Source of the DNA: Microlunatus flavus
Lineage (GTDB): Bacteria > Actinomycetota > Actinomycetes > Propionibacteriales > Propionibacteriaceae
Direction: 5' to 3'
Length of the DNA stretch: 64,000 nucleotides
Assembly (NCBI RefSeq): GCF_900110855.1
Contig: NZ_FOFA01000003.1
Location: forward strand, 496,001-560,000
Shown here: positions 1 through 64,000 of the stretch, in pieces
Layout of the letters: every line of letters starts with the position of its first letter
How positions within the stretch are numbered: the stretch's first letter is position 1
The notes under the pieces: generated by a model
The model's database searches: none
The model's input: the letters and a program-made list of their open reading frames with translations, nothing else
What the model was told of the DNA's origin: nothing
Position numbers and translations under genes: made by a program

Positions 1-167
1 CGTCGGACTCGACGCTGTTCTACTCGCTGTACCTCTACCAGCGCGGGTTCGGGCAGTTCCAGATGGGCTACGCCTCCGCGATGGCCTGGCTGCTCGTGCT
101 GATCGTCGGCGCCTTCACGGCCATCAACTTCTTCGCCTCAAAGTATTGGGTGTTCTACGGTGACTGA
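1..167 (+). CDS. ABC sugar transporter permease, C-terminal fragment (MalF-like)
   Basis: Only the last 54 codons are inside the window; the reading frame begins at base 3 and stops with TGA at 165-167. The visible part ends with a hydrophobic membrane segment (AWLLVLIVGAFTAINFF) and a short cytoplasmic tail, as in MalF/UgpA-type inner-membrane components of carbohydrate ABC importers. Its stop overlaps the GTG start of the next permease by 8 bases, so the two permeases are translationally coupled and probably form a heterodimeric channel. The solute-binding protein should lie to the left, outside the window. The family call rests mainly on this pairing with a clear MalG-type partner. Confidence 0.8.
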   Translation, partial: SDSTLFYSLYLYQRGFGQFQMGYASAMAWLLVLIVGAFTAINFFASKYWVFYGD

Positions 168-1080
168 CCTCCAGATCCCCGCGACCGCGGCCGCGGCGCC
201 CACGACCCGTGAACCCGCCCCGCTGGAGTCCGTGCCCCGCGGGCGGTCGACGGCGAGCCGCCTCCGCTCGGTCCTCAAGCACGTGCTGCTGATCGCGGCG
301 AGCCTGATCATGGTCTACCCGCTGCTGTGGTTGCTCGTGAGCTCGCTGCGCCCGACGGACGTGATCTTCCGCAGCCCGGGGCTGTGGATCAACGAGCTCT
401 ACGTCAAGAACTACAGCGAGGGCTGGTTCTCGCTCTCGTACCCGTTCAGCCAGTACATCATCAACTCCGCGATCGTCGTGGTCGGCGCGATCGCGGGGAA
501 CCTCTTCTCCTGCTCGCTGGCGGCGTACGCCTTCGCGCGGCTGAAGTTCCGGCTGCGGACCCTGTGGTTCGCGATCATGCTGATGACGATCATGCTGCCG
601 GTGCACGTGGTGCTGGTCCCGCAGTACATCGTGTTCAACAAGCTCGGGCTGGTGAACACGTTCGTGCCGCTGATCCTGCCGAAGTTCCTCGCCACGGACG
701 CGTTCTTCGTCTTCCTCATGGTCCAGTTCATCCGGGGCATCCCCCGCGAGCTCGACGAGGCGGCCCGCATCGACGGCTGCGGGCACTGGCAGATCTTCTC
801 CCGCGTGATGCTGCCGCTCATGGGCCCGGCCCTGGGAACCACGGCGATCTTCACGTTCATCTGGACGTGGAGCGACTTCTTCACCCCGCTCATCTACCTG
901 ACCGACCCCATCGCGTACACCGTCCCGGTGGCGCTGCGGACCTTCCTCGACGCGACCACCGCCAGCAACTGGGGCGCCATGTTCGCGATGTCGATCGTCA
1001 CGCTGGTCCCGCTGTTCCTGGCCTTCCTGTTCGGCCAGCGCTTCCTCGTCCGGGGCATCGCGACCACCGGCGGCAAGTGA
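160..1080 (+). CDS. ABC sugar transporter permease (MalG-like)
   Basis: A 306-residue inner-membrane permease of the carbohydrate-uptake type 1 ABC family. About six hydrophobic segments are visible, the first starting near residue 45 after a polar N-terminal tail. The cytoplasmic EAA loop that docks on the ATPase is near residues 200-225 (ELDEAARIDGCGHWQIF). The GTG start overlaps the end of the preceding permease. A perfect 13-bp hairpin follows, then uxaC about 100 bp downstream on the same strand. From this context the importer probably brings in a uronate or an oligosaccharide containing uronates. That substrate is inferred from neighbours and is not visible in the protein. The ATPase subunit is not nearby, which is common because MsiK-type ATPases are shared. 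Confidence 0.9.
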   Translation: MTDLQIPATAAAAPTTREPAPLESVPRGRSTASRLRSVLKHVLLIAASLIMVYPLLWLLVSSLRPTDVIFRSPGLWINELYVKNYSEGWFSLSYPFSQYIINSAIVVVGAIAGNLFSCSLAAYAFARLKFRLRTLWFAIMLMTIMLPVHVVLVPQYIVFNKLGLVNTFVPLILPKFLATDAFFVFLMVQFIRGIPRELDEAARIDGCGHWQIFSRVMLPLMGPALGTTAIFTFIWTWSDFFTPLIYLTDPIAYTVPVALRTFLDATTASNWGAMFAMSIVTLVPLFLAFLFGQRFLVRGIATTGGK

Positions 1081-1107
1081 CCCTCGCTGCAGACTGTCCA
1101 GCAGCAC

Positions 1108-1139
1108 CCGTCCCCGTCGGCGCGGACCGACGGGGACGG
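1108..1139 (+). terminator. Hairpin between the ABC permease and uxaC
   Basis: Perfect 13-bp inverted repeat (CCGTCCCCGTCGG, six-base loop, then its complement), 28 bases after the permease stop and 41 bases before the uxaC start. There is no T-run after it. It could attenuate read-through or stabilise the transporter mRNA rather than stop transcription fully. The structure is seen; the function is inferred. Confidence 0.55.
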
Positions 1140-1180
1140 ACCACGCCCCCCGAGGCACGCACCCCTTCAGGAGCTCCGCC

Positions 1181-2599
1181 ATGCCCTCGTTCGTGCTCGA
1201 GCCCGACCGGGCCCTGCCCTTCCCCGCCGACCAGCGGCGGGTGGCCCGGGAGGTCTACGACCAGGTCAAGGACCTGCCGCTGATCTGCATGCACGGCCAC
1301 GTCGAGCCGGAGGTGTTCGCCGAGGACCGGGCCTTCGCCGACCCGGCGCAGCTGCTGATCGTCCCGGACCACTACGTCTTCCGGATGCTGGCCTCGCAGG
1401 GCGTCGAGCCCGCCCGGCTGGGCGTGCCGCGCCGTGACGGCGGGCCCTCCGAGACCGACTCGCGCACCATCTGGCGCACGTTCTGCGCGAGCTGGAAGCT
1501 CTTCCGAGGCACCCCGTCGCGCTACTGGCTCGAGCACGAGCTGGTGGAGGTGTTCGGCGTCGACCAGGTCCCGAGCGCGGAGACCGCGGACGCCATCTAC
1601 GACGCCGTCGCCGCGTGCGTGGCCGACCCCGGCTTCCGCCCGCGCGCCCTGCTGGACCGGTTCCGCATCGAGGTGATCTCGACGACCGACGCGGCGACCT
1701 CGCCGCTGGAGCAGCACGCCCGGCTCGCGGCCGACGGCCTCGGCGACCGGGTGCTGCCGACGTTCCGCCCCGACGCGCTGGCCTACCTCGACCGGCCGAC
1801 CTGGCGCGCCGACGTGGCCGCGCTCGCCGAGGTCTCGGGTGTCGACACCGGGTCGTACGACGGGTTCCTCGAGGCGCTCCGCGCCCGGCGCGCGGCCTTC
1901 GTGGAGGCCGGCGCGCTCGCCACCGACCACGGCCACCTGCGCGCCGGCACCGAGCCGATGGAGCCGGCGACGGCCCGGGCCCTCTACACCCGGGTCCTGG
2001 ACGGCGGCGCGGCGAGCGGCGCCGAGGTCGAGGCGTTCGCCGCGAACCTGCTGTTCCGGATGGCCGAGATGTCCTGCGAGGACGGCCTGGTCATGCAGAT
2101 CCACCCGGGTGTCCTGCGCGACCACTCGTCGTCGGTCTTCGCCGCGTACGGGGCGGACAAGGGCTACGACATCCCGGTCGCCACCGAGATGACCGCGGCG
2201 CTGCGGCCCCTGCTCGACCGCTTCGGCACCGACCCGCGGTTCCGCGTCATCCTCTTCACCGTCGACGAGACCGTCTACAGCCGCGAGCTGGCGCCGATCG
2301 CCGGCACCTACCCCTCGGTCCGGCTCGGCGCACCGTGGTGGTTCCTCGACTCGCCGGAGGGCATGCGCCGCTTCTTCGAGACCGCGGTGGAGACGGCCGG
2401 CTTCTACAACCTGTCCGGCTTCGTCGACGACACCCGCGCCTTCGCCTCGATCCCGGCTCGCCACGACCTCTACCGGCGGGTGACGGCCGGCTTCCTGGCG
2501 CGGCTGGTCCTGGAGCACCGGCTGAGCCTCGACGAGGCCGTCGAGACCGCCGCCGACCTCGCCTACCACCTGCCCAAGCAGTCGTACGCGCGCCGCTGA
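1181..2599 (+). CDS. uxaC: Uronate (glucuronate/galacturonate) isomerase
   Basis: UxaC, 472 aa, the usual family length. It interconverts D-glucuronate with D-fructuronate and D-galacturonate with D-tagaturonate, the first intracellular step of uronate breakdown. The N-terminal part carries the metal-binding H-x-H of the amidohydrolase superfamily (MHGHVEP, His38 and His40). The C-terminal part has the family-typical PWWFLDSPEGMRRFFE and NLSGFVDDTRAF blocks. The ATG start follows AGGAG with 8-9 bases spacing. It lies downstream of the importer genes and converges on the epimerase gene uxaE, which takes one of its products. I found no LacI-like operator directly upstream, so it may be read from the transporter promoter. 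Confidence 0.95.
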   Translation: MPSFVLEPDRALPFPADQRRVAREVYDQVKDLPLICMHGHVEPEVFAEDRAFADPAQLLIVPDHYVFRMLASQGVEPARLGVPRRDGGPSETDSRTIWRTFCASWKLFRGTPSRYWLEHELVEVFGVDQVPSAETADAIYDAVAACVADPGFRPRALLDRFRIEVISTTDAATSPLEQHARLAADGLGDRVLPTFRPDALAYLDRPTWRADVAALAEVSGVDTGSYDGFLEALRARRAAFVEAGALATDHGHLRAGTEPMEPATARALYTRVLDGGAASGAEVEAFAANLLFRMAEMSCEDGLVMQIHPGVLRDHSSSVFAAYGADKGYDIPVATEMTAALRPLLDRFGTDPRFRVILFTVDETVYSRELAPIAGTYPSVRLGAPWWFLDSPEGMRRFFETAVETAGFYNLSGFVDDTRAFASIPARHDLYRRVTAGFLARLVLEHRLSLDEAVETAADLAYHLPKQSYARR

Positions 2600-2643
2600 C
2601 CGCCCGAGGTGAGCCGCTGGTGGCGGCTCCGCCAGGGTCAGCG
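2594..2643. terminator. Bidirectional terminator between uxaC and uxaE
   Basis: Nested hairpin. The outer arms are CGCTGACC and GGTCAGCG. The inner perfect arms are GAGCCGC and GCGGCTC with a five-base loop (2611-2629). The outer arms contain the stop codons of both convergent genes, so the structure can serve as an end signal in both directions. No T-run is present on either side. Confidence 0.6.
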
Positions 2644-4119
2644 CGTGTACGCGGCGAACGGTGCGAGGTGGCGCACGAAGTGGTCGGAGACGATCCCGTA
2701 CAGCTCCTCCTCGTGGGTGTCCCAGATCCGGTAGAGCTGCGGGCGGAACTCGGCGAGGATCGCGCCGTAGCCGACGTGCAGCACCTGGCGGGAGTCGACG
2801 ACGTCGAGCAGCCGGGCGACCTGCTCGTCGGTCGGGTCGGTCGGGATCTTCGCCGGGTCGCACGAGAGGTGATAGCTCTTCACGTTGGCCTCGAAGCTGT
2901 CGAGGGCGAGCGTGAGCACCTGGCGCATCAGGTCGGGGTCGTGCGTCGCGAGGACCCGCAGCGCCTCCGCCCAGCTGGTGCCCGCGGTCTTGAGGTGCAC
3001 CATCCCCTGGGTCGCCTCGGCGATCAGCGGGTACGTCGAGTACTTGTCCGAGCCCGAGTGCAGCGACAGCTTGTACGGGCCCAGGGCGCGGGCGAGCTGG
3101 GCGTGCACCTGGAAGTCGCGCTCCAGCGCGTCGAGGTCGCCGATGAACTCGACGCCCTTCTCGAACCGCCCCACGAAGCGCGGTGCGAAGGACACGAACT
3201 CCATCCCCAGCCGCTGCAGCTCGCGCACGACGACCACGTGCTCGGCCGGCTTGGTCGGGTAGTCGGTCTCGTCGACCGCGAACTCGACCTCGCAGTCGAT
3301 CCCCTTGTCCATCAGCCGCCGGTACATCGCCATGGCGTGGGCCATCGACGGCCCGTACTTCGCCAGCGCACGCAGCACCGACTCCTCGTCGAGCTTGACC
3401 GCCTCGTGCTCCAGGTCCACCCGCTGCCCCACGTGGCGCGACCGGAAACCGTCGAGGTCGGAGTCCAGGCCCGCCCAGTCGAGGGCCTCGACCTTCTGCC
3501 GGACCAGCGCCGCGTCGGCATGCTCGGCCTCGGGGTCGACATTCGCCTTGGGGTCGAGGGTGTAGAAGACGAAGCCGGCGGCCGCGGTCGCGTCGACGTC
3601 GGCGAGCTCCTCCAGGTGGTCGGCGTCGCCGCCGACCGGTTCGGTCCAGCCCGCCTGGAACGCGCCCCAGGTGGCGTCGTCGAGGACGTCGCGGGGCGTC
3701 CGGCCGCACCGGCCCATCTCGCGGATGGACTGCTGGGCGAAGACGGGGCGGATCGGCGCGCCGACCTCGCGCAGGGCCCGGACGTGGCCGGGGGTGGCGA
3801 TCCCGAGACGGTCGCCGAACCCGACGGAGGTGTGCAGCCCGAACCGCGACGGCGTCAGCCACGGCAGCGCCGCGCGGAGGGCGGCGGCGTTCTCCGGCGT
3901 GGTCGGCGCGACGAGGCGGGTGCCCTGGTCGCCGCCCTCGCGCCGGCCCTCGAAGGCGTGGAGGACGGAGGCGTCCGCCGCCTCCACGACCAGGCGCTTG
4001 GAGGCGTCGTCCGCGCGTTCGAGCCGGAAGCGGGCGCCGTCGTACGTGATCGCCGAGTCCGGGTACGCCCCGGCGGTCCCGGCCCCGTCGGGATCGCGCT
4101 GCGGTGCTCGGTCGCTCAT
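2638..4119 (-). CDS. uxaE: Tagaturonate/fructuronate epimerase
   Basis: A 493-aa protein of the UxaE (tagaturonate epimerase) family, which interconverts D-tagaturonate and D-fructuronate. The family-wide features I recognise are the long N-terminal region with FGLHTSVGFGDRLGIATPGH, the AGFVFYTLDPKANVDP block, and the later SLHSGSDKYSTYP and FEANVKSYHLS segments. With UxaC and UxuB this allows galacturonate to join the glucuronate branch without the classical UxaB/UxaA route. The ATG start at 4119 has AAGG about 13 bases upstream, a weak ribosome site. It is divergent from the oxidoreductase at 4314, and a perfect LacI-type palindrome lies between them, so both are probably induced by a sugar acid. 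Confidence 0.9.
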   Translation of the reverse strand: MSDRAPQRDPDGAGTAGAYPDSAITYDGARFRLERADDASKRLVVEAADASVLHAFEGRREGGDQGTRLVAPTTPENAAALRAALPWLTPSRFGLHTSVGFGDRLGIATPGHVRALREVGAPIRPVFAQQSIREMGRCGRTPRDVLDDATWGAFQAGWTEPVGGDADHLEELADVDATAAAGFVFYTLDPKANVDPEAEHADAALVRQKVEALDWAGLDSDLDGFRSRHVGQRVDLEHEAVKLDEESVLRALAKYGPSMAHAMAMYRRLMDKGIDCEVEFAVDETDYPTKPAEHVVVVRELQRLGMEFVSFAPRFVGRFEKGVEFIGDLDALERDFQVHAQLARALGPYKLSLHSGSDKYSTYPLIAEATQGMVHLKTAGTSWAEALRVLATHDPDLMRQVLTLALDSFEANVKSYHLSCDPAKIPTDPTDEQVARLLDVVDSRQVLHVGYGAILAEFRPQLYRIWDTHEEELYGIVSDHFVRHLAPFAAYTR

Positions 4120-4201
4120 TCAGGTGCCGCCTTCCCTGGCTGCGACGGGCGGTCGTCGGGTGCTCCACGAGCCCGCCCTCGACCCCCCGGATGGGTTCGG
4201 T

Positions 4202-4207
4202 TACGGT
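4202..4207 (+). promoter_or_regulatory. Promoter -10 box for the 4314 oxidoreductase
   Basis: TACGGT, with TCGACC 17 bases upstream (4179-4184) as a possible -35. The expected start of transcription falls inside the palindrome at 4211-4224, so a bound repressor would block initiation. Pattern match only. Confidence 0.45.
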
Positions 4208-4210
4208 AGC

Positions 4211-4224
4211 AGAAAGCGCTTTCT
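4211..4224. promoter_or_regulatory. LacI-family operator, perfect 14-bp palindrome
   Basis: AGAAAGCGCTTTCT is fully symmetrical around a central CG, the classic form of a LacI/GalR-family operator. It lies in the divergent promoter between uxaE (minus) and the oxidoreductase at 4314 (plus). Related sites occur at 6871, 10391 and 13888, each also in a divergent promoter of this island. Confidence 0.75.
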
Positions 4225-4313
4225 CAGCGTGTGACCGGCTGCTCGCGGCTACTCCTGCGGCACCGTCGACGTGAGCGGACGAGCGACCCAGCGACCCACG
4301 AGGAGCCACCTCC

Positions 4314-5645
4314 ATGCCACGACGACGTCATGTCCTGGTCGGGACCGGGCACCGGTCCCGGATGTACCTCGACGCGATGGCGGGCGCGCACCGCGACGAC
4401 GCCGAGCTGGTCGGGCTGCTCGAGCCGAACCCCGGACGGCTCGAGGTCCAGCTGGCCCGGCTGGCGGCGGGCGGCTTCGACACGTCCGCCCTCGCCACCG
4501 GCGGCCCGGACGCGCTGGAGCAGGTGCTCCAGCGCACCGGTGCGGAACGGCTGATCGTCACCTCCCCCGACCTCACGCACGCCGACCTGGTCGTGCGCGG
4601 CCTCGACGCAGGCGTCGACGTCGTGGTCGAGAAGCCCCTGACCATCGACCCGGAGAGCGTGCGGCGCATCGCCGAGGCGGTCCAGCGCTCCGGCCGCGAG
4701 GTGGTGGTCACCCACAACTACCGCTACTCCCCGCGCAACTCCGGGCTCAAGCAGCTCGTCAAGGACGGTGCCGTCGGCCGGCCCCTGTCGGTCACGTTCG
4801 AGTGGGTGCTCGACACCGCCCACGGTGCCGACTACTTCCGGCGTTGGCACCGCGACAAGCGCAACTCGGGCGGTCTGCTGATCCACAAGGCGTCGCACCA
4901 CTTCGACATCGTCAACTGGCTGCTGGCCGACGCGCCGGCCCAGGTGTACGCCCGCGGCGGCGTGCGCTTCTACGGCGCCGAGAACGCCGACGCCCGCGGA
5001 CTCGCCCCGCGTCCCGAGCGCGGCACCCACGACGGGCCGCACACGCCGTGGGAGCTCGACCTGCGCGACGACCCCGACCTGCGCGCGCTCTACCTCGACA
5101 ACGAGTCGTACGACGGCTACCACCGCGACCAGGACGTCTTCGCGCCCGGCGTGACCACCGAGGACAACCTGGCGGTGGTCGTCGACTACGAGCGCGGCGC
5201 CACCCTCAGCTACGCGCTGAACGCGCACTCGCCGTGGGAGGGCTACCGGATCGCCGTCAACGGCACCGAGGGCCGGGCGGAGCTCGACGTCGTCGAGCGG
5301 GCCGCCGTCCTGCTCGACGCCGAGGGCGCGGTCCTGGTGGACCCGAGCGCGCAGCCGGAGTCGACCACGCGACCGGGCGGGCAGCGACTGACCCTGCAGC
5401 GGCACTGGGAGGAGGCCCGCGAGGTGCCGATCACCGAGGGCGGCGGCGGCCACGGCGGCGGCGACGCGCTGATGCTGTCCGACGTGTTCCGCGGCGCCGG
5501 CGACGACCACCTCGAGCGGCCCTCGACGTGGGTCGACGGTGTCCGCTCGACCGCCGTCGGCATGGCCGGCAACGAGTCGCTCCGCACCGGGCTGCCCGTC
5601 GCCGTCCGCGACCTCGGCCTGGGGGTCGACCTCACCCGGCGCTGA
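4314..5645 (+). CDS. Gfo/Idh/MocA family oxidoreductase
   Basis: A 443-aa NAD(P)-dependent oxidoreductase. The N-terminal Rossmann start is VLVGTGHRSRMYLDAM (residues 7-22). The family EKP signature, whose lysine takes part in hydride transfer, is at 106-108. A histidine-rich active-site stretch (HKASHHFDIVNW) lies near residue 190. The C-terminal beta-sheet domain is longer than in a typical 350-aa member. The start ATG has GAGGAG upstream and sits about 90 bases after the operator. Substrate is unknown; the shared operator with uxaE suggests a sugar acid or glycoside. Its 3' end overlaps the convergent hydrolase by 14 bases. It resembles the protein at 13926 in the R-x-MYLD motif after the glycine loop. 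Confidence 0.85.
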   Translation: MPRRRHVLVGTGHRSRMYLDAMAGAHRDDAELVGLLEPNPGRLEVQLARLAAGGFDTSALATGGPDALEQVLQRTGAERLIVTSPDLTHADLVVRGLDAGVDVVVEKPLTIDPESVRRIAEAVQRSGREVVVTHNYRYSPRNSGLKQLVKDGAVGRPLSVTFEWVLDTAHGADYFRRWHRDKRNSGGLLIHKASHHFDIVNWLLADAPAQVYARGGVRFYGAENADARGLAPRPERGTHDGPHTPWELDLRDDPDLRALYLDNESYDGYHRDQDVFAPGVTTEDNLAVVVDYERGATLSYALNAHSPWEGYRIAVNGTEGRAELDVVERAAVLLDAEGAVLVDPSAQPESTTRPGGQRLTLQRHWEEAREVPITEGGGGHGGGDALMLSDVFRGAGDDHLERPSTWVDGVRSTAVGMAGNESLRTGLPVAVRDLGLGVDLTRR

Positions 5646-6804
5646 CGCCCGCGAGGGCCTCGCCGAGGAACGTCCACGCCTCGTCCTGCATCGCGGCGTC
5701 GAAGACGTGGCCGCCCGCGCCGAAGGTCCCCGCGTAGCGGTCGGACCCGGCGTGCAGGGCGAGGAGGCGCTCGTGCGCCGCCTCCATGCCCTCGAGCGGG
5801 AAGAGCTCGTCCGCGCGGCCGTACTGCACGAGGAACCGCGCTCTCCCGAGCGCCGTGAGGTCCGGCCAATCGGCGTGCGACCAGAGCCCGGGCGCGTGCA
5901 GCAGCCAGGAGTGGGTGTCGAGGTAGCCGGGCACGAGGCTGGCGAAGGTGGCCATCATGCCGACGACGACCGCCGCGCCGACGCGGTCGTCGAGCGCCGC
6001 CAGCAGCAGGCTGCGCCCTCCCCCGCCGGAGAAGCCGATCGTCGCGAGGCGGCCGGGGTCGACGCCGTCGGTGCCGGCCAGCACGTCGAGGGCCACGAGG
6101 TCGTCGCCGACCACGGCGCCGGCGAAGGTGGTCCCGAGGACCCCGCACGCCTTGGCCAGCGTCTCCTCGTGCAGTCCGGACAGGTGGTCGAACCGTTCCT
6201 CCGGGCTCGGACTGACCCCCTGCTGAGCCCACAGCGCCTCCTGCGCCCGGGCCAGGGCGGCGAGGCGTGGGGTCGGGCGGGAGAGGTCGAAGCGCCGGCT
6301 GCCCCAGGAGAAGGTGTCGTGGACCAGGACGACGTGGCCGCGGCGCGCGAGGTCGTTCGCGGGGGCGCGTCCGGCGTAGCCGGAGGCCCGCAGCGCCACG
6401 GCGCGGGCGCTCGACGCGGCGCCGAGGTCGACCAGCTGCTCGCCCCCGACGGAACGCACGCCGCCGTGGAAGTGCATCCCGAGGACCCCGGGCAACGGCT
6501 CGTCGGCCCCGGCCGGGCGCAGCCGCCAGGCCCGGGTACGGGGCCCGTGACCCACCGACCAGCGCAGCCGCTCGACGAGGACCCCCTCGTGCTCCAGGCG
6601 GTCCTCGACGACGACCTCCGGGCGGGGCGGGGGCCGGCGGACGCCGAGCACCCGGGCGAGGGCCGTGCCCGCCTCGCTCGCGGCCTCGTACGGCGCCGCG
6701 GCGCGCATCGCCGCCGGCCAGTCCTCGTAGCCGGCGAGCGGGTCGGGACGCACCTCGGCAGCCACCTCGTCAGCCAACTCGTCGGTCCCCTCGCGTCGCG
6801 TCAC
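5632..6804 (-). CDS. Alpha/beta hydrolase (Abhydrolase_7/acetyl-xylan-esterase-like)
   Basis: About 390 aa with a serine-hydrolase core. The nucleophile elbow is GFSGGGG with Ser259, preceded by RRGHVVLVHDTFSWGSRR (strand and turn typical of dienelactone hydrolase/acetyl-xylan esterase relatives). A likely catalytic histidine sits near the C-terminus (GAGGHVFD). No signal peptide is seen, so it probably acts in the cytoplasm on an imported acylated sugar. The frame is open up to 7116, but I chose GTG at 6804 because sequence upstream loses family character and runs across the divergent promoter; ATG at 6708 is an alternative. It shares the promoter region and operator with the oxidoreductase at 6869. 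Substrate not determinable. Confidence 0.75.
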   Translation of the reverse strand: MTRREGTDELADEVAAEVRPDPLAGYEDWPAAMRAAAPYEAASEAGTALARVLGVRRPPPRPEVVVEDRLEHEGVLVERLRWSVGHGPRTRAWRLRPAGADEPLPGVLGMHFHGGVRSVGGEQLVDLGAASSARAVALRASGYAGRAPANDLARRGHVVLVHDTFSWGSRRFDLSRPTPRLAALARAQEALWAQQGVSPSPEERFDHLSGLHEETLAKACGVLGTTFAGAVVGDDLVALDVLAGTDGVDPGRLATIGFSGGGGRSLLLAALDDRVGAAVVVGMMATFASLVPGYLDTHSWLLHAPGLWSHADWPDLTALGRARFLVQYGRADELFPLEGMEAAHERLLALHAGSDRYAGTFGAGGHVFDAAMQDEAWTFLGEALAGVSAG

Positions 6805-6855
6805 GGAGTCGGCGTCGGCCGCGGGGCGGACCGTGACCGCCCGCCGCGCAGGTCC

Positions 6856-6882
6856 TATCGTGCCCTTCGTGAAAGCGTTTTC
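6856..6882 (+). promoter_or_regulatory. Leaderless promoter with LacI-type operator over the start codon
   Basis: TATCGT (6856-6861) is followed after 7 bases by the GTG at 6869. GTGACC lies 17 bases upstream of the box (6833-6838) as a possible -35. GAAAGCGTTTTC (6871-6882) matches the LacI-type consensus in five of six symmetric pairs and begins on the last base of that start codon. A repressor here would cover the transcription start and the first codons together. Confidence 0.6.
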
Positions 6883-8893
6883 TGAGGCGGGTGCCGCAGC
6901 GCGGCTGGTGCTGGTCGGTGTCCGAGGCTTCGGTGAGGTGCACGCCGAGCGCATCGCCCGGCTGGCGGCCGCGGGTGAGGTCGAGCTGGTCGCCGCGGTC
7001 GACCCGGCGGTCGCGGGCACCAGCCCGACGGCGCACGGCGTGGACCTGCACGCGGACCTGGACGAGGCGCTCGCCGCCGTCGGGCCGGTCGACGTGGTCG
7101 TCGTGGCGGCGCCCATCGGCGCCCACTTCCCGCTGACCCGGACCGCGCTGCTCGCCGGCGCCGACGTCTACCTGGAGAAGCCTCCCGTCACGTCGCTGGC
7201 CGAGCTGACGGCGCTGCTCGACCTCGAGCGCCAGACCGGACGGGTCGTGCAGGTCGGGTTCCAGAGCCTCGGCTCCCACGCCGTGCCCCGGCTGCGGGAC
7301 GACGGCTACGGGCTCGGGCCGGTGGTCCGCGTCGGCGCGGTCGGGGCCTGGTCGCGGACGGTCGGCTACTGGAACCGGTCCTCCTGGTCCGGGCGTCGCA
7401 GCCTGGACGGGCGGGCGGTGGTCGACGGCGTCGTGACGAACGCGCTCGCCCACGCCGTCGCGACCGCCCTCGCCGTCGTCGGGTGCCGCACCGTCGACGA
7501 CGTCGCCTCGGTCGACGTCGACCTCTACCGGGCCAACAAGATCGACAGCGACGACACCTCGGTGGTGCGCGTCCGGACCGCCCGGGGCCTCGACGTGACC
7601 TGCGCCCTCACCCTCTGCGCCCCCGAGCAGCGCGAGCCGCTGGTCCATGTCGAGGGCGAGCGCGGTCGGGCGGCGTTCAGCTACACCACCGACCGCGTCG
7701 ACCTCCAGACCGGTGCTGGGTCCGACGAGACCGTGCGCTCGGAGACGACGGGGCGGACGGACCTGCTGGAGAACCTGCTCGCCCACCGGCGCGACGGCGC
7801 GCCCCTGCTGGTGCCGCTGGCCAGCACGGGGGCGTTCATGCGGGTGCTCGCCGCGGTGGCCGACGCCGACGAGCCCGTGCACGTCGACGGGGGCTCGGTC
7901 ACGTGGGAGGGCGAGGGCGACGACCGCCGGCCGGTGGTCGACGACGTCGAGGCCTGGCTCGAGCGGGCGGTGGCGACGGGACGGACGTTCACCGAGCTCG
8001 GCGTCCCCTGGGCGCACGCGGGCCGTGACACCGTGCTCGCCCGCGCCGTGGTCGACGAGCACGAGGTCGCGGACTACCTCGACGGCGCCGGCACCATCCC
8101 CAGCTCGAGCCCCCGCCCGTACCTGCACCCTGTCCGCACCCGCCGCGGGGTGACGGTGACCGCGCGGCACCCCGCCGACCACGACTGGCACTGCGGGATC
8201 GGCCTGGCCGTGCCGGACGTGAACGGCACGAGCCTCTGGGGCGGCGGCACGTACGTCCACGGCACCGGTTTCGTGCTCCTCGACGACCACGGGCGCATCG
8301 ACGGCGGTCCGGTCGAGACGGAGCGGGACGGCGGCGGGTTCCGTCAGCGGCTGGCGTGGCGGGCGCACGACGGTTCCGTGCTGCTGCACGAGGAGCGCAC
8401 GGTGCGCTGGTCGGGCCTCGACCCGCGCACCTGGCGCCTCACCTTCGCCTCGGTGCTGCGGGCCGAGCCCGACGTGCTGCTCGGCTCGCCCGGCAGCAAG
8501 GGTCGGGTCGGCGGCGGCTACGGGGGGTTCTTCTGGCGGCTGCCGGCCTGCCGCGACGCGGAGGTGTTCACGGCCGACGCCCACGGCGAGGACGACGTCC
8601 ACGGCAGCGTGACCCCGTGGGTCGCGTGGTCGTCGGACTTCAGCGCCGGTCCCGGCGAGACCGGGCCCGCGACGGTGGTCGTGGCCTCCGCGCAGGCCGC
8701 GGCGGCCGGGGAGCCGTGGTTCGTGCGGCTGCGGGACTACCCCGGGCTCGGCTCCGCGCTGGCCTGGACCGAGCCGCTGCGCATCCCGGCGGGTCAGAGC
8801 CTCGCCCGGCGCTACGACCTCGCGATCGCCGACGGCCGGCTGACCCCGGTCGAGGCGACCGCGCTCGCCGACGTGCTGCTGGCCGAGGGCTGA
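6869..8893 (+). CDS. Gfo/Idh/MocA oxidoreductase fused to DUF6807 (PmoA-like) domain
   Basis: A 674-aa two-domain protein. Residues about 10-360 are a Gfo/Idh/MocA oxidoreductase: glycine loop LVLVGVRGFGEVHAE near 13, EKP at 103-105. Residues about 400-670 match the DUF6807/PmoA family, with the hallmark RPYLHPVRTRRGVTVTARHP followed by DHDWHCGIG and WGGGTYVHG. DUF6807 proteins are usually separate genes beside glycoside-oxidising enzymes; their exact reaction is unknown to me. I prefer the GTG at 6869, since a TATCGT box 7 bases upstream suggests a leaderless mRNA. The frame is open from 6833, and GTG at 6908 is another option. Convergent with uxuB, 9 bases apart. Confidence 0.85.
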   Translation: MKAFSEAGAAARLVLVGVRGFGEVHAERIARLAAAGEVELVAAVDPAVAGTSPTAHGVDLHADLDEALAAVGPVDVVVVAAPIGAHFPLTRTALLAGADVYLEKPPVTSLAELTALLDLERQTGRVVQVGFQSLGSHAVPRLRDDGYGLGPVVRVGAVGAWSRTVGYWNRSSWSGRRSLDGRAVVDGVVTNALAHAVATALAVVGCRTVDDVASVDVDLYRANKIDSDDTSVVRVRTARGLDVTCALTLCAPEQREPLVHVEGERGRAAFSYTTDRVDLQTGAGSDETVRSETTGRTDLLENLLAHRRDGAPLLVPLASTGAFMRVLAAVADADEPVHVDGGSVTWEGEGDDRRPVVDDVEAWLERAVATGRTFTELGVPWAHAGRDTVLARAVVDEHEVADYLDGAGTIPSSSPRPYLHPVRTRRGVTVTARHPADHDWHCGIGLAVPDVNGTSLWGGGTYVHGTGFVLLDDHGRIDGGPVETERDGGGFRQRLAWRAHDGSVLLHEERTVRWSGLDPRTWRLTFASVLRAEPDVLLGSPGSKGRVGGGYGGFFWRLPACRDAEVFTADAHGEDDVHGSVTPWVAWSSDFSAGPGETGPATVVVASAQAAAAGEPWFVRLRDYPGLGSALAWTEPLRIPAGQSLARRYDLAIADGRLTPVEATALADVLLAEG

Positions 8894-8902
8894 TCGGGCT
8901 GC

Positions 8903-10306
8903 CTACTCGGCGGTGACGGCGGCCAGCCGGTCGACCACGGCCGCGACGAGCTCGGTGTCCGCCCCGAGCCCGTCGTGCAGGGTGTCGAGCACGCCCGCCA
9001 CCGCGACGGCGTCGTCCTCGGCGGCCGCGGCCGCCACCGCCGGTCCGGCGCCGGGATCCTTCAGCGGGGCACCCTGCCCGCGCAGGTGCAGGACCCAGGC
9101 CGCCAGGGCGGTCGTGCAGCCCAGCGGCATCCGACCGGCGGCCCGCTCGGCCCGCAGCGGGGGCACGATCCGCACGCGGACCTTGATCGACCCGTCCGGC
9201 GCGATCTGCGCCAGCTGGTGGCGGACCCGCGGGTTGTCGAACCGTTCCAGCAGCGCGCGCCGGTAGTCCGCGACCGCCTCCTGCGGCAGCACCAGGTGGG
9301 GGGCGGCCTCGTCCCAGAACGTCTCGACCCAGGCCCGGCAGGTCGGGTCGGCGACCGCCTCGTCGATGGTCGCGTGCCCGCGGACGCTGCCGGCGTACGC
9401 GAGCAGCGAGTGCGAGCCGTTGAGGAGCCACAGCTTGCGCTGCTCGTACGGCGTCGTGTCCTCCACCACCCGGGCGCCCGCCGCGTCCCAGGCCGGCCGG
9501 CCCGCCGGGAAGCGTCCGGCGACGACCCACTCCGCGAAGGGCTCGGTCGGCACCGGGGCGGCGTCCACGTAGCCCTGGGCCTGCTCGACCAGGCGGCGGT
9601 CCTCGTCGGTGGTCGCCGGGGTGATCCGGTCGACCATCGAGGTGGCGAAGTCGACGTGATCGCCCACCCAGGCGGCCAGGTCGGGGTCGACGAGCGCGGC
9701 CAGGTCGGTCACGACGGTCCGCGTGACGGCGCCGTTCTCGGGGAGGTTGTCGCAGGACAGCACCGTGACCGGGCCCGCCCCGGCCGCACGCCGGGCCAGC
9801 AGGCCGGCGACCAGGCGACCCGGCAGGGTCGTGACGGGTGCGGCGACGTCCTCCCGCAGGGCGGCGACGTCCGCCGCGACGTCGTCCCGGGACGCGTCGA
9901 GGTGGCCGTCGGGCCCGCGCAGGTAGCCGGCCTCGGTGACCGTGATGCTGACGACCGCGACCTCGAGCCGCCGCAGGTGCGCGAGGTAGGCGTCGTGGTC
10001 GGTCGCCGGGTGCACCTCGGCGACCGGACCGAGGACCTCGTAGGAGTCGCCGTCGGCGCGGCGGGTGATCAGCGTGTAGAGCCCGTCCTGCGGCGCCAGC
10101 CGCTCGGCGAGGTCGGGGTGGCGACCGGTGAAGGCGGCGATCCCCCAGCCGTCGCCGTCGGGCGCGTTCGCGGTGTACCAGGCCAGGTGGGCCCGGTGGA
10201 AGCTGCCGAGGCCGAGGTGGACGACCCGCACCGGCGGCGCGGGCGGCTGGCCCGGCAGCGCGCGGCTGAGTCTGGGGAGGACGGCGTCGTCGTCGGCGTG
10301 CGGCAT
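8903..10306 (-). CDS. uxuB: D-fructuronate reductase (mannonate oxidoreductase)
   Basis: A 467-aa member of the polyol-specific long-chain dehydrogenase family (mannitol dehydrogenase type). It has the N-terminal NAD-binding start VVHLGLGSFHRAH (residues 29-40) and the catalytic K-x4-N-x2-H signature in KLWLLNGSHSLLAY. Beside uxaC and uxaE the most likely reaction is D-fructuronate + NADH to D-mannonate. The frame is open to 10423, but ATG at 10306 has a strong ribosome site (GGGAGG) and starts at the family's usual position. It is divergent from the LarA-like gene with a LacI-type operator between them. Mannitol or arabitol dehydrogenase is the main alternative. Confidence 0.85.
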   Translation of the reverse strand: MPHADDDAVLPRLSRALPGQPPAPPVRVVHLGLGSFHRAHLAWYTANAPDGDGWGIAAFTGRHPDLAERLAPQDGLYTLITRRADGDSYEVLGPVAEVHPATDHDAYLAHLRRLEVAVVSITVTEAGYLRGPDGHLDASRDDVAADVAALREDVAAPVTTLPGRLVAGLLARRAAGAGPVTVLSCDNLPENGAVTRTVVTDLAALVDPDLAAWVGDHVDFATSMVDRITPATTDEDRRLVEQAQGYVDAAPVPTEPFAEWVVAGRFPAGRPAWDAAGARVVEDTTPYEQRKLWLLNGSHSLLAYAGSVRGHATIDEAVADPTCRAWVETFWDEAAPHLVLPQEAVADYRRALLERFDNPRVRHQLAQIAPDGSIKVRVRIVPPLRAERAAGRMPLGCTTALAAWVLHLRGQGAPLKDPGAGPAVAAAAAEDDAVAVAGVLDTLHDGLGADTELVAAVVDRLAAVTAE

Positions 10307-10390
10307 GCCCCCATCCTCCCGGGGGCGGACGGCGCCGGTGCCGCGGGGTCGCCCCTCCTCCGTCCGCACCCCGGCCCTGGTCGGTCCGCC

Positions 10391-10429
10391 GGGAAAGCGG
10401 TTGCCCGCACCAGGGGCAACCACTTGCGG
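10391..10429. promoter_or_regulatory. LacI-type operator plus second dyad in the uxuB/larA-like promoter
   Basis: GGGAAAGCGGTTGCCC (10391-10406) is symmetrical in six of eight pairs around a central CG and shares the AAAGCG core of the other operators in this island. Just downstream, GGCAACCACTTGCG (10415-10428) has outer arms GCAA and TTGC, and GGTTGCC/GGCAACC also form an inverted pair. Two binding sites or one extended operator are possible. Confidence 0.6.
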
Positions 10430-10458
10430 TGGGGTGCGGGACTTGCGAGGGTGCGGGG

Positions 10459-11871
10459 ATGACGGCCACCACGACGACGTCCTCCCGAGCCGACGCGTAC
10501 GGCACCGAGCCCGGCGACCCGTCGCGCGCCCGTCGGATCGGCGGGGCCGGTCGACGGCTGTCGCCGGAGGAGGTGACGGCGTTCGTCGCCGCGTCCTTCG
10601 CCCGGCTCGACGTGGACGGCAGGCGTGTCTGCCTCGTCGTGCCGGACGGCACCCGGACCTGTCCCCTGCCGCTGCTGCTGCGGGCCGCGCACGAGGCCCT
10701 CGCGGGCCGGGCGGCCGCGGTCACCGTCGTCATCGCCCTCGGCACGCACCACGGCATGAGCGAGGAGCAGCTGGGCCGCCACCTCGGCTACGAGCCCGGG
10801 CACGCCGGCGACGCGTACCCGGGCTGGACGGTCCTCAACCACGAGTCCTGGGACCCCGCGACCTTCACCACGCTGGGCACGATCGGGGCCGAGCGGCTGA
10901 CCGAGCTCACCGGCGGGCTGATGACGGACACCTCGGTCACCGTCCGGATCAACCGGCACGTCGCCGAGGCCGACGTGGCCGTCGTGGTCGGCCCGGTGTT
11001 CCCCCACGAGGTGGTGGGCTTCTCCGGCGGCAACAAGTACTTCTTCCCCGGGGTCTCCGGCCAGGAGCTGATCGACCTCTCGCACTGGGTCGGCGCGTTG
11101 ATCACTAGCGCCGAGATGATCGGCACCGGAGGGACCACGCCGGTGCGGGCCTTGATCAACGAGGCCGCGACCATGATCGACGCGCAGCGGCTGGCGCTCT
11201 GCCTGGTCGTCGCGTCGGGCACCGACACCCTCCACGCGGCGGCCTTCGGGGCGCCGGAGGACGCCTGGGCGGCCTGCGCGGAGGTGTCCGCGCAGACCCA
11301 CGTCACCTACCTCGACGCACCCGTGCGGCGGGTGCTGTCGATCATGCCGACCAAGTACGAGGACATCTGGACCGCGGCCAAGGGCTTCTACAAGCTCGAG
11401 CCGGTCGTCGCCGACGGCGGCGAGGTGATCATCTACGCGCCGCACATCACCGAGGTGTCGGTCATGCACCCGCACATCACCGAGATCGGCTACCACAACC
11501 GGGACTACTTCCTCGGGCAGTGGGAGCGGTTCCGCGACCAGCCGTGGGGCGACCTCGCGCACTCCACGCACCTGCGCGGGCAGGGCACCTGGTCGCCCGA
11601 GGACGGCGAGCGCAACCGGGTCACCGTCACCCTCGCGACCGGCATCCCCCGCGCGGTGGTCGAGGCCGTGAACCTGCGCTACCTCGACCCCGCGAGCGTC
11701 GACGTGGCCGCGTACGAGGCCGACCCGGACACGTTCGTCGAGCCGCACGCCGGCGAGGTGCTCTACCGGCTGCGGGCGGGCGGCGCCCAGGGCCGGGGTG
11801 CCGCAGGCGCGGGTGGCGGGGACGCGGAGCCCGACGGCCGCGAACCGTCGGCCTCGGGCCTGGACGGGTAG
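10459..11871 (+). CDS. LarA-family nickel-dependent racemase/epimerase
   Basis: A 470-aa protein of the lactate-racemase (LarA, DUF2088) superfamily, which uses a nickel-pincer nucleotide cofactor to racemise or epimerise 2-hydroxy acids. Visible family residues are a substrate-side DGTRTCP block (63-69), a His pair in GTHHGM (His97/98), His183 in PHEVVGFSGGNK, Lys193 (the covalent cofactor-binding position) and His209 in DLSHW (nickel ligand). The His183-Lys193-His209 spacings of 10 and 16 equal those of the L. plantarum enzyme (His174, Lys184, His200). ATG at 10459 is preferred; GTG at 10429 in frame is weaker. No larB, larC or larE is in the window, so the cofactor must be made elsewhere. 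Context suggests a hexonate as substrate (see findings). Confidence 0.8.
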   Translation: MTATTTTSSRADAYGTEPGDPSRARRIGGAGRRLSPEEVTAFVAASFARLDVDGRRVCLVVPDGTRTCPLPLLLRAAHEALAGRAAAVTVVIALGTHHGMSEEQLGRHLGYEPGHAGDAYPGWTVLNHESWDPATFTTLGTIGAERLTELTGGLMTDTSVTVRINRHVAEADVAVVVGPVFPHEVVGFSGGNKYFFPGVSGQELIDLSHWVGALITSAEMIGTGGTTPVRALINEAATMIDAQRLALCLVVASGTDTLHAAAFGAPEDAWAACAEVSAQTHVTYLDAPVRRVLSIMPTKYEDIWTAAKGFYKLEPVVADGGEVIIYAPHITEVSVMHPHITEIGYHNRDYFLGQWERFRDQPWGDLAHSTHLRGQGTWSPEDGERNRVTVTLATGIPRAVVEAVNLRYLDPASVDVAAYEADPDTFVEPHAGEVLYRLRAGGAQGRGAAGAGGGDAEPDGREPSASGLDG

Positions 11872-11896
11872 CCGCCCCGGCCGGAGGTGCGCCGCG

Positions 11897-13000
11897 TCAG
11901 AGGCGGACGGGGCGACCGGTGCGTGCGGACTCGTAGACCGCGGTGATCACCGCGATCGAGCGACGGTTCGTCTCGAGGTCGACCCGCAGCGGTTCCTCGC
12001 CCGCGAGCGCGGCCAGGAAGTTCTCGTACTGGCGCCGGTGCGCGTTCGCGGGCAGCCTGCCGGGGTCGGCCCCGGCCGTCTCCGCGACCACGCCGGCGGC
12101 CTCGGGGAAGTCGGCGACCTGGTTCTGCGAGGTCTCCGCCGACCCGTACGCCCGGTCCTGCGCGGTGCCCTCGGCGGGCGTGCGGTGGAGGAAGGTCAGC
12201 GTGTCGTCGTCGATCACGGCCGAGCCGCGGTCCCCGTGCACCTGCAGCCGGACGGTGAGGCCCGGGTACGCGGCGGTCGTCGCGTGCAGGACGCCCAGGG
12301 CCCCGCTCTCGAAGGTGACCACGCCCGCCGCCACGTCCTCGACCTCGATGCGCTCGTGCGCCACGGTCGCCGTCGCGGCGATGACCTGGACGGGACGCCC
12401 GAGGGCGGCGACGAGCAGGTCGACGGTGTGCACGCCCTGGTTCATCAGGGCACCGCCGCCGTCCAGCTCCCAGGTGCCGCGCCAGTCGCCGGAGTCGTAG
12501 TAGCTCTGCCCGCGCCACCAGTCGACCGAGGCGACCCCGCTGGTCAGCCGGCCCAGCTCGCCGGCCTCGACCGCGGCCAGCACGACCTCGGTCGCCGGGT
12601 CGAAGCGGTGCTGCGAGATCACCGTGACCAGCGTCCCGGCCCGCCGCTGGGCCGCGATGATCGCGTCGGTCTTCTCGACCGTCACCTCGGCCGGCTTCTC
12701 GATGATCACGTGCTTGCCCGCCTCGAGCGCCTCGATCGCGACCTCGCCGTGGCGGCCCGTCGGCGTGCACACGGTCACCACGTCGACGTCCTCACCGGCC
12801 AGGGCCTCGGCCAGCGACGTGTACGCGCGGCCTCCGTGCTCCTGCGCCAGCTGCTCGGCGCGCTCCCGCTGGAGGTCGACCACGGCGACGAGCTCGACGC
12901 GGTCGTCGAGGTCGTGGACCACCCGGCCGTGGTGCTTGCCGATCACGCCCGCGCCCACGAGCGCCAGCCGGACGCGCCGGTCCGTCGTCCCCGCGCTCAT
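11897..13000 (-). CDS. Gfo/Idh/MocA family oxidoreductase
   Basis: A 367-aa NAD(P)-dependent sugar/inositol-type dehydrogenase with all family marks: Rossmann loop LALVGAGVIGKHH (12-24), EKP at 101-103, and the active-site GGALMNQGVHTVD near 182-194 with His191. The ATG start overlaps the stop of the isomerase-like gene at 12997 by four bases, so the two are coupled. An oxidoreductase paired with a TIM-barrel AP-endonuclease-like isomerase is seen in inositol and in 3-keto-glycoside pathways. Substrate not determinable from sequence. It converges on the LarA-like gene with 25 bases between the stops. Confidence 0.88.
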   Translation of the reverse strand: MSAGTTDRRVRLALVGAGVIGKHHGRVVHDLDDRVELVAVVDLQRERAEQLAQEHGGRAYTSLAEALAGEDVDVVTVCTPTGRHGEVAIEALEAGKHVIIEKPAEVTVEKTDAIIAAQRRAGTLVTVISQHRFDPATEVVLAAVEAGELGRLTSGVASVDWWRGQSYYDSGDWRGTWELDGGGALMNQGVHTVDLLVAALGRPVQVIAATATVAHERIEVEDVAAGVVTFESGALGVLHATTAAYPGLTVRLQVHGDRGSAVIDDDTLTFLHRTPAEGTAQDRAYGSAETSQNQVADFPEAAGVVAETAGADPGRLPANAHRRQYENFLAALAGEEPLRVDLETNRRSIAVITAVYESARTGRPVRL

Positions 13001-13824
13001 GCGTACGCGATCCCTTCCTCGGTGAGCAGGTCGGTGAAGGCGCGCCAGGCCTGGGTGAACAGGTCGGCGCCGGAGAACCCGCCGTGCGTGCCGGCCAGCG
13101 CCAGGTGCGGCTCGAGGGAGAAGAACCCGTCGAAGCCGTCGTCGCGCAGCGCGCGGACCGTCTCGACGAGCTGGCCGTCACCGGCCCCGGCCACGACCAC
13201 GCTGCCGTCGGCGGCCAGGGCGTCCTTGATCTGCATGTAGACGACGTCGGGGCGCAGCAGGGCGTAGCCCTCGTCGAAGGGCCGGACCCCGACCTGGACG
13301 AAGTTGGCCGGGTCCCACGCCAGGCGCAGGTGCGGCGAGCCCACGGCCTCGACGATCTCGTGGCAGCGCCGGGGCACGTCGCCGTAGATCTCCTTCTCGT
13401 TCTCGTGGAGCAGCACCACGTCGGCCTGCTCGGCGACCTCCGCCAGCGCCCGCATGCGGCGCAGCACCTCGTCGCGGTGCGCGTCCGGGTCGTCCGCGGT
13501 GTCGATGAAGAACGAGAAGATCCGGATGAACGGGGCGCCGAGCAGGCGGGCCACGTCGGCGGCGTGCCGCATGCGCTCGAGGTGCGGCGCGAAGTCGTCC
13601 TCGATCTTGATCTTGCCGATGGGCGAGCCGATGCTCGACACCCGCAGCCCCGACGCCTCGAGCTGCCGGCGCACCGCCTCGAGCTGCGCGTCGTCGAGGT
13701 CGAGGACGTTGGTCCCCCAGGCGCTGCGGATCTCGACGTACCCGAGCCCGAGCTCCGACGCCACCCGGCACTGGGTCGCGAAGTCCGCGTCGATCTCGTC
13801 GACGAACCCCGACAACGTCCACAT
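12997..13824 (-). CDS. Sugar phosphate isomerase/epimerase-like TIM-barrel protein
   Basis: A 275-aa AP_endonuc_2/xylose-isomerase-like barrel. Candidate metal ligands typical of the fold are Glu in LLHENEKEIYGD, Asp in LAWDPANF, the QIKD strand end and Glu in FSLEPHLA. The ATG start is preceded by GGGAGGG with 7 bases spacing. It is the first gene of a two-gene unit with the oxidoreductase downstream. The opposite gene at 13926 starts about 100 bases away, with an operator-like dyad between. Members include inosose dehydratase, hydroxypyruvate isomerase, tagatose epimerase and 3-keto-glycoside lyases, so the reaction remains open. Confidence 0.8.
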   Translation of the reverse strand: MWTLSGFVDEIDADFATQCRVASELGLGYVEIRSAWGTNVLDLDDAQLEAVRRQLEASGLRVSSIGSPIGKIKIEDDFAPHLERMRHAADVARLLGAPFIRIFSFFIDTADDPDAHRDEVLRRMRALAEVAEQADVVLLHENEKEIYGDVPRRCHEIVEAVGSPHLRLAWDPANFVQVGVRPFDEGYALLRPDVVYMQIKDALAADGSVVVAGAGDGQLVETVRALRDDGFDGFFSLEPHLALAGTHGGFSGADLFTQAWRAFTDLLTEEGIAYA

Positions 13825-13887
13825 GGGTCAACCCTCCCGGCCCGCGCCTCTGGGGGCGGCGGGCGCACCTCGTCGTGGCCTCCCTGC

Positions 13888-13905
13888 CTGGGAAGCGCAT
13901 TCCAG
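13888..13905. promoter_or_regulatory. LacI-type operator, imperfect 18-bp dyad
   Basis: CTGGGAAGCGCATTCCAG pairs in seven of nine positions around a central CG and resembles the other operators of the island. It covers the -35 region of the promoter whose -10 is at 13914. Confidence 0.6.
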
Positions 13906-13913
13906 CCTGGCGT

Positions 13914-13919
13914 TACCGT
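13914..13919 (+). promoter_or_regulatory. Leaderless promoter -10 box
   Basis: TACCGT ends 6 bases before the GTG at 13926, the spacing expected for a leaderless transcript. This decided the start chosen for the next gene. Confidence 0.5.
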
Positions 13920-13925
13920 ACGCCG

Positions 13926-14978
13926 GTGACCACCTTCGCGATCGTCGGCGGGGGCTGGCGGGCCGGCATGTACCTCGACGTCGCCCGGCAGCTCGGCACG
14001 GTCCGCTGCGCGGCCGTGGTGACGCCCCGGCCGCGTCTCGGGCCGTCGCCCGCACCCGTGTTCACGTCGCTCGACGCCTGCCTGCGCGAGGTCGCGGTGG
14101 ACTTCGTCCTGACCGCCACGCCGCGCCCGGTCACGCCGGGCGTCGTCGTCGAAGCCGTCGACCGGGGCCTGCCCGTGCTGGCCGAGACGCCGCCGGCCGC
14201 CGACCTCGAGGGGCTGCGGGCGCTGTGGTCGGCCGTGGGCGCCTCCGGACTGGTCCAGGTCGCCGAGCAGTACCTGCTGATGCCCTCCCACGCGGCGCGG
14301 GCTGCGCTGGTCGCCAGCGGGCTCATCGGCACGCCGACGCAGGTGCAGGTGTCGTCGACGCAGGAGTACCACGCCGTCTCGCTGGTGCGGGGCCTGCTGG
14401 GTGCCGGCCGGACGCCGGTGGCGGTCCGCGCGACCCGCTTCACCGCGCCGCTCGTCAGCCCGCTCGGCCGCGGCGGCTGGACCGACGACGAGGTCGCGCA
14501 CCCCACGACCACGACCATCGCGACCCTCGACCTGGGTGAGGGCCGTTCCGGGGTGTACGACTTCACCGAGCAGCAGACGCGCAACCAGCTGCGATTCCGC
14601 CGGCTGACCGTCCGCGGCAGCGCCGGCGAGCTGCACGACGACGAGGTGGTGCGCATGACGGGCCCTCGCACCCTGGTGCGCTCTCCCCTGGTCCGCCGCC
14701 AGACCGGGCACGACCTGGACCTGATCGGCTACGACACCGAGCACATCTCCGTGGGCGACGAGGTCCTCTACCGCAACCCGTACGTGGGCCGGCGCTGGAT
14801 GGACGAGGAGATCGCGATGGCGACGCTCCTCGAGCGGACCGCGGCGTGGGTGCACGACGAGGGCCCCGCGCCCTACCCCCTCGCCGAGGGGGCGCACGAC
14901 CAGCAGGTCGCGCTGGCGATCGCGGAGGCCGCCGAGACCGACGCGACCGTCACCACCACGCTGGAGGCGTGGAGCTGA
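13926..14978 (+). CDS. Gfo/Idh/MocA-like protein lacking the EKP lysine
   Basis: A 350-aa protein with a Gfo/Idh-type Rossmann start (FAIVGGGWRAGMYLDVA, residues 4-20). Where family members have EKP it has ETP (87-89), so the lysine used in hydride transfer is missing. The usual active-site G-x-H-x-x-D block is also not evident. It may bind a nucleotide and sugar without normal dehydrogenase activity, or use other residues. The glycine-loop region resembles that of the protein at 4314. The frame is open to 13875, but that would run through the operator; the GTG at 13926 follows a -10 box by 6 bases. Its stop TGA overlaps an ATG of the following gene's frame. Confidence 0.75.
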   Translation: MTTFAIVGGGWRAGMYLDVARQLGTVRCAAVVTPRPRLGPSPAPVFTSLDACLREVAVDFVLTATPRPVTPGVVVEAVDRGLPVLAETPPAADLEGLRALWSAVGASGLVQVAEQYLLMPSHAARAALVASGLIGTPTQVQVSSTQEYHAVSLVRGLLGAGRTPVAVRATRFTAPLVSPLGRGGWTDDEVAHPTTTTIATLDLGEGRSGVYDFTEQQTRNQLRFRRLTVRGSAGELHDDEVVRMTGPRTLVRSPLVRRQTGHDLDLIGYDTEHISVGDEVLYRNPYVGRRWMDEEIAMATLLERTAAWVHDEGPAPYPLAEGAHDQQVALAIAEAAETDATVTTTLEAWS

Positions 14979-15013
14979 TGGCGCCGCACGAGCACCCCGC
15001 AGGAGGAGCCCGC

Positions 15014-15865
15014 ATGGCCCGGATCGGCGTCCAGCTGATGATGCTCAAGGAGCAGGTCGCCCGCAGCGGCCCGTACGCGGTGCTCCAGCGGGTCCGCGAG
15101 GCCGGGTTCCGCGCGGTCGAGGTGTCGCAGATCCCGATGACGGCCGAGAACGTCGCCGCGATGCGGCGGGCCCGCGAGGAGCTGGGCGTCGAGTTCGGCG
15201 CCCTGTCCGCCGGGCTGGGACCCGGCGCGAACGACTCGCTGCTCGACGACCACGCCAAAGTCGTCGCCGACGCGCGGACGCTCGGCGCCGGTCTGGTGCG
15301 GATCGCGATCATGCCGCGCCCGGCGATGGCGTCGCAGGAGGCGCTGCTCCACTTCTGCCGGCAGGCGGAGGAGGCCGCGCAGCGGCTGGCCGACGAGGGA
15401 CTCGTGCTCTGCTACCACCACCACCACGTCGAGCTCGCCCGGCGCGGCGGCGTCACGGTGCTCGACACGATCCTGGCGGAGGCGCCGACGCTGCGGCTGG
15501 AGGTCGACGTGCACTGGGTGCAGCGCGGCGGGAAGGACCCGGTCCGCACGCTGCAGGCGTACGCCGGGCGGGTCGACCTGGTGCACCTCAAGGACTACCG
15601 GATCGGCGAGCTCGCGCCGGAGGCGTTCGACGCCGACCGGGCCGGCGACGCGGCCGGCTTCCAGCGGGCCTTCCTCGACGTCGTGCAGTTCGCGGAGGTC
15701 GGCGAGGGCACCCTCGACTGGGCCGCGATCGTTCCCGCCGCGCTCGACGGGGGCGCCCGCTACCTCTTCGTCGAGCAGGACGAGACCTACGGGCGCGACC
15801 CGTTCGACAGCCTCGCGCTCTCCCGGGACCACCTGCGGGAGCTGGGCTTCGGCGACCTGTTCTGA
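15014..15865 (+). CDS. Sugar phosphate isomerase/epimerase-like TIM-barrel protein
   Basis: A 283-aa xylose-isomerase-like barrel. The likely metal-site residues are in YHHHHVELA, LEVDVHWVQRGG, LVHLKDYR and LFVEQDETYGRDP. These ends of strands with E, D-x-H, H and E are standard for this family. ATG at 15014 has a full AGGAGGAG ribosome site five bases upstream. An ATG at 14978, overlapping the previous stop as TGATG, is in frame and possible. It forms a transcription unit with the oxidoreductase-like gene at 13926, mirroring the pair on the other strand. Function probably in sugar or sugar-acid breakdown; exact substrate unknown. Confidence 0.82.
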   Translation: MARIGVQLMMLKEQVARSGPYAVLQRVREAGFRAVEVSQIPMTAENVAAMRRAREELGVEFGALSAGLGPGANDSLLDDHAKVVADARTLGAGLVRIAIMPRPAMASQEALLHFCRQAEEAAQRLADEGLVLCYHHHHVELARRGGVTVLDTILAEAPTLRLEVDVHWVQRGGKDPVRTLQAYAGRVDLVHLKDYRIGELAPEAFDADRAGDAAGFQRAFLDVVQFAEVGEGTLDWAAIVPAALDGGARYLFVEQDETYGRDPFDSLALSRDHLRELGFGDLF

Positions 15866-15869
15866 GGAC

Positions 15870-15896
15870 CCGCCGGCCCCGGTTCAGGGCCGGCGG
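15870..15896. terminator. Bidirectional terminator
   Basis: Perfect 10-bp arms CCGCCGGCCC and GGGCCGGCGG with a seven-base loop, lying between the plus-strand isomerase-like gene and the minus-strand LysR gene and covering the latter's stop codon. Confidence 0.6.
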
Positions 15897-16774
15897 CGGG
15901 CGATCGCCAGCAGGTCGCGGGCCGGGGCCGAGGGCCGTTGCCCGCGGGGCCAGACGGCGCGCAGCCGCCGCGCGAAGGTGGCGCCGCTGACGTCCACGAC
16001 GCGCACCCGCCCGGCGGCGACGTCGTCGGCCACGGCGAGCTCGCTGACGAGGGCGGGACCCGCGCCCGCCGCGACCGCGGCCAGGACCGCGCGGGTGGTG
16101 GACAGCTCGAGCAGCGGCGGCACCGGCGGGCCGAGCGCGGCCAGCGCCGACTCGGCGACGCCGCGGGTGCCGGAGGTCGCCTCGCGGGCCACCAGCCGCG
16201 TGCGGGCCAGCTCGTCCGCCTCGACCGGTCGCCGCCGCCGGCCCCAGGCGTGCGCCGGCGGCACCACCAGCAGGAGCCGGTCGGTGGCGACGACGCGCGA
16301 GTCCAGGCCCGGCGGCACGGTGGGGCCCTCCACGAAGCCGAGGTCGACCCGGCGGCTCAGGACCGACGCCGCGACCTCGACCGACCCGGCCGCCTCCAGC
16401 GACACGGCCGTCTGCGGGCGCTCCACCGCGAGGCGGACGAGCCAGCGCGGCAGCAGCAGCTCGGCCACCGTGAGGCTCGCGCTGACCCGCAGCCGCTGGT
16501 CGGTCTCGGAGCGCAGGGCCAGCACCCCGGCCTCGAGGGCGTCGGCGGCGTCGAGCACGGTGCGCGCCCACCCGGCCACCTGCATCCCCTCGGCGGTGAG
16601 CGACGAGCCGCGGCTCCCCCGTGTGAGCAGCGGAACGCCGAGCGACGCCTCGAGCCCGCGCACGCGGGCGGAGGCCGCCGGCTGGCTGATCCCGTGGTCG
16701 GCCGCGGCGCGGCCGAGGCTCCCCGTCGCCTCCACGCGCAGGAGCAGCCGGAGCGAGTCCACGCTCACGTCCAT
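15884..16774 (-). CDS. LysR-family transcriptional regulator (YeiE-like position)
   Basis: A 296-aa LysR-type regulator. The N-terminal winged helix-turn-helix is visible at residues 5-65 (LLLRVEATGSLGRAAADHG then ISQPAASARVRGLE). The effector-binding domain spans about 90-290. It is divergent from a YeiH-type permease with 94 bases between the starts, the same arrangement as enterobacterial yeiE-yeiH. It therefore probably controls that permease and itself. The intergenic region contains direct copies of CCTATGG (16783 and 16806) and the dyad TAGCCG-N5-CGGCTA (16818-16834), which are candidate binding sites. Ligand unknown. Confidence 0.9.
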   Translation of the reverse strand: MDVSVDSLRLLLRVEATGSLGRAAADHGISQPAASARVRGLEASLGVPLLTRGSRGSSLTAEGMQVAGWARTVLDAADALEAGVLALRSETDQRLRVSASLTVAELLLPRWLVRLAVERPQTAVSLEAAGSVEVAASVLSRRVDLGFVEGPTVPPGLDSRVVATDRLLLVVPPAHAWGRRRRPVEADELARTRLVAREATSGTRGVAESALAALGPPVPPLLELSTTRAVLAAVAAGAGPALVSELAVADDVAAGRVRVVDVSGATFARRLRAVWPRGQRPSAPARDLLAIARRRP

Positions 16775-16782
16775 CGGTACCT

Positions 16783-16834
16783 CCTATGGGCAGCCATCAG
16801 GTGAGCCTATGGTTCGATAGCCGCTCCGCGGCTA
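16783..16834. promoter_or_regulatory. Candidate LysR binding region
   Basis: The region has two direct copies of CCTATGG at 16783-16789 and 16806-16812, and a perfect dyad TAGCCG-N5-CGGCTA at 16818-16834. They sit between the divergent LysR and YeiH genes, where such regulators normally bind. Confidence 0.4.
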
Positions 16835-16868
16835 CCGGGCGGATCTCGCGGCGACCACGCTGGAGGAC

Positions 16869-17993
16869 GTGACGACGCACCTCCTGCCCGACGGTCCGGC
16901 CACGGCTCCCGGCGGCAGCGCGCACCGGGCGTGGCGCAGCCGGTGCCGTCCGGACTGCGACCTCGCACCGCTCGACCCGCGGCACCTGCGCCGCCGCCCG
17001 GGCACGCCGGCTTGGCCGGGGCTCGCGGTCGTCGCCGGCGCCACGGCCCTCGCCCTCCTGGTGGCGCACCTCGTCCCGGCCGTGAACGCCTCGACGGTGG
17101 CCGTGGTGCTCGGCGTGCTCGTGACCAACCTGGGCCTGCACCGCCCGGTGCTCTACCACGGCACCCACCTCGCGTCCCACCGGCTGCTCCGCCTCGCCGT
17201 CGTGCTCCTCGGCCTCGACCTCGCGCTGCCCACCCTGGTGGGCCTGGGGTGGTCGGGCCTGCTGGTGGTCCTCACCACGGTGGCGGTCACGTTCAGCGGG
17301 ACGCTGCTGCTCGGCCGGCTGCTGCGCGTCCCCGCCACGCGGGCGCTGCTGGTGGCGACGGGGTTCTCGATCTGCGGCGCCTCCGCGGTGGCGGCCATGC
17401 GCGAGACGGTCGACGCCGACGAGGACGACACCGCGGTGGCCGTGGCGCTGGTGACCCTGTGCGGCAGCCTGGCGATCCTGCTGCTGCCCCCGCTGCGCGG
17501 TCCGCTCGGGCTGGACCCGTCCGGGTTCGGCGCCTGGGTCGGCGCCAGCGTGCACGACGTCGGCCAGACCGTGGCCACCGCGAGCCGGGTGCCCGGGGCC
17601 CTGCCCGACGCGGTGCTGGTCAAGCTGACCCGGGTGGTCCTGCTGGCCCCGCTGGTCGCCGGCACCGCCGTGGTGCTGCGGCGGCGAGGGGCGCGCCGGG
17701 GCGGCGCGACGCCGGGCGCCCCGAGCGGCGTGCGCCCCCCGCTGGTCCCGGCCTTCGTCGTCGCCTTCCTGCTCGCGGTGGCGCTGCGCAGCACCGGGGT
17801 GCTGCCGGCCTCCGTGCTCCAGGCGGCGTCGCAGGTGCAGCAGGTGCTGCTCGTCGCGGCGCTGTTCGGGCTGGGCACCACGATCCGGTTCGCCACCCTG
17901 CGCCGCACCGGCGGCCGGGCGCTGCTGCTGGGGCTGGTCTCGTGGGTGCTGGTGCTGGGCACCGCGTACGCCGGGGTGCGGCTGACGCGGTGA
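16869..17993 (+). CDS. yeiH: YeiH/UPF0324 family membrane protein, putative anion exporter
   Basis: A 374-aa integral membrane protein with about ten hydrophobic segments. It has the family signatures GFSICGASAVAAM near residues 164-176 and VGASVHDVGQTVATAS near 224-239. YeiH homologues are annotated as putative sulfate exporters; direct proof of substrate is limited. The first 45 residues are polar and longer than usual, so the true start could be further in, but GTG at 16869 has GGAGG close upstream. The divergent LysR gene is its likely regulator. Confidence 0.88.
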   Translation: MTTHLLPDGPATAPGGSAHRAWRSRCRPDCDLAPLDPRHLRRRPGTPAWPGLAVVAGATALALLVAHLVPAVNASTVAVVLGVLVTNLGLHRPVLYHGTHLASHRLLRLAVVLLGLDLALPTLVGLGWSGLLVVLTTVAVTFSGTLLLGRLLRVPATRALLVATGFSICGASAVAAMRETVDADEDDTAVAVALVTLCGSLAILLLPPLRGPLGLDPSGFGAWVGASVHDVGQTVATASRVPGALPDAVLVKLTRVVLLAPLVAGTAVVLRRRGARRGGATPGAPSGVRPPLVPAFVVAFLLAVALRSTGVLPASVLQAASQVQQVLLVAALFGLGTTIRFATLRRTGGRALLLGLVSWVLVLGTAYAGVRLTR

Positions 17994-18017
17994 GGCCCGG
18001 CCGGGACGCGGTCGGCG

Positions 18018-18596
18018 TCAGCGCAGCGTGGCGGTCGCCGAGCGGAGGTCGTCCAGCGCGGCCAGCGACCGCGCGGCCAGGCCGGGCCCGTCCGCCGAAC
18101 CGTCCTCCGACCAGTCGGCGAAGCCCTGCTTGAACGCGAGCACGCCCAGCTCGGCCGCGACCCGCGCGGTGGGGGCCGGCACACCCCGGCCCACCAGGGC
18201 GTCGGTCATAGCCGCGGCCATGCCGACGCTCTTGAGCGCGTCGCGCTCCTGCAGCTCGGTGCTGGCGTCGACCGCGGCCTTGATCCGGGGCCCCAGCTCA
18301 CGGTTCGCCGGACCCATCGCGGTCGAGGCCCGCTCCAGCCCGGCGGCGACCGCCTCGAGGGGGGTCGCGCCCCCGGGTGCCTCGGCCACGCCCTCGGCCA
18401 GCAGGGTGCTCAAGGTCTGCTGCCCCGCCACCAGGAGCTCGCGCTTGTCGCCGAAGTGGCGGAAGAACGTGCTCCGGGTCAGCCCGGCGCGCTCGGCGAT
18501 CTGCGCCACCGTGGTCTCGTCGTAGCCCTGCTCGGTGAACAGGTCGACGGCCGCCACCACGAGGCGCTCGCGTGCGCCCGGCTCCCACCGCCCCAT
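18018..18596 (-). CDS. TetR-family transcriptional regulator
   Basis: A 192-aa TetR-type repressor. The N-terminal helix-turn-helix runs from about residue 9 to 55 (AERAGLTRSTFFRHFGDKRE). The remainder is a helical ligand-binding and dimer domain. ATG at 18596 follows a TAGGAT box (18603-18608 on the plus strand) by 6 bases, suggesting a leaderless mRNA. It is divergent from an NAD-dependent epimerase/reductase gene, and a perfect palindrome lies between them, so it probably represses both that gene and itself. Ligand not predictable. Confidence 0.92.
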   Translation of the reverse strand: MGRWEPGARERLVVAAVDLFTEQGYDETTVAQIAERAGLTRSTFFRHFGDKRELLVAGQQTLSTLLAEGVAEAPGGATPLEAVAAGLERASTAMGPANRELGPRIKAAVDASTELQERDALKSVGMAAAMTDALVGRGVPAPTARVAAELGVLAFKQGFADWSEDGSADGPGLAARSLAALDDLRSATATLR

Positions 18597-18623
18597 GCGT
18601 CGATCCTAGGGGCCTCGAGTGTG

Positions 18624-18641
18624 ATGCGACACCTGTCGCAT
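18624..18641. promoter_or_regulatory. TetR operator palindrome
   Basis: ATGCGACA-CC-TGTCGCAT, two perfect 8-base arms, lies between the divergent TetR and epimerase genes. A second dyad GGGAC-ATCA-GTCCC follows at 18659-18672, nearer the epimerase start. Size and location are typical for TetR-family operators. Confidence 0.7.
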
Positions 18642-18692
18642 GACGGTGCTACGGTGATGGGACATCAGTCCCTTCACTACACCAGGAGCATC

Positions 18693-19574
18693 ATGCACGT
18701 CTTCGTCACCGGCGGCACGGGGACCATCGGCTCGGCCGTCGTCCGCGAGCTGCTCGACCACGACCACACCGTCCTCGCCCTCGCCCGGTCCGACCGGTCG
18801 GCGGCGACCCTCGAGGCCGCGGGGGCCGAGGTGCTCCGCGGCGACCTCGCCGACACCGACCTGCTGGCGCGCGGGGCGGCGGGCTCGGAGGGCGTCGTGA
18901 GCCTCGCGTTCGGGCGCGACTACGGCAGCCCGGAGGCCGTGGCCCGTTCCATGGCCGAGGAGGGCGCGGCCATGGCCGCGCTCGGTGAGGCGCTCGTCGG
19001 GTCGGACCGCCCGTACGTCGTGGTGTCGGGGACGCCGTGGATCCCGGGCCGGCTCTCCACCGAGGCGGACCCGCTGCCGACCGGCTCCGGGCTGGACGAC
19101 CGGGCCCGCTCCGTCGGGGCGGCGCTCGCCCTCGCCGAGCGCGGCGTCCGGTCGAGCGCCGTGCGCATGCCGCGCACCGTGCACGACCACGGCGAGGGCG
19201 GGTTCGCAGGGCTGCTCACCGACCTCGCCCGGCGGACCGGCGTGTCCGCCTACCCCGGCGACGGCACCCAGCGCTGGCCGGCGGTGCACGCCGCGGACGC
19301 CGCGTCGCTGTTCCGCCTCGCGCTGGAGTCCGCTCCGGCGGGCACGGCCTGGCACGCGGTCGGCGACGAGGGGGACGCCGTGCGCGACATCGCCGCCGTC
19401 ATCGGCCGGCGCCTGGGCCTGCCCGTCGAGCCCCGGCCGGTCGAGCACTTCGGGACCTTCGGGCCGATCTTCGCGATGGACCAGCCGTCGTCGAGCGCGC
19501 ACACCCGCCAGGCGCTCGGCTGGACGCCCGTGCACCCGGGCCAGCTCGAGGACCTCGAGCTGCTGCAGCCCTGA
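18693..19574 (+). CDS. NAD(P)-dependent epimerase/reductase family protein
   Basis: A 293-aa extended short-chain-dehydrogenase-like protein with the N-terminal nucleotide loop VTGGTGTIGSAVV (5-17). The family's usual YxxxK is not obvious, so it is closer to atypical SDRs that act as reductases or isomerase-like proteins. The stretch AVHAADAASLFRLALE matches a conserved block of the NAD-epimerase family. ATG at 18693 is preceded by AGGAG with four bases spacing. Regulation by the divergent TetR gene is likely, and detoxification or redox repair would be a usual role. Substrate unknown. Confidence 0.82.
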   Translation: MHVFVTGGTGTIGSAVVRELLDHDHTVLALARSDRSAATLEAAGAEVLRGDLADTDLLARGAAGSEGVVSLAFGRDYGSPEAVARSMAEEGAAMAALGEALVGSDRPYVVVSGTPWIPGRLSTEADPLPTGSGLDDRARSVGAALALAERGVRSSAVRMPRTVHDHGEGGFAGLLTDLARRTGVSAYPGDGTQRWPAVHAADAASLFRLALESAPAGTAWHAVGDEGDAVRDIAAVIGRRLGLPVEPRPVEHFGTFGPIFAMDQPSSSAHTRQALGWTPVHPGQLEDLELLQP

Positions 19575-19600
19575 CGTCCCTGGGCGCCGACGCCGCCCCG

Positions 19601-19617
19601 GCGTACGGGCCGTACGC
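19601..19617. terminator. Short palindrome after the epimerase gene
   Basis: GCGTACGG-G-CCGTACGC, perfect 8-base arms, 27 bases after the epimerase stop. It could be a terminator hairpin or part of the promoter region of the polyol dehydrogenase downstream. Confidence 0.35.
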
Positions 19618-19638
19618 ACCGGGTGGCGCGCGCCGTTG

Positions 19639-19670
19639 CTCACCTGAGACACTGGGTCGTCTCATGTGAG
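19639..19670. promoter_or_regulatory. Large operator-like palindrome upstream of polyol dehydrogenase
   Basis: CTCACCTGAGAC, eight bases, then GTCTCATGTGAG: 12-base arms with one mismatch. It lies 59 bases before the dehydrogenase start. The SorC-type regulator encoded directly downstream is the obvious candidate to bind it, as SorC/DeoR-family regulators use long dyads. Confidence 0.6.
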
Positions 19671-19728
19671 AGGCGGCGCCCGGACCCGGGGCGCGGCCCG
19701 CACGACCCGCGACCGAAAGGCGATCCGC

Positions 19729-20778
19729 ATGACCGTCACCACCGAGCTCCCCCGGGAGATGACCGCGAGCGTCCTCACCGGCGCCAAGGCCCTCACCGTG
19801 GAGCAGGTCCCCGTCCCCTCCTTCGAGGCCGACGAGGTCCTCATCAAGATCTCCGCCGTCGGGGTGTGCGGGTCCGACACGCACTACTACCGCCACGGCG
19901 AGGCCGGCGGGTTCGTCGTCAAGGCGCCCATGATCCTCGGCCACGAGTGCTCGGGGACGATCGTCGCGGTCGGCGCCGACGTGCCGGACTCGCGCATCGG
20001 GGAGCGCGTGGCGATCGAGCCGCAGCGCAACTGCCGCCGCTGCCGCGAGTGCATGGCCGGGCGCTACAACCTCTGCCCGTACATGGAGTTCTACGCGACG
20101 CCGCCGATCGACGGCTCGTTCGCCGAGTACGCCGTCATCCGCACCGAGTTCGCCCACAAGGTCCCCGACTCCATGTCGGACGAGGCGGCGGCGCTCCTGG
20201 AGCCGCTGTCGGTGGCCATCACCACCATGCGCAAGGCGGGCGTCGTCCCCGGCTCGAGCATCCTGATCGCCGGGGCGGGGCCGATCGGCATCATCTGCGC
20301 CCAGACCGCGAAGGCCTTCGGCGCGGCCGAGATCATCGTCACCGACCTCGTCCCGGAGCGCCGCGAGCGTGCGCTGCGCTACGGCGCCACCCGCGTCATC
20401 GACCCGACCGAGACCGACGTCGCGACCGCAGGGCTCGACGTGAACGCGTTCGTCGACGCCAGCGGCGCGGCCCGTGCGGTGTTCTCCGGCATCCAGGCCG
20501 TCCGCCCGGCCGGGACCGCCGTGCTCGTCGGGCTCGGCAACGCCGAGATGGTCCTGCCCGTCGAGCACATCCAGAACAAGGAGGTGAGCGTGACCGGCAT
20601 CTTCCGCTACACCGACACCTGGCCGGCCGCCATCCACCTCGTCTCGACCGGGCAGATCGAGCTCGACTCGCTCGTCACGGGCAAGTTCGACCTCGAGCAC
20701 GCCGGGGACGCCCTCGAGTCCGACCTCGACCCGCAGAGCCTCAAGTCGATCGTCTACCCGCGGGCGGGTGGGAAGTAG
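19729..20778 (+). CDS. Zinc-dependent polyol (sorbitol/xylitol-type) dehydrogenase
   Basis: A 349-aa medium-chain alcohol dehydrogenase. Catalytic zinc ligands are Cys47 (GVCGSD), His72 and Glu73 (GHECSG). The structural zinc is held by Cys102, 105, 108 and 116 in NCRRCRECMAGRYNLC. The NAD loop is GAGPIGI near residue 183. The closest functional group is L-iditol/sorbitol or xylitol 2-dehydrogenase, giving a ketose. ATG at 19729 has GAAAGG 8 bases upstream; the frame is open to 19666 but upstream sequence is promoter. It is followed, one base after its stop, by a SorC-family regulator, consistent with a polyol-induced unit. Confidence 0.88.
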   Translation: MTVTTELPREMTASVLTGAKALTVEQVPVPSFEADEVLIKISAVGVCGSDTHYYRHGEAGGFVVKAPMILGHECSGTIVAVGADVPDSRIGERVAIEPQRNCRRCRECMAGRYNLCPYMEFYATPPIDGSFAEYAVIRTEFAHKVPDSMSDEAAALLEPLSVAITTMRKAGVVPGSSILIAGAGPIGIICAQTAKAFGAAEIIVTDLVPERRERALRYGATRVIDPTETDVATAGLDVNAFVDASGAARAVFSGIQAVRPAGTAVLVGLGNAEMVLPVEHIQNKEVSVTGIFRYTDTWPAAIHLVSTGQIELDSLVTGKFDLEHAGDALESDLDPQSLKSIVYPRAGGK

Positions 20779-20779
20779 C

Positions 20780-21826
20780 GTGACCGGCGTCCCCGGCGGC
20801 CGTGCCGCGGCCTCCGGGGACGCCAGCCCGGCCGAGGGGGCAGGACGCGCCACGGCGGGACCGTCGTCGACCCGGCTCGCCGTGGCGATCGCCCGCGCGT
20901 ACTACCTCGAGGGCCGTTCCAAGGTCGAGATCGCCAAGCAGCACGACCTGTCGCGCTTCAAGGTCGCCCGGATCCTCGAGGAGTCGCTGGCCAGCGGCCT
21001 GGTGCGCATCGAGATCGCTGACGTGGGCTCCAGCGACACCGAGCTCGCCGAGCAGCTCCGGGAGCGCTACCAGCTGCACCGGGCCGTCGTGGTCAACGGG
21101 CCCTTCCGCGGCCCCGAGGCCCTGCGGCCCGCCCTCGGGAGCGCCGCCGCCGACCTGCTCGCCGAGCTCGTGACGGCCGACGACGTCCTCGGCGTCGGCT
21201 GGGGCCGGACCCTGTCGGCCATGGTCGACGCGGTGCACGACCTCCCCGCCTGCGAGATCGTCCAGCTCACGGGCATCGCCGGGTCCGTCGCCACCAACAA
21301 CGCCGACCTGGTGCGCCAGCTGCTCTCCGCCTCCCACGGGGCGCACCACCCCCTCTACGCCCCGCTCGTCGTCCCGGACGCCCAGACGGCCGCTGGCCTG
21401 GCCCGGCAGCCCTCGATCAAGGCGACGATGGCGCAGTGGCGTCGCGTCAGCGTCGCCGTCGTGGCGGTCGGCAGCTGGGACGCCGACGGCTCCCAGCTCT
21501 ACCCCGTGCTCGAGCCGCGCGACCACGCCGCGCTGCGGCGCCACAGCGTCGCCGCCGAGATGTGCGCGGTGCTCTACGACCCCGACGGCCGTCCGCTGAC
21601 CACCGCCCTCGACCAGCGCCGCATCGGCATCTCCCACGCCGAGCTGGTCCGGGTGCCCGAGGTCGTCGCCGTCGCCGGTGGCCCGACGAAGGCGGCCGCG
21701 CTGCGCAGCGTCCTGCGCGGACGGGTGGTCACCAGCGTGGTGACCGACGCCGACGCGGCCCGCGAGCTGCTCGCCGGGGACGCCACCCTGCAGCCCGCCG
21801 TCCGCCGTCGCCCGCACCGCGCCTGA
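20780..21826 (+). CDS. SorC/DeoR-type sugar-binding transcriptional regulator
   Basis: About 348 aa. A basic helix-turn-helix region (ARAYYLEGRSKVEIAKQHD then LSRFKVARILEESL) is followed by a SorC sugar-binding domain with DDVLGVGWGRTLSAMVDAV and a C-terminal GISHAELVRVPEVVAVAGG block. This domain binds phosphorylated sugars or polyols. GTG at 20780 follows the TAG of the dehydrogenase by one base; GTG at 20768, overlapping that gene, is also in frame. It is the natural regulator of the dehydrogenase through the palindrome at 19639. Confidence 0.88.
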   Translation: MTGVPGGRAAASGDASPAEGAGRATAGPSSTRLAVAIARAYYLEGRSKVEIAKQHDLSRFKVARILEESLASGLVRIEIADVGSSDTELAEQLRERYQLHRAVVVNGPFRGPEALRPALGSAAADLLAELVTADDVLGVGWGRTLSAMVDAVHDLPACEIVQLTGIAGSVATNNADLVRQLLSASHGAHHPLYAPLVVPDAQTAAGLARQPSIKATMAQWRRVSVAVVAVGSWDADGSQLYPVLEPRDHAALRRHSVAAEMCAVLYDPDGRPLTTALDQRRIGISHAELVRVPEVVAVAGGPTKAAALRSVLRGRVVTSVVTDADAARELLAGDATLQPAVRRRPHRA

Positions 21827-21884
21827 ACCCCACGACCCAACCGACCCCGGGCCGCCCCGCGACCCCGACCGAACGAGGACCCTC

Positions 21885-22586
21885 GTGCGCCTGCTCCTGA
21901 TCCGCCACGGCCAGACCACGGCGAACGTGCGCGGGGCGCTCGACACCGCGTTCCCGGGCGAACCCCTGACCGACCTCGGACGGGCGCAGGCCGCCGCCGT
22001 CCCCGCGGCGCTCGAGGACGAGGACGTCACCGCCGTCTACGCCTCCAACCTGACCCGGACCCGCCGGACCGCGGAACCGCTCCGCGCCGCCCGCGGGCTT
22101 CGCGTCGGCATCCGGCCCGGGCTGGCCGAGGTCCGCGCCGGCGACCTCGAGCTGCGCGCCGACGAGGTGGCCGTCCGCGGCTACGTCGACTGCCTCGTCG
22201 CCTGGATGGGGGGCGACCTCGACCGGCGCATGCCCGGCGGCGCGGACGGGCACGCGTTCTGGGCGCGCTACGACGGCGCGCTCACCGCGATCGCCGAGCG
22301 GCACAGCGGTCGTACGGTCGCCGTCTTCAGCCACGGCGCCGCGATCCGCGTCTGGACGGCGCTGGCGACCCGGATGGCGCTCGAACGGGCCGAGCAGCTG
22401 CACGTCGCGAACACCGGCATGGCCGTCCTGGAGCACCGGCCGGGCCGCGGGTGGGACCTCGAACGGTGGTCGACCGACCCGGTCGGGGGTGCCCACCTGC
22501 TCGACACCCGCGCCCGGGACGTCACCGGCGACAGCGTCGACGACGTGGAGGCCGCGACGCAGGCCGAGGGTCGCCCGTCGCGCTGA
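21885..22586 (+). CDS. Histidine phosphatase family protein (phosphoglycerate-mutase-like)
   Basis: A 233-aa member of the branch 1 histidine phosphatase superfamily. It has the RHG signature LIRHGQTTAN at 6-15 (His8 takes the phosphate), the acid/base Glu in GLAEVRAGDLE and the second His in FSHGAAIRVW. Such proteins dephosphorylate sugar phosphates, nucleotides or other small molecules; the target cannot be read here. GTG at 21885 follows the upstream SorC gene by 58 bases, so it may be co-transcribed with the polyol unit. The C-terminal 30 residues are extra and acidic. Confidence 0.85.
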   Translation: MRLLLIRHGQTTANVRGALDTAFPGEPLTDLGRAQAAAVPAALEDEDVTAVYASNLTRTRRTAEPLRAARGLRVGIRPGLAEVRAGDLELRADEVAVRGYVDCLVAWMGGDLDRRMPGGADGHAFWARYDGALTAIAERHSGRTVAVFSHGAAIRVWTALATRMALERAEQLHVANTGMAVLEHRPGRGWDLERWSTDPVGGAHLLDTRARDVTGDSVDDVEAATQAEGRPSR

Positions 22587-22610
22587 CGGCCCGCCCGCTC
22601 AGCGGGTCGT
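22586..22610. terminator. Bidirectional terminator
   Basis: Hairpin with nine-base arms ACGGCCCGC and GCGGGTCGT (one mismatch) and a seven-base loop, between two convergent genes. It covers the stop codon of the minus-strand gene. Confidence 0.5.
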
Positions 22611-23324
22611 GGGGCTCCCCTGCTCGCGCCACTGCTCCGGAGTGACGTCGGGGTGGTCGAGCCAGTAGTCGGCGTAGTAGTCCACGAACGGCGCGAACTG
22701 CTCGACGATGCGCCGCAGCTCGGGGATCGCGTCACCGCCCACCGGTGCGACGTCGACCCGCAGGTCGAGCAGCGGACGCGGGGACGCCGGACCGGCGACG
22801 ACGACGGTGGAGGACAGGTGCGTCACGCCCTCACCACCCGCGGCCAGGCCGGCCTCGACGGCGCCCAGCAGGCGGTCGGCGAAGATCTCGGCCGTCACGC
22901 CCTCCGCCCCGCTCGCCCGGCTGGCCTCGTAGCGCTCGGCCATCGCGTCGAGCACGCCCTGGCCGACGAGCAGGTTGCCCAGCACGGCGTACGCGTCCCC
23001 GGTCCGGTGGGCGGCGTACGGCCCGCAGCTCGGCCCGGTGTGGGCGCCGACCCGGCCGTCGGGCGTGACGACGCCCACCTGGCGGTGGCCGAAGTGCGCG
23101 TCCGTGGTCGCGAGCGCGCGGAGGGTGGCGTCCGGCTCGAGCCAGCTGCCGACGAGGTCGAGCGCGCGCCGGCCGATGCGCCAGTCGCTGTGGCTCTGCG
23201 AGGCGACGGCCGCCACCCCCGAGCGGACGTGGGTGCAGCGCGAGGCCACCCCCATCGCGCTCGTGCCCTGGCAGAGGCCGACGAGGCCCGTGCCGGGGTC
23301 GGCGGCGACGATCGTGAAGGTCAC
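22599..23324 (-). CDS. DUF1028 family protein
   Basis: A 241-aa protein of the DUF1028 family, recognised from the N-terminal TFTIVAADPGTGLVGLCQGT and the later GNLLVGQGVLDAMAERYE. The family has an Ntn-hydrolase-like appearance, but its substrate is unknown to me. The GTG start at 23324 forms a four-base GTGA overlap with the stop of the aldo/keto reductase upstream, so the two are translated together. A frame extends upstream inside that reductase but is only its shadow. The C-terminal DYYADYWLDHPDVTPEQWREQ is well preserved, so the gene seems intact. Confidence 0.85.
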   Translation of the reverse strand: MTFTIVAADPGTGLVGLCQGTSAMGVASRCTHVRSGVAAVASQSHSDWRIGRRALDLVGSWLEPDATLRALATTDAHFGHRQVGVVTPDGRVGAHTGPSCGPYAAHRTGDAYAVLGNLLVGQGVLDAMAERYEASRASGAEGVTAEIFADRLLGAVEAGLAAGGEGVTHLSSTVVVAGPASPRPLLDLRVDVAPVGGDAIPELRRIVEQFAPFVDYYADYWLDHPDVTPEQWREQGSPTTR

Positions 23325-24331
23325 GCCTCGCGCGTCTTCGGCGAGCTCTCGGCCGTCTTCGCCGGGTCGCGCTCGATGACCGGGTCGAGGATCTCGTCGA
23401 CCTTGGCGAGCAGGTCGGCGTCGAGGGTGACGCCGGCGGCCGCGGCGTTGTCGGTGACCTGCTCGGGGCGCGAGGCACCGATGATCGCGGTGGCGACGTT
23501 GTCGTTCTGCAGGGTCCAGGCGACGGCGAGCGCGGCCATGGACAGGCCGGCCTCCTGCGCCAGCGGGACGAGCTGCTGGACGCGCTCGAGGACGTCGTCG
23601 CGCATCCAGCGGGCGATCATGTTCGCGCCGCCCTTCTCGTCGGTGGCGCGCGAGCCCTCGGGCAGCGGCTGGCCGGGCTTGTACTTGCCGGTCAGGACGC
23701 CCTGCGCGATCGGCGACCAGACGACCTGGGAGATGCCCAGCTCCTTCGAGGTCGGCACGACCTCGCCCTCGATCACGCGCCACAGCATCGAGTACTGCGG
23801 CTGGTTGCTGATCAGCTGGAACCCCAGCTCACGAGCCAGCGCCGCGCCGTCGCGCAGCTGCTGCGCCGTCCACTCGCTGACGCCGACGTAGAGGACCTTG
23901 CCGGCCCGGACGAGGTCGGCGAACGCCTGCATCGTCTCCTCCAGCGGCGTCTCCACGTCGTAGCGGTGCGCCTGGTAGAGGTCGATGTAGTCGGTCTGGA
24001 GGCGCTGCAGCGAGCCGTTCGCGGCCTCCATGATGTGCTTGCGCGACAGGCCGAGGTCGTTGTGGCCCTTGGGCCCGATCGGGCCGAACACCTTGGTGAA
24101 GATCTCCAACGACTCGCGCCGCTCGCCCTTCAGCGCCTCGCCGAGCACGGTCTCGGCCTTGGTGTTGGCGTAGACGTCCGCGGTGTCGAACGTGGTGATG
24201 CCGTTGTCGAGCGCGGCGCGGACGCAGGCCTGCGCCTGCTCGTTCTCCACCTGCGAACCGTGGGTCAGCCAGTTGCCGTAGGTGACCTCGGAGATCTTGA
24301 GGCCGGAGTTGCCCAGGTAGCGGAAATCCAT
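23321..24331 (-). CDS. Aldo/keto reductase (Kv-beta-like)
   Basis: A 336-aa NADPH-dependent aldo/keto reductase. The catalytic tetrad is in place: Asp49, Tyr54 (FDTADVYAN), Lys80 (IFTKVFG) and His122 (YQAHRYD). The C-terminal cofactor segment is IIGASRPEQV. Similarity is to the voltage-gated-potassium-channel-beta-like bacterial AKRs. I chose ATG at 24331 (MDFRYLGNSG) because GGTGGGG lies just upstream; a TTG at 24343 is in frame. It is coupled by overlap to the DUF1028 gene. The true substrate, often aldehydes or ketosugars, is not determinable. Confidence 0.9.
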   Translation of the reverse strand: MDFRYLGNSGLKISEVTYGNWLTHGSQVENEQAQACVRAALDNGITTFDTADVYANTKAETVLGEALKGERRESLEIFTKVFGPIGPKGHNDLGLSRKHIMEAANGSLQRLQTDYIDLYQAHRYDVETPLEETMQAFADLVRAGKVLYVGVSEWTAQQLRDGAALARELGFQLISNQPQYSMLWRVIEGEVVPTSKELGISQVVWSPIAQGVLTGKYKPGQPLPEGSRATDEKGGANMIARWMRDDVLERVQQLVPLAQEAGLSMAALAVAWTLQNDNVATAIIGASRPEQVTDNAAAAGVTLDADLLAKVDEILDPVIERDPAKTAESSPKTREA

Positions 24332-24421
24332 AGCCCCACCCAACCATGTCGGCCGGGACCGACCCGGCGCGCCCTCGTGCGGGACGCCGGGCGGACGTGA
24401 GCAACGTCGGCGGACCGGTCG

Positions 24422-26362
24422 TCAGCAGACCGGGAAGCACCTCAGGTAGGCGATGCTGCTGCCACCCAAGGGGTTGGGCGCCACCGACGGGCCGACGCCG
24501 TTGACCACGTGGTCGATGGTGCCGGCCTGGTTGAGGCTGACGATGACGAGGTCGCGCAGCCGCACGCCGCCGTTCTCGGGCACCTCGAAGGACTGCGTGA
24601 GGTGCAGCGTCGGGTCGACGTTGGTGTAGATGTAGGAGCCGCCCGCCCACAGGTCGTGGTGCCTGACCTTGTCGCCGACCTTGTACGCCGCCCAGCCGAG
24701 CGTGCTCCCGTGGCGCCACGCCGCCTGGTCGGGCGCGTCGTACGGCAGCTCGTTCTGGAAGAAGATCGTCCGCCCGCGCTCGCCGGTCCAGACCACGTTG
24801 TAGCGCTGGTAGTGCTCGACGAACAGACCGGTCGCGGTGACGTCGTCGCCCTTCACCACCACACCGGTGGCCGCGGTGTTCACCGTCCAGCCGACGCCCT
24901 CGCCGTGGTCGGCCCGCCAGGCCCAGATGTCGTCGAGGACGACGTGGTCGCTGTTCACGACCAGGCTGGTCCGCGCCCTGCCGACGTGCGGCCCGCCGAT
25001 GCGGAAGAAGACGTCCTGCACGGCGGTGGGGTTGCGCTTCGTCGACCCCTTCGGGCCCTTGCGGTGGCCCTGGCCGAGCACGAGGAGCGCCTTGGAGCTC
25101 TTGGCGCCCGCGTCGATGGTCAGGCCGGCGACGTCGACGCCGGCCACGTCGGCGACCTCGAGCGGGGTCACGCCCTTCTCGGCGGTCAGCGTCGCCAGGC
25201 CGAGGCCGAGCACGACGGTGCCGGCGCGGCGCACGTGCAGGGTGCGGTCGATGCCGTAGACGCCCGGGGTGAAGAGCAGGTTCCTGCCCTTGGCCAGCTG
25301 GCGCTCGATCTTCTTGGCCGAGTCACCCGGCCGCGCGACGAAGAACCGCGAGATCGGCAGCGAGGTGCCGGGCGTCGAGCCGTTCGCCCACGTGATGCCC
25401 GTGCTGTCGCGCTGCACCTTCGGGACGAACACGCGGTAGCGACCGCGCGCGTCGAGGTAGAGGTAGGGCTTCTCCTTGCTGACCGGCGTGGTCGGCAGCG
25501 TCGTGTACTGCGGGTCGGGGAACGACTGCGCCGGCGCGCCCTGCACGCCCGCGAACGTCTGGTTCCACACGGCGTTCGACCAGGTGCCGACGGTGCTGTT
25601 CCGGGTCAGCCACTGCTGCTGCGACCCGTTGGTCACCGCGCCGAGCCGGGAGTCGGCAATGAACCCGCCGCTGGCGTACGAGGGGCCGGTGCAGTAGTCC
25701 ATGAGGGTCGTGGCGCCGGTGACGTCCACGCGCCGCATGGGCGCGGCCTGGGACACGGCCCAGAACTCGGTGCCCGGGGTGCAGCTCGTGCCGCCGGCCG
25801 GGTTGATCGTGAGGTTGGACAGCGAGCGCCAGAAGTTGTTCAGCGCGATGCAGCCGCTGGCCGCGTCGCACTGGTTGGCGACGTTGATCGTGCCGTTGAT
25901 GACCACGTCGCCGGGGTCTCGCCCCAGCCCGGCCACCTCGGTGTAGTAGCCGACCTGGAAGGCCAGCGGCTTGTCCGCCGAGCCGTACGTCCCGGGCGCG
26001 AAGAGGATCGCGTCGCGCTCGGGACCGAACTGGTTGCCGATCTGGCGGGCGGCGATGGCGTCGAGCCGCGCCTGGACCTCGTCCTGCGGCTGGTCGGGCG
26101 TCACGAGGGTGACGTTCGCGCCGAGGTCGGGGCCCTTCGCGGCCGGGCTCGGGCCGGCTGGTGCGCTCGGGTGCGCCGGCCCGCTGGGCCGCACGGGTGC
26201 GGCCGGCTGCACGGGCGTGGCGTCGGCCGGCGCGACCAGGCTCGAGGTGACCAGGGCGCTGAGGGCCAGGGCGCCGACCAGCGCGGCGGCACGGCGACGG
26301 ACGCGGCCTGTACGGGGTCGTGGGTCGGCGCTGAGGTCGCGCTGTGGGGGTGTGGTGGGCAT
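24422..26362 (-). CDS. Secreted right-handed beta-helix protein
   Basis: A 646-aa exported protein. The twin-arginine-like/Sec signal region is near residues 20-48 (RVRRRAAALVGALALSALV then APADA), followed by a Pro/Ala-rich linker to about 75. The rest looks like a pectate-lyase-type right-handed beta-helix: repeated strands of the type NLTINPAGG, ADVAGVDVAGLTIDAG, LFTPGVYGIDRTLHV and NSDHVVLDDIWAW. Many actinobacteria have such proteins, sometimes mis-named adenylyl cyclase; I see no cyclase motif. A polysaccharide-active enzyme is plausible given the uronate genes in the window, but that is inference. GAGGAG lies 8 bases before the ATG. The C-terminus ends with a possible Cys pair (RCFPVC). 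Confidence 0.8.
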   Translation of the reverse strand: MPTTPPQRDLSADPRPRTGRVRRRAAALVGALALSALVTSSLVAPADATPVQPAAPVRPSGPAHPSAPAGPSPAAKGPDLGANVTLVTPDQPQDEVQARLDAIAARQIGNQFGPERDAILFAPGTYGSADKPLAFQVGYYTEVAGLGRDPGDVVINGTINVANQCDAASGCIALNNFWRSLSNLTINPAGGTSCTPGTEFWAVSQAAPMRRVDVTGATTLMDYCTGPSYASGGFIADSRLGAVTNGSQQQWLTRNSTVGTWSNAVWNQTFAGVQGAPAQSFPDPQYTTLPTTPVSKEKPYLYLDARGRYRVFVPKVQRDSTGITWANGSTPGTSLPISRFFVARPGDSAKKIERQLAKGRNLLFTPGVYGIDRTLHVRRAGTVVLGLGLATLTAEKGVTPLEVADVAGVDVAGLTIDAGAKSSKALLVLGQGHRKGPKGSTKRNPTAVQDVFFRIGGPHVGRARTSLVVNSDHVVLDDIWAWRADHGEGVGWTVNTAATGVVVKGDDVTATGLFVEHYQRYNVVWTGERGRTIFFQNELPYDAPDQAAWRHGSTLGWAAYKVGDKVRHHDLWAGGSYIYTNVDPTLHLTQSFEVPENGGVRLRDLVIVSLNQAGTIDHVVNGVGPSVAPNPLGGSSIAYLRCFPVC

Positions 26363-26493
26363 CGTCGCCGCTCCTCGGGGGGTGGTGGTGGGGTGACAGC
26401 AGGAGCGCTTTACCCGTACGGCGGCCCGCCATGTGCAGGTTCCGCGGGCGATCTCGCTCGACCCACCCGGGGGACCGGCGGGAGGATCGGCGG

Positions 26494-26901
26494 GTGGACG
26501 ACTTCTCGGTGGTGGCGGCGGCCGGTTCGTGGCGCAGCGAGAGCGGAACCGCGGTGCACGTGCCGCACCGCTGGACCGACGAGGGCGTGACGGTCGAGGC
26601 CCCGTTCACGGGGGCGCACCTGCTCCACCTCGCGGTCGCGGGCTGCGTGCTCAACGACGTCTACCGCGAGGCGGCGAGGCTGGGTGTCGTCGTCGACGGG
26701 GTGCGGGTGCGGGCGAACGGCGGCTTCGATCCCGGGAGCTGGCGCTCGACGGGGATCACGTACGCGGTCGACCTCGACATCCCCGCCGGGCCGGACCAGC
26801 GGGCCGCGCTGCTCGCCGCGGTCGATGCCGTGGCCGAGATCCCGCAGGCGCTGCGCCAGGGCGCCGACGTGTCGCGGTCGCCGGAGGGCTTCAAGGCCTG
26901 A
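26494..26901 (+). CDS. OsmC family protein
   Basis: A 135-aa OsmC-like protein. The conserved block HLLHLAVAGCVLNDVYREA places the peroxidatic-type Cys at residue 51. No second Cys of the Ohr type is present, so thiol peroxidase activity may differ from classical OsmC/Ohr. GTG at 26494 has GGAGG 8 bases upstream. It is divergent from the secreted beta-helix gene with about 130 bases between and ends in a strong hairpin. Function is probably in oxidative or envelope stress. Confidence 0.8.
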   Translation: MDDFSVVAAAGSWRSESGTAVHVPHRWTDEGVTVEAPFTGAHLLHLAVAGCVLNDVYREAARLGVVVDGVRVRANGGFDPGSWRSTGITYAVDLDIPAGPDQRAALLAAVDAVAEIPQALRQGADVSRSPEGFKA

Positions 26902-26910
26902 GACGTGGTT

Positions 26911-26941
26911 GGAGCCGGCCGACCATGGGTCGACCGGCTCC
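26911..26941 (+). terminator. Hairpin terminator of the osmC-like gene
   Basis: 14-base arms GGAGCCGGCCGACC and GGTCGACCGGCTCC with one mismatch and the loop ATG, ten bases after the stop codon. No T-run follows. Confidence 0.6.
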
Positions 26942-27409
26942 GGCCAGCAGGCTCGGCGATCCCCCGATCGTCGGACGAGCCGGACTGGTCTGTGCCTTGA
27001 CGTTACGGCGGGAACCGGACGCGGGGCCAGGGTTCGACGGCCGGATGTCAGCAACAGGACACGTCCGGAACCTGACACGGCCACGACGCGACGGGGGCCT
27101 CGCCGTCCTCTAGCGTGTGCGGTGCGGGACGAGGAGATGAACCCCCGAGCATCCCCTCGTCCCGCTTCTTCTTGCTCCTGCTCCGCGCCCGCCGGGCTCG
27201 CGTCGAGCGCAGGTCCTCCCGACGAGCGGCTTCGCCCAGGTCGCTCACATCCACGTGGAGCTCCGCGGTGCACCCAGGAACCTGCGGCTTCCCCGGAGCA
27301 GATCTGCTGGGCGGAGCATCGGCATTTCCCGTGATCCTGAAAAACCCGAGGCGGCGGACGGCGGACGGCGGGCGAGTACGGCGGCCGAGGTCGGCCGGCT
27401 CGGGAACCC
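26942..27409. other. Gene-free stretch with a -10-like box and a second hairpin
   Basis: No open frame here looks like a protein. A TAGCGT box (27111-27116) is followed by a perfect 11-base inverted repeat GCGGGACGAGG/CCTCGTCCCGC (27124-27134 and 27155-27165) with a 20-base loop and a T-rich tail (TTCTTCTTG). It could be a terminator or a short independent RNA. A weaker hairpin CCGGA/TCCGG lies near 27040-27067. The reading frame 27137-27334 (65 codons) starts inside the hairpin and has no recognisable protein character. Confidence 0.4.
27124..27173 (+). ncRNA. Possible small RNA or intrinsic terminator
   Basis: Perfect 11-bp stem with a T-rich tail, starting about 8 bases after a TAGCGT box. 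This gives the layout of a very short transcript that ends in its own terminator. Nothing identifies a family, so it is offered as a candidate only. Confidence 0.25.
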
Positions 27410-27901
27410 TCAGTGGCTCGTACGGCCCCGGGTCGGGCGCAGCGCGGGCGAGATCCAGCGGTCGGCGACCAGGCCGGTCACGGTCGCGTACACCGCCTTG
27501 TGGAGCACGTCGACCGCCTGCTCCCGCGCCGGCCAGGTCATGGGCGGCGCGCCGACGCCGGTGGTGTTCTCGACCGTCTGGTCGACGGCCAGCCGGACGA
27601 CCGTGTGCCACGCGCTCGCCACCGGCCCGCGGATGCCGGTGACCGCCCAGACGCCGCGCAGGCCGCCGACGGCCGCGCCCGTGCCCCAGTGCATGAGGTG
27701 GTTCCAGACCGGTGGCTGGTCGGCGTCGCCGGGGTGACGCCCCAGCAGGGTCAGCAGCGCCCGGGCCGGGACGTAGGAGTCGGGGCGGTGGGTCAGCGCC
27801 TGCTCGAGCTTCTCCCCCACGGTCATCACGGCGACGCCGGCGAGCCCGGAGACCGCTCCCTGCGCCCAGGCCCTCGCCAGCAGCCCCGCACGTCCTCGCA
27901 C
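27410..27901 (-). CDS. Hypothetical membrane-associated protein
   Basis: A 163-aa protein I cannot name. Hydrophobic stretches are visible near residues 8-30 (ARAWAQGAVSGLAGVAVMTV) and 70-90 (HWGTGAAVGGLRGVWAVTG), with a charged segment between (EKLEQALTHRPDSYVP). Their pattern resembles small actinobacterial membrane proteins of DUF1440-like type, but I am not sure. GTG at 27901 follows GGAGG by six bases; the adjacent GTG at 27904 is possible. It is divergent from the DUF6328-like gene, about 115 bases apart. Confidence 0.65.
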   Translation of the reverse strand: MRGRAGLLARAWAQGAVSGLAGVAVMTVGEKLEQALTHRPDSYVPARALLTLLGRHPGDADQPPVWNHLMHWGTGAAVGGLRGVWAVTGIRGPVASAWHTVVRLAVDQTVENTTGVGAPPMTWPAREQAVDVLHKAVYATVTGLVADRWISPALRPTRGRTSH

Positions 27902-28015
27902 CACGCACCTCCCCGTCGACCGAGCGGCCACCGTACGGCGCTCGGACCTGATAGGTCTGGGAGCGCACGGCGGGCGGGGGCGGACCGCCACGGACGCAGG
28001 GAGGACGACGGCGAG

Positions 28016-28507
28016 GTGCCGAGCGACGACGACGTCGACGCGCTGGACGGGCGCGACGAGAGCGACAACGAGCGCAGCGACCGGAACTGGAACGAGCTGC
28101 TCCAGGAGACCCGGATCGTGCAGACCGGGACGCAGATCCTCAGCGGCTTCCTGCTGACGATCGCCTTCCAGCCGCGCTTCGCCACGCTGTCGACCTTCCA
28201 GCACGACGTCTACCTCGCGCTCGTGCTGCTCTCGACCCTGACGACGGCGCTGGCCCTGTCCCCCGTGGTGCTGCACCGGCGGCTGTTCCGCCGGCACGCC
28301 AAGCACCAGGTGGTGCAGGTCGGGCACCGGCTGATCCTCTGCGCGCTCACCGGCCTGGGCCTGGTGATGACCGGCACCGTGCTGCTGATCTTCGACGTCG
28401 CCGAGGGCCTGAGCGGCGCGACGTGGGCGGCCGCGGCCGTGGTCGTGGTGCTCGTCGGGCTGACCCTCGGGCCGACGTTCGTGGCCCGCCGAGGGCTGCG
28501 TTCCTGA
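28016..28507 (+). CDS. DUF6328 family membrane protein
   Basis: A 163-aa protein with an acidic N-terminus (PSDDDVDALDGRDESDNERS), then WNELLQETRIVQTGTQILSG, which is the recognisable start of the DUF6328 family. Four transmembrane segments follow. Homologues are sometimes labelled sodium/proton antiporter, but this small size does not support transport by itself. GTG at 28016 has GGGAGG 11 bases upstream. A short dyad CTGAG-N7-CTCAG (28504-28520) overlaps its stop. Confidence 0.75.
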   Translation: MPSDDDVDALDGRDESDNERSDRNWNELLQETRIVQTGTQILSGFLLTIAFQPRFATLSTFQHDVYLALVLLSTLTTALALSPVVLHRRLFRRHAKHQVVQVGHRLILCALTGLGLVMTGTVLLIFDVAEGLSGATWAAAAVVVVLVGLTLGPTFVARRGLRS

Positions 28508-28609
28508 GGAAACTTCTCAGCATTTCTGGCGCAGCGGTATCAGCAGGGTCGAGCACCGCTCCTACGAGCCGTCCGCACTCCGCGGGCCACGACGACGAGG
28601 AGCCCTCCC

Positions 28610-29461
28610 ATGCACCACCGAAACCGCTCGAGCCTCGCGGCCGCGGCGACCGTCTTGCCGGCCGCGCTGCTGAGCCTGCTGCTGGTGCCGCCGGCGGCGC
28701 AGGCCGCGCCGCGCAGCCCGGACCCGGAACGTCTCGTGGTGGCGCAGGGGCCGGCGCCCCGCTCGTCCGTCGCGTCCCGGAAGGCGCCTGCCTCCATCGA
28801 CTCCGACGTGTACGCGTACGCGATCAGCCCGACGTTCCGCACCTACTTCGTCGCCGCCGGCCACCTCACGCTGTCCCTGAAGCCCGGCAGCACGACGAAG
28901 TACAGCGGGTCGTTCGTCGACTACGTCGGCGGGTCGCCAAGCAAGGCCGCCGCCGACGCGTCGGACCCGGCGGCCCCGACGATCAGCCTGAAGGGCAAGA
29001 ACGGCTCGTTCACCTTCAAGGGCGACACCTACTTCGGCGGCGACTCCTACAGCGCGACCGCCACCAAGGTCTCCTCGAAGCTCGGGATCAAGGCCAAGGA
29101 CGTCTACCTCGCGGCGGCCAAGCACTCCGTGAAGACGGCCACGTACAGCATCGTGCTGACGGAACGCTCGGGCCCGGTCAACCGCCCCTTCGAGTACAGC
29201 GGCTCGCTGACCATCGCCTACGACGCCAACAACCGCATCTCCGGCGGCCAGGTCACCGTCACCGGCCGCAAGGGCAAGAACGTGACGAACGCGCTCAAGA
29301 ACAGCGGCTACTTCGGCACCAGCTACTTCTACACGGTCGCCAAGGTCGACAAGACGTCGATGGGGATCTCCGGCACGTTCGACGGACCGGACTTCAGCGG
29401 GTTCGGTTTCGCGGGCAGCGGGTCGAAGACCACGCAGTGGGTGGTGTCGGGAACCCCCTGA
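28610..29461 (+). CDS. Secreted protein of unknown function
   Basis: A 283-aa protein with a clear Sec signal peptide (positively charged start, hydrophobic core ending LLLVPPAAQA, cleavage likely near residue 33). The mature part is rich in Gly, Ser, Thr and Lys, with many alternating hydrophobic residues (LTLSLKPGSTTKYSGSF, ISLKGKNGSFTFKGD), suggesting an all-beta extracellular domain. I see no catalytic motif. The ATG follows GAGGAG with a short gap. Its downstream neighbour is on the other strand with 37 bases between the stops. Function unknown. Confidence 0.75.
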   Translation: MHHRNRSSLAAAATVLPAALLSLLLVPPAAQAAPRSPDPERLVVAQGPAPRSSVASRKAPASIDSDVYAYAISPTFRTYFVAAGHLTLSLKPGSTTKYSGSFVDYVGGSPSKAAADASDPAAPTISLKGKNGSFTFKGDTYFGGDSYSATATKVSSKLGIKAKDVYLAAAKHSVKTATYSIVLTERSGPVNRPFEYSGSLTIAYDANNRISGGQVTVTGRKGKNVTNALKNSGYFGTSYFYTVAKVDKTSMGISGTFDGPDFSGFGFAGSGSKTTQWVVSGTP

Positions 29462-29498
29462 CGCCCGGAGCGGTGGACCGGCTGCGACCGGTGGGAGC

Positions 29499-30296
29499 TC
29501 AGCCCTCGCCGTCCCAGCCGGCCTGCGGCGTGCGGCACGAGTTGCGGAACACGTACTGCGACGGCAGCCGGCGCTCGTGGCTGGACCAGTCGATCGCCGG
29601 GCGCGACGACTGCTCGGGCAGGTATCCGAGCCGGTAGACCGCCATCAGCTCCAGGTCGTCGGGCACGGCGAACAGCTCGACGAGGCGGTCCCACTGCCCC
29701 TCGACCTCCATGGGGAACGAGACGAACTGGATGCCCATCCCGATCTCGACGGTGGTCAGCCAGACGTTCTCCATCGCCGCGCCCATGCTGAACAGCGAGT
29801 AGAAGCTCGACAGCTGGCCCGGGCGGTACTCGGCCCGGTCGAGCATCACGCCGAGCAGCAGCGGCGAGCCGGCGACCAGCTTGCGGTTCTCCGAGCCGAG
29901 GGTCTGCGGGACCCGCAGCTGGTTCATGATCTTCTGCCCGCGGGCGGTGAAGACCTGCTTGGTGAACGGTCGCAGCGGCGCCGGCAGCTTGTCGAAGAGC
30001 ATTCCGCTGCGCTTCTGCGCCATCTCGGCGGCGGAGAAGCGGAAGTAGGGCTTGTAGCGCTCGAAGAAGGTGCCGTTCGACATGGCCGTGGTCATGCTCG
30101 ACCCGCTGATCTCGGCGACCTGGTCGATCACCGACCGGTCGTCGACCAGGACGAAGCGCCAGGGCTGGCTGTTCAGCTGCGAGGGCGCCCGGCCGGCCAC
30201 CTCCATGAGCAGCCGCTGGTGCTCCTCGCTGACCGGGTCGGGACGGAACGGCCCGTTCGTGGTCTTGCGGCGGCGGACGACGTCAAGGAACTCCAT
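29499..30296 (-). CDS. Nitroreductase family flavoprotein
   Basis: A 265-aa FMN-dependent nitroreductase-fold protein, with the N-terminal RRRKTTNGPF and the family marker APSQLNSQPWRFVLVDD (residues 37-53). Such enzymes reduce nitro groups, quinones or enones with NAD(P)H, and some tailor natural products. The start overlaps the stop of the small membrane-protein gene by 14 bases, making it the last gene of the coupled operon that includes a type III polyketide synthase. A role in modifying that polyketide is an inference from position. Confidence 0.85.
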   Translation of the reverse strand: MEFLDVVRRRKTTNGPFRPDPVSEEHQRLLMEVAGRAPSQLNSQPWRFVLVDDRSVIDQVAEISGSSMTTAMSNGTFFERYKPYFRFSAAEMAQKRSGMLFDKLPAPLRPFTKQVFTARGQKIMNQLRVPQTLGSENRKLVAGSPLLLGVMLDRAEYRPGQLSSFYSLFSMGAAMENVWLTTVEIGMGIQFVSFPMEVEGQWDRLVELFAVPDDLELMAVYRLGYLPEQSSRPAIDWSSHERRLPSQYVFRNSCRTPQAGWDGEG

Positions 30297-30630
30297 GCTG
30301 CTCCTGCAGGGCTCGGCGGAGGCTGGCGGCGAAGAAGGGCGCCGCGCTGAGGGCGACCAGGGGGTGGCGGCGGGACCGGGCGCTGACGTGGGCCACGGCG
30401 GTCAGCGGCAGGGCGGCGGGCAGCAGGGCCAGGCCCGCCCGGCTGCGGCTCCACAGCAGGCTGCTGGCGGCGCCGCCCGCCAGCACGCAGGTGCTGACGT
30501 AGAGCGCGTGGTGCACCCAGCGGAACCGTCGGGTGTCGACGAGGCGCAGCGCGACGGCGGACCCGAGCGCGACGTTGGCCGCGTAGGCGGTGGTGGCCGC
30601 TGTGAACAGCACGACGGGCCGCGGCGTCAC
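30283..30630 (-). CDS. Small membrane protein in polyketide operon
   Basis: A 115-aa protein with about three hydrophobic segments (VVLFTAATTAYAANVALG, ALYVSTCVLAGGAASSLLW, GLALLPAALPLTAVAH). I do not recognise the family. It is translationally coupled on both sides: its GTG overlaps the methyltransferase stop by four bases, and its end overlaps the nitroreductase start by 14. This ties it to the polyketide operon. It might anchor or export the product, but nothing in the sequence proves it. Confidence 0.65.
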   Translation of the reverse strand: MTPRPVVLFTAATTAYAANVALGSAVALRLVDTRRFRWVHHALYVSTCVLAGGAASSLLWSRSRAGLALLPAALPLTAVAHVSARSRRHPLVALSAAPFFAASLRRALQEQHGVP

Positions 30631-31328
30631 CCCGCCTCCCCGGGGGCGTCGTGGCGCAGCAGCAGCCGGAACGGTGGGAACGGCTCCGCCCGCCAGCCGG
30701 GTCGCACGCCGGCGAGCTCGGCCGGTGCGTGGCTGCGGCGGATCGAGCGCAACCCGTCGGTGCGCAGGAACGAGGTCCGCGCGAGCGGCGCGGTCGCCAC
30801 CCCGTACGCGCCGTGCGCCAGCCGCGAGCGGCGCAGGTCGTTGTGGAGGGCGAGCCGGGTCGCGAGCCGCTCGCCGTCGGCGAGCAGCTGCTGCAGCGCG
30901 TCGTCGTCGAGGTGGTGCAGCACGTGGTTGGAGACGACCACGTCGAAGCGCCGGCCCTCCTCGACCAGGTCGTGGCTGGTGGCCTGCCGGAACGTCACGC
31001 CGTCGGGCCGCGGCCGTCGGGCGACGTACGCCGTCGCCCGCGGGTCGGGGTCGACCGCGGTCACCTCGAGGGGGATGCCGTCGCGCCGGGCCCAGGCGGC
31101 CAGGTCCACGGCGACGTCGCCGCCGCCGAAGCCGACGTCCAGCAGGCTCGGGCGCGGGCTGGTCGCGAGCACGGGTGCCAGCTCGCGGGCCCAGAGCCGG
31201 CGCCAGCCCGACACGAGCCGGTTGACCACGCGGAACTGCGCGTACGTCCGCTCGAGCAGCGCCAGGTCGCAGGCCGGGTCGTCCATCAGCTCGACGACCT
31301 CGGTGTCGCGGTGGGCGAAGCGGCTCAT
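30627..31328 (-). CDS. SAM-dependent methyltransferase in polyketide operon
   Basis: A 233-aa class I methyltransferase with motif I SLLDVGFGGGDVAVDLA (61-77), the acidic motif II VTAVDPDP and the post-motif VVSNHVLHHL. Methyltransferases beside type III polyketide synthases often methylate the ring or hydroxyl of the product. It begins 30 bases after the synthase stop and is coupled to the membrane-protein gene downstream. O- or C-methylation cannot be told apart from sequence alone. Confidence 0.85.
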   Translation of the reverse strand: MSRFAHRDTEVVELMDDPACDLALLERTYAQFRVVNRLVSGWRRLWARELAPVLATSPRPSLLDVGFGGGDVAVDLAAWARRDGIPLEVTAVDPDPRATAYVARRPRPDGVTFRQATSHDLVEEGRRFDVVVSNHVLHHLDDDALQQLLADGERLATRLALHNDLRRSRLAHGAYGVATAPLARTSFLRTDGLRSIRRSHAPAELAGVRPGWRAEPFPPFRLLLRHDAPGEAG

Positions 31329-31358
31329 GCGGCGCTCACGCTCCGCTCCTGCGTGGGC

Positions 31359-32489
31359 TCACGCCCCCATCCTGCGCGTGAGGAGCGCGCTCTCCACGGT
31401 CAGGCCCGGGCCGAAGGCCATGGCGGCCAGCCGCTCGGTCGCGCCTGCCGGCTGCGCGAGGAGGTCGGCGAGCACGAAGAGGACGGTGGCGCTCGACATG
31501 TTCCCGTAGCGGCGCAGCACCGCGCGGGAGGCCGCCATCGCCTCGTCATCGAGCCCGAGCGCGGTCTGGACGTGGTCGAGGACGCTGCGACCGCCGGGGT
31601 GGACCGCCCACCGGTCGACGTCGGCGGGGTCGACGTCGCCGAGCAGCGCGGGGACGGCGGCGGGCAGCGACGACCCGAGGATGCGCGGGACGTAGCGGGT
31701 CAGCACCATGTCGAAGCCCTGGTCGCCGATCGACCAGGTCATGTCGGCCTCGCCCTCGTCGCTGAGCGTCGTGCCCAGCGCGTCGAGGGTGACGACGTCC
31801 TCACCGGGGCCCGGCGGCCGGCCGCTCAGCACCGCGGCCGCGGCGCCGTCCGCGAACAGCGACGAGGCCAGGACCGTGTCGAGGTCGTCGCCGAGGTGCA
31901 GGTGCAGCGAGCAGAGCTCGGCGCACACGACGAGGACGACGGCCTCCGGGTCGGCCCGGCAGACGGCGTCGGCCAGGCGCAGCGCGGGGAACGCCCCGTA
32001 GCAGCCCATGAACCCGAGGTGGAAGCGCTGCGTCGTGGGCGCCAGGCCGAGCTGGCGCACCAGCACGTGGTCCGGGCCGGGGGCGAAGAAGCCGGTGCAG
32101 GAGACCGTGACGACGTGGGTGACGTCGTCAGGCGTGAGGTCGGTGGAGGCCAGCGCCTGCTTGGCCGCGTCGAGGAACAGCCCCGGCGCGTGGCGCACGT
32201 ACAGGCCGTTGCGCGTCCCGGTCGAGGGCGACAGCACGCGTCGCGCGGTGGCGTCCACGAGCACCGGCTCGGAGGCGGCAGGACGCTGCGCGAACTCGTC
32301 GACCACGGTGTGGCGGGTCTCGATGCCGGACGCGTCGAACGTCGCGTGCAGCCGCCGCAGGCCCAGCCGGCTCAGCCCCGGCTGCTCGGCGAGGAGGTCG
32401 CGCAGGTCGGGCTGGCGCAGCACCGTCACCGGGACGGCCGTGCCGAGCGCGCGCAGGTGGACCGGCGCGTCCGAGCGGGCAGGGCTCAC
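31359..32489 (-). CDS. Type III polyketide synthase (chalcone/stilbene synthase-like)
   Basis: A 376-aa thiolase-fold synthase. The catalytic triad is present: Cys163 in LGFMGCYGAFPAL, His297 in WAVHPGG and Asn330 in RYGNMSSATVLF. It condenses malonyl-CoA units onto an acyl-CoA starter to make pyrones, resorcinols or similar rings. The gate region GFMGCYGAFPA resembles bacterial alkylpyrone/alkylresorcinol-type synthases more than plant chalcone synthases, but chain length is not predictable. GTG at 32489 overlaps the stop of the APC transporter by four bases. The order is transporter, synthase, methyltransferase, membrane protein, nitroreductase. Confidence 0.92.
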   Translation of the reverse strand: MSPARSDAPVHLRALGTAVPVTVLRQPDLRDLLAEQPGLSRLGLRRLHATFDASGIETRHTVVDEFAQRPAASEPVLVDATARRVLSPSTGTRNGLYVRHAPGLFLDAAKQALASTDLTPDDVTHVVTVSCTGFFAPGPDHVLVRQLGLAPTTQRFHLGFMGCYGAFPALRLADAVCRADPEAVVLVVCAELCSLHLHLGDDLDTVLASSLFADGAAAAVLSGRPPGPGEDVVTLDALGTTLSDEGEADMTWSIGDQGFDMVLTRYVPRILGSSLPAAVPALLGDVDPADVDRWAVHPGGRSVLDHVQTALGLDDEAMAASRAVLRRYGNMSSATVLFVLADLLAQPAGATERLAAMAFGPGLTVESALLTRRMGA

Positions 32490-33829
32490 GGGGCGGTCGT
32501 CCCGGCGGACGAGCGGCGACGCGTGAGGCGGGCCAGCGCGTACAGCACCACGCCGACCAGCAGCAGACCCAGCCCGTACACCCACACCCGTCCCTCCTGC
32601 TGCGTCAGCAGCAGCACGCAGGACGCCAGTCCTAGCACGGGAACGAAGGCCGGCACCCGGAAGTGCCGGTGCTCCACCCGGTCGCGGCGCAGCACCAGGA
32701 CGGCCAGGTTGGTGCTGATGAAGACGAAGAGCAGCAGCAGCACGACCGTCGACGCCAGGGTGGACAGGTCGCCGACCAGGGTCAGCAGCATCGCGACCAC
32801 GGTGGTCGCGACGATCGCGACCCACGGCGTCCTGCGGCCCGGCAGGACGCGGCCGAGGACCCGGGGCAGGAGGCCCTGCTCGGCCATCCCGTACGTCACC
32901 CGGCTGGCCATGATCATGGTCAGCAGCGCCCCGTTGGCGACGGCGACGAGCGCGATGAGGCTGAAGACCCAGCCCGGCACGCCCACGCCGGTCGCAGCGA
33001 CGACGGCGAGCAGGGGGCCGCTGGAGGCCGACAGGTCCTGCGTCGGCAGCGCGATCGCGCTGGCGAGCCCGACGAGCACGTAGACGACGCCGGCGGTGAG
33101 CAGGGCGCCGAACAGCGCGCGGGGGTAGACGCGGCTGGGTTCGCGGACCTCCTCGGCGACGTTCGCGGAGGTCTCGAAACCGACGAAGGAGTAGTAGGCG
33201 ATGACGGCGGCCCCGAGGACCGCAGCGCCCGGGCTCACCCCCGCGGGCAGCTCGGTCACCCGGGACACCTCGCCCCCGCCCCGGCCCAGCAGGATCGCCA
33301 CGGTGACGATGACGATCACGAGGCCGCTGACCTCGACCACGGTCATGACGACGTTGCTCTTGAGCGACTCGCTGATGCCGCGGGCGTTGAGCGCGGCGAC
33401 GAGGGCGAGGAAGACGACGGCGGCCGGGACGGCGGGGACGTCGACGAACGTGCCGAGGTAGTCCCCGGCGAAGGCGAGCGCCAGGCCGGCGGCGCTCGTG
33501 ACGCCGGCGGCCAGCATGCTGAAGCCGACGAGGAAGGCGATGAGGTCGTTGCGGAAGGCACGCTCCGCGAAGATCGCGGCGCCGCCGGCCCGCGGGTACT
33601 TCGTGACGAGCTCGGCGTACGAGCCGGCCGTCAGCAGCGCGAGCAGCAGCGCGACCGCCAGCGGCGCCCACAGCGCGCCGCCGACCTCCTGGGCCAGCAC
33701 GCCCATGAGCGCGTAGACGCCGGCGCCGAGGACGTCGCCGAGGATGAAGAGGTAGAGCAGCGGGCCGGTGATGCTCTGGCGCAGCTTGGAGCCCTGCTGC
33801 TCGGGACGCACGTCCTGCGCGGTCGCCAT
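32486..33829 (-). CDS. APC-family amino acid/polyamine permease
   Basis: A 447-aa membrane protein with twelve predicted helices. The first is LYLFILGDVLGAGVYALMG, the typical APC start with the G-x-G-x-Y substrate loop. SYAELVTKYPRAGGAAIFAERAF is the conserved loop after helix 2, shown here only in part by memory of the family. ATG at 33829 has GGAGG upstream. It is the first gene of the coupled polyketide operon. It may supply an amino-acid-derived precursor or be coupled by chance. A two-copy inverted-repeat element sits about 145 bases upstream. Confidence 0.85.
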   Translation of the reverse strand: MATAQDVRPEQQGSKLRQSITGPLLYLFILGDVLGAGVYALMGVLAQEVGGALWAPLAVALLLALLTAGSYAELVTKYPRAGGAAIFAERAFRNDLIAFLVGFSMLAAGVTSAAGLALAFAGDYLGTFVDVPAVPAAVVFLALVAALNARGISESLKSNVVMTVVEVSGLVIVIVTVAILLGRGGGEVSRVTELPAGVSPGAAVLGAAVIAYYSFVGFETSANVAEEVREPSRVYPRALFGALLTAGVVYVLVGLASAIALPTQDLSASSGPLLAVVAATGVGVPGWVFSLIALVAVANGALLTMIMASRVTYGMAEQGLLPRVLGRVLPGRRTPWVAIVATTVVAMLLTLVGDLSTLASTVVLLLLFVFISTNLAVLVLRRDRVEHRHFRVPAFVPVLGLASCVLLLTQQEGRVWVYGLGLLLVGVVLYALARLTRRRSSAGTTAP

Positions 33830-33973
33830 CGTGGTCCTCCAGGGTCGTCGGAACGCCCCCCGGGACGGCGGACGACCCTCGAGCCCTACCCGCCGTCGGC
33901 GGGTCCAACCAGGTCCCCGCCGCCACGCGTCCTGCCCACCCCGTAGATCTTCCCCGACCTCACGTTCCCCCGC

Positions 33974-34030
33974 CGAGCGGTAGGTTGCCGGGGATCTACT
34001 CGGGTAGATCGCGCTGCAACCTACCGCTCG
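33974..34030. repeat. 57-bp inverted-repeat element, copy 1
   Basis: Perfect 15-base arms CGAGCGGTAGGTTGC and GCAACCTACCGCTCG around a 27-base centre that contains a second hairpin, GATCTAC-TCGG-GTAGATC. The arms are shared exactly with the element at 51010-51066, which has the same total length. The sequence ACGG follows both copies and GACCTCAC precedes both nearby. Confidence 0.85.
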
Positions 34031-34047
34031 ACGGTCTGGGAGGGGCG

Positions 34048-34067
34048 GAGGTGAGGTGAGGTGAGGT
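34048..34067. repeat. GAGGT pentanucleotide tandem repeat
   Basis: Four exact copies of GAGGT just before the end of the threonine aldolase gene, 18 bases after the inverted-repeat element. Slippage could change its length. Confidence 0.8.
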
Positions 34068-34077
34068 GGCGGGGCTG

Positions 34078-35154
34078 TCAGGTGGTGCGGCTGAGCTCCT
34101 GGCGGACCACGGCGACGAACGCGTCGACGTCGGCCTCGGTCGTGTCCCAGGAGGTCATCCAGCGCACCACGCCGCGCGGGGTGTCCCAGTCGTAGAAGCG
34201 CACGCGCTCGCGGATGCGGTCGGCCACGCCGGGCGGCAGCGCGACGAAGACCGCGTTGGCCTGCGTCGGCTGCACGAACGTGAGCCCGGGCAGCGACCCG
34301 TCCGCCACGCCGGGCTCGAGCGCGGCGCGCAGGCGGGACGCCATCGCGTTCGCGTGCGCCGCGCTGCGCAGCCCCAGGTCGCCGTCGAAGAGGGTCAGCA
34401 GCTGCGCGGAGGCGAAGCGCATCTTGCTGGTCAGCTGCATGGTCAGCTTGCGCAGGTAGGTCAGCCCGGTCGCGCGCTCGGGGTCGAGGACGACGACGGC
34501 CTCCACGCCGAGCAGGCCGTTCTTGGTGCCGCCGAGCGTGAGCACGTCGACACCGGTGTCCGCGGTGAACGTCCGCAGGTCCGTCCCGAGGGCGGCCGCC
34601 GCGTTCCAGATGCGGGCCCCGTCGAGGTGGAGGGCCATGCCGCGGGCGTGGGCGTGCTCGGCCAGGGCCGCGACCTCGTCGGGGGTGTAGAGCGTGCCCA
34701 CCTCGGTGGTCTGCGTGATGCTCACGGCGAGCGGCTGGGCGCGGTGCTCGTCGCCCCAGCCCCACGCCTCGGCGTCGACCAGCGCGGGCGTGAGCTTGCC
34801 GTCGGGGGTCGCGACCGGCAGCAGCTTGAGACCGGTGACCCGCTCGGGCGCGCCGGCCTCGTCGGTGTGGATGTGCGCGTTCGTCGTGCAGACCACCGCA
34901 CCCCAGCGCGGCAGCACGCTGGTCAGCGCGAGCACGTTGCCGCCGGTGCCGTTGAGCACGGGGTACGTCTCCGCCCGCTCCCCGAGGTGCTCGCGGACGA
35001 CCTCCTGCAGCCGGGCGGTGTAGGCGTCCTCGCCGTACGACACCTGGTGGCCGCCGTTCGCCGCGGCGAGCGCCTCCAGCACCTCGGGGTGCACGCCGGC
35101 GTAGTTGTCGCTGGCGAAGCCGCGCCAGCCCGGGTCGTGCAGCCGGGCGGTCAC
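34078..35154 (-). CDS. Low-specificity threonine aldolase (beta-eliminating lyase family)
   Basis: A 358-aa PLP enzyme. HLDGARIWNAAAALG (176-190) and the Schiff-base lysine Lys211 in TLGGTKNGLLG are the family marks, along with FASDNYAGVHPEVLEAL at the start. It splits threonine and related 3-hydroxy amino acids into glycine and an aldehyde. GTG at 35154 overlaps the stop of the alpha-glucosidase gene by four bases, so translation is coupled despite unrelated chemistry. Length is normal. Confidence 0.9.
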   Translation of the reverse strand: MTARLHDPGWRGFASDNYAGVHPEVLEALAAANGGHQVSYGEDAYTARLQEVVREHLGERAETYPVLNGTGGNVLALTSVLPRWGAVVCTTNAHIHTDEAGAPERVTGLKLLPVATPDGKLTPALVDAEAWGWGDEHRAQPLAVSITQTTEVGTLYTPDEVAALAEHAHARGMALHLDGARIWNAAAALGTDLRTFTADTGVDVLTLGGTKNGLLGVEAVVVLDPERATGLTYLRKLTMQLTSKMRFASAQLLTLFDGDLGLRSAAHANAMASRLRAALEPGVADGSLPGLTFVQPTQANAVFVALPPGVADRIRERVRFYDWDTPRGVVRWMTSWDTTEADVDAFVAVVRQELSRTT

Positions 35155-36860
35155 CGCTGCCCCGCCCGCACCCAGACGGTGACGTCGGTCGGCACCCGGC
35201 CCCCGACCAGCGGCGCGCTGGCCAGCACGACCTGGCCGGCCGGGACGTCCACCGGGGCCGGGCCGAAGTTCGTCAGGCAGTGCCAGCCGCCGGGGCGAAT
35301 GACGTGGACGACCGCCGGGGACGACGGTTCCCAGGCGAGCCCCTCGCCGCGTCCGAGCCCGCCGAGCTCGCGGCGCAGCGCCAGCGCGGCGCGGTAGAGC
35401 GCGAGGCTCGAGGCCGGGTCGCCCGCCTCGGACGCGACGCTGAACCGCGCGAACCAGGCCGGCTGCGGCAGGTGGGGCGGGGCGGAGGCGTCGGCCGGGC
35501 TGAACCCGTACGACGGCGGCTCGCTGGTCCACGGCAGCGGCACCCGGCAGCCGTCACGCCCGAGGCGCTGTCCGCCGGTGCGGAAGAAGGTCGGGTCCTG
35601 GCGCTGGTCGGCGGGGATGTCGGCGACCTCGAGCAGGCCGAGCTCCTCACCCTGGTAGAGGTACGCCGAGCCGGGCAGCGCCAGCATCAGCAGCGTCGCC
35701 GCGCGGGCCCGGCGCGCGCCGAGCTCCTCGTCGACGGTGATCGTCGGGTCGACCCCGAACGCCGGGATGTAGCCGATCGCGTTCGGCTGCCCGGCGGCCG
35801 CGGTGATGCCGTAGCGGGTGGGGTGGCGGATGACGTCGTGGTTCGACAGCACCCAGGTCGAGGTCGAGCCGCTCTGCGCGGCGAGGTCGAGGTTCTCGGT
35901 GATGACGCCGCGCCAGGCGCCCGCGTCCCAGGGCGCGGTCAGCAGGTCGAAGTTGAACGCCTGCCCGAGGCTCTGCGGGCTGGCGTAGCGGGCGCGGCGG
36001 TGCGCCGGCACCCAGGCCTCGGCGACCGCCATGCGGGGCGGGTCGTAGGAGTCGAAGAGGGTGCGCCACTCCGCGTAGACCTCCTGCACGGCGTCGCGGT
36101 CCTCGTACGGGTGCTCCCCGTCGGTCAGCGCGGCCAGCTCGGCGAGGCTCGGCAGCGGTTCGGTGAGGTCCTTGACCAGGAGGTTGGCCACGTCGACCCG
36201 GAAGCCGTCGACACCGCGGTCGGCCCAGAAGCGCAGCGTGGTGAGGAACTCCTCGCGCACGTCGCGGCGGTCCCAGTTGAGGTCGGGCTGCTCGGGGGCG
36301 AACAGGTGCAGGTACCACTGGCCGTCCGGCACCCGCGTCCACGCCGGACCGCCGAAGTCGCTCTCCCAGTCCGTCGGCGGCTCGGCGCCGTCGGGGCCGC
36401 GTCCCTCGCGGAAGACGTAGCGGTCCCGCTCGTCCGAGCCCGGTGCGGCGGCCAGCGCGGCGACGAACCACCGGTGCCGGTCCGAGGTGTGGTTGGGGAC
36501 GATGTCGACCACGACCCGGATGCCCCGCCCGTGCAGCGCGGCGGCCATCGCGTCGAAGTCGGCCAGCGTGCCGAGCTCGGGGGCGACGTCGCGGTGGTCG
36601 TCGATGTCGTAGCCGCCGTCGGCCAGCGCCGAGGGGTAGAAGGGGCTCAGCCAGACCGCGTCGACGCCGAGCGCGGCGAGGTGCTCGACGTGGTCGGTGA
36701 CGCCGCGGAGGTCGCCGATGCCGTTGCCGTCGCTGTCGGCGAAGCTGCGGGGATAGACCTGGTAGACGACGGCGTCACGCCACCAGTCGTCGCGGGCCGC
36801 GTCTCCCGTCGAAGCAGAGGCGGTCGGAGCAGCGGCGGTCGGGACGGCGTCGTCGGGCAC
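35151..36860 (-). CDS. GH13 alpha-glucosidase (oligo-1,6-glucosidase-like)
   Basis: A 569-aa glycoside hydrolase of family 13. Catalytic residues are Asp223 (nucleophile, GFRVDVANL), Glu281 (acid/base, AVAEAWV) and Asp342 (LSNHDVIR). The N-terminal VVYQVYPRSFADSDGNGIG and VVDIVPNHTSD are typical of alpha-glucosidase, oligo-1,6-glucosidase and trehalose-hydrolysing members. No signal peptide is seen, so it acts inside the cell. The GTG start lies 6 bases after TACGGT (36867-36872), suggesting a leaderless message. It is coupled to threonine aldolase. Confidence 0.9.
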   Translation of the reverse strand: MPDDAVPTAAAPTASASTGDAARDDWWRDAVVYQVYPRSFADSDGNGIGDLRGVTDHVEHLAALGVDAVWLSPFYPSALADGGYDIDDHRDVAPELGTLADFDAMAAALHGRGIRVVVDIVPNHTSDRHRWFVAALAAAPGSDERDRYVFREGRGPDGAEPPTDWESDFGGPAWTRVPDGQWYLHLFAPEQPDLNWDRRDVREEFLTTLRFWADRGVDGFRVDVANLLVKDLTEPLPSLAELAALTDGEHPYEDRDAVQEVYAEWRTLFDSYDPPRMAVAEAWVPAHRRARYASPQSLGQAFNFDLLTAPWDAGAWRGVITENLDLAAQSGSTSTWVLSNHDVIRHPTRYGITAAAGQPNAIGYIPAFGVDPTITVDEELGARRARAATLLMLALPGSAYLYQGEELGLLEVADIPADQRQDPTFFRTGGQRLGRDGCRVPLPWTSEPPSYGFSPADASAPPHLPQPAWFARFSVASEAGDPASSLALYRAALALRRELGGLGRGEGLAWEPSSPAVVHVIRPGGWHCLTNFGPAPVDVPAGQVVLASAPLVGGRVPTDVTVWVRAGQR

Positions 36861-36866
36861 CGGCCC

Positions 36867-36872
36867 ACCGTA
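36867..36872 (-). promoter_or_regulatory. Leaderless promoter -10 box of the alpha-glucosidase
   Basis: TACGGT on the minus strand, 6 bases before the GTG at 36860. Confidence 0.45.
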
Positions 36873-36896
36873 GGAGGTCGGCGTCTCACGCCCGTC

Positions 36897-37499
36897 TCAT
36901 GCCCGCCGCACAGGCATCCGCAGGTGCGTGACGCGCTCGGCGCGCACGCAGACGTCCGGGTCGCCGAGCAGGACGTCCTCCGGCGGCAGGCCCGGGAAGA
37001 AGGGCCGCCCGGCGCCCATGACCACGGGCACCAGGTCGATCGCCACGGCGTCGAGGAGGCCGAGCCGCAGGCACTGCGCGGCGATCGTGCCGGCCGTGAC
37101 GGCGACGGTGCCCTCCCCCGCCAGCACCTGCGCGCGAGCCACCGCCGCCTCGACGCCGTCGGTGACGAAGGTGAACGGGGCGTCCGGGTGCCGCTCGACC
37201 CAACCGGTCGGGACCGCGTGCGTCACGACCACCACCGGCACGTCCAGGGTGTGGCGACCGGCCCAGCCGTCGGTGACGTCGAAGAGGGTGCGCCCGCAGA
37301 CCAGGGCCCCGAGGCCGGACGTCCACGCCCGCCAGTACGCGGCGCTCGGCGGCGTCAGGTGGAACGTGAGGCCGGACGTGACGGTCGCGACCTCCTCGTC
37401 GCCCGCCTGCAGCCAGTCGAACAGCGCGCCGATGCTGTTGTCCGCCTTCGCGATGTAGCCGTCGAGCGAGGTCGAGGCGTTGGCGACCACGGTGCCCAT
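36897..37499 (-). CDS. Dihydrofolate reductase-like/RibD C-terminal domain protein
   Basis: A 200-aa single-domain protein of the RibD-C/DHFR-like superfamily. It begins TVVANASTSLDGYIAKADNSIG, the usual N-terminal strand, and has GALVCGRTLFDVTDGW and DLVPVVMGAGRPFFPG as later family blocks. Stand-alone members are NADPH-dependent reductases of uncertain substrate. GGAGGAG lies just before the ATG. It follows a MarR gene on the same strand by about 100 bases, and may be controlled by it. Confidence 0.85.
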   Translation of the reverse strand: MGTVVANASTSLDGYIAKADNSIGALFDWLQAGDEEVATVTSGLTFHLTPPSAAYWRAWTSGLGALVCGRTLFDVTDGWAGRHTLDVPVVVVTHAVPTGWVERHPDAPFTFVTDGVEAAVARAQVLAGEGTVAVTAGTIAAQCLRLGLLDAVAIDLVPVVMGAGRPFFPGLPPEDVLLGDPDVCVRAERVTHLRMPVRRA

Positions 37500-37597
37500 G
37501 GGTCTCCTCCCGGTGGTGCGGTCAGGAGGTCAGACCGGAGGGAGCCGGCGCACTCATCGGCCGGCGGCCGCAGAGCGCCCGTCGTGCGGGGCGGAGG

Positions 37598-38134
37598 TCA
37601 GGCGAGACCGGCGCGGACGCCCAGGAGCCCGTCGGCGATGACGCCCATCCAGCGCGACACGGCCGGCAGGTCGGCGGCGTCGACGCGGCCGAGGCTGGCG
37701 TAGAGCGGCTGGTGGACGCGGTCGGCGAGCTGCTCGCCCTGGTGGGTGAGGCGGATGATCGTGCGGCGCCGGTCGCTCGGGTGCCGGACGCGCTCGGCCA
37801 CGCCGTGGCGCTCGAGGCGGTCGACGAGGGCGGTGGCGGCGCTGCTGGTGAGGGTGAGCTCGCGGGCGAGCTCGGACTGGCCGCGGTCCCCGTGGACGAG
37901 GAGGTAGGAGAGGGCCTGGCTCTCGGTGGTACCGACACCGGTCGAGGAGGAGACCGAGGTCCGGTAGCGCTCGACCGCGCGGACCAGGGAGCGCAGGGTG
38001 ATCACGGCGTCGTCGAGACCCGCGTCGGCGGCGTGAGCAGGGTCGTCGGAGATGGACCGGGCTTCGGCGGCGAGCGCCTCCACCGGCAGCTCGGCGCCCT
38101 CGTCGGCGGGGTCGCCGTCGAACGTGCGCAGCAT
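37598..38134 (-). CDS. MarR-family transcriptional regulator
   Basis: A 178-aa winged-helix regulator. The recognition region is GDRGQSELARELTLTSSAAT followed by LVDRLERHGVAERVRHPSDRR and the wing TIIRLTHQG. The N-terminal 40 residues are acidic and longer than usual. ATG at 38134 is preceded by GGAGAGGAG. It lies upstream of a RibD-like reductase on the same strand and divergent from a nickel/cobalt permease 220 bases away. Either could be its target; no obvious palindrome was found to decide. Confidence 0.85.
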   Translation of the reverse strand: MLRTFDGDPADEGAELPVEALAAEARSISDDPAHAADAGLDDAVITLRSLVRAVERYRTSVSSSTGVGTTESQALSYLLVHGDRGQSELARELTLTSSAATALVDRLERHGVAERVRHPSDRRRTIIRLTHQGEQLADRVHQPLYASLGRVDAADLPAVSRWMGVIADGLLGVRAGLA

Positions 38135-38305
38135 GACAAGCTCCTCTCCTCAGTGCCGCCGGGGCCGCGGGGGTTCGCGGACGGAGGGCCCGCCCGAGGT
38201 CCTGCTTCTCAGGAATTTACCAGGAATCTCTTTGCTTCGAGTCGTTTGACGACGGGCGTCGTCCGTGGAGCCCGCACGCGACCGGCTCCTGGGGTCCACG
38301 TCGGC

Positions 38306-38351
38306 TAGCGTCGGGACGCCAGCCCGAACGTCCGGCTCGTCGCCCAGGAGG
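38306..38351 (+). promoter_or_regulatory. Promoter box and ribosome site of the nickel/cobalt permease
   Basis: TAGCGT at 38306-38311 is a likely -10 box, giving a short leader. AGGAGG (38346-38351) is an ideal ribosome site four bases before the ATG. Confidence 0.45.
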
Positions 38352-38355
38352 TCCC

Positions 38356-39513
38356 ATGCGCCCGTCCGCGGCACCCGCCGCGCCCCTCGCCGGCGGGCGG
38401 CTCCGGGGTCTCGTGCGGCGGCTGGAGCCCGCGGACCGCCGCTCCCTGGTCGGCATGGCCCTGGTCATCGTGGTGCTGCACGTCGTGGGCCTCGCCGTGC
38501 TCTTCGGCCTGGTCGTCCCCGCCCACCACCCGTTGGGCGGGTCGACGCCGGTCTTCGGCGCCGGCGTCGGGCTGCTCGCGTACACCTTCGGCCTGCGCCA
38601 CGCGTTCGACGCCGACCACATAGCCGCGGTCGACAACACCACGCGCAAGCTGCTGGCCGACCGCGTCGCCGGTGGCGGGGGCCGCCGGCCGCTGTCGGTC
38701 GGCTTCTGGTTCTCGCTGGGCCACTCGACGGTCGTCTTCGCCCTCGCCCTGGCCATCGCCGGCGGCGTGAAGGCGCTGGCCGGTCAGGTGGCGGACGACG
38801 CGTCGACGCTGCACCGCCTCACCGGCGTGATCGGCGCGTCCGTGTCGGGCGTGTTCCTGTGGGTGCTGGGGATCGCGAACCTGGTGGTCCTCGTCGGGAT
38901 CGTGCGGGTCTTCCGCCGGATGCGGCACGGGGACTTCGACGAGGCCGAGCTCGAGGCGCAGCTCGACCGCCGCGGCTTCATGAACCGCCTGCTGGGCGGG
39001 CTGACCCGCGCCGTCCGCAGGCCGTGGCACATCTACCCCGTCGGCGTCCTCTTCGGCCTCGGCTTCGACACCGCCACGGAGGTCGGCCTGCTGGTCCTCG
39101 CCGGCGGCGCGGCGGCCTTCGACCTGCCGTTCTACGCGATCCTCGTGCTCCCCGTGCTGTTCGCGGCCGGCATGTGCCTGATGGACACCGTCGACGGGGT
39201 GATGATGACGGGCGCGTACGGGTGGGCGTTCCGTCGGCCGGTCCGCAAGGTCTACTACAACCTCACCATCACCGCGATCTCCGTGGCGGTCGCGCTGGGG
39301 ATCGGCACCATCGAGCTCGCGGGCGTCCTCGCCGAGCAGACGGGCGCGGTCCGCGGGCCGCTGGCCGCTCTCGGAGCCATACCGCTGGACGGCGCCGGCT
39401 ACGCCATCGTCGGCCTCTTCGGCCTGGCCTGGCTGGCCGCGCTGCTCGTGTGGCGCCTCGGGCGGATCGAGGAGCGGTGGTCGGCCCGGCTGCCCGACGG
39501 CGGCGCCTCCTAG
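38356..39513 (+). CDS. NiCoT-family nickel/cobalt permease
   Basis: A 385-aa membrane protein of the HoxN/NixA (NiCoT) family. The signature helix HAFDADHIAAVDN carries H-x4-D-H (His82, Asp87, His88), the metal-selectivity motif. GLGFDTATEVGLL is the second family block. Eight hydrophobic helices are expected. It imports Ni2+ or Co2+. The window also encodes a LarA-type enzyme that needs nickel, so this could be one of its suppliers; urease or hydrogenase genes are not in view. Starting ATG has an excellent ribosome site. Confidence 0.92.
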   Translation: MRPSAAPAAPLAGGRLRGLVRRLEPADRRSLVGMALVIVVLHVVGLAVLFGLVVPAHHPLGGSTPVFGAGVGLLAYTFGLRHAFDADHIAAVDNTTRKLLADRVAGGGGRRPLSVGFWFSLGHSTVVFALALAIAGGVKALAGQVADDASTLHRLTGVIGASVSGVFLWVLGIANLVVLVGIVRVFRRMRHGDFDEAELEAQLDRRGFMNRLLGGLTRAVRRPWHIYPVGVLFGLGFDTATEVGLLVLAGGAAAFDLPFYAILVLPVLFAAGMCLMDTVDGVMMTGAYGWAFRRPVRKVYYNLTITAISVAVALGIGTIELAGVLAEQTGAVRGPLAALGAIPLDGAGYAIVGLFGLAWLAALLVWRLGRIEERWSARLPDGGAS

Positions 39514-39548
39514 GACGCCGGGCCCCGGCCTGCCCCTGCCGGGTGCCC

Positions 39549-39554
39549 TACGGT
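39549..39554 (+). promoter_or_regulatory. Candidate -10 box of the GAF-ANTAR gene
   Basis: TACGGT lies 77 bases before the GTG start at 39632. A 5' leader of about 70 bases would follow. Confidence 0.35.
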
Positions 39555-39631
39555 CAGCAGCACCACCGAGCTGAGCCGGAGCGTCGGCGACCGCACGACG
39601 ACGAGGCCTCCCGGGGCCGGACAGGTTCCTC

Positions 39632-40375
39632 GTGACCGACGGCACGCCCCCGGAGAACCCTCTCCTCCACCGGCTCCAGTCCCTGCTCCTCGACCCGCGC
39701 GACCTGGGCTCGACGATCAACGAGCTGACCCAGCTGGCGGCCTCGCTCGTGCCCGACGCGGGCGTCGAGTGCGGGATCACGCTGCGGGTCGAGGGCGACG
39801 TGCTGACGGTCGGGTCCAGCGCCGACCGTGCGGTGCGGCTCGACGAGACCCAGTACCGCGTGCGGGGTGGGCCCTGCATCGAGACCCTGCGCACGGGGCT
39901 CGTGGTGGACGTCCCCGACACCGCCGGTGAGAGCCGCTGGCCCGAGTACGTGCCGACGGCCCGCGCGCTCGGGCTGCGCTGCTCGCTCAGCCTGCCCCTG
40001 GGGACCGCGGACGAGACGTTCGGGGCGATGAACGTCTACGGCTTCGCCCGTCCGCGGCTGTTCGACGACCCGCTGCGCCACCAGCTCGAGCTCTTCGCCG
40101 CCCAGGCGTCGGGGACCCTGCGCATCATCCGGCGCCTGACGCGCGACACGCGGCTGATCGACCAGATGGAGGAGGCGCTCAGGTCGCGGACCGTGATCGA
40201 CCAGGCGATGGGCATCATCATGGGCCAGCAGCGCTGCACGGCGGCGACGGCCTTCGAGCTGCTCCGCCGTGAGTCGCAGACGAGCCACCGCCGCGTCAGC
40301 GAGGTCGCCACCGACCTGGTGCGGGGGACCACCGGAGAGGACCCGGCTCCTGGACGCGGGTTCGGACGCACCTGA
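39632..40375 (+). CDS. GAF and ANTAR domain regulator
   Basis: A 247-aa protein. Residues about 20-165 form a GAF sensor domain (for example YRVRGGPCIETLRTG and SLSLPLGTADETFGAMNVYG). Residues about 175-232 are an ANTAR RNA-binding domain (LRSRTVIDQAMGIIMGQQRC then AFELLRRESQ). ANTAR proteins stop termination by binding paired hairpins in mRNA leaders. No receiver or histidine kinase is attached, so the signal must enter through GAF. It converges on a second ANTAR gene. Confidence 0.88.
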   Translation: MTDGTPPENPLLHRLQSLLLDPRDLGSTINELTQLAASLVPDAGVECGITLRVEGDVLTVGSSADRAVRLDETQYRVRGGPCIETLRTGLVVDVPDTAGESRWPEYVPTARALGLRCSLSLPLGTADETFGAMNVYGFARPRLFDDPLRHQLELFAAQASGTLRIIRRLTRDTRLIDQMEEALRSRTVIDQAMGIIMGQQRCTAATAFELLRRESQTSHRRVSEVATDLVRGTTGEDPAPGRGFGRT

Positions 40376-40404
40376 GTCGGGCACCTCGACCGGTCGTCGC
40401 CCGC

Positions 40405-40803
40405 TCAATCCCCCCGCGTATCCCCCCGCGCCTGTTCCAGGAAGCGCTCGAGCGTCCCGAACCGCGACGCGTCCGGCAGCGCCGCAGCCTCCACGATGTC
40501 GCGGCACAGGTCACGCACCTTGACGTGGCGCATCGAGGACCACCGGCTGAGCACGGCGAACGCGCGGTCGGCGTCGATGCCGTAGTAGGCCATCAGCATC
40601 CCCTTGGCCTGCTCGATCGCCGGCTGCGTCTCCAGCGCCCGGCGCATCGAGCCGAGGTCGTGGCCGTCGGCACGCACATCGCTGTCCACGTCACGGTCCG
40701 CCCCGTCGCGGGCCGGGCCGGCCACGTCACGGGCCACGGGGCCGCCGGTCACGCCGGAGACCGGGTCTTCGTTCGAGGTCGGGTCGCAGGTGTGGTGGTC
40801 CAC
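40405..40803 (-). CDS. ANTAR domain protein
   Basis: A 132-aa protein. The N-terminal half is Asp-rich and probably unstructured. The C-terminal half is an ANTAR domain (ALETQPAIEQAKGMLMAYYG then DRAFAVLSRWSS), close to the domain in the convergent gene. It has no sensor domain and could act as a small RNA-binding antiterminator. GTG at 40803 follows GGAG by four bases. Its target is unknown. Confidence 0.85.
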   Translation of the reverse strand: MDHHTCDPTSNEDPVSGVTGGPVARDVAGPARDGADRDVDSDVRADGHDLGSMRRALETQPAIEQAKGMLMAYYGIDADRAFAVLSRWSSMRHVKVRDLCRDIVEAAALPDASRFGTLERFLEQARGDTRGD

Positions 40804-41022
40804 GGCACTCCATCGGGCATCAGGGTCACGAGGGCACGCTGACGCCCCCGGCTGCTTCCTAGCCGTCGCTCATCTTGGTCAAGAAGGCTTCGGCGTCGCA
40901 CTGGTCGACGCTCGACGGGTGCTGCGCGTCCCCGACGACGGACCTCGGGACCCGCACCGGTCTCGTCCCGCCGCCGCCTGCGGGATACTCGGCACCCGGA
41001 GCAGCCCCGAGGAGGAGCCCCG

Positions 41023-43404
41023 ATGACCACCACGACGACCGCACCCGGGCGCTCGACCGACGAGCCCGCCCGGCCAGACGTGATCCGCGTGGTCGGCGCG
41101 CGGGTGAACAACCTGCGCGACGTGGACGTGGAGATCCCGAAGCGCCGCCTCACGGTGTTCACGGGCGTATCGGGCTCCGGCAAGAGCTCGCTGGTCTTCG
41201 ACACCGTCGCGGCCGAGTCGCAGCGCCTGATCAACGAGACGTACAGCGCCTTCCTCCAGGGCTTCATGCCCACCCTCGCGCGGCCCGACGTCGACGTCCT
41301 CGAGGGCCTGACGACGGCGATCATCGTCGACCAGAAGCGGATGGGGGCCGACCCCCGCTCGACGGTCGGCACCGCCACCGACGCCAACGCGATGCTGCGC
41401 ATCCTCTTCAGCCGTCTCGGGCGCCCGCACATCGGCTCGGCCCAGGCGTTCTCGTTCAACGTCGCCTCGGTGAGCGGCGCGGGCGCGGTCACCTCGACCA
41501 AGGGCGGGCAGACGGTCAAGGAGCGCAAGACCTTCAGCATCACCGGCGGCATGTGCCCCCGCTGCGAGGGCCGCGGTGCGGTCAACGACATCGACCTGAC
41601 CCAGCTCTACGACGCGGAGAAGTCCCTGGCCGAGGGCGCGCTGACCGTCCCGGGCTACTCGATGGACGGCTGGTACGGCCGCATCTTCGCCGGCGCCGGC
41701 TTCGACATGGACCTCCCGGTCGGGAAGTTCTCGAAGGCGAAGCTGACCGACCTGCTGCACGGCGAGGCGCGCAAGATCAAGGTGGAGGGCATCAACCTCA
41801 CCTTCGAGGGCGTCATCCCGCGGCTGCGCAAGTCGGTGCTGTCGAAGGACGTCGACGCGCTCCAGCCGCACGTGCGGGCGTTCGTCGAGCGGGCGGTGCG
41901 CTTCTCGACCTGCCCCGAGTGCGACGGCACCCGGCTGACCGCGGCCGCGCGGTCCTCCACGATCGGCGGTGTCAGCATCGCCGACGCGTGCGCGATGCAG
42001 ATCAGCGACCTCGCGACCTGGGTCGCAGGCCTCGACGAGCCCTCGGTCGCTCCCCTGCTCGCCTCGCTGCGCGGCACGCTCGAGTCGTTCGGCGAGATCG
42101 GGCTCGGCTACCTCAGCCTCGACCGGGCCGCGGGCACGCTGTCGGGCGGCGAGGCCCAGCGCACCAAGATGGTGCGCCACCTCGGCTCCGCGCTGACCGA
42201 CGTGACCTACGTGTTCGACGAGCCCACCACCGGGCTGCACCCGCACGACATCCAGCGCATGAACGCGCTGCTGCTGCGGCTTCGTGACAAGGGCAACACG
42301 GTGCTGGTCGTCGAGCACAAGCCGGAGACGATCGTCGTCGCCGACCACGTGGTCGACCTCGGCCCGGGCGCCGGGACCGGCGGGGGCCGGGTCTGCTTCG
42401 AGGGCGACGTCGACGGCCTGCGCACCAGCGGCACGGTCACCGGACGCCACCTGGAGGACCGGGCGCGGCTCAAGGAATCGGTCCGGACGGCTCGCGGCGG
42501 CCTCGAGATCCGGGGGGCGTCGGAGCACAACCTGCGCGACGTGGACGTCGACCTGCCCCTCGGTGTCCTCGTCGTCGTCACCGGCGTCGCGGGCTCGGGC
42601 AAGAGCTCGCTCGTCCACGGCTCGCTGCGCGGCCGCGAGGGCGTGGTCGTCGTCGACCAGACCCCCGTGCGCGGGTCGCGCCGCAGCAACCCGGCGACGT
42701 ACACCGGTGTGCTCGAGCCGATCCGCAAGGCGTTCGCCAAGGCGAACGGGGTCAAGCCCGCCCTGTTCAGCGCGAACTCGGAGGGCGCCTGCCCGAGCTG
42801 CAACGGGGCCGGCGTCGTCTACACCGACCTCGCGATGATGGCCGGCGTGGCCACGACCTGCGAGCTCTGCGAGGGCCGGCGCTTCTCCGACGACGTCCTC
42901 GCCTACACCTTCGGCGGCAGGGACATCAGCGAGGTCCTGGCCATGCCGGTGGCCGAGGCCGCCGCGTTCTTCTCCACCGGCGAGGCCCGGCTCCCGGCCG
43001 CGCAGGCCGTGCTCGGCCACCTCGTCGACGTCGGGCTCGGCTACGTCGGGCTGGGGCAGCCGCTCACCACCCTGTCCGGCGGCGAGTGCCAGCGACTCAA
43101 GCTCGCCACCCACCTCGGCGAGCGCGGTGGCGTCGTCGTCCTCGACGAGCCGACGACCGGGCTCCACCTCGCCGACGTGGAGCAGCTGCTCGCCCTCCTC
43201 GACCGGCTGGTGGACGCCGGCAAGTCCCTGGTCGTCATCGAGCACCACCAGGCCGTCATGGCGCACGCCGACTGGGTCGTCGACCTCGGTCCCGGCGCGG
43301 GCCACGACGGCGGCCGGGTCGTCTTCGAGGGCACCCCGGCCGAGCTCGTCCGCACCCGGTCCACCCTGACCGGCCAGCACCTCGCGGCGTACGTCGGTGC
43401 CTGA
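41023..43404 (+). CDS. UvrA-like ABC ATPase (DrrC/UvrA2 type)
   Basis: A 793-aa protein of the UvrA family, clearly shorter than true UvrA (about 950 aa). There are two ABC modules: Walker A GVSGSGKS (48-55) and GVAGSGKSS near residue 525, with signatures LSGGEAQR and LSGGECQR. Zinc-finger-like CxxC pairs (CPRCEGRG, CPECDGTR, CPSCNGAG, CELCEGRR) remain. This matches class III UvrA homologues such as DrrC, which remove DNA-intercalating drugs or repair their damage. It starts ATG at 41023 after a GAGGAG site. Standard nucleotide excision repair is not its likely job, since UvrB contacts seem reduced. Confidence 0.88.
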   Translation: MTTTTTAPGRSTDEPARPDVIRVVGARVNNLRDVDVEIPKRRLTVFTGVSGSGKSSLVFDTVAAESQRLINETYSAFLQGFMPTLARPDVDVLEGLTTAIIVDQKRMGADPRSTVGTATDANAMLRILFSRLGRPHIGSAQAFSFNVASVSGAGAVTSTKGGQTVKERKTFSITGGMCPRCEGRGAVNDIDLTQLYDAEKSLAEGALTVPGYSMDGWYGRIFAGAGFDMDLPVGKFSKAKLTDLLHGEARKIKVEGINLTFEGVIPRLRKSVLSKDVDALQPHVRAFVERAVRFSTCPECDGTRLTAAARSSTIGGVSIADACAMQISDLATWVAGLDEPSVAPLLASLRGTLESFGEIGLGYLSLDRAAGTLSGGEAQRTKMVRHLGSALTDVTYVFDEPTTGLHPHDIQRMNALLLRLRDKGNTVLVVEHKPETIVVADHVVDLGPGAGTGGGRVCFEGDVDGLRTSGTVTGRHLEDRARLKESVRTARGGLEIRGASEHNLRDVDVDLPLGVLVVVTGVAGSGKSSLVHGSLRGREGVVVVDQTPVRGSRRSNPATYTGVLEPIRKAFAKANGVKPALFSANSEGACPSCNGAGVVYTDLAMMAGVATTCELCEGRRFSDDVLAYTFGGRDISEVLAMPVAEAAAFFSTGEARLPAAQAVLGHLVDVGLGYVGLGQPLTTLSGGECQRLKLATHLGERGGVVVLDEPTTGLHLADVEQLLALLDRLVDAGKSLVVIEHHQAVMAHADWVVDLGPGAGHDGGRVVFEGTPAELVRTRSTLTGQHLAAYVGA

Positions 43405-44671
43405 GCCCGAGGAGCGGCCCGCCGTGGAACCCGCCGCCGTGCAGGAGGAGCCCCCCGTGCAGCCCGAACCGCCCGTCCAGCCCGAACCCTCCGGGGGGCC
43501 GGACACCCGTACGACCCCGGAGGTGGGGCCGATGGAGTACGTCCAGCGCCGCCGCCGCTGGCCCGTCGTGCTGCTGGTCGTCGTCGCGGTGCTCGTCGTC
43601 GCGGGCCTGGTGACGGCGATCGTGCTGCAGCGCGCGGCGTCCACGGCGGCCGGAGCCCCGGCCGCCGACGCCGGCGGAGGGAACGGCGGGCTGCCGAGCA
43701 TCCCGCCGGCCGTGGCGGGCGAGCACGACGGCCTCGCGCTCGAGGGGGCCGGGGACGCCGTGGTGTACCTGCAGACCACCACCGCGGTGCAGCGGGCCGA
43801 CCTGGCCACCGGCGCGACGGCGCTCACCGCGACGCCGGCGCCGGGCGGGGTCTCCAGCCTCGTGGCGGGCCAGGGCTTCGTGGTGTCGAAGACGACCGGG
43901 GCTCCGTCCGGCTTCGTGCTGCGCGACGGCGGCGGGCCGCAGGTGCTGCCGGTCGCGCTGCAGGAGGCCGTCCGCCTCTACCCCGCCGGGGCGGGGGCCC
44001 TCTGGGCGCTCCAGCCCCCGGTGCAGGGGATCCGGAACGCCGTGCAGGTCGACCTCCAGGGCTCCCGGGTCGGGGCGACGACGATCCGCGTCCCCGCCGG
44101 CCTCGGGGTGCCCACCGCCCACCTGAGCGACGCGCTCGTCGTCGGCGACGCCCAGGGCGCGTACGAGGCGCGACCCGACGGCGGCCGGCGGATCTCGCGT
44201 GGCGTCCTCCTCGCGACCGGCACCGACACGGTCCTCACCTGGGACTGCGACAAGGCCGGCAAGTGCGACGCGCGCTACAACCGGAACGGCCAGGAGCCGC
44301 AGTACCTCCCGGCGGTGCGGATCTCGCTCACCGGGCTCTACGGCAAGGACGTCGGGTCCGCCGCCGGGCACGGGGGCGTGCTCAGCCCCGACCGTCGCTG
44401 GGTGGCCCTCCAGCTGCCGAAGCCGACCCGGTCCGGGGCCACCCTCGTGCTCGTCGACCTGAGCTCCGGCCACCGCGTCGAGGTGCCGGGCGCGATGGCG
44501 CGCACGGACGGGACCGACCAGGCCGCCTGGACGCCGAACGGCCGCTACCTGCTCGCCCTCACCGACGGCCGGCTGCGCGCGTTCGACGCCACGACGGAGA
44601 AGGTCGTCACCGTCGCCGGGACGCCCGCGGACCTGCTCCACCTGACGGTCCCGGGCACCTCGACGATGTGA
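43397..44671 (+). CDS. Membrane-anchored protein with proline-rich N-terminus
   Basis: A 424-aa protein I cannot name. Residues 1-45 are Pro/Glu-rich with repeats of VQPEP. A single transmembrane helix follows at about 55-78 (WPVVLLVVVAVLVVAGLV). The large outer part has repeated blades such as ALTATPAPGGVSSLVAG and GHGGVLSPDRRWVALQLPKP, reminiscent of a beta-propeller. The GTG start overlaps the UvrA-like stop by eight bases, so the two are coupled. An extracytoplasmic sensor or scaffold is possible. Confidence 0.65.
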   Translation: MPEPEERPAVEPAAVQEEPPVQPEPPVQPEPSGGPDTRTTPEVGPMEYVQRRRRWPVVLLVVVAVLVVAGLVTAIVLQRAASTAAGAPAADAGGGNGGLPSIPPAVAGEHDGLALEGAGDAVVYLQTTTAVQRADLATGATALTATPAPGGVSSLVAGQGFVVSKTTGAPSGFVLRDGGGPQVLPVALQEAVRLYPAGAGALWALQPPVQGIRNAVQVDLQGSRVGATTIRVPAGLGVPTAHLSDALVVGDAQGAYEARPDGGRRISRGVLLATGTDTVLTWDCDKAGKCDARYNRNGQEPQYLPAVRISLTGLYGKDVGSAAGHGGVLSPDRRWVALQLPKPTRSGATLVLVDLSSGHRVEVPGAMARTDGTDQAAWTPNGRYLLALTDGRLRAFDATTEKVVTVAGTPADLLHLTVPGTSTM

Positions 44672-44779
44672 GGACCGGCTGAGGCGGAAGGCCTCGGGAG
44701 CCGCGTGACGTCGGTCGCAGCCCCGCGTCGGTTCCCCGCGTCCTGGCCCAAGAGCCGTGCGCGCGCCGTCCGGAGCGGC

Positions 44780-44785
44780 TACGGT
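44780..44785 (+). promoter_or_regulatory. Leaderless promoter -10 box of the glycosyltransferase
   Basis: TACGGT, 7 bases before the GTG at 44793. It favours that start over the longer frame from 44757. Confidence 0.45.
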
Positions 44786-44792
44786 CTGCCCC

Positions 44793-46394
44793 GTGTCGAG
44801 CATGGTGTCGGATGCGACGTCGAGGGCGGCGTCGCCCAGGCGGTCGCTCCCGGACGAGGTCGTCGACGGCGCACGGGCCCGGGGTGCCGGTGCGTCCTGG
44901 CGGCAGCTCGTGCTGCTGCTGCCGGTCGGGGCGATGCTCGTCGTCGGGCTGGTCGGGTTGGACCGCCGCTCCATGTGGCGCGACGAGGCGGCCTCGCTGG
45001 TGGCGGCCGACCGCAGCCTGGCCGAGCTCTGGGCGATGCTCGCGCAGCTCGAGACCGTGCACGCCCTTTACTACACGTTCCTGCACGCCTGGATGCAGCT
45101 CGGCTCCGGCGTCGTCTGGGCCCGGGTGCCCTCGGTGCTCGCGATGGCCGTCGCCGCCGGGCTGGTCGGCGTCCTCGGCGCCCGGCTGGCCTCGGTGCGG
45201 GTCGGGCTCGTCGCCGGCCTGCTGTTCGTCGCGAACCCGTCGACCTCCTTCTACGCGCAGGAGGCCCGCTCGACGGCGATGATCGTCGCGGTCGCCCTGC
45301 TCGCCACCTGGCTCCTGCTGCGCGCCGAGGCACGCGCCGGACGACGCGCGGCGGGCTGGTGGGTCGGGTACGCGGTCGCCGGCGCGGTGCTCGTCGCCCT
45401 CAACCTGCTCGCGGTGCTCGTGCCGCTCACCCACCTCCTCACGCTGCTGTGGTGGCGCCGGCCGCGGAGCGCGCTCCTGTCCTGGGGGCTGGCCGTGCTG
45501 CCGGCGCTCGCCGTGGCCGGCACGCTCGCGCTGATGACCCGCAGCCAGCCCTTCCAGGTCGGCTGGATCCCGGCTCCGGGCCCCGCCACGGTGCGGGACT
45601 TCGTCCACCTCGTCCTCGGCCCGACGGTCCCGCTGATGGCGCTCGTCGCCGTCCTGGTGCTGCTGGGCGTCCTGCCGGTGGCGGCGGCGCGCTCGAGGCT
45701 GACGGCCGTCGCGCTGCCGCTGCTCGTGGCGCCCTTCGTCGCGCTCGTGGCCGCCTCCTTCGTGCAGCCGATCTTCGTGGCGCGCTACGTGTTCCCGTCC
45801 GTGCCCGCCGCCGCCCTGCTCGCCGCCGCCGGCGTCGACCGCGTGGGAACCTGGCTGGCGGGTCGGCTGGCCGCACGCCCGGACGGGCGGGCGTCCGGCA
45901 GGCGGCTGGCGACCGGTGCGCCGGCCCTGGTCGCCGCGCTCGCCGTCGCGCTGGTCGCCCTCGGCGGCCTCGGCACCCAGCGGGCGGAACGCACGCCGTC
46001 CTCCCGCCCCGACGACCTCGCCGGCGCGGCCGCGGTGGTCGCGGCCGGGGCCCGGTCGGGCGACGCGGTGCTCTTCCTGCCCGACAACCGCCGCCTCGTC
46101 GCGCTCGTCTACCCCGCCTCGTTCGCCCGCACCCACGACGTGGCGCTGTCGGAGGGACCGGTCCAGGCGCACAACCTCACCGGCCGCCCCCTTCCCCTGG
46201 CCTCCGTCGAGGCGAACCTCGCGGGCAGCCCGCGGGTGTGGGTCGTCGGGCGCCCCGGCCTCGCCGTGCTGCCGTCGGAGACCGTCGCCCGCAGCGAGCT
46301 CGCCGTGCTCGACCACGACTTCGTGCCCGTCGAGACGCCCGACCCGCACGGCGTCGGCATCACCCTCTACGTCCGGCGCTCCGGCACCCCCTGA
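44793..46394 (+). CDS. GT39/ArnT-like membrane glycosyltransferase
   Basis: About 533 aa with roughly a dozen hydrophobic helices. RRSMWRDEAASLVAADRS (59-76) has the early acidic pair typical of GT-C fold glycosyltransferases, and YAQEARSTAMIVAVAL follows helix 4 as in the PMT/ArnT group. They use polyprenyl-phosphate sugars and transfer to lipids, proteins or polysaccharide outside the membrane. GTG at 44793 is chosen because of the -10 box; GTG 44757 and ATG 44802 are alternatives. The stop is one base before the enolase-superfamily gene. Confidence 0.8.
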   Translation: MSSMVSDATSRAASPRRSLPDEVVDGARARGAGASWRQLVLLLPVGAMLVVGLVGLDRRSMWRDEAASLVAADRSLAELWAMLAQLETVHALYYTFLHAWMQLGSGVVWARVPSVLAMAVAAGLVGVLGARLASVRVGLVAGLLFVANPSTSFYAQEARSTAMIVAVALLATWLLLRAEARAGRRAAGWWVGYAVAGAVLVALNLLAVLVPLTHLLTLLWWRRPRSALLSWGLAVLPALAVAGTLALMTRSQPFQVGWIPAPGPATVRDFVHLVLGPTVPLMALVAVLVLLGVLPVAAARSRLTAVALPLLVAPFVALVAASFVQPIFVARYVFPSVPAAALLAAAGVDRVGTWLAGRLAARPDGRASGRRLATGAPALVAALAVALVALGGLGTQRAERTPSSRPDDLAGAAAVVAAGARSGDAVLFLPDNRRLVALVYPASFARTHDVALSEGPVQAHNLTGRPLPLASVEANLAGSPRVWVVGRPGLAVLPSETVARSELAVLDHDFVPVETPDPHGVGITLYVRRSGTP

Positions 46395-46395
46395 C

Positions 46396-47511
46396 GTGCG
46401 CATCACGGGGATCGACGTCCACGCGTACGCGGTCGGCTACGTCCACGGCACCTACGTGATGTCCGGCGGGCGGGCGGCGACGCACGAGGACGGCACGCTC
46501 GTCTCGCTGCGCACCGACGAGGGCCTCGTCGGCTGGGGCGAGGTGACCACGCTCGGGCGGACCTACCTGCCGACCTCGCCGGGCACGATCCGCGCGGCCC
46601 TCGCCGAGCTGGCGCCCGCGCTGCTCGGGCTCGACCCGACGAACCCGCGCCGGCTGAACCAGGTCATGGACGCCACGCTGCTCGGCCAGCCGTACGCGAA
46701 GAGCGCCGTCGACATGGCGTGCTGGGACCTGTTCGGGCGCGCCGTCGACCGGCCGGTCGCCGACCTGCTGGGTGGCGTGCTCACGGAGCGGTGGCCCCTC
46801 TACGAGGCCGTGCCCCTGGGGGAACCCGCGGCCATGGCCGACTTCGTCACCTCGCGCCGGGCGGCCGGCATCGAACGGTTCCAGCTCAAGGTGGGCAACG
46901 AGCCCGGCACCGACGTGGCGCGGACGCGGGCCTGCGTCGAGGCGGGCGGGCCGTCCACGGTCGTCGTGGCCGACGCCAACGGCGGCTGGGACCTCGCGTC
47001 GGCCCGCAGCGCGGTGCGCGGGCTGGGCGAGCTGCCGGGCGCCCCGGTCTACGTCGAGCAGCCCTGCCGGAGCACGGCCGACTGCGCCCTCGCCCTGCGC
47101 GGCTCCGCACTCCCCCTCGTGCTCGACGAGTCGGTCTCCACCCTCGCCGACCTCGTCGCGGCCAAGCACGAGGCCGGGGCCGTGTCGGTCAACCTCAAGA
47201 TCAGCCGGGTCGGCGGCCTCACCCGCACCGCGCTGCTGCGCGACGCGATGCAGGAGCTCGGGCTGCGCGTCTCCGTCGAGGACATGTGGGGCGGCGACGT
47301 CGTCACCGCCGCCGTCAGCCACCTGGCCGCGAGCACCGCGTCCGGGTCGCTGTTCATGACGTCGTTCTTCAACGACTGGACCGACGGCCACGTCGCCGGC
47401 CACCGGCCCCGCTCGGTCGACGGCCACGGCTCCCTGCCGGACGGCCCGGGGCTCGGCGTCACGGTGGACGCCGAGCGCCTGGGCGCGCCCGTCTTCTCGC
47501 TCTCGGCCTGA
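46396..47511 (+). CDS. Enolase-superfamily dehydratase/racemase (cis-3-hydroxyproline dehydratase-like)
   Basis: A 371-aa muconate-lactonizing-type enolase-superfamily enzyme. Metal ligands are Asp193 (VADANGGW), Glu221 (YVEQPC) and Asp244 (LVLDES). The general-base lysines are Lys165 (RFQLKVG) and Lys268 (VNLKISRVGG). Blocks YVMSGGRAATHEDG, QPYAKSAVDMACWDL and EDMWGGDVVTAAVSHLA resemble cis-3-hydroxy-L-proline dehydratases. Dipeptide epimerase or N-acyl amino acid racemase is the alternative. GTG at 46396 starts one base after the glycosyltransferase stop, an unexpected partner. Confidence 0.8.
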   Translation: MRITGIDVHAYAVGYVHGTYVMSGGRAATHEDGTLVSLRTDEGLVGWGEVTTLGRTYLPTSPGTIRAALAELAPALLGLDPTNPRRLNQVMDATLLGQPYAKSAVDMACWDLFGRAVDRPVADLLGGVLTERWPLYEAVPLGEPAAMADFVTSRRAAGIERFQLKVGNEPGTDVARTRACVEAGGPSTVVVADANGGWDLASARSAVRGLGELPGAPVYVEQPCRSTADCALALRGSALPLVLDESVSTLADLVAAKHEAGAVSVNLKISRVGGLTRTALLRDAMQELGLRVSVEDMWGGDVVTAAVSHLAASTASGSLFMTSFFNDWTDGHVAGHRPRSVDGHGSLPDGPGLGVTVDAERLGAPVFSLSA

Positions 47512-47523
47512 GCTGCTGCCGGT

Positions 47524-47549
47524 CCGGAGGGACCGGGTCGACCCTCCGG
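47524..47549. terminator. Bidirectional terminator
   Basis: Perfect eight-base arms CCGGAGGG and CCCTCCGG with a ten-base loop, between the convergent dehydratase and aldo/keto reductase genes. Confidence 0.6.
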
Positions 47550-47557
47550 CCCGAGCC

Positions 47558-48427
47558 TCAGGCCGCGTCGGACAGCGCCTGGAACTCCTCGTCGCTCAGC
47601 TGCACGTCGGCCGCGCCGAGGTTCTCCTCGAGGTGCGCCACCGAACCCGTCCCGGGGATCGGGACCATGACCGGCGAGCGGCGCAGCAGCCAGGCGATGG
47701 CCAGCTGCGAGGTCGTCACGCCCGGGTGGTCCTGCTTGACCTTGTCGAGCGCGCCGCCCGGCTTGGCCAGGTCACCCGAGGCGACCGGCGCCCACGGGAT
47801 GAAGGCGATGCCGTTGGCCTCGCAGAAGTCGAGGACGTCCTCGGCCGCGCGGTCGACGAGGTTGTAGCGGTTCTGCACCGACGCGACCGGCAGGCCGGCG
47901 TCCTGCGCCGCCTTGATCTCGTCGACGCCGACCTCCGACAGGCCGACCTGCTTGGCCAGGCCGTCGTCGACGAACGACTTCACCGTCGCGAACTGGTCCT
48001 CGCGCGGCGTCTTCTCGTCGATGCGGTGCAGCTGCCACAGGTCGATCTGCTCGACGTCGAGGCGCCGCAGCGACATGAGGATGCACTGCCGCAGGTACTC
48101 CGGGCGCCCCAGCGGCGGCCAGACGTTCGGCCCGTGCCGGGTGAGCCCGCCCTTCGTGGCGATGACCACGTCGCCGTAGTGCTCGCCGCCCACCTGCCAG
48201 TGCAGGGCCTCGTGGATGAGGTCCTCCGACACGTACGGCCCGTACGAGTCGGCGGTGTCGATGAGCGTCACGCCCAGCTCGACGGCACGCCGCAGCACGG
48301 CGAGAGCCTCGTCGTGGTCCTTCGGCGGGCCCCAGATCCCGTCTCCGGTGATCCGCATCGCCCCGAACCCCAGCCGGTTGACCGTCCTGCCCCCGAGCTC
48401 GATCGTCCCTGCGTCCGCCACTGCCAC
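47558..48427 (-). CDS. Aldo/keto reductase
   Basis: A 289-aa NADPH-dependent aldo/keto reductase with tetrad Asp57, Tyr62 ([10 protein letters not shown]), Lys92 (IATKGG) and His134 (WQLHRID). It ends with [14 protein letters not shown] as cofactor segment. It belongs to a different subgroup from the one at 23321. It stands alone on the minus strand; the divergent epimerase gene begins about 160 bases away. Substrate not determinable. Confidence 0.9.
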
Positions 48428-48571
48428 GTGCCCACTCCCCTGCTCGCCGTCGTCTGACTACCGCCGACGAGCCTAGGACGACACTCCCGCGCCGCCCCGG
48501 GCGCCCGCACCACGACGGGGCCGTGGAGCGGAGCAGGACGCTGCGCACCGCGAACCGTCGGACCACCTCCG

Positions 48572-48577
48572 TACGGT
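48572..48577 (+). promoter_or_regulatory. Leaderless promoter -10 box
   Basis: TACGGT ends 7 bases before the ATG at 48585. Confidence 0.45.
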
Positions 48578-48584
48578 GAAGGGC

Positions 48585-49556
48585 ATGCGCATCTACGTCC
48601 TCGGAGCGACCGGGCACATCGGCTCCTACCTCGTCCCCCGGCTCGTCCGGGCGGGACACGAGGTGGTGGCAGCGAGCCGCGGCACCCGCGAGGCCTACCA
48701 CCCCGACCCGGCCTGGGACGACGCCCGGCGGGTGGTGCTGGACCGCGACGCGAGCGACGCGGAGGGGACGACGGCGGCGCAGGTGCTGGCCGAGCGTCCG
48801 GACGCGGTCGTCGACCTGGTCTGCTTCACCCCGGACTCCGCCCGCCAGCTGGTCGAGGGCCTGCGCGGGGAGGTCGGGCTGCTGGCCCACTGCGGGTCGA
48901 TCTGGTCGCACGGGCTGAGCACCAGCCTGCCCATGGAGGAGGACGACCCCAAGCACCCGTTCGGCGAGTACGGCGTCGGCAAGCAGGCGATCGAGGACCT
49001 GCTGCTGGCAGAGTCCGCGTCCTCGGGCGGCCTGCCCTGCACCGTCGTCCACCCCGGCCACATCAGCGGGCCGGGCTGGCGCGTGATCAACCCCGTCGGC
49101 AACGTCGACCCCCGGGTGTGGGCGACCATCGCCCGGGGCGAGGAGCTCACGGTGCCGGGCGACGCCTCCGCGACGATGCACCACGTGCACGCCGACGACG
49201 TGGCGCAGGTCTTCGAGCTGGCGCTGCAGCGACCGGAGGCGTCGGTGGGCGAGGCGTTCCACGCGGTCAGCGCACGGGCGCTCACCGTGCGCGGCTTCGC
49301 GGAGGCGGCGTACGCGTGGTGGGGCCACGAGGCCCGGCTGCGCCCGGTGACGTGGGAGCAGTTCCGCGCCGAGGCCGGCGACGAGCACGCGGGCACGAGC
49401 TGGGAGCACCTGCACCGCAGCCAGGTGTGCTCGATCTCCAAGCCGCAGAGCCGGCTCGGCTACGAGCCCGGCTGGACGTCGGACGCGGCAGCGCACGAGG
49501 CCGTCGCGTGGCTCGCGGCGCACGACGAGGAGCACGACCTCCCCGCGCCGGCCTGA
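48585..49556 (+). CDS. NAD-dependent epimerase/dehydratase family protein
   Basis: A 323-aa extended SDR-like protein. It begins MRIYVLGATGHIGSYLVPRL with the glycine loop GATGHIG. MHHVHADDVAQVFELALQ and GEYGVGKQAIEDLLL (Y-x3-K in YGVGK) are later family blocks. It could reduce or epimerise a sugar nucleotide or another carbonyl. I chose ATG at 48585 over GTG 48576 on the -10 spacing. The stop codon forms the loop of a hairpin shared with the next, convergent gene. Confidence 0.85.
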   Translation: MRIYVLGATGHIGSYLVPRLVRAGHEVVAASRGTREAYHPDPAWDDARRVVLDRDASDAEGTTAAQVLAERPDAVVDLVCFTPDSARQLVEGLRGEVGLLAHCGSIWSHGLSTSLPMEEDDPKHPFGEYGVGKQAIEDLLLAESASSGGLPCTVVHPGHISGPGWRVINPVGNVDPRVWATIARGEELTVPGDASATMHHVHADDVAQVFELALQRPEASVGEAFHAVSARALTVRGFAEAAYAWWGHEARLRPVTWEQFRAEAGDEHAGTSWEHLHRSQVCSISKPQSRLGYEPGWTSDAAAHEAVAWLAAHDEEHDLPAPA

Positions 49557-49564
49557 GGCCGGCG
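49546..49564. terminator. Hairpin with the stop codon as loop
   Basis: CGCCGGCC-TGA-GGCCGGCG: perfect eight-base arms, loop equal to the epimerase stop codon, between convergent genes. Confidence 0.55.
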
Positions 49565-49570
49565 GCGAAA

Positions 49571-49753
49571 TCAGCTCTCGCCGGCGGCGTACGGGCGGCG
49601 GGTCGGGGTCAACGCCCAGATCGCCTCGCACGTCTCGAGGTCGTTGTGCGCGCGGCGGTGCGTGGAGGCGTCCTCCCAGAGGATCCAGACCACGCCGGCG
49701 ATCATCGCCAGCGCGGCTCCCAACGCGAAGACCAGCAGGGTCGTGGTCGCCAT
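49571..49753 (-). CDS. Small membrane protein
   Basis: A 60-aa protein: one transmembrane helix (TLLVFALGAALAMIAGVVW) followed by a charged tail (EDASTHRRAHNDLETCE). The strong ribosome site GGAAGGA before the ATG supports a real gene. Family and function unknown. It lies convergent to the epimerase gene. Confidence 0.6.
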   Translation of the reverse strand: MATTTLLVFALGAALAMIAGVVWILWEDASTHRRAHNDLETCEAIWALTPTRRPYAAGES

Positions 49754-49994
49754 GTCGTCCTTCCGATCGTCGTCGACCAGTGGACCCGATGAGCTGCCCC
49801 CGCAGCCCCCCGAGAACGCTGATCATGCCAGAAGGCCTGACGGTCGACCGGAGCGGTCCGCCCGCGCGTCGCTCGGGGCGCGGCCGGTGTCGGCACCGGC
49901 GCGGCAGGGTAGGGAGAGGACGCCGCCCACGCGTGTGGTCGGATGAAGCGCAGCAGCGGCACATCCCGCCGCTGGAGCCCCGGAAGGACCACCC

Positions 49995-50297
49995 ATGAGC
50001 CTGACCGACACCGCCGGTGACCTCGGCAGCACCGTCAAGTCCGCCGCGGGCGGCGCCGTCGCCAGCGTGACGAAGAGCGGCGGCGTGGTCGCCGCCCTCA
50101 GCAGCGCGGGCTTCCGCAGCGAGTGGGCGTACGCCGCCGGCTTCGCCTCCATCGGCCTCAGCTTCGTCTCGCACTACGCGAGCCGGGCCAGCAGCGGCAA
50201 CAAGGCGCAGGCCGACCGCTGGGGCATCTTCGTCGGGCACTGGGCGCCGACCTTCTTCGCGCTCGGCGTCGCCCTCCGGCTCGAGGAGCTCAGCTAG
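49995..50297 (+). CDS. Hypothetical 100-aa membrane protein
   Basis: A 100-residue protein with GTVK/GGAVAS-type small residues at the start and two likely hydrophobic segments (EWAYAAGFASIGLSFVSHYA and FVGHWAPTFFALGVALRLEE). The GHWAPTFFALGVALRLEE end is reminiscent of small proteins conserved in actinobacteria, but I cannot name a function. GGAAGG lies 8 bases before the ATG. It converges on udgX with a hairpin between. Confidence 0.65.
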   Translation: MSLTDTAGDLGSTVKSAAGGAVASVTKSGGVVAALSSAGFRSEWAYAAGFASIGLSFVSHYASRASSGNKAQADRWGIFVGHWAPTFFALGVALRLEELS

Positions 50298-50311
50298 TCC
50301 TGCCGACCGCG

Positions 50312-50333
50312 GCCGCCGACCTCAGACGGCGGC
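50312..50333. terminator. Bidirectional terminator
   Basis: Perfect seven-base arms GCCGCCG and CGGCGGC with an eight-base loop, between convergent genes and covering the udgX stop. Confidence 0.45.
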
Positions 50334-50939
50334 GACCGCGGTCCGCAGGTCGGCCACGAAATCGGCGTAGCCCTGGTCGCGCAGCTCGGCGTCCATCCGC
50401 AGGATCGCCGACGGGTGGATCGTCGCGAGGAACCGTCGCGTCCCGGCGGGCGTGTCGCGCTCGAAGACCACCCCGCGCTCCTTCGTGACGCGAAAGCCGC
50501 TGCCCAGCAGCGACTTGGCGGCGGTGGCCCCCAGCACGACGACGAGCTGCGGGTCGACGCGGCGGATCTCGGCCTCGAGCCACGGCCGGCAGGCCACGAC
50601 GTTGCTGGTGTCCGGTGTCTGGTGGATGCGCCGCTTGCCCCGCCACTCGAAGCGGAAGTGCTTGACCGCGTTCGTCACGTAGAGCGTCGAGCGGTCCGCG
50701 CCCGCCTCGTCGAGCGCCTTCTGCAGCACCTTGCCCGCGGGCCCCACGAAGGGCAGCCCGCGCTGGTCCTCGACGTCGCCCGGCTGCTCGCCGACGAGCA
50801 GCATCGACGCCTTCGGGCTGCCGGCGCCGAAGACGGTCTGGGTGGCCGGTTCCCACAGCTCGCAGCCGTGGCAGCCCTGCGCCGCCTCCCGCAGCTCCGC
50901 GATGCCGGCACCCTCGGGGACGTACTCCGCCGCGCTCAT
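50322..50939 (-). CDS. udgX: UdgX-type uracil-DNA-binding/cross-linking protein
   Basis: A 205-aa uracil-DNA glycosylase-superfamily protein. Motif 1 is GEQPGDVEDQRGLPFVGPAG (50-69). The KRRIH loop (102-106) with His106 is diagnostic of UdgX, which excises uracil and stays covalently bound to the DNA through this His. Iron-sulfur ligands appear as Cys23, Cys26 and Cys117, with His94 at the position where family 4 enzymes have the third Cys; this matches the M. smegmatis protein as I remember it. Length is typical. It is divergent from a DUF2945 gene, across the second copy of the 57-bp inverted repeat. Confidence 0.92.
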   Translation of the reverse strand: MSAAEYVPEGAGIAELREAAQGCHGCELWEPATQTVFGAGSPKASMLLVGEQPGDVEDQRGLPFVGPAGKVLQKALDEAGADRSTLYVTNAVKHFRFEWRGKRRIHQTPDTSNVVACRPWLEAEIRRVDPQLVVVLGATAAKSLLGSGFRVTKERGVVFERDTPAGTRRFLATIHPSAILRMDAELRDQGYADFVADLRTAVAAV

Positions 50940-51009
50940 GCGCCCTTCTTATCCCGGCTGGGCGCGAGCCACCGTCGGAGAAGCGCATCTCGGGTTGCCC
51001 CGGACCTCA

Positions 51010-51066
51010 CGAGCGGTAGGTTGCCGCGCGATCTCCCCCAGAACTGTCGCGGCAACCTACCGCTCG
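51010..51066. repeat. 57-bp inverted-repeat element, copy 2
   Basis: Perfect 19-base arms (CGAGCGGTAGGTTGCCGCG and its complement) around a 19-base centre. The outer 15 bases of each arm equal those of copy 1 at 33974-34030. It lies between the divergent udgX and DUF2945 genes. Confidence 0.85.
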
Positions 51067-51089
51067 ACGGACTTCGTGGTGGCCCGCGC

Positions 51090-51095
51090 TAGCGT
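51090..51095 (+). promoter_or_regulatory. Leaderless promoter -10 box
   Basis: TAGCGT ends 7 bases before the ATG at 51103. The inverted-repeat element covers the region where a -35 box would lie upstream. Confidence 0.45.
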
Positions 51096-51102
51096 CACGC
51101 CC

Positions 51103-51300
51103 ATGGCGATCAGCAAGGGCGACACGGTCCACTGGAACACCCCGCAGGGCAAGACCGAGGGCAAGGCCGTCGAGAAGAAGACCAAGGAGTTCACCCACGA
51201 CGGGCAGAAGTTCAACGCCTCGGAGGACGAGCCGTACTGGATCGTCGAGTCGAGCAAGAGCGGCAGCAAGGCTGCTCACAAGGAGTCGTCGCTCTCCTGA
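51103..51300 (+). CDS. DUF2945 family small protein
   Basis: A 65-aa protein with the DUF2945 (TUDOR-like) pattern: MAISKGDTVHWNTPQGKTEG, then FNASEDEPYWIVESSKSGSK and a final AHKESSLS. These proteins are widespread, small and of unknown role; a nucleic-acid or protein-binding SH3-like fold is expected. It is followed 30 bases later by the phosphofructokinase gene, which has its own -10 box. Confidence 0.85.
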   Translation: MAISKGDTVHWNTPQGKTEGKAVEKKTKEFTHDGQKFNASEDEPYWIVESSKSGSKAAHKESSLS

Positions 51301-51316
51301 GCCGCGCAGGGTTCGG

Positions 51317-51322
51317 TAGGTT
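51317..51322 (+). promoter_or_regulatory. Leaderless promoter -10 box
   Basis: TAGGTT ends 7 bases before the ATG at 51330. Confidence 0.45.
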
Positions 51323-51329
51323 CGAGCCC

Positions 51330-52550
51330 ATGGTGAAGAAGGTTGCCCTCCTGACCGCGGGCGGTTTCGCCCCCTGCCTCTCCTCCGCGATCGGCGGGCT
51401 GGTCGAGCGCTACACCGAGATCGCGCCGGAGATCGAGATCATCGCGTACCGCTACGGCTACCAGGGCCTGCTGCAGGGCGACTCGATCGTGGTCGGCGAC
51501 GAGGTGCGCAAGCACGCCGACCGGCTGCACGCCTTCGGCGGCTCGCCGATCGGCAACTCCCGCGTCAAGCTGACCAACGCCGCCGACCTCGTCAAGCGGG
51601 GCCTCGTGCCCGAGGGCACCGACCCGGTGCGCGCGGCCGCCGACCGGCTCACCGCCGACGGCATCGACGTGCTGCACACGATCGGCGGCGACGACACCAA
51701 CACCACCGCCGCCGACCTGGCCGCGTTCCTGGCCGACAACGACTACGGCCTGACGGTCGTCGGACTGCCCAAGACGATCGACAACGACGTGATCCCGATC
51801 CGGCAGTCGCTCGGCGCCTGGACCGCCGCGGAGCAGGGCGCGCGGTTCGCCGAGAACGTGGTCGCCGAGCACAACTCCGGCGCCCGGAACCTGATCGTGC
51901 ACGAGGTCATGGGCCGCCACTGCGGCTGGCTCACCGCCGCGACCGCGAAGGCGTACCGCGACTGGCTCGACACCCGCGCCTGGCTGCCCGAGATCGGCCT
52001 GAGCCGCGAGGCCTGGGACATCCACGGCGTCTACCTGCCCGAGGCCGAGTTCGACCTCGAGACCGAGGGCGAGCGCCTGCGCGAGGTCATGGACCGCGTC
52101 GGTTCGGTGAACCTGTTCCTCTCCGAGGGCGCCGGGCTCAGCACGATCGTCGCCGACCTCGAGAGCTCCGGCCAGGAGGTCGCCCGCGACCCGTTCGGCC
52201 ACGTCAAGATCGACAAGGTCAACCCGGGCCAGTGGTTCGCGAGCCAGTTCGCCGAGCGCCTCGGCGCGGAGAAGGTCCTCGTGCAGAAGTCGGGCTACTT
52301 CTCCCGCTCGGCCGCCGCGAACGACGCCGACCTCCAGCTCATCCGCTCCATGACCGACCTGGCCGTCGACTGCGCCCTGCGCGGTGAGTCCGGCGTGATC
52401 GGGCACGACGAGGAGCGCGGCGACGAGCTGCGGGCGATCGAGTTCTCGCGGATCAAGGGCGGCAAGCCGTTCGACATCACCACGCCCTGGTACGGCGAGC
52501 TGCTCGAGGGCATCGGCCAGCCCCCGGCCCGCGCGGCCGCCGAGCACTGA
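51330..52550 (+). CDS. Pyrophosphate-dependent phosphofructokinase
   Basis: A 406-aa phosphofructokinase. It has GGDDT (119-123) where ATP enzymes have GGDGS, and PKTIDND (147-153) where ATP enzymes have PGTIDND. These Asp and Lys residues indicate PPi as phosphate donor, making the step reversible and usable for gluconeogenesis. MGRHCGWL (the substrate loop) is intact. ATG at 51330 with a leaderless -10 box. It follows a small DUF2945 gene and precedes an acetyltransferase gene 13 bases later. Confidence 0.92.
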   Translation: MVKKVALLTAGGFAPCLSSAIGGLVERYTEIAPEIEIIAYRYGYQGLLQGDSIVVGDEVRKHADRLHAFGGSPIGNSRVKLTNAADLVKRGLVPEGTDPVRAAADRLTADGIDVLHTIGGDDTNTTAADLAAFLADNDYGLTVVGLPKTIDNDVIPIRQSLGAWTAAEQGARFAENVVAEHNSGARNLIVHEVMGRHCGWLTAATAKAYRDWLDTRAWLPEIGLSREAWDIHGVYLPEAEFDLETEGERLREVMDRVGSVNLFLSEGAGLSTIVADLESSGQEVARDPFGHVKIDKVNPGQWFASQFAERLGAEKVLVQKSGYFSRSAAANDADLQLIRSMTDLAVDCALRGESGVIGHDEERGDELRAIEFSRIKGGKPFDITTPWYGELLEGIGQPPARAAAEH

Positions 52551-52563
52551 CCGGGTCCCGCTC

Positions 52564-53121
52564 GTGCTGACGCTGCCCCACCCGCTCGTCACCGAGCGGC
52601 TGGTGCTGCGCCCGATCGACGCGACCGCCGACGTCGACGCGATCCACGCGTACGCGTCGCGCGAGGACGTGTGCCGCTACATCCCCTGGACGCCGAAGAC
52701 GCGCGAGGACGTGGTCGCCTGGCTCCCCCGCCGGACGGCCACGACCATCCGCCAGGAGGGTGCGGGCGCGAGCCTCGCCGTCACGCTGCGCACGAGCGGC
52801 GAGCTGGTCGGGGACGTGATCCTCATCTGGCGCAGCGCCGCGCACCGGACGGCCGAGATCGGCTACGTGATCCATCCCGACCACGCCGGCCACGGCTACG
52901 CGAGCGAGGCGGCCCGCGCCCTGCTCGGGGTGGCGTTCGACGACCTCGGGATGCACCGCGTCGTGGCCCGGATCGACGAGCGCAACCCCGCCTCGGCGGC
53001 GGTGCTGCGCAGGATCGGGATGCGGCAGGAGGCCGTGCTCGTGGAGAACGAGTGGTTCAAGGGCGCCTGGACGACCGAGGTCGACTTCGCCCTGCTGGAG
53101 AGCGAGTGGCGCGCACGCTGA
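52564..53121 (+). CDS. GNAT-family N-acetyltransferase (RimJ/RimL-like)
   Basis: A 185-aa GNAT protein. It begins LPHPLVTERLVLRPIDATAD, typical of the RimJ/RimL subgroup, and has the acetyl-CoA loop HPDHAGHGYASEAARALL and the IDERNPASAAVLRRIGM block. It could acetylate the N-terminus of a ribosomal protein or another amine. The GTG start follows the phosphofructokinase stop by 13 bases, so they may share an mRNA. Exact target unknown. Confidence 0.85.
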   Translation: MLTLPHPLVTERLVLRPIDATADVDAIHAYASREDVCRYIPWTPKTREDVVAWLPRRTATTIRQEGAGASLAVTLRTSGELVGDVILIWRSAAHRTAEIGYVIHPDHAGHGYASEAARALLGVAFDDLGMHRVVARIDERNPASAAVLRRIGMRQEAVLVENEWFKGAWTTEVDFALLESEWRAR

Positions 53122-53131
53122 CCGCGGGCGG

Positions 53132-54211
53132 CTAGACGAACGCGAGGGCCAGCGTCGCCGTCACCAGCAGGACCGGGACGAGCACCAGTCCACGCAGGGC
53201 GAACCCGCCCCACGACACCGAGAGGTCGGCCGAGCGGCAGCGGGCCGCCCACAGCAGCGTCGCCAGGCTGGCCCATGGCGTGATCAGCGGCCCGGCGTTG
53301 ACGCCGACGAGCAGGGCCACGAGGCGTACGGGGTGGTCGAGGACCGCCGGTTCCATGGCCAGGTAGGCGGGCAGGTTGTCCAGCAGGTTCGCGCCCAGCG
53401 CTCCCAGCCCCGCCACGCGCAGCAGCGGGACCCAGGCCGAACCCGAGCCGGCGAGCCGGCCGAGCACGTCGCCGAGCCCGTGGTCGTGCGCCAGCTGGAC
53501 GAGGACGAAGAGGACGGACACGCCCAGCACGAGCTGCCAGGGCAGCATCCGCCAGTGCAGCAGGTGCCGGGCCCCGAACGCGCAGGCCACCACGAGGACC
53601 GCCGCTCCGACGGCCGACACCACCAGCACGTTCCCGACGAGCACGAACGCGGGCCCGAGCAGCGCGCAGACGACCACTCCGAGCCGCAGCAGCCGGGGGT
53701 GCTGCCAGGTCGGCGCCTCGCCCAGCACGTACGTCCCGCGCAGCGACCGGCGGAAGAACAGGGCCAGGGCGACGACGGTGACGACCGTGCAGACGACGGC
53801 CGCGGGCCAGGTGAGGCGCAGGAAGGCCGGCACGCCGGAGCTGGGGAGCCGGGTGAAAGCGAGGAGGTTGGTCAGGTTCGAGACCGGCAGGAACAGCGAG
53901 GCCGTGTTCGCGAGCCAGACCGCCGTGTAGGCGAACAGCAGGCGGTCCAGGCGCAGCTGCGCGGCGAGCGCCAGCACGACGGGCGTGAGCAGCACCGCGG
54001 TCGTATCGAGCGACAGCACCGCGGTCGCGAGCACCGCCACGAGCACGACGAGCAGCCACAGCCGCAGCACCGAGCCCCGGGCAAGCCGGGCCGTGCCGCG
54101 GGCCAGGAGCGTGAAGACCCCGAGCCCGTCCGCGATCTCGGCCACCACCGTGATGCAGACGACGAAGCCGAGGATGGGCAGGACCCGGTCCGCCAGCTCG
54201 GTCAGGTCCAC
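53132..54211 (-). CDS. ArsB/NhaD-like (ion transporter superfamily) permease
   Basis: A 359-aa membrane protein with about ten helices. SLDTTAVLLTPVVLALA and NTASLFLPVSNLTNLLAF match the paired motifs of the ArsB/NhaD/SLC13-like ion transporters, and GANLLDNLPAYLAMEP the second half repeat. It is shorter than typical ArsB (about 430 aa). No arsR or arsC lies nearby, so arsenite specificity is unproven. Its start is about 35 bases from the divergent pterin dehydratase gene. Confidence 0.8.
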   Translation of the reverse strand: MDLTELADRVLPILGFVVCITVVAEIADGLGVFTLLARGTARLARGSVLRLWLLVVLVAVLATAVLSLDTTAVLLTPVVLALAAQLRLDRLLFAYTAVWLANTASLFLPVSNLTNLLAFTRLPSSGVPAFLRLTWPAAVVCTVVTVVALALFFRRSLRGTYVLGEAPTWQHPRLLRLGVVVCALLGPAFVLVGNVLVVSAVGAAVLVVACAFGARHLLHWRMLPWQLVLGVSVLFVLVQLAHDHGLGDVLGRLAGSGSAWVPLLRVAGLGALGANLLDNLPAYLAMEPAVLDHPVRLVALLVGVNAGPLITPWASLATLLWAARCRSADLSVSWGGFALRGLVLVPVLLVTATLALAFV

Positions 54212-54234
54212 GGTTCCGCCACGGCGAGGAACGT

Positions 54235-54240
54235 TAGCGT
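54235..54240 (+). promoter_or_regulatory. Leaderless promoter -10 box
   Basis: TAGCGT ends 6 bases before the GTG at 54247. Confidence 0.45.
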
Positions 54241-54246
54241 GGTTCC

Positions 54247-54537
54247 GTGCCCCGGCTGCTGATGCCCGCCGACCTCGCGGCGCAGCTGCGCGACCTGCCC
54301 GGCTGGCAGCTCGAGGACGGCCGGCTCGTCCGGACGGTCCGGCTCGAGAGCTTCCGCGCCGCGCTCGACCTCGTGGTCGCCGTGGGCGACGAGGCCGAGG
54401 CCATGAACCACCACCCCGACGTCGACCTCCGTTACGACCAGGTGCGGTTCGCGCTCTGGACCCACGTCGCCGGTGGGGTCACCCAGTACGACGTCGAGCT
54501 CGCGCACCGGATCAGCGCGCTGCTGCCAGCCGGGTAG
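54247..54537 (+). CDS. phhB: 4a-hydroxytetrahydrobiopterin dehydratase
   Basis: A 96-aa pterin-4a-carbinolamine dehydratase, full length. The family signature EAMNHHPDVDLRYDQVRFAL includes the catalytic His pair and Asp. It recycles the pterin product of aromatic amino acid hydroxylases or takes part in molybdopterin-like chemistry; no hydroxylase is in the window. GTG start with leaderless spacing. Its stop is followed by a tandem repeat. Confidence 0.92.
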   Translation: MPRLLMPADLAAQLRDLPGWQLEDGRLVRTVRLESFRAALDLVVAVGDEAEAMNHHPDVDLRYDQVRFALWTHVAGGVTQYDVELAHRISALLPAG

Positions 54538-54567
54538 CGCTGTCGGTCTGGGGGCGCCGACCTCTTC

Positions 54568-54627
54568 GAGGCCCTTCGACAGGCTCAGGGAGCGCTCGAG
54601 GCCCTCCGACGGGCTCAGGGAGCGCTC
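54568..54627. repeat. 30-bp direct repeat, two copies
   Basis: Two adjacent 30-base units (54568-54597 and 54598-54627) that differ at two positions. Each has the core CTTCGACAGGCTCAGGGAGC or a variant. The same core recurs at 59028-59047. Similar short repeats are, as I remember, scattered in other GC-rich genomes. Confidence 0.8.
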
Positions 54628-54710
54628 TCGCAGCCTCACGCGGCGAAGGACCACGAGGTGAGTCGCGCGCGACACGACTGTTACGACCGTCATCGCGGCT
54701 TGTTCCGCAC

Positions 54711-54726
54711 GTAACCCGTCCGGAAC
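54711..54726 (+). promoter_or_regulatory. Possible GlnR-type site upstream of the nit cluster
   Basis: GTAAC-N6-GGAAC, four of five matches to the second GlnR half-site (GAAAC) and full match to the first. It lies 77 bases before the first cluster gene. A second GTTAC is at 54680. GlnR controls nitrogen starvation genes in actinobacteria. Weak evidence. Confidence 0.35.
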
Positions 54727-54802
54727 CGCTCCCGGCCCAAGATCGAACCAGGCCGCGGCGCACGGGTCGCCCGCGGACACCACCGATCACCAGGAGTCCC
54801 CT

Positions 54803-55327
54803 GTGCCGCTGTTCGACGACGAGATCCTCGCCAAGATCGAGACCTCCCGCAACGAGATCCCGCACCCCTCGCTGGAGAAGGGCAGCTCGATCTACGGCTC
54901 GACCAAGATCTTCCCCGACATCCAGGCCGAGCCCGGCCAGTCGTACCTGACGCTCGTCCACGGCATCGCCCACGAGTCCAGCGTCAGCTTCGTCGCCTGC
55001 CTGCAGGCCCTCCGCGCGCTGCGCAAGGGCTTCGACTCGGTCGTCTACTTCTACGGCCCGGGCTCGATGAACGCGATCGCCACCCGCGGCTTCCCCACCA
55101 CCGGCGACTCGGCCTTCCCCGGTGAGCAGAACATCAACAACACGCTGCAGACCTTCATGGACGAGGGCGGCACCGTCTTCGTCTGCCGCTTCGGTCTCTC
55201 GCTGCACGGCCTGCGCGAGGAGGACCTGATGCCGGGAACCATCCCCTGCCACCCGCTCGACGTGCAGGACGCCCTCATCTACTTCGCCAACAAGGGCGCG
55301 ATCATCAACTCGACCTACATGGTCTGA
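54803..55327 (+). CDS. MSMEG_0572/Sll0783 family nitrogen-starvation protein
   Basis: A 174-aa protein with clear likeness to the MSMEG_0572/Sll0783 family, which marks the start of Nit1C clusters. Conserved blocks are SSIYGSTKIFPDIQAEPGQS, SLHGLREEDLMPGTIPCHPLD and YFANKGAIINSTYMV. It has a DsrE-like alpha/beta feel, with no cofactor motif visible. AGGAG precedes the GTG. The following gene begins 13 bases after its stop. In cyanobacteria the homologue is raised by nitrogen limitation; its chemistry is unknown. Confidence 0.9.
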   Translation: MPLFDDEILAKIETSRNEIPHPSLEKGSSIYGSTKIFPDIQAEPGQSYLTLVHGIAHESSVSFVACLQALRALRKGFDSVVYFYGPGSMNAIATRGFPTTGDSAFPGEQNINNTLQTFMDEGGTVFVCRFGLSLHGLREEDLMPGTIPCHPLDVQDALIYFANKGAIINSTYMV

Positions 55328-55340
55328 GGCCGTACCGACC

Positions 55341-56396
55341 ATGAGCGTGACGACGAGGGTCGACCTCGCGATCCTGGGGATCCGCGGCGGGGCGCCGGTG
55401 AGCCGCCGCTCCGGCGCGGGACCCAGCGACGACGGGCACCTGCTGCTCGACGGCCGGGGCGTCGCCGTGCCGCTGAACGACGCCAGCCCCTACTGGCTCG
55501 ACGGCGACACGCTCCTCAAGGACGGCGTGGTCGTCGAGGACGTGGCCGTGGAGCCGGTGCGCCGGCCGCGGTTCTACGACCTCCGCACCGCGGAGGGCAC
55601 CTCGTACGAGATGCTCGCCCGCCTCCACGGGCGTGACGTCCTCGCGACCACCGTCGTCCAGACCTGCATCCGCTACGACGAGGCGGAACGGTGCCGGTTC
55701 TGCGCGATCGAGGCGTCGCTCACGGCCGGCTCCACCGTCGCGGTCAAGCGCCCGCACGAGCTGGCCGAGGTCGCCGAGGCCGCCGTCCGGCTCGACGGCG
55801 TGCGCCAGATGGTCATGACGACCGGGACGTCGGCCGGTCGCGACCGCGGCGCCACCCACCTGGCCCGCTGCGTGCGGGCGGTCAAGGCACGCGTGCCCGA
55901 CCTGCCGGTCCAGGTCCAGTGCGAGCCGCCCGGTGACCTGGGCACGATCACCGAGCTGCGCGAGGCCGGTGCGGACGCGATCGGGATCCACGTGGAGTCG
56001 CTCGACGACGCCGTGCGCCGCCGCTGGATGCCGGGCAAGTCCCGGGTGAGCCTGTCCGAGTACCGGGCCGCCTGGGCCGAGGCGGTCCGCGTCTTCGGGC
56101 GCAACCAGGTGTCGACCTACCTCCTGGTCGGCCTCGGCGAGGACCCCGACGAGCTGGTGGCCGGCGCGCGCGAGCTGATCGCCATGGGCGTCTACCCGTT
56201 CGTGGTGCCGTTCCGCCCGCTCGCCGGGACGCTCGCCCAGGCCGACGGGGCCACCGCGCCCGACCCCCTCGTGCTCGAGGACGTGACCCGCCGGGTCGCC
56301 CGGGACCTGGTCGCCGCCGGCATGACCTCCGACGGCCAGTCCGCGGGGTGCGCGGCGTGCGGCGCCTGCAGCACCCTCCAGCAGCAGGGCGCCTGA
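55341..56396 (+). CDS. MSMEG_0568 family radical SAM protein
   Basis: A 351-aa radical SAM family protein of Nit1C clusters. The cluster-binding cysteines are Cys109, Cys118 and Cys121: the spacing C-x8-C-x2-C is wider than the classic C-x3-C-x2-C. A second group, C-x2-C-x2-C (337, 340, 343), lies at the very C-terminus, and may hold an auxiliary iron-sulfur cluster. EAGADAIGIHVESLDD and TYLLVGLGEDPDEL are typical barrel strands. It overlaps the next gene as TGATG. The reaction is unknown. Confidence 0.9.
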   Translation: MSVTTRVDLAILGIRGGAPVSRRSGAGPSDDGHLLLDGRGVAVPLNDASPYWLDGDTLLKDGVVVEDVAVEPVRRPRFYDLRTAEGTSYEMLARLHGRDVLATTVVQTCIRYDEAERCRFCAIEASLTAGSTVAVKRPHELAEVAEAAVRLDGVRQMVMTTGTSAGRDRGATHLARCVRAVKARVPDLPVQVQCEPPGDLGTITELREAGADAIGIHVESLDDAVRRRWMPGKSRVSLSEYRAAWAEAVRVFGRNQVSTYLLVGLGEDPDELVAGARELIAMGVYPFVVPFRPLAGTLAQADGATAPDPLVLEDVTRRVARDLVAAGMTSDGQSAGCAACGACSTLQQQGA

Positions 56397-57805
56397 TGAG
56401 CGTCTTCGACGTGGAGCTGCTGACCCGCGACACCGTCGGTCCCCGGGACCGGACCGCGACGGTGGCCGTGGCCGAGGACGGCGCGACGCTGGCCGCGGCG
56501 CGTCGGCTCCGGCACGAGACGTTCGTGGTCGAGCAGAGCCTCTTCGGCGCCACCGACCGCGACGACGTCGACGACGACGCGCGGGCCCTCACGCTCGTGG
56601 CGCTCGACCCGACCGGTCACGTCGTCGGCACCGTCCGGCTCGCGCCAGCCACGCCGGGGCGCGACCTCGGGTGGTGGGTCGGCAGCCGGCTCGCGGTCGC
56701 CCGCCCGGCGCGCGGGCACGCCGCCGGGATCGGCCAGGCCCTCGTGCGCGCGGCCTGCGCCCACGCCGAACGGCTCGGGGCCCTGCGCTTCGACGCCCAC
56801 GTGCAGACCGCGAACGTCCCCCTCTTCCGCCGGCTCGGCTGGCGCGCGCTGGCCGACGAGGTCGCGTACGGCCGCCCGCACGTCCTCATGACCTGGGCCG
56901 TCGACCGCGTCACCCGGCTCGCCGCCCGCACCAAGGCGCCGCTGGGCCCGCTGCTGACCCCGCTCGCCGGGGGCCCGTCCGGGCTGGGCGGCGACGGGTT
57001 CCGCGGCGACGACGCGGCGCCGGTCCCCGGCTCCGACCTCGTGGCCGCGACCGACGCGATCCTGCCCTCGATGGTCGAGCGCGACCCGACCTGGGCGGGC
57101 TGGTGCGCCGTCCTGGTGAACCTCAACGACCTCGCCGCCATGGGTGCCACCCCTGTCGCCCTGCTCGACGCGCTCGGGGCCCGCGACGCGAGCTTCGCGA
57201 CCCGCGTGGTGCGGGGCGTCGCGGCGGCCGCGCAGGCGTGGGACGTGCCCGTCGTCGGGGGCCACACCCAGCTCGGGGTCCCCGGCTCCCTGTCGGTGAC
57301 CGCCCTGGGCCGGACGGCCGACCCGGTCCCGGGCGGCGGGGGCCGGCCTGGCCAGGCCGTCACCGTCACGGCCGACCTCGCCGGCGGCTGGCGCCCCGGC
57401 TACCGCGGCGCCCAGTGGGACTCCACCAGCGCACGGTCGACCGAGGACCTGCGGGCGATGGGCTCCCTCGTCGCCCGGACCCGACCGGCCGCCGCGAAGG
57501 ACGTGAGCATGGCCGGACTGGTCGGCACCCTCGGGATGCTGGCCGAGGCCAGCGGCTGCGGCGCCGTGCTCGACGTCGCCGACGTCCCGACCCCGGCCGG
57601 GGCGACGACCGGCGACTGGCTCACCTGCTTCCCCGGCTTCGCCATGGTCACCGCCGACGAGCCCGGCCGCGCGCCCGCTCCCGCCGGTCCGGCCACCACT
57701 GCGGCCTGCGGCGCGCTCACCCCCGGCGACGGCGTCGGGCTGCGCTGGCCCGACGGCCGTACGACCCCCGCCCTCACCACCGTCACCGGACTAGGACCCG
57801 CATGA
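56396..57805 (+). CDS. MSMEG_0567/Sll0787 family fusion: GNAT plus AIR-synthase-like domains
   Basis: A 469-aa fusion. Residues 1-175 form a GNAT acyltransferase (LAAARRLRHETFVVEQSLFG, GHAAGIGQALVRAAC). Residues about 195-469 resemble AIR synthase/PurM or selenophosphate-synthetase-like ATPases (GDDAAPVPG, NLNDLAAMGATPVALLDALG and VPVVGGHTQLG). In some cyanobacteria these are separate or differently arranged. It is coupled on both sides, by TGATG upstream and ATGA with nit1 downstream. It probably activates an intermediate for the cluster; substrate unknown. Confidence 0.88.
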   Translation: MSVFDVELLTRDTVGPRDRTATVAVAEDGATLAAARRLRHETFVVEQSLFGATDRDDVDDDARALTLVALDPTGHVVGTVRLAPATPGRDLGWWVGSRLAVARPARGHAAGIGQALVRAACAHAERLGALRFDAHVQTANVPLFRRLGWRALADEVAYGRPHVLMTWAVDRVTRLAARTKAPLGPLLTPLAGGPSGLGGDGFRGDDAAPVPGSDLVAATDAILPSMVERDPTWAGWCAVLVNLNDLAAMGATPVALLDALGARDASFATRVVRGVAAAAQAWDVPVVGGHTQLGVPGSLSVTALGRTADPVPGGGGRPGQAVTVTADLAGGWRPGYRGAQWDSTSARSTEDLRAMGSLVARTRPAAAKDVSMAGLVGTLGMLAEASGCGAVLDVADVPTPAGATTGDWLTCFPGFAMVTADEPGRAPAPAGPATTAACGALTPGDGVGLRWPDGRTTPALTTVTGLGPA

Positions 57806-58740
57806 CCGCCTCCCCCACGCGCTCCCACGAGACCACGATCACCGTCGTCGCCGACGCCTTCGGCCGCGACCTTAAGGCCGCGTACGCGACCATCGCCCGC
57901 ATCGTCGCCGAGGCCAGAGCCCGCGGCACCGACCTGCTCGTGCTGCCCGAGGCCTGCCTCGGCGGCTACCTGCCGAGCCTCGGCAGCGTGCACGATGACG
58001 AGGAGACGCTCGCCCGCCGCCGCCGGAACCTGCCCCCCGCCTTCGCGCTGGACGGGCCCGAGATCGCGCGGGTCGCCGCCCTCGCCGGGGGCATGACCGT
58101 GCTGCTCGGCCTGTGCGAGGCCACGCAGGAGGCCGGTGCGGAGGTCCGCTACAACACCGCGGTCGCGCTCACCGGCGACGGCGTGCTCGCCGCGCACCGC
58201 AAGGTCCACCAGCCGCTCGGGGAGAACCTCAGCTACGCCGCGGCGTCGGCCTTCGAGGCGTTCGACTCGCCCGTGGGGCGGATCGGGATGCTCATCTGCT
58301 ACGACAAGGCCTTCCCCGAGGCGTCGCGCACGCTCGCCCTCGACGGGGCGGAGATCATCGCGGCGCTCTCGGCCTGGCCGACCGCGCGGACGGCGGCGGC
58401 CGACCGCATCGAGGACGACCGCTGGAAGAAGCGCTTCGACCTCTACGACGCCGCCCGCGCGCTCGACAACCAGGTCGTGTGGGCCGCGTCCAACCAGACC
58501 GGGACGTTCGGCTCGCTGCGCTTCGTCGGCAACGCCAAGATCGTCGGCCCCGGTGGCGACGTGCGCGCCGAGACCGGCGTCGCCGGCGGCCTGGCCACCG
58601 TGACCCTCGACGTCCACGCCGAGCTCGCCGCGGTCCGTCAGGGCATGTACGCGCTGCGCGACCGCCGCCCGGAGGCGTACCGCCTCGACGCCGTCCTGCC
58701 CGACTACCCCGCCGAGCGTCCGGAGCCCGCGTATGCCTGA
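57802..58740 (+). CDS. nit1: Nit1-type nitrilase
   Basis: A 312-aa nitrilase-superfamily enzyme with the full catalytic triad: Glu50 (LLVLPEACLGGY), Lys134 (AHRKVHQPLGE) and Cys166 (GMLICYDKAFPE). It hydrolyses a nitrile to acid and ammonia; the natural substrate of Nit1C is not established to my knowledge, though such clusters have been linked to cyanide assimilation. ATG overlaps the previous stop (ATGA). Its paralogue at 60341 has lost two of the three catalytic residues. Confidence 0.93.
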   Translation: MTASPTRSHETTITVVADAFGRDLKAAYATIARIVAEARARGTDLLVLPEACLGGYLPSLGSVHDDEETLARRRRNLPPAFALDGPEIARVAALAGGMTVLLGLCEATQEAGAEVRYNTAVALTGDGVLAAHRKVHQPLGENLSYAAASAFEAFDSPVGRIGMLICYDKAFPEASRTLALDGAEIIAALSAWPTARTAAADRIEDDRWKKRFDLYDAARALDNQVVWAASNQTGTFGSLRFVGNAKIVGPGGDVRAETGVAGGLATVTLDVHAELAAVRQGMYALRDRRPEAYRLDAVLPDYPAERPEPAYA

Positions 58741-59026
58741 GCTGAGGTTCACCACCCGCTGGCCCGACGGCCACACCCTCGAGACCTACTCGCCCTCGCT
58801 CGTGGTCCACGACCACCTCGAGGTCGGCCGCTCGTACGCGGTCGCCGAGTTCGTCGAGCGGGCCGAGGCGGCGCTCACCGAGGCCAGCGAACGGGTCCGC
58901 GCCCGCTGGGGCCGCCCCTGCACCGCCGCCCGTGCGTCGCTGGAGACCATTCACCTCGTCGCCGAGCAGCAGCGCGAGGGCCTCGTCGTCGTCGAGTCGA
59001 TGGACCCGCCGGCGGTGGAGTCATGA
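58733..59026 (+). CDS. MSMEG_0570 family nitrogen-starvation protein
   Basis: A 97-aa protein matching the small MSMEG_0570 family of Nit1C clusters: RFTTRWPDGHTLETYSPS, HDHLEVGRSYAVAEFVERAE and a final block EQQREGLVVVESMDPPAVE. It is coupled on both sides, overlapping nit1 by eight bases and the flavoprotein by four. No catalytic motif; perhaps an accessory or binding protein. Confidence 0.88.
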   Translation: MPELRFTTRWPDGHTLETYSPSLVVHDHLEVGRSYAVAEFVERAEAALTEASERVRARWGRPCTAARASLETIHLVAEQQREGLVVVESMDPPAVES

Positions 59027-60315
59027 CCCCTCCGACAGGCTCAGGGAACGTGGGGCAGGTGCCCGTCGCGGTCGTCGGCGGCGGGCAGGCGGGGCTGAGC
59101 GCGAGCTGGTTCCTCGCGCGGGCCGGCGTGGAGCACGTCGTGCTGGAACGCGACACCGCAGGCCACGACTGGCGGGACCGGCGCTGGGAGTCCTTCACCC
59201 TGGTCACCCCCAACGTGCAGTGCCGCCTGCCCGGCTTCGCCTACCCGGGCGACGACCCGTACGGCTTCATGACGCGGGCGCAGACCGTCGCCTACCTCGC
59301 CGAGTACGTCCGGCGCACCGCCCCGCCGCTGCGCGAGCGGACAGCCGTTCGCGAGCTGCGCCAGGACGCCGGGGGCGGGTTCGTCCTCGACCTGGACACG
59401 GCCGACGGACCGGAGGTGCTGCGCGCCGAGCAGGTCGTCGTCGCCACCGGCGGCTACCACGTCCCCCGCGTCCCGCGCCTGGCCGAACGGCTGCCGGCTG
59501 ACGTCGTGCAGGTGCACTCGGCGGCGTACCAGAGCCCGCACGCGCTGCCGGAGGGCGCCGTCCTCGTCGTCGGCACCGGCCAGTCGGGTGCGCAGATCGC
59601 CGAGGACCTCCACCTGGCCGGGCGTCAGGTCCACCTCGTCGTCGGGTCGGCACCCCGCTGCGCCCGGCGCTACCGCGGTCGCGACTGCATCGACTGGCTG
59701 GAGGAGATGGGGCTCTACGACGTCCCCGTCGAGGACACGCCCGGCGGCCTGCGCGAGCGGGAGAAGACGAACCACTACATGACCGGCCGCGACGGCGGCC
59801 ACGACATCGACCTGCGCCGCTTCGCGCTCGAGGGGATGGCTCTGTACGGCCGGCTCGTCGAGGTCGACGGGGCGCGGCTCGCCTTCGCCCCCACCCTCGA
59901 GGCGTCGCTGGACCGGGCGGACCGGGTCGCGGAGGACATCAAGGACGCGATCGACCGGCACGTCGCGGCCACGGGCGTCGCGGCACCGACCGAGGCGCGC
60001 TACGTGCCCGTGTGGCGACCCGAGGTGGAGCCGACGGAGCTCGACCTGGAGGCGGCGGGCATCAGCGCGGTCGTCTGGGCCACGGGCTTCTCCAGCGACT
60101 TCCGCTGGGTCCGGGTGCCGGTCTTCGACGGCCGCGGCGCGGTCGGTCACCACCGCGGCGTCACCGCGGTCGAGGGGCTGCACTTCCTCGGGCTGCCGTG
60201 GCTGCACACCTGGGGCTCCGGCCGGTTCGCCGGGCTCACCCGCGACGCCGAGCACGTCGTCGACCACGTCGTGGCGGGGCTGCGGCCCCAGCGCCACCTG
60301 CGGCTGACCTCGTGA
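59023..60315 (+). CDS. MSMEG_0569 family flavin-dependent oxidoreductase
   Basis: A 430-aa FAD/NAD(P)-binding protein. GGGQAGLSASWFLARAGVEH near residue 19 is the FAD loop, and VVGTGQSGAQIAEDLHLAGR near 185 the NADPH loop, as in flavin monooxygenases. GLPWLHTWGSGRF near the end is a family mark. ATG at 59023 overlaps the previous stop. The first ten codons are made from a copy of the TCCGACAGGCTCAGGGA repeat, so the true functional start may be GTG 59050. It probably oxidises a nitrogen compound for the cluster. Confidence 0.88.
   Translation: MTPPTGSGNVGQVPVAVVGGGQAGLSASWFLARAGVEHVVLERDTAGHDWRDRRWESFTLVTPNVQCRLPGFAYPGDDPYGFMTRAQTVAYLAEYVRRTAPPLRERTAVRELRQDAGGGFVLDLDTADGPEVLRAEQVVVATGGYHVPRVPRLAERLPADVVQVHSAAYQSPHALPEGAVLVVGTGQSGAQIAEDLHLAGRQVHLVVGSAPRCARRYRGRDCIDWLEEMGLYDVPVEDTPGGLREREKTNHYMTGRDGGHDIDLRRFALEGMALYGRLVEVDGARLAFAPTLEASLDRADRVAEDIKDAIDRHVAATGVAAPTEARYVPVWRPEVEPTELDLEAAGISAVVWATGFSSDFRWVRVPVFDGRGAVGHHRGVTAVEGLHFLGLPWLHTWGSGRFAGLTRDAEHVVDHVVAGLRPQRHLRLTS
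59028..59047. repeat. Third copy of the CTCCGACAGGCTCAGGG repeat, inside a gene start
   Basis: CCCTCCGACAGGCTCAGGGA matches the core of the tandem units at 54568-54627. It spans the first codons of the flavoprotein gene. Confidence 0.75.
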
Positions 60316-60340
60316 GCGCCGCCCGTCGCCCCCGGACGCC

Positions 60341-61291
60341 GTGACCCCCGTCCGCATCGGGGCGGTCGCGGCGCACTTCGGGCGCGACGTGGGCCGCACG
60401 TTGGCCAAGCTGGAGGCGATGCTCGCGGGGGCGCGACGCGACGGGACCGACCTGCTCGTCCTGCCGGGCGCGACGATCGGCGGCTACGTCCCCGACCTCC
60501 AGCACCCCTGGGCGGCCGGCCACTCGCGCACCCCGGGCGCGCAGGACCTGCCGCCGGCGTTCGCCCTGGACGACGCGATCGTCGACCAGGTCCGCCGCCT
60601 GGCGGGGCCGATGGTCATCTGCTTCGGCTTCTGCGAGCTCGAGGACGGCCTGCGCTACAACACCGCGCTCGCCGTCAGCGGCGACGGGGTCCTGGGCCGG
60701 CACCGCAAGGTGCACCAGCCGCTCGGCGAGGTCGCGGCGTACGCGGCGGGTGACCGGTTCGCCGCCTTCGACACCCCGGTCGGGCGGATGGGCATGCTCA
60801 TCGACTACGACAAGACGTTCCCCGAGTCGGCCCGCTCGCTCGCCCTGGACGGCGCCCAGGTCGTCGCCGCCCTCTCGGCCTGGCCGGCCAGCGTGACCAA
60901 CCGGGCCGAGCGCCTCGGCGACGACCGGCAGGCCCGGCTCTTCGACCTCTACGACGCCGCCCGCGCGGCGGAGAACCAGGTCGTCTGGGTCTCCTCGAAC
61001 CAGACCGGCGTGTTCGGCGACCTGCGGTTCCTCGGCCAGGCCAAGGTCGTCGACCCGGCCGGACGGGCGCTGGCCCGCACCGGCACCAAGGGCGGCCTCG
61101 CCGCGGTCGAGCTCGACGTGGCCGCCGAGGTCGCGCGGGCCCGCCGCCTGCTGCACCACCTCGTCGAGCGCCGACCCGCCGCGTACGGCCCCGTCACCGA
61201 CGCCGACCGTGCTGACGCCGACCGTGCCGAGGCCGACCGTGCCGAGGCCGCCCGTGCTGGGGCCGACCGGGTGGACGGGGCCCGGCGGTGA
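60341..61291 (+). CDS. Nitrilase paralogue without catalytic Glu and Cys (pseudo-enzyme)
   Basis: A 316-aa protein, clearly a duplicate of the Nit1 gene product: HRKVHQPLGE, FDLYDAARA-x-x-NQVVW and SNQTG-x-FG-x-LRF are shared. But the catalytic Glu is Gly43 (LLVLPGATIGGY) and the catalytic Cys is Asp155 (GMLIDYDKTFPE); only Lys123 remains. Normal nitrilase or amidase chemistry is therefore impossible. It is intact, full-length and in the middle of the cluster, which suggests a kept function such as a subunit or regulator of Nit1. The C-terminus has five copies of a 15-base, five-residue repeat (ADRAE type). It overlaps the glycosyltransferase start by four bases. Confidence 0.9.
   Translation: MTPVRIGAVAAHFGRDVGRTLAKLEAMLAGARRDGTDLLVLPGATIGGYVPDLQHPWAAGHSRTPGAQDLPPAFALDDAIVDQVRRLAGPMVICFGFCELEDGLRYNTALAVSGDGVLGRHRKVHQPLGEVAAYAAGDRFAAFDTPVGRMGMLIDYDKTFPESARSLALDGAQVVAALSAWPASVTNRAERLGDDRQARLFDLYDAARAAENQVVWVSSNQTGVFGDLRFLGQAKVVDPAGRALARTGTKGGLAAVELDVAAEVARARRLLHHLVERRPAAYGPVTDADRADADRAEADRAEAARAGADRVDGARR
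61202..61276 (+). repeat. 15-bp coding tandem repeat, five units
   Basis: Five units of the type GCCGACCGTGCCGAG encode an Ala-Asp-Arg-Ala-Glu-like tail of the pseudo-nitrilase; the last two are diverged. An in-frame minisatellite that may vary in length between strains. Confidence 0.8.
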
Positions 61292-62487
61292 GGGTCGCGC
61301 TCCTCACCTACTCGACCAAGCCCCGGGGCGGGGTGGTCCACACGCTCGCCCTGGCGGAGGCTCTGGCCCGCCTCGGCGCCGACGTCACCGTCTGGACCGT
61401 GGGGCGGGGCGGGGACGACGGGTTCTTCCGGCCGGTGGACCCTCAGGTGGAGGTCGAGGTCGCCCCTCTGCCTCACCTCGAGGGTGAGACCGTCGGCGCG
61501 CGCATCCAGCGCTCCATCCGGGTCCTCGGGACCGCCTTCGCCGACCGGACCGCGGCGGGGGTCGCGTACGACGTCGTCCACGCGCAGGACTGCATCAGCG
61601 CCAACGCCGTGCCGCGCTGCGTCCGGACGGTCCACCACCTCGACCAGTTCACGACGCCCGAGCTGGTCGCCTGCCACGAGCGGGCGATCGTCCGGCCGTA
61701 CGCCCACGTCTGCGTCTCCGCCGCCGTCGCGGTCGAGGTGGAGGCCGGCTGGGGCCTGCGGCCGACGGTGATCCCGAACGGGGTCGAGGCGCAGCGGTTC
61801 GTCGAGGCGGCGGCCGACCCGGGCGCCTCGGAGCCCTGGCGTCGGCGCTTCGGTCGCTACGTCCTGGCCGTCGGCGGCATCGAGCCGCGCAAGGGCACGC
61901 TCGACCTGCTCGAGGCCTTCGCCCTGGCCCGGCGCACCCGTCCCGAGCTGGAGCTGGTCCTCGCCGGCGGTGAGACGCTGTTCGACTACCGCGGCTACCG
62001 GGAGGCCTTCGACGCCCGGGCCGTCGAGCTCGGTGTCGTGCCCCACGTGCTGGGGCCGGTCGACCACGCCGCGCTGCCCGGCCTCGTGGCCGGCTGCGCC
62101 GCATTCGGCTTCGTGTCGACGAAGGAGGGCTTCGGGCTCGCGGCGATGGAGGCCCTGGCGGCGGGCGTGCCGGTGCTCGCGCGGCCGCTACCGGTGCTGC
62201 GCGAGGTCTTCGGCGACCACGTGCGCTACGCCGACGAAAAGCGGTCGATGGCGGCGGCGCTCCTTGAGTGCGTCGAGCGCGGACCCCTGCCGGGCGGGGC
62301 CGGGCTGGCCCTGCACCACACCTGGGAACGTGCGGCGCGGAGCCACCTCGACCTCTACGCGAGCCTCAGCGCCCGCCCGGGGGCTGCGGCCCGCCGCCGG
62401 GACCGAAGCGGTCCGGACCGCCCTGCTGCGGCCCGCGGACCAGGTCGGCCGGCGGGGACGGGAACGACTCGGCCGGCTTGCCCTTGA
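61288..62487 (+). CDS. MSMEG_0565 family glycosyltransferase
   Basis: A 399-aa GT4-type glycosyltransferase, the usual last gene of Nit1C clusters. It begins RVALLTYSTKPRGGVVHTLA and has VIPNGVEAQRF, LAVGGIEPRKGTLDLLEAFA and FVSTKEGFGLAAMEALAAG (sugar-nucleotide binding E-x7-E). GTG overlaps the previous stop. The last 40 or so residues are low-complexity (Arg/Pro/Gly-rich) and antisense to the end of the penicillin-binding gene, so the frame runs on into its neighbour. Its product may be a glycosylated metabolite of the cluster. Confidence 0.88.
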   Translation: MRVALLTYSTKPRGGVVHTLALAEALARLGADVTVWTVGRGGDDGFFRPVDPQVEVEVAPLPHLEGETVGARIQRSIRVLGTAFADRTAAGVAYDVVHAQDCISANAVPRCVRTVHHLDQFTTPELVACHERAIVRPYAHVCVSAAVAVEVEAGWGLRPTVIPNGVEAQRFVEAAADPGASEPWRRRFGRYVLAVGGIEPRKGTLDLLEAFALARRTRPELELVLAGGETLFDYRGYREAFDARAVELGVVPHVLGPVDHAALPGLVAGCAAFGFVSTKEGFGLAAMEALAAGVPVLARPLPVLREVFGDHVRYADEKRSMAAALLECVERGPLPGGAGLALHHTWERAARSHLDLYASLSARPGAAARRRDRSGPDRPAAARGPGRPAGTGTTRPACP

Positions 62488-64000
62488 GGTACTCCTCCAT
62501 GGCCGGCTTCCAGATCCGCCGGCCCGCGTCGCCGGAGCCCGAGCCCTCGAGGTACAGCCCCGTGGACGGCACCGTGTAGCCCTTGAGGCTGGTCCGCGAG
62601 CCGCGCTCCTTGTCGATGCTGATCATCGCGGCGCCGGAGATCTGCGGGGTGTAGCCCGCGTACCAGACGGCCGCGTTGGAGTCGATGGTGCCCGTCTTGC
62701 CCGCCTGGGGCCGCCCGTCGTCGGTCCGGGCCCGTGCACCGGTGCCCTTGGTGACGACGCTCGACAGCAGCGAGTCCATGGCGCTCGCGACGTCGGTGGA
62801 GATGACGCGCTTGCAGTCGCCGTCGGGGACGTCGCGCGACTTGCCGGCGCTGTCGGTGATCTTGGTGACGATCACCGGGTCGCAGTGGATGCCGCCCGAG
62901 GCGAAGGTCGCGTACGCGTTGGCCACCGACAGCGGGTTCGTCTCCGCGGTGCCGAGGGTGAACGAGGGCAGCGTGTCGTAGGAGCTGATCGGCTGGTCCG
63001 GGGTGTTGGACTCCACGCCCAGCTTGGACGCCATCTTGGTGATGTCGCACATGCCGACGTCGAGGGCCAGCTGGACGAAGTAGGTGTTCACCGAGAACTG
63101 GGCCGCGCGGTACATGTCCATCGTCCCGTTGACGCCCGTGGAGTTCGAGACCGGGAACCGGCCCGCGAGCTGCATCGGCCCGTCGCAGGAGTCGAAGCGC
63201 GCACCGGTGAAGTCCATCCGGGCGCGGGCGTCGAAGCGCTGCGACAGCGGGATGCCCTGCTCGAGCGCCGCGGCGGCGGTGAACGCCTTGAAGGTCGACC
63301 CGGCCTGGAAGCCCTGCGCGCCGCCCATCTCGCGCGACACCGAGTAGTTCCAGTAGGTCTGGCCCTTCTTGGCGTTCGAGCCCATCACGGGCCGGCTCTG
63401 CGCCATCGCCACGATGCGTCCGGTGCCCGGCTCGATCATGTCCATGGCCGCGATGACCGGGTCCTTGGGGCCGACGGCCGCGCTGACCTCCTTCTGCACC
63501 TCGTCCTGGGTGTCCGGGTCGATCGCGGTGCGGATGGTGAGGCCGCCGCGCATCAGCGTCTGCTCGCGCTCGGCCGGCGTCTTGCCGAGGCTCGGCATGG
63601 TCAGCAGCGAGCGCTTCACGTAGTCGCAGATGAACGGGTAGTCGGTGCTCTGGCAGCCGCTGACGAAGTCCTCGGTGCCCTTGCGGTCGAACTTGGCCTT
63701 CTTGGCCTTCGTCACGGCCGACTGGCTCGCGGTGCCGAGCTCGGCCATCCGGTCGAGCACCACGTTGCGCCGGGCCAGGCCCGCGTCCGGGTGGGCAACC
63801 GGGTCGTAGCCGTTGGGGTTCTGCACGAGGCCGGCGAGCATCGCGGCCTGCGGCAGCGTCAGCTTCTTGGCGCTGGTGCCGAAGTAGTGCTCGGCCGCGG
63901 CCTCGACGCCGTACGCGCCGCCGCCGAAGTAGGCGATGTTCAGGTAGCGCTCGAGGATCTGGTCCTTGCTCATCGTGTCCTCGACCGACACCGCGTAGCG
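62366..64000 (-). CDS. Class A penicillin-binding protein, N-terminus beyond the window
   Basis: At least 544 residues; the open frame continues past base 64000. The visible part has the glycosyltransferase end (SKDQILERYLNIAYFGGGAYGVE, shown here in part) and the transpeptidase domain: S-x-x-K in GSTFKAF (codon near 63297), SVN in QFSVNTYF and KTGT in QAGKTGTID. It makes and cross-links peptidoglycan outside the membrane. The C-terminal tail is Gly/Pro-rich (GPGGGPQPPGG), overlapping the end of the convergent glycosyltransferase by 122 bases. The GTG near 63991 is internal. Confidence 0.9.
   Translation of the reverse strand, partial: RYAVSVEDTMSKDQILERYLNIAYFGGGAYGVEAAAEHYFGTSAKKLTLPQAAMLAGLVQNPNGYDPVAHPDAGLARRNVVLDRMAELGTASQSAVTKAKKAKFDRKGTEDFVSGCQSTDYPFICDYVKRSLLTMPSLGKTPAEREQTLMRGGLTIRTAIDPDTQDEVQKEVSAAVGPKDPVIAAMDMIEPGTGRIVAMAQSRPVMGSNAKKGQTYWNYSVSREMGGAQGFQAGSTFKAFTAAAALEQGIPLSQRFDARARMDFTGARFDSCDGPMQLAGRFPVSNSTGVNGTMDMYRAAQFSVNTYFVQLALDVGMCDITKMASKLGVESNTPDQPISSYDTLPSFTLGTAETNPLSVANAYATFASGGIHCDPVIVTKITDSAGKSRDVPDGDCKRVISTDVASAMDSLLSSVVTKGTGARARTDDGRPQAGKTGTIDSNAAVWYAGYTPQISGAAMISIDKERGSRTSLKGYTVPSTGLYLEGSGSGDAGRRIWKPAMEEYLKGKPAESFPSPPADLVRGPQQGGPDRFGPGGGPQPPGGR

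Follow-up and report, generated by a model that had tools for sequence, protein, structure and literature searches.

A nitrilase-fold paralogue with aspartate at the catalytic cysteine position in a gpr-type gene cluster of Microlunatus flavus

The gene at 60341..61291 (+ strand) of the 64,000-nucleotide stretch of Microlunatus flavus DNA analysed here (the window) encodes a nitrilase-fold protein, Nit_Asp, in which Gly43 and Asp155 occupy the positions of the catalytic Glu and Cys, and raises the question of what such a protein does beside its paralogue Nit_Cys (57802..58740, +). An initial annotation had described it as an intact gene whose product aligns along its length with the 57802 protein, has lost two residues of the catalytic triad and keeps the Lys, all of which is borne out. 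The open reading frame has a GTG start and 316 codons without internal stops, and residues 6-282 align with Nit_Cys at 56% identity (BLASTP). Gly43 (codon GGC, 60467..60469, +), in the context VLPGAT, is at the position of the general-base Glu and corresponds to Glu50 in VLPEAC of Nit_Cys; similarly, Asp155 in MLIDYD (GAC, 60803..60805, +) corresponds to Cys166 in MLICYD. The catalytic Lys123 in HRKVHQP (AAG, 60707..60709, +) and the second active-site Glu130 in PLGE (GAG, 60728..60730, +) are retained. Thus, at the positions of the Glu-Lys-Cys triad that characterises the nitrilase superfamily, Nit_Asp has Gly43, Lys123 and Asp155.

Membership of the superfamily is nevertheless clear at the level of the domain and the fold. 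Nit_Asp scores 109 bits against Pfam CN_hydrolase (cut-off 23.2), a family to which Nit_Cys belongs as well, and the AlphaFold models of both paralogues have the nitrilase fold (mean pLDDT 84.4 for Nit_Asp and 89.3 for Nit_Cys). The Nit_Asp model matches nitrilase-fold structures with TM-scores of 0.65-0.80, and that of Nit_Cys also matches amidase structures. In fold and overall alignment Nit_Asp resembles Pyrococcus PH0642 (1j31, 6ypa) and N-carbamoylputrescine amidohydrolase (5h8i-l), but these possess the Glu-Lys-Cys triad, whereas Nit_Asp lacks its Glu and Cys; Asp155 aligns with Cys146 of PH0642, the Cys mutated to Ala in 6ypa. The C-terminal tail (61193..61288, +) is lineage-specific and missing in most homologues. 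It is largely made up of a 15-bp tandem repeat (4.9 copies, 61197-61269) encoding a charged, Ala-Asp-Arg-rich sequence that AlphaFold models as a helix.

The window contains, on one strand, all eight genes of the MSMEG_0565-0572 (gpr) set, including two carbon-nitrogen hydrolases and the TIGR04047 glycosyltransferase. They encode the MSMEG_0572/Sll0783 family protein, first in the cluster (54803..55327, +; TIGR04044, 238.9 bits), the MSMEG_0568 family radical SAM protein (55341..56396, +; TIGR04043, 514 bits), a GNAT-AIR synthase-like fusion of the MSMEG_0567 family (56396..57805, +; TIGR04045 and TIGR04050), Nit_Cys, which has the full Glu-Lys-Glu-Cys set and is an amidase-like CN hydrolase outside the Nit6803 family, the MSMEG_0570 family protein (58733..59026, +; TIGR04042, 106 bits), the MSMEG_0569 family flavin-dependent oxidoreductase (59023..60315, +; TIGR04046, 627 bits), Nit_Asp itself, and the MSMEG_0565 family glycosyltransferase (61288..62487, +; TIGR04047, 435 bits). 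Nit_Asp had been regarded as coupled to its neighbours by overlap. This holds downstream, where the glycosyltransferase GTG (61288) and the Nit_Asp stop (61291) overlap by 4 bp, but not upstream, where 25 bp separate it from the flavoprotein stop (60315). A possible GlnR box, GTAACCCGTCCGGAAC, precedes the first gene, within the intergenic stretch (54711..54726, +); it is the sole match with one mismatch to the GlnR-like pattern in the window, although the count over the whole window is not above chance.

The six non-nitrilase genes of the Nit1C cluster are all represented (TIGR04044, TIGR04043, TIGR04045, TIGR04050, TIGR04042 and TIGR04046, each above its cut-off), so that the window and Nit1C (Podar et al. 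2005, PMC1199592) share the MSMEG_0572/Sll0783-type, radical SAM, GNAT, AIR synthase-like, ~100-aa and flavoprotein components; some betaproteobacterial Nit1C versions have a glycosyltransferase as well. However, Nit1C has one subfamily-1 nitrilase, whereas the window has two paralogous amidase-like proteins, one of them with Asp for Cys. Against TIGR04048 (Nit6803/subfamily-1 nitrilase; cut-off 502.6 bits) Nit_Asp and Nit_Cys score 28.3 and 37 bits, respectively, and no protein in the whole genome exceeds the cut-off. Since both hydrolases fall so far below this value and none passes it genome-wide, the locus is, judged by its profile matches, related to Nit1C but of the gpr type, with two amidase-like paralogues where Nit1C has its single subfamily-1 nitrilase. 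The initial annotation, which had taken the 57802 protein for Nit1 and the locus for a plain Nit1C cluster, has to be corrected on both points.

The gpr cluster of M. smegmatis, MSMEG_0565-0572, comprises the same families with two carbon-nitrogen hydrolases, MSMEG_0571 and MSMEG_0566 (PMC6039565). Mycobacterium sp. AT1 (L100) has the gene order expected of this locus, with the Asp form where MSMEG_0566 would stand, and by this synteny MSMEG_0566 is taken here as a putative Nit_Asp. The published work presents MSMEG_0566 as a putative aliphatic amidase with a possible direct role in nitrogen assimilation, and the passages covered here make no mention of the missing Cys and Glu (PMC6039565). 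The cluster confers peroxide resistance and a raised NADPH/NADP ratio, and its deletion is not complemented by single genes (PMC6039565). Its induction by GlnR under nitrogen starvation has been demonstrated for M. smegmatis only (PMC3662644, PMC4222082). Current database names for Nit_Asp-type proteins are carbon-nitrogen hydrolase or aliphatic amidase; from its residues, Nit_Asp is probably not the "amidase" of its annotation.

Several features of the clusters deserve separate mention. The Nit_Cys stop and the MSMEG_0570 start overlap (58733-58741). It has been proposed that the MSMEG_0571 stop is read as selenocysteine to give one long fusion (PMC6039565); the separate, conserved proteins downstream speak against such a readthrough product. 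In two loci (L152, 8018-9616; L177, ~5480-6850) the MSMEG_0569 flavoprotein is missing and a different FAD-binding protein of ~530 aa is in its place, an apparent non-orthologous replacement in some clusters. On the mobilizable megaplasmid pLP1 of Rhodococcus qingshengii (L181) the full eight-gene cluster has an IS3 transposase gene on each side, and may therefore be movable as a unit.

To follow the fate of the active-site residues, 118 non-identical Nit_Asp and 122 Nit_Cys sequences were aligned. The Lys, the second Glu and the Asp at the Cys position are invariant in 118/118 Nit_Asp proteins, and all 122 Nit_Cys proteins have Glu-Lys-Glu-Cys. One additional Nit_Asp copy from another class has Asp at the Cys position as well, so that the replacement goes far beyond chance. 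The former Glu site is variable (Asp in 104 of the 118, Gly in 11, and Asn, Tyr and Gln in one each), with at least five independent changes on the tree; Gly is limited to the genus of the window and one other lineage, and Asp is the usual residue. One of the two patterns used in the genome contig scan, DYDKTFPE, is biased to Asp, and Asp was therefore counted separately in genomes obtained by motif-independent, whole-protein searches. It was present in all 46 Nit_Asp genomes found in this way, and a sampling artefact was rejected as the source of its invariance.

Nit_Asp proteins are monophyletic with support of 100/100 (99/95 once a third clade and a rooting outgroup are added), and by this tree they form an ancient separate clade of single origin across Actinomycetes. 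The earlier expectation of a clade of Gly/Asp forms with constrained sites is thus confirmed as regards the clade, but Asp is its only shared replacement, Gly43 being confined to particular lineages. The third clade (L196, L197, L200, L201) comprises the closest relatives besides Nit_Cys. Two of its members (L197 and L201) share a DRQ motif with Nit_Asp; the motifs read in the clade retain Glu and Cys, and its genes are outside the cluster and in other classes. L197 and L201 are located directly before a gene for an asparagine-synthase-like amidotransferase.

In 84% of 3,828 pairs of matched genomes Nit_Asp shows the higher conservation of the two paralogues, and its dN/dS is ~0.01-0.2 for close pairs (dS < 0.3), so by these measures it is under strong purifying selection and evolves more slowly than its paralogue. 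The two proteins have 58 sites that are conserved and identical in both, 19 sites are constrained in Nit_Asp only and eight in Nit_Cys only. Five more are conserved but differ (Asp155/Cys166, Gln197/Trp208, Leu200/Arg211, Leu271/Met282 and Glu276/Asp287 for Nit_Asp/Nit_Cys, respectively). This distribution of sites is one of remodelling rather than relaxation.

The following scenario is consistent with these data. As the alignment and the tree show, an amidase-like gpr gene was duplicated in early Actinomycetes, and one copy took on Asp in place of the nucleophilic Cys and dropped the Glu base; the constraint on Asp155, Lys123, Glu130 and much of the protein core has since been stronger than in Nit_Cys. 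With both Cys and Glu lost, Nit_Asp would be unable to hydrolyse substrates through a covalent thioester as nitrilases and amidases do, given the established mechanism of the superfamily. The Asp155-Lys123-Glu130 pocket could instead bind, and perhaps transform without a thioester, an intermediate supplied by the radical SAM and GNAT-AIR proteins and handed on to the MSMEG_0565-type glycosyltransferase. Nit_Asp would then be a neofunctionalised protein whose remodelled pocket has its own step in the pathway; we prefer this reading to that of a dead subunit of Nit_Cys, and consider its chances about even.

The genomic distribution bears directly on this choice. Of 148 genomes sampled at the order level, 20 gave matches, two apiece. 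The class sample of 395 genomes, where types were assigned by reading the loci fetched, included 33 genomes with two matches, 16 with Nit_Cys only and one with Nit_Asp only. Actinobacteria with the cluster thus carry Nit_Asp in addition to Nit_Cys very often, and clusters that have Nit_Cys and lack Nit_Asp are common too. The scan, with one genome per species, gave 494 Nit_Asp-encoding stretches, the best 80 of which belong to Actinomycetota by their titles. In the phylum outside this class, both Nit_Asp and Nit_Cys occur in one genome, and in another family the clusters have Nit_Cys without Nit_Asp and without the glycosyltransferase in the stretch read. A plasmid search detected four Rhodococcus records with a Nit_Asp-type gene, which is called carbon-nitrogen hydrolase in the annotated ones.

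Could Nit_Asp have lost catalysis and serve Nit_Cys as a structural or regulatory subunit, in a heterodimer or mixed oligomer? The 33 Nit_Cys-bearing genomes among the 34 with Nit_Asp in the class sample are what such a partnership predicts, and this co-occurrence counts against our preference for a separate function. The two genes are adjacent in 38 of 124 scored loci, and the residues after the nucleophile and the following helix, which generally form the main dimer face in the nitrilase superfamily, are conserved in both paralogues. The gpr cluster of M. smegmatis, moreover, was functional only as a whole (PMC6039565). On the other hand, the 16 class-sample genomes with Nit_Cys only have cluster genes as well, and the genome with Nit_Asp only (G174) lacks both Nit_Cys and the radical SAM gene of the cluster; its orphan gene (L149/L182) is intact and lies between unrelated genes.

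Gene order likewise points away from Nit_Cys. The glycosyltransferase gene is directly downstream of Nit_Asp in 118 of the 124 scored loci, of which about 120 are usable; the six exceptions are a contig end, a rearranged cluster (L176), and the G174 orphan and a Cys protein of the third clade, each counted twice. The upstream neighbour varies, being the flavoprotein (60 loci), Nit_Cys (38), the GNAT-AIR protein (9) or the MSMEG_0570 protein (8). In two genomes Nit_Cys and a flavoprotein are away from the remaining cluster and Nit_Asp is still with the glycosyltransferase. With the other cluster proteins taken into account, Nit_Asp distances over 79 loci follow those of GNAT-AIR and radical SAM (partial correlation 0.38 each) more than those of the glycosyltransferase (0.17), and hardly at all those of Nit_Cys (0.08), although this mirror-tree (distance-matrix) comparison is weak and is affected by the replacement of Nit_Cys in some lineages. 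In these lineages a divergent type of Nit_Cys (PEAAIGGY) is present instead of the usual one or in addition to it, and Nit_Asp is kept, contrary to what a dedicated partner would suggest; in several such loci (among L138, L139, L141, L100 and L170-L173) the divergent type is beside a divergent flavoprotein. Only three Nit_Cys sites (181, 218 and 251) change when Nit_Asp is absent, and they are confounded by phylogeny; the ten Nit_Asp positions that track the swap of Nit_Cys type are mostly common to one lineage and carry no interpretable signal. No natural fusion of the two proteins was seen among the loci read.

A pure scaffold, in addition, leaves the invariant Asp155 unexplained. Pairing with Nit_Cys, close to the regulatory or structural partnership with Nit1 that the initial annotation had suggested, thus finds no specific support here and appears to us rather unlikely. 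The near-constant glycosyltransferase neighbour, the weak co-variation with Nit_Cys, the clusters with Nit_Cys only and the one genome with Nit_Asp only together favour an independent role of the pocket. Even so, adjacency to the glycosyltransferase may be inherited operon order, and the glycosyltransferase and the entire cluster also occur without Nit_Asp.

A more specific proposal, whose general form (a new chemistry using Asp) the initial annotation had raised, makes Asp155 a nucleophile or general base and Lys123 an oxyanion stabiliser in a reaction on a gpr-pathway intermediate. It is the strong form of the separate-function reading, so that its probability overlaps with that reading's own, and we consider it rather unlikely, to about the same degree as pairing with Nit_Cys. 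It is strengthened by the strict invariance of Asp155, Lys123 and Glu130; the conserved residues specific to Nit_Asp (Gln197, Leu200, Gln233, Thr222 and Ser218) and a constraint stronger than that on the Cys enzyme also speak for it. However, the former Glu position, helpful to any hydrolysis, is unconserved, and a shape-keeping salt bridge between Asp155 and Lys123 would yield equal conservation. We know of no case of Asp-based catalysis on the nitrilase fold, and the literature searched, in which most subscription journals lay outside coverage, contained nothing relevant on nitrilase pseudoenzymes or Cys-to-Asp changes and hence no precedent. Catalysis by Asp155 and a role in binding only would fit the sequence data equally well.

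Finally, a functionless, decaying duplicate, which the loss of two catalytic residues might suggest and which random substitutions or stop codons in homologues would have betrayed, is ruled out for practical purposes by the ancient clade, the invariant Asp, Lys and Glu, a dN/dS far below 1 and open frames in the genomes examined.

A whole conserved branch of the well-studied nitrilase superfamily thus seems to carry the wrong name in databases, be it carbon-nitrogen hydrolase or aliphatic amidase. For the gpr cluster of M. smegmatis, which confers peroxide resistance and supports biofilms under nitrogen starvation, this means that one of two supposed nitrogen-releasing hydrolases is very probably none. 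The natural change of Cys to Asp with Lys and Glu kept offers a clear test of a thiol-free nitrilase fold. An Asp-based reaction on this fold, if true, would be a chemistry new to the superfamily, present in hundreds of actinobacteria.
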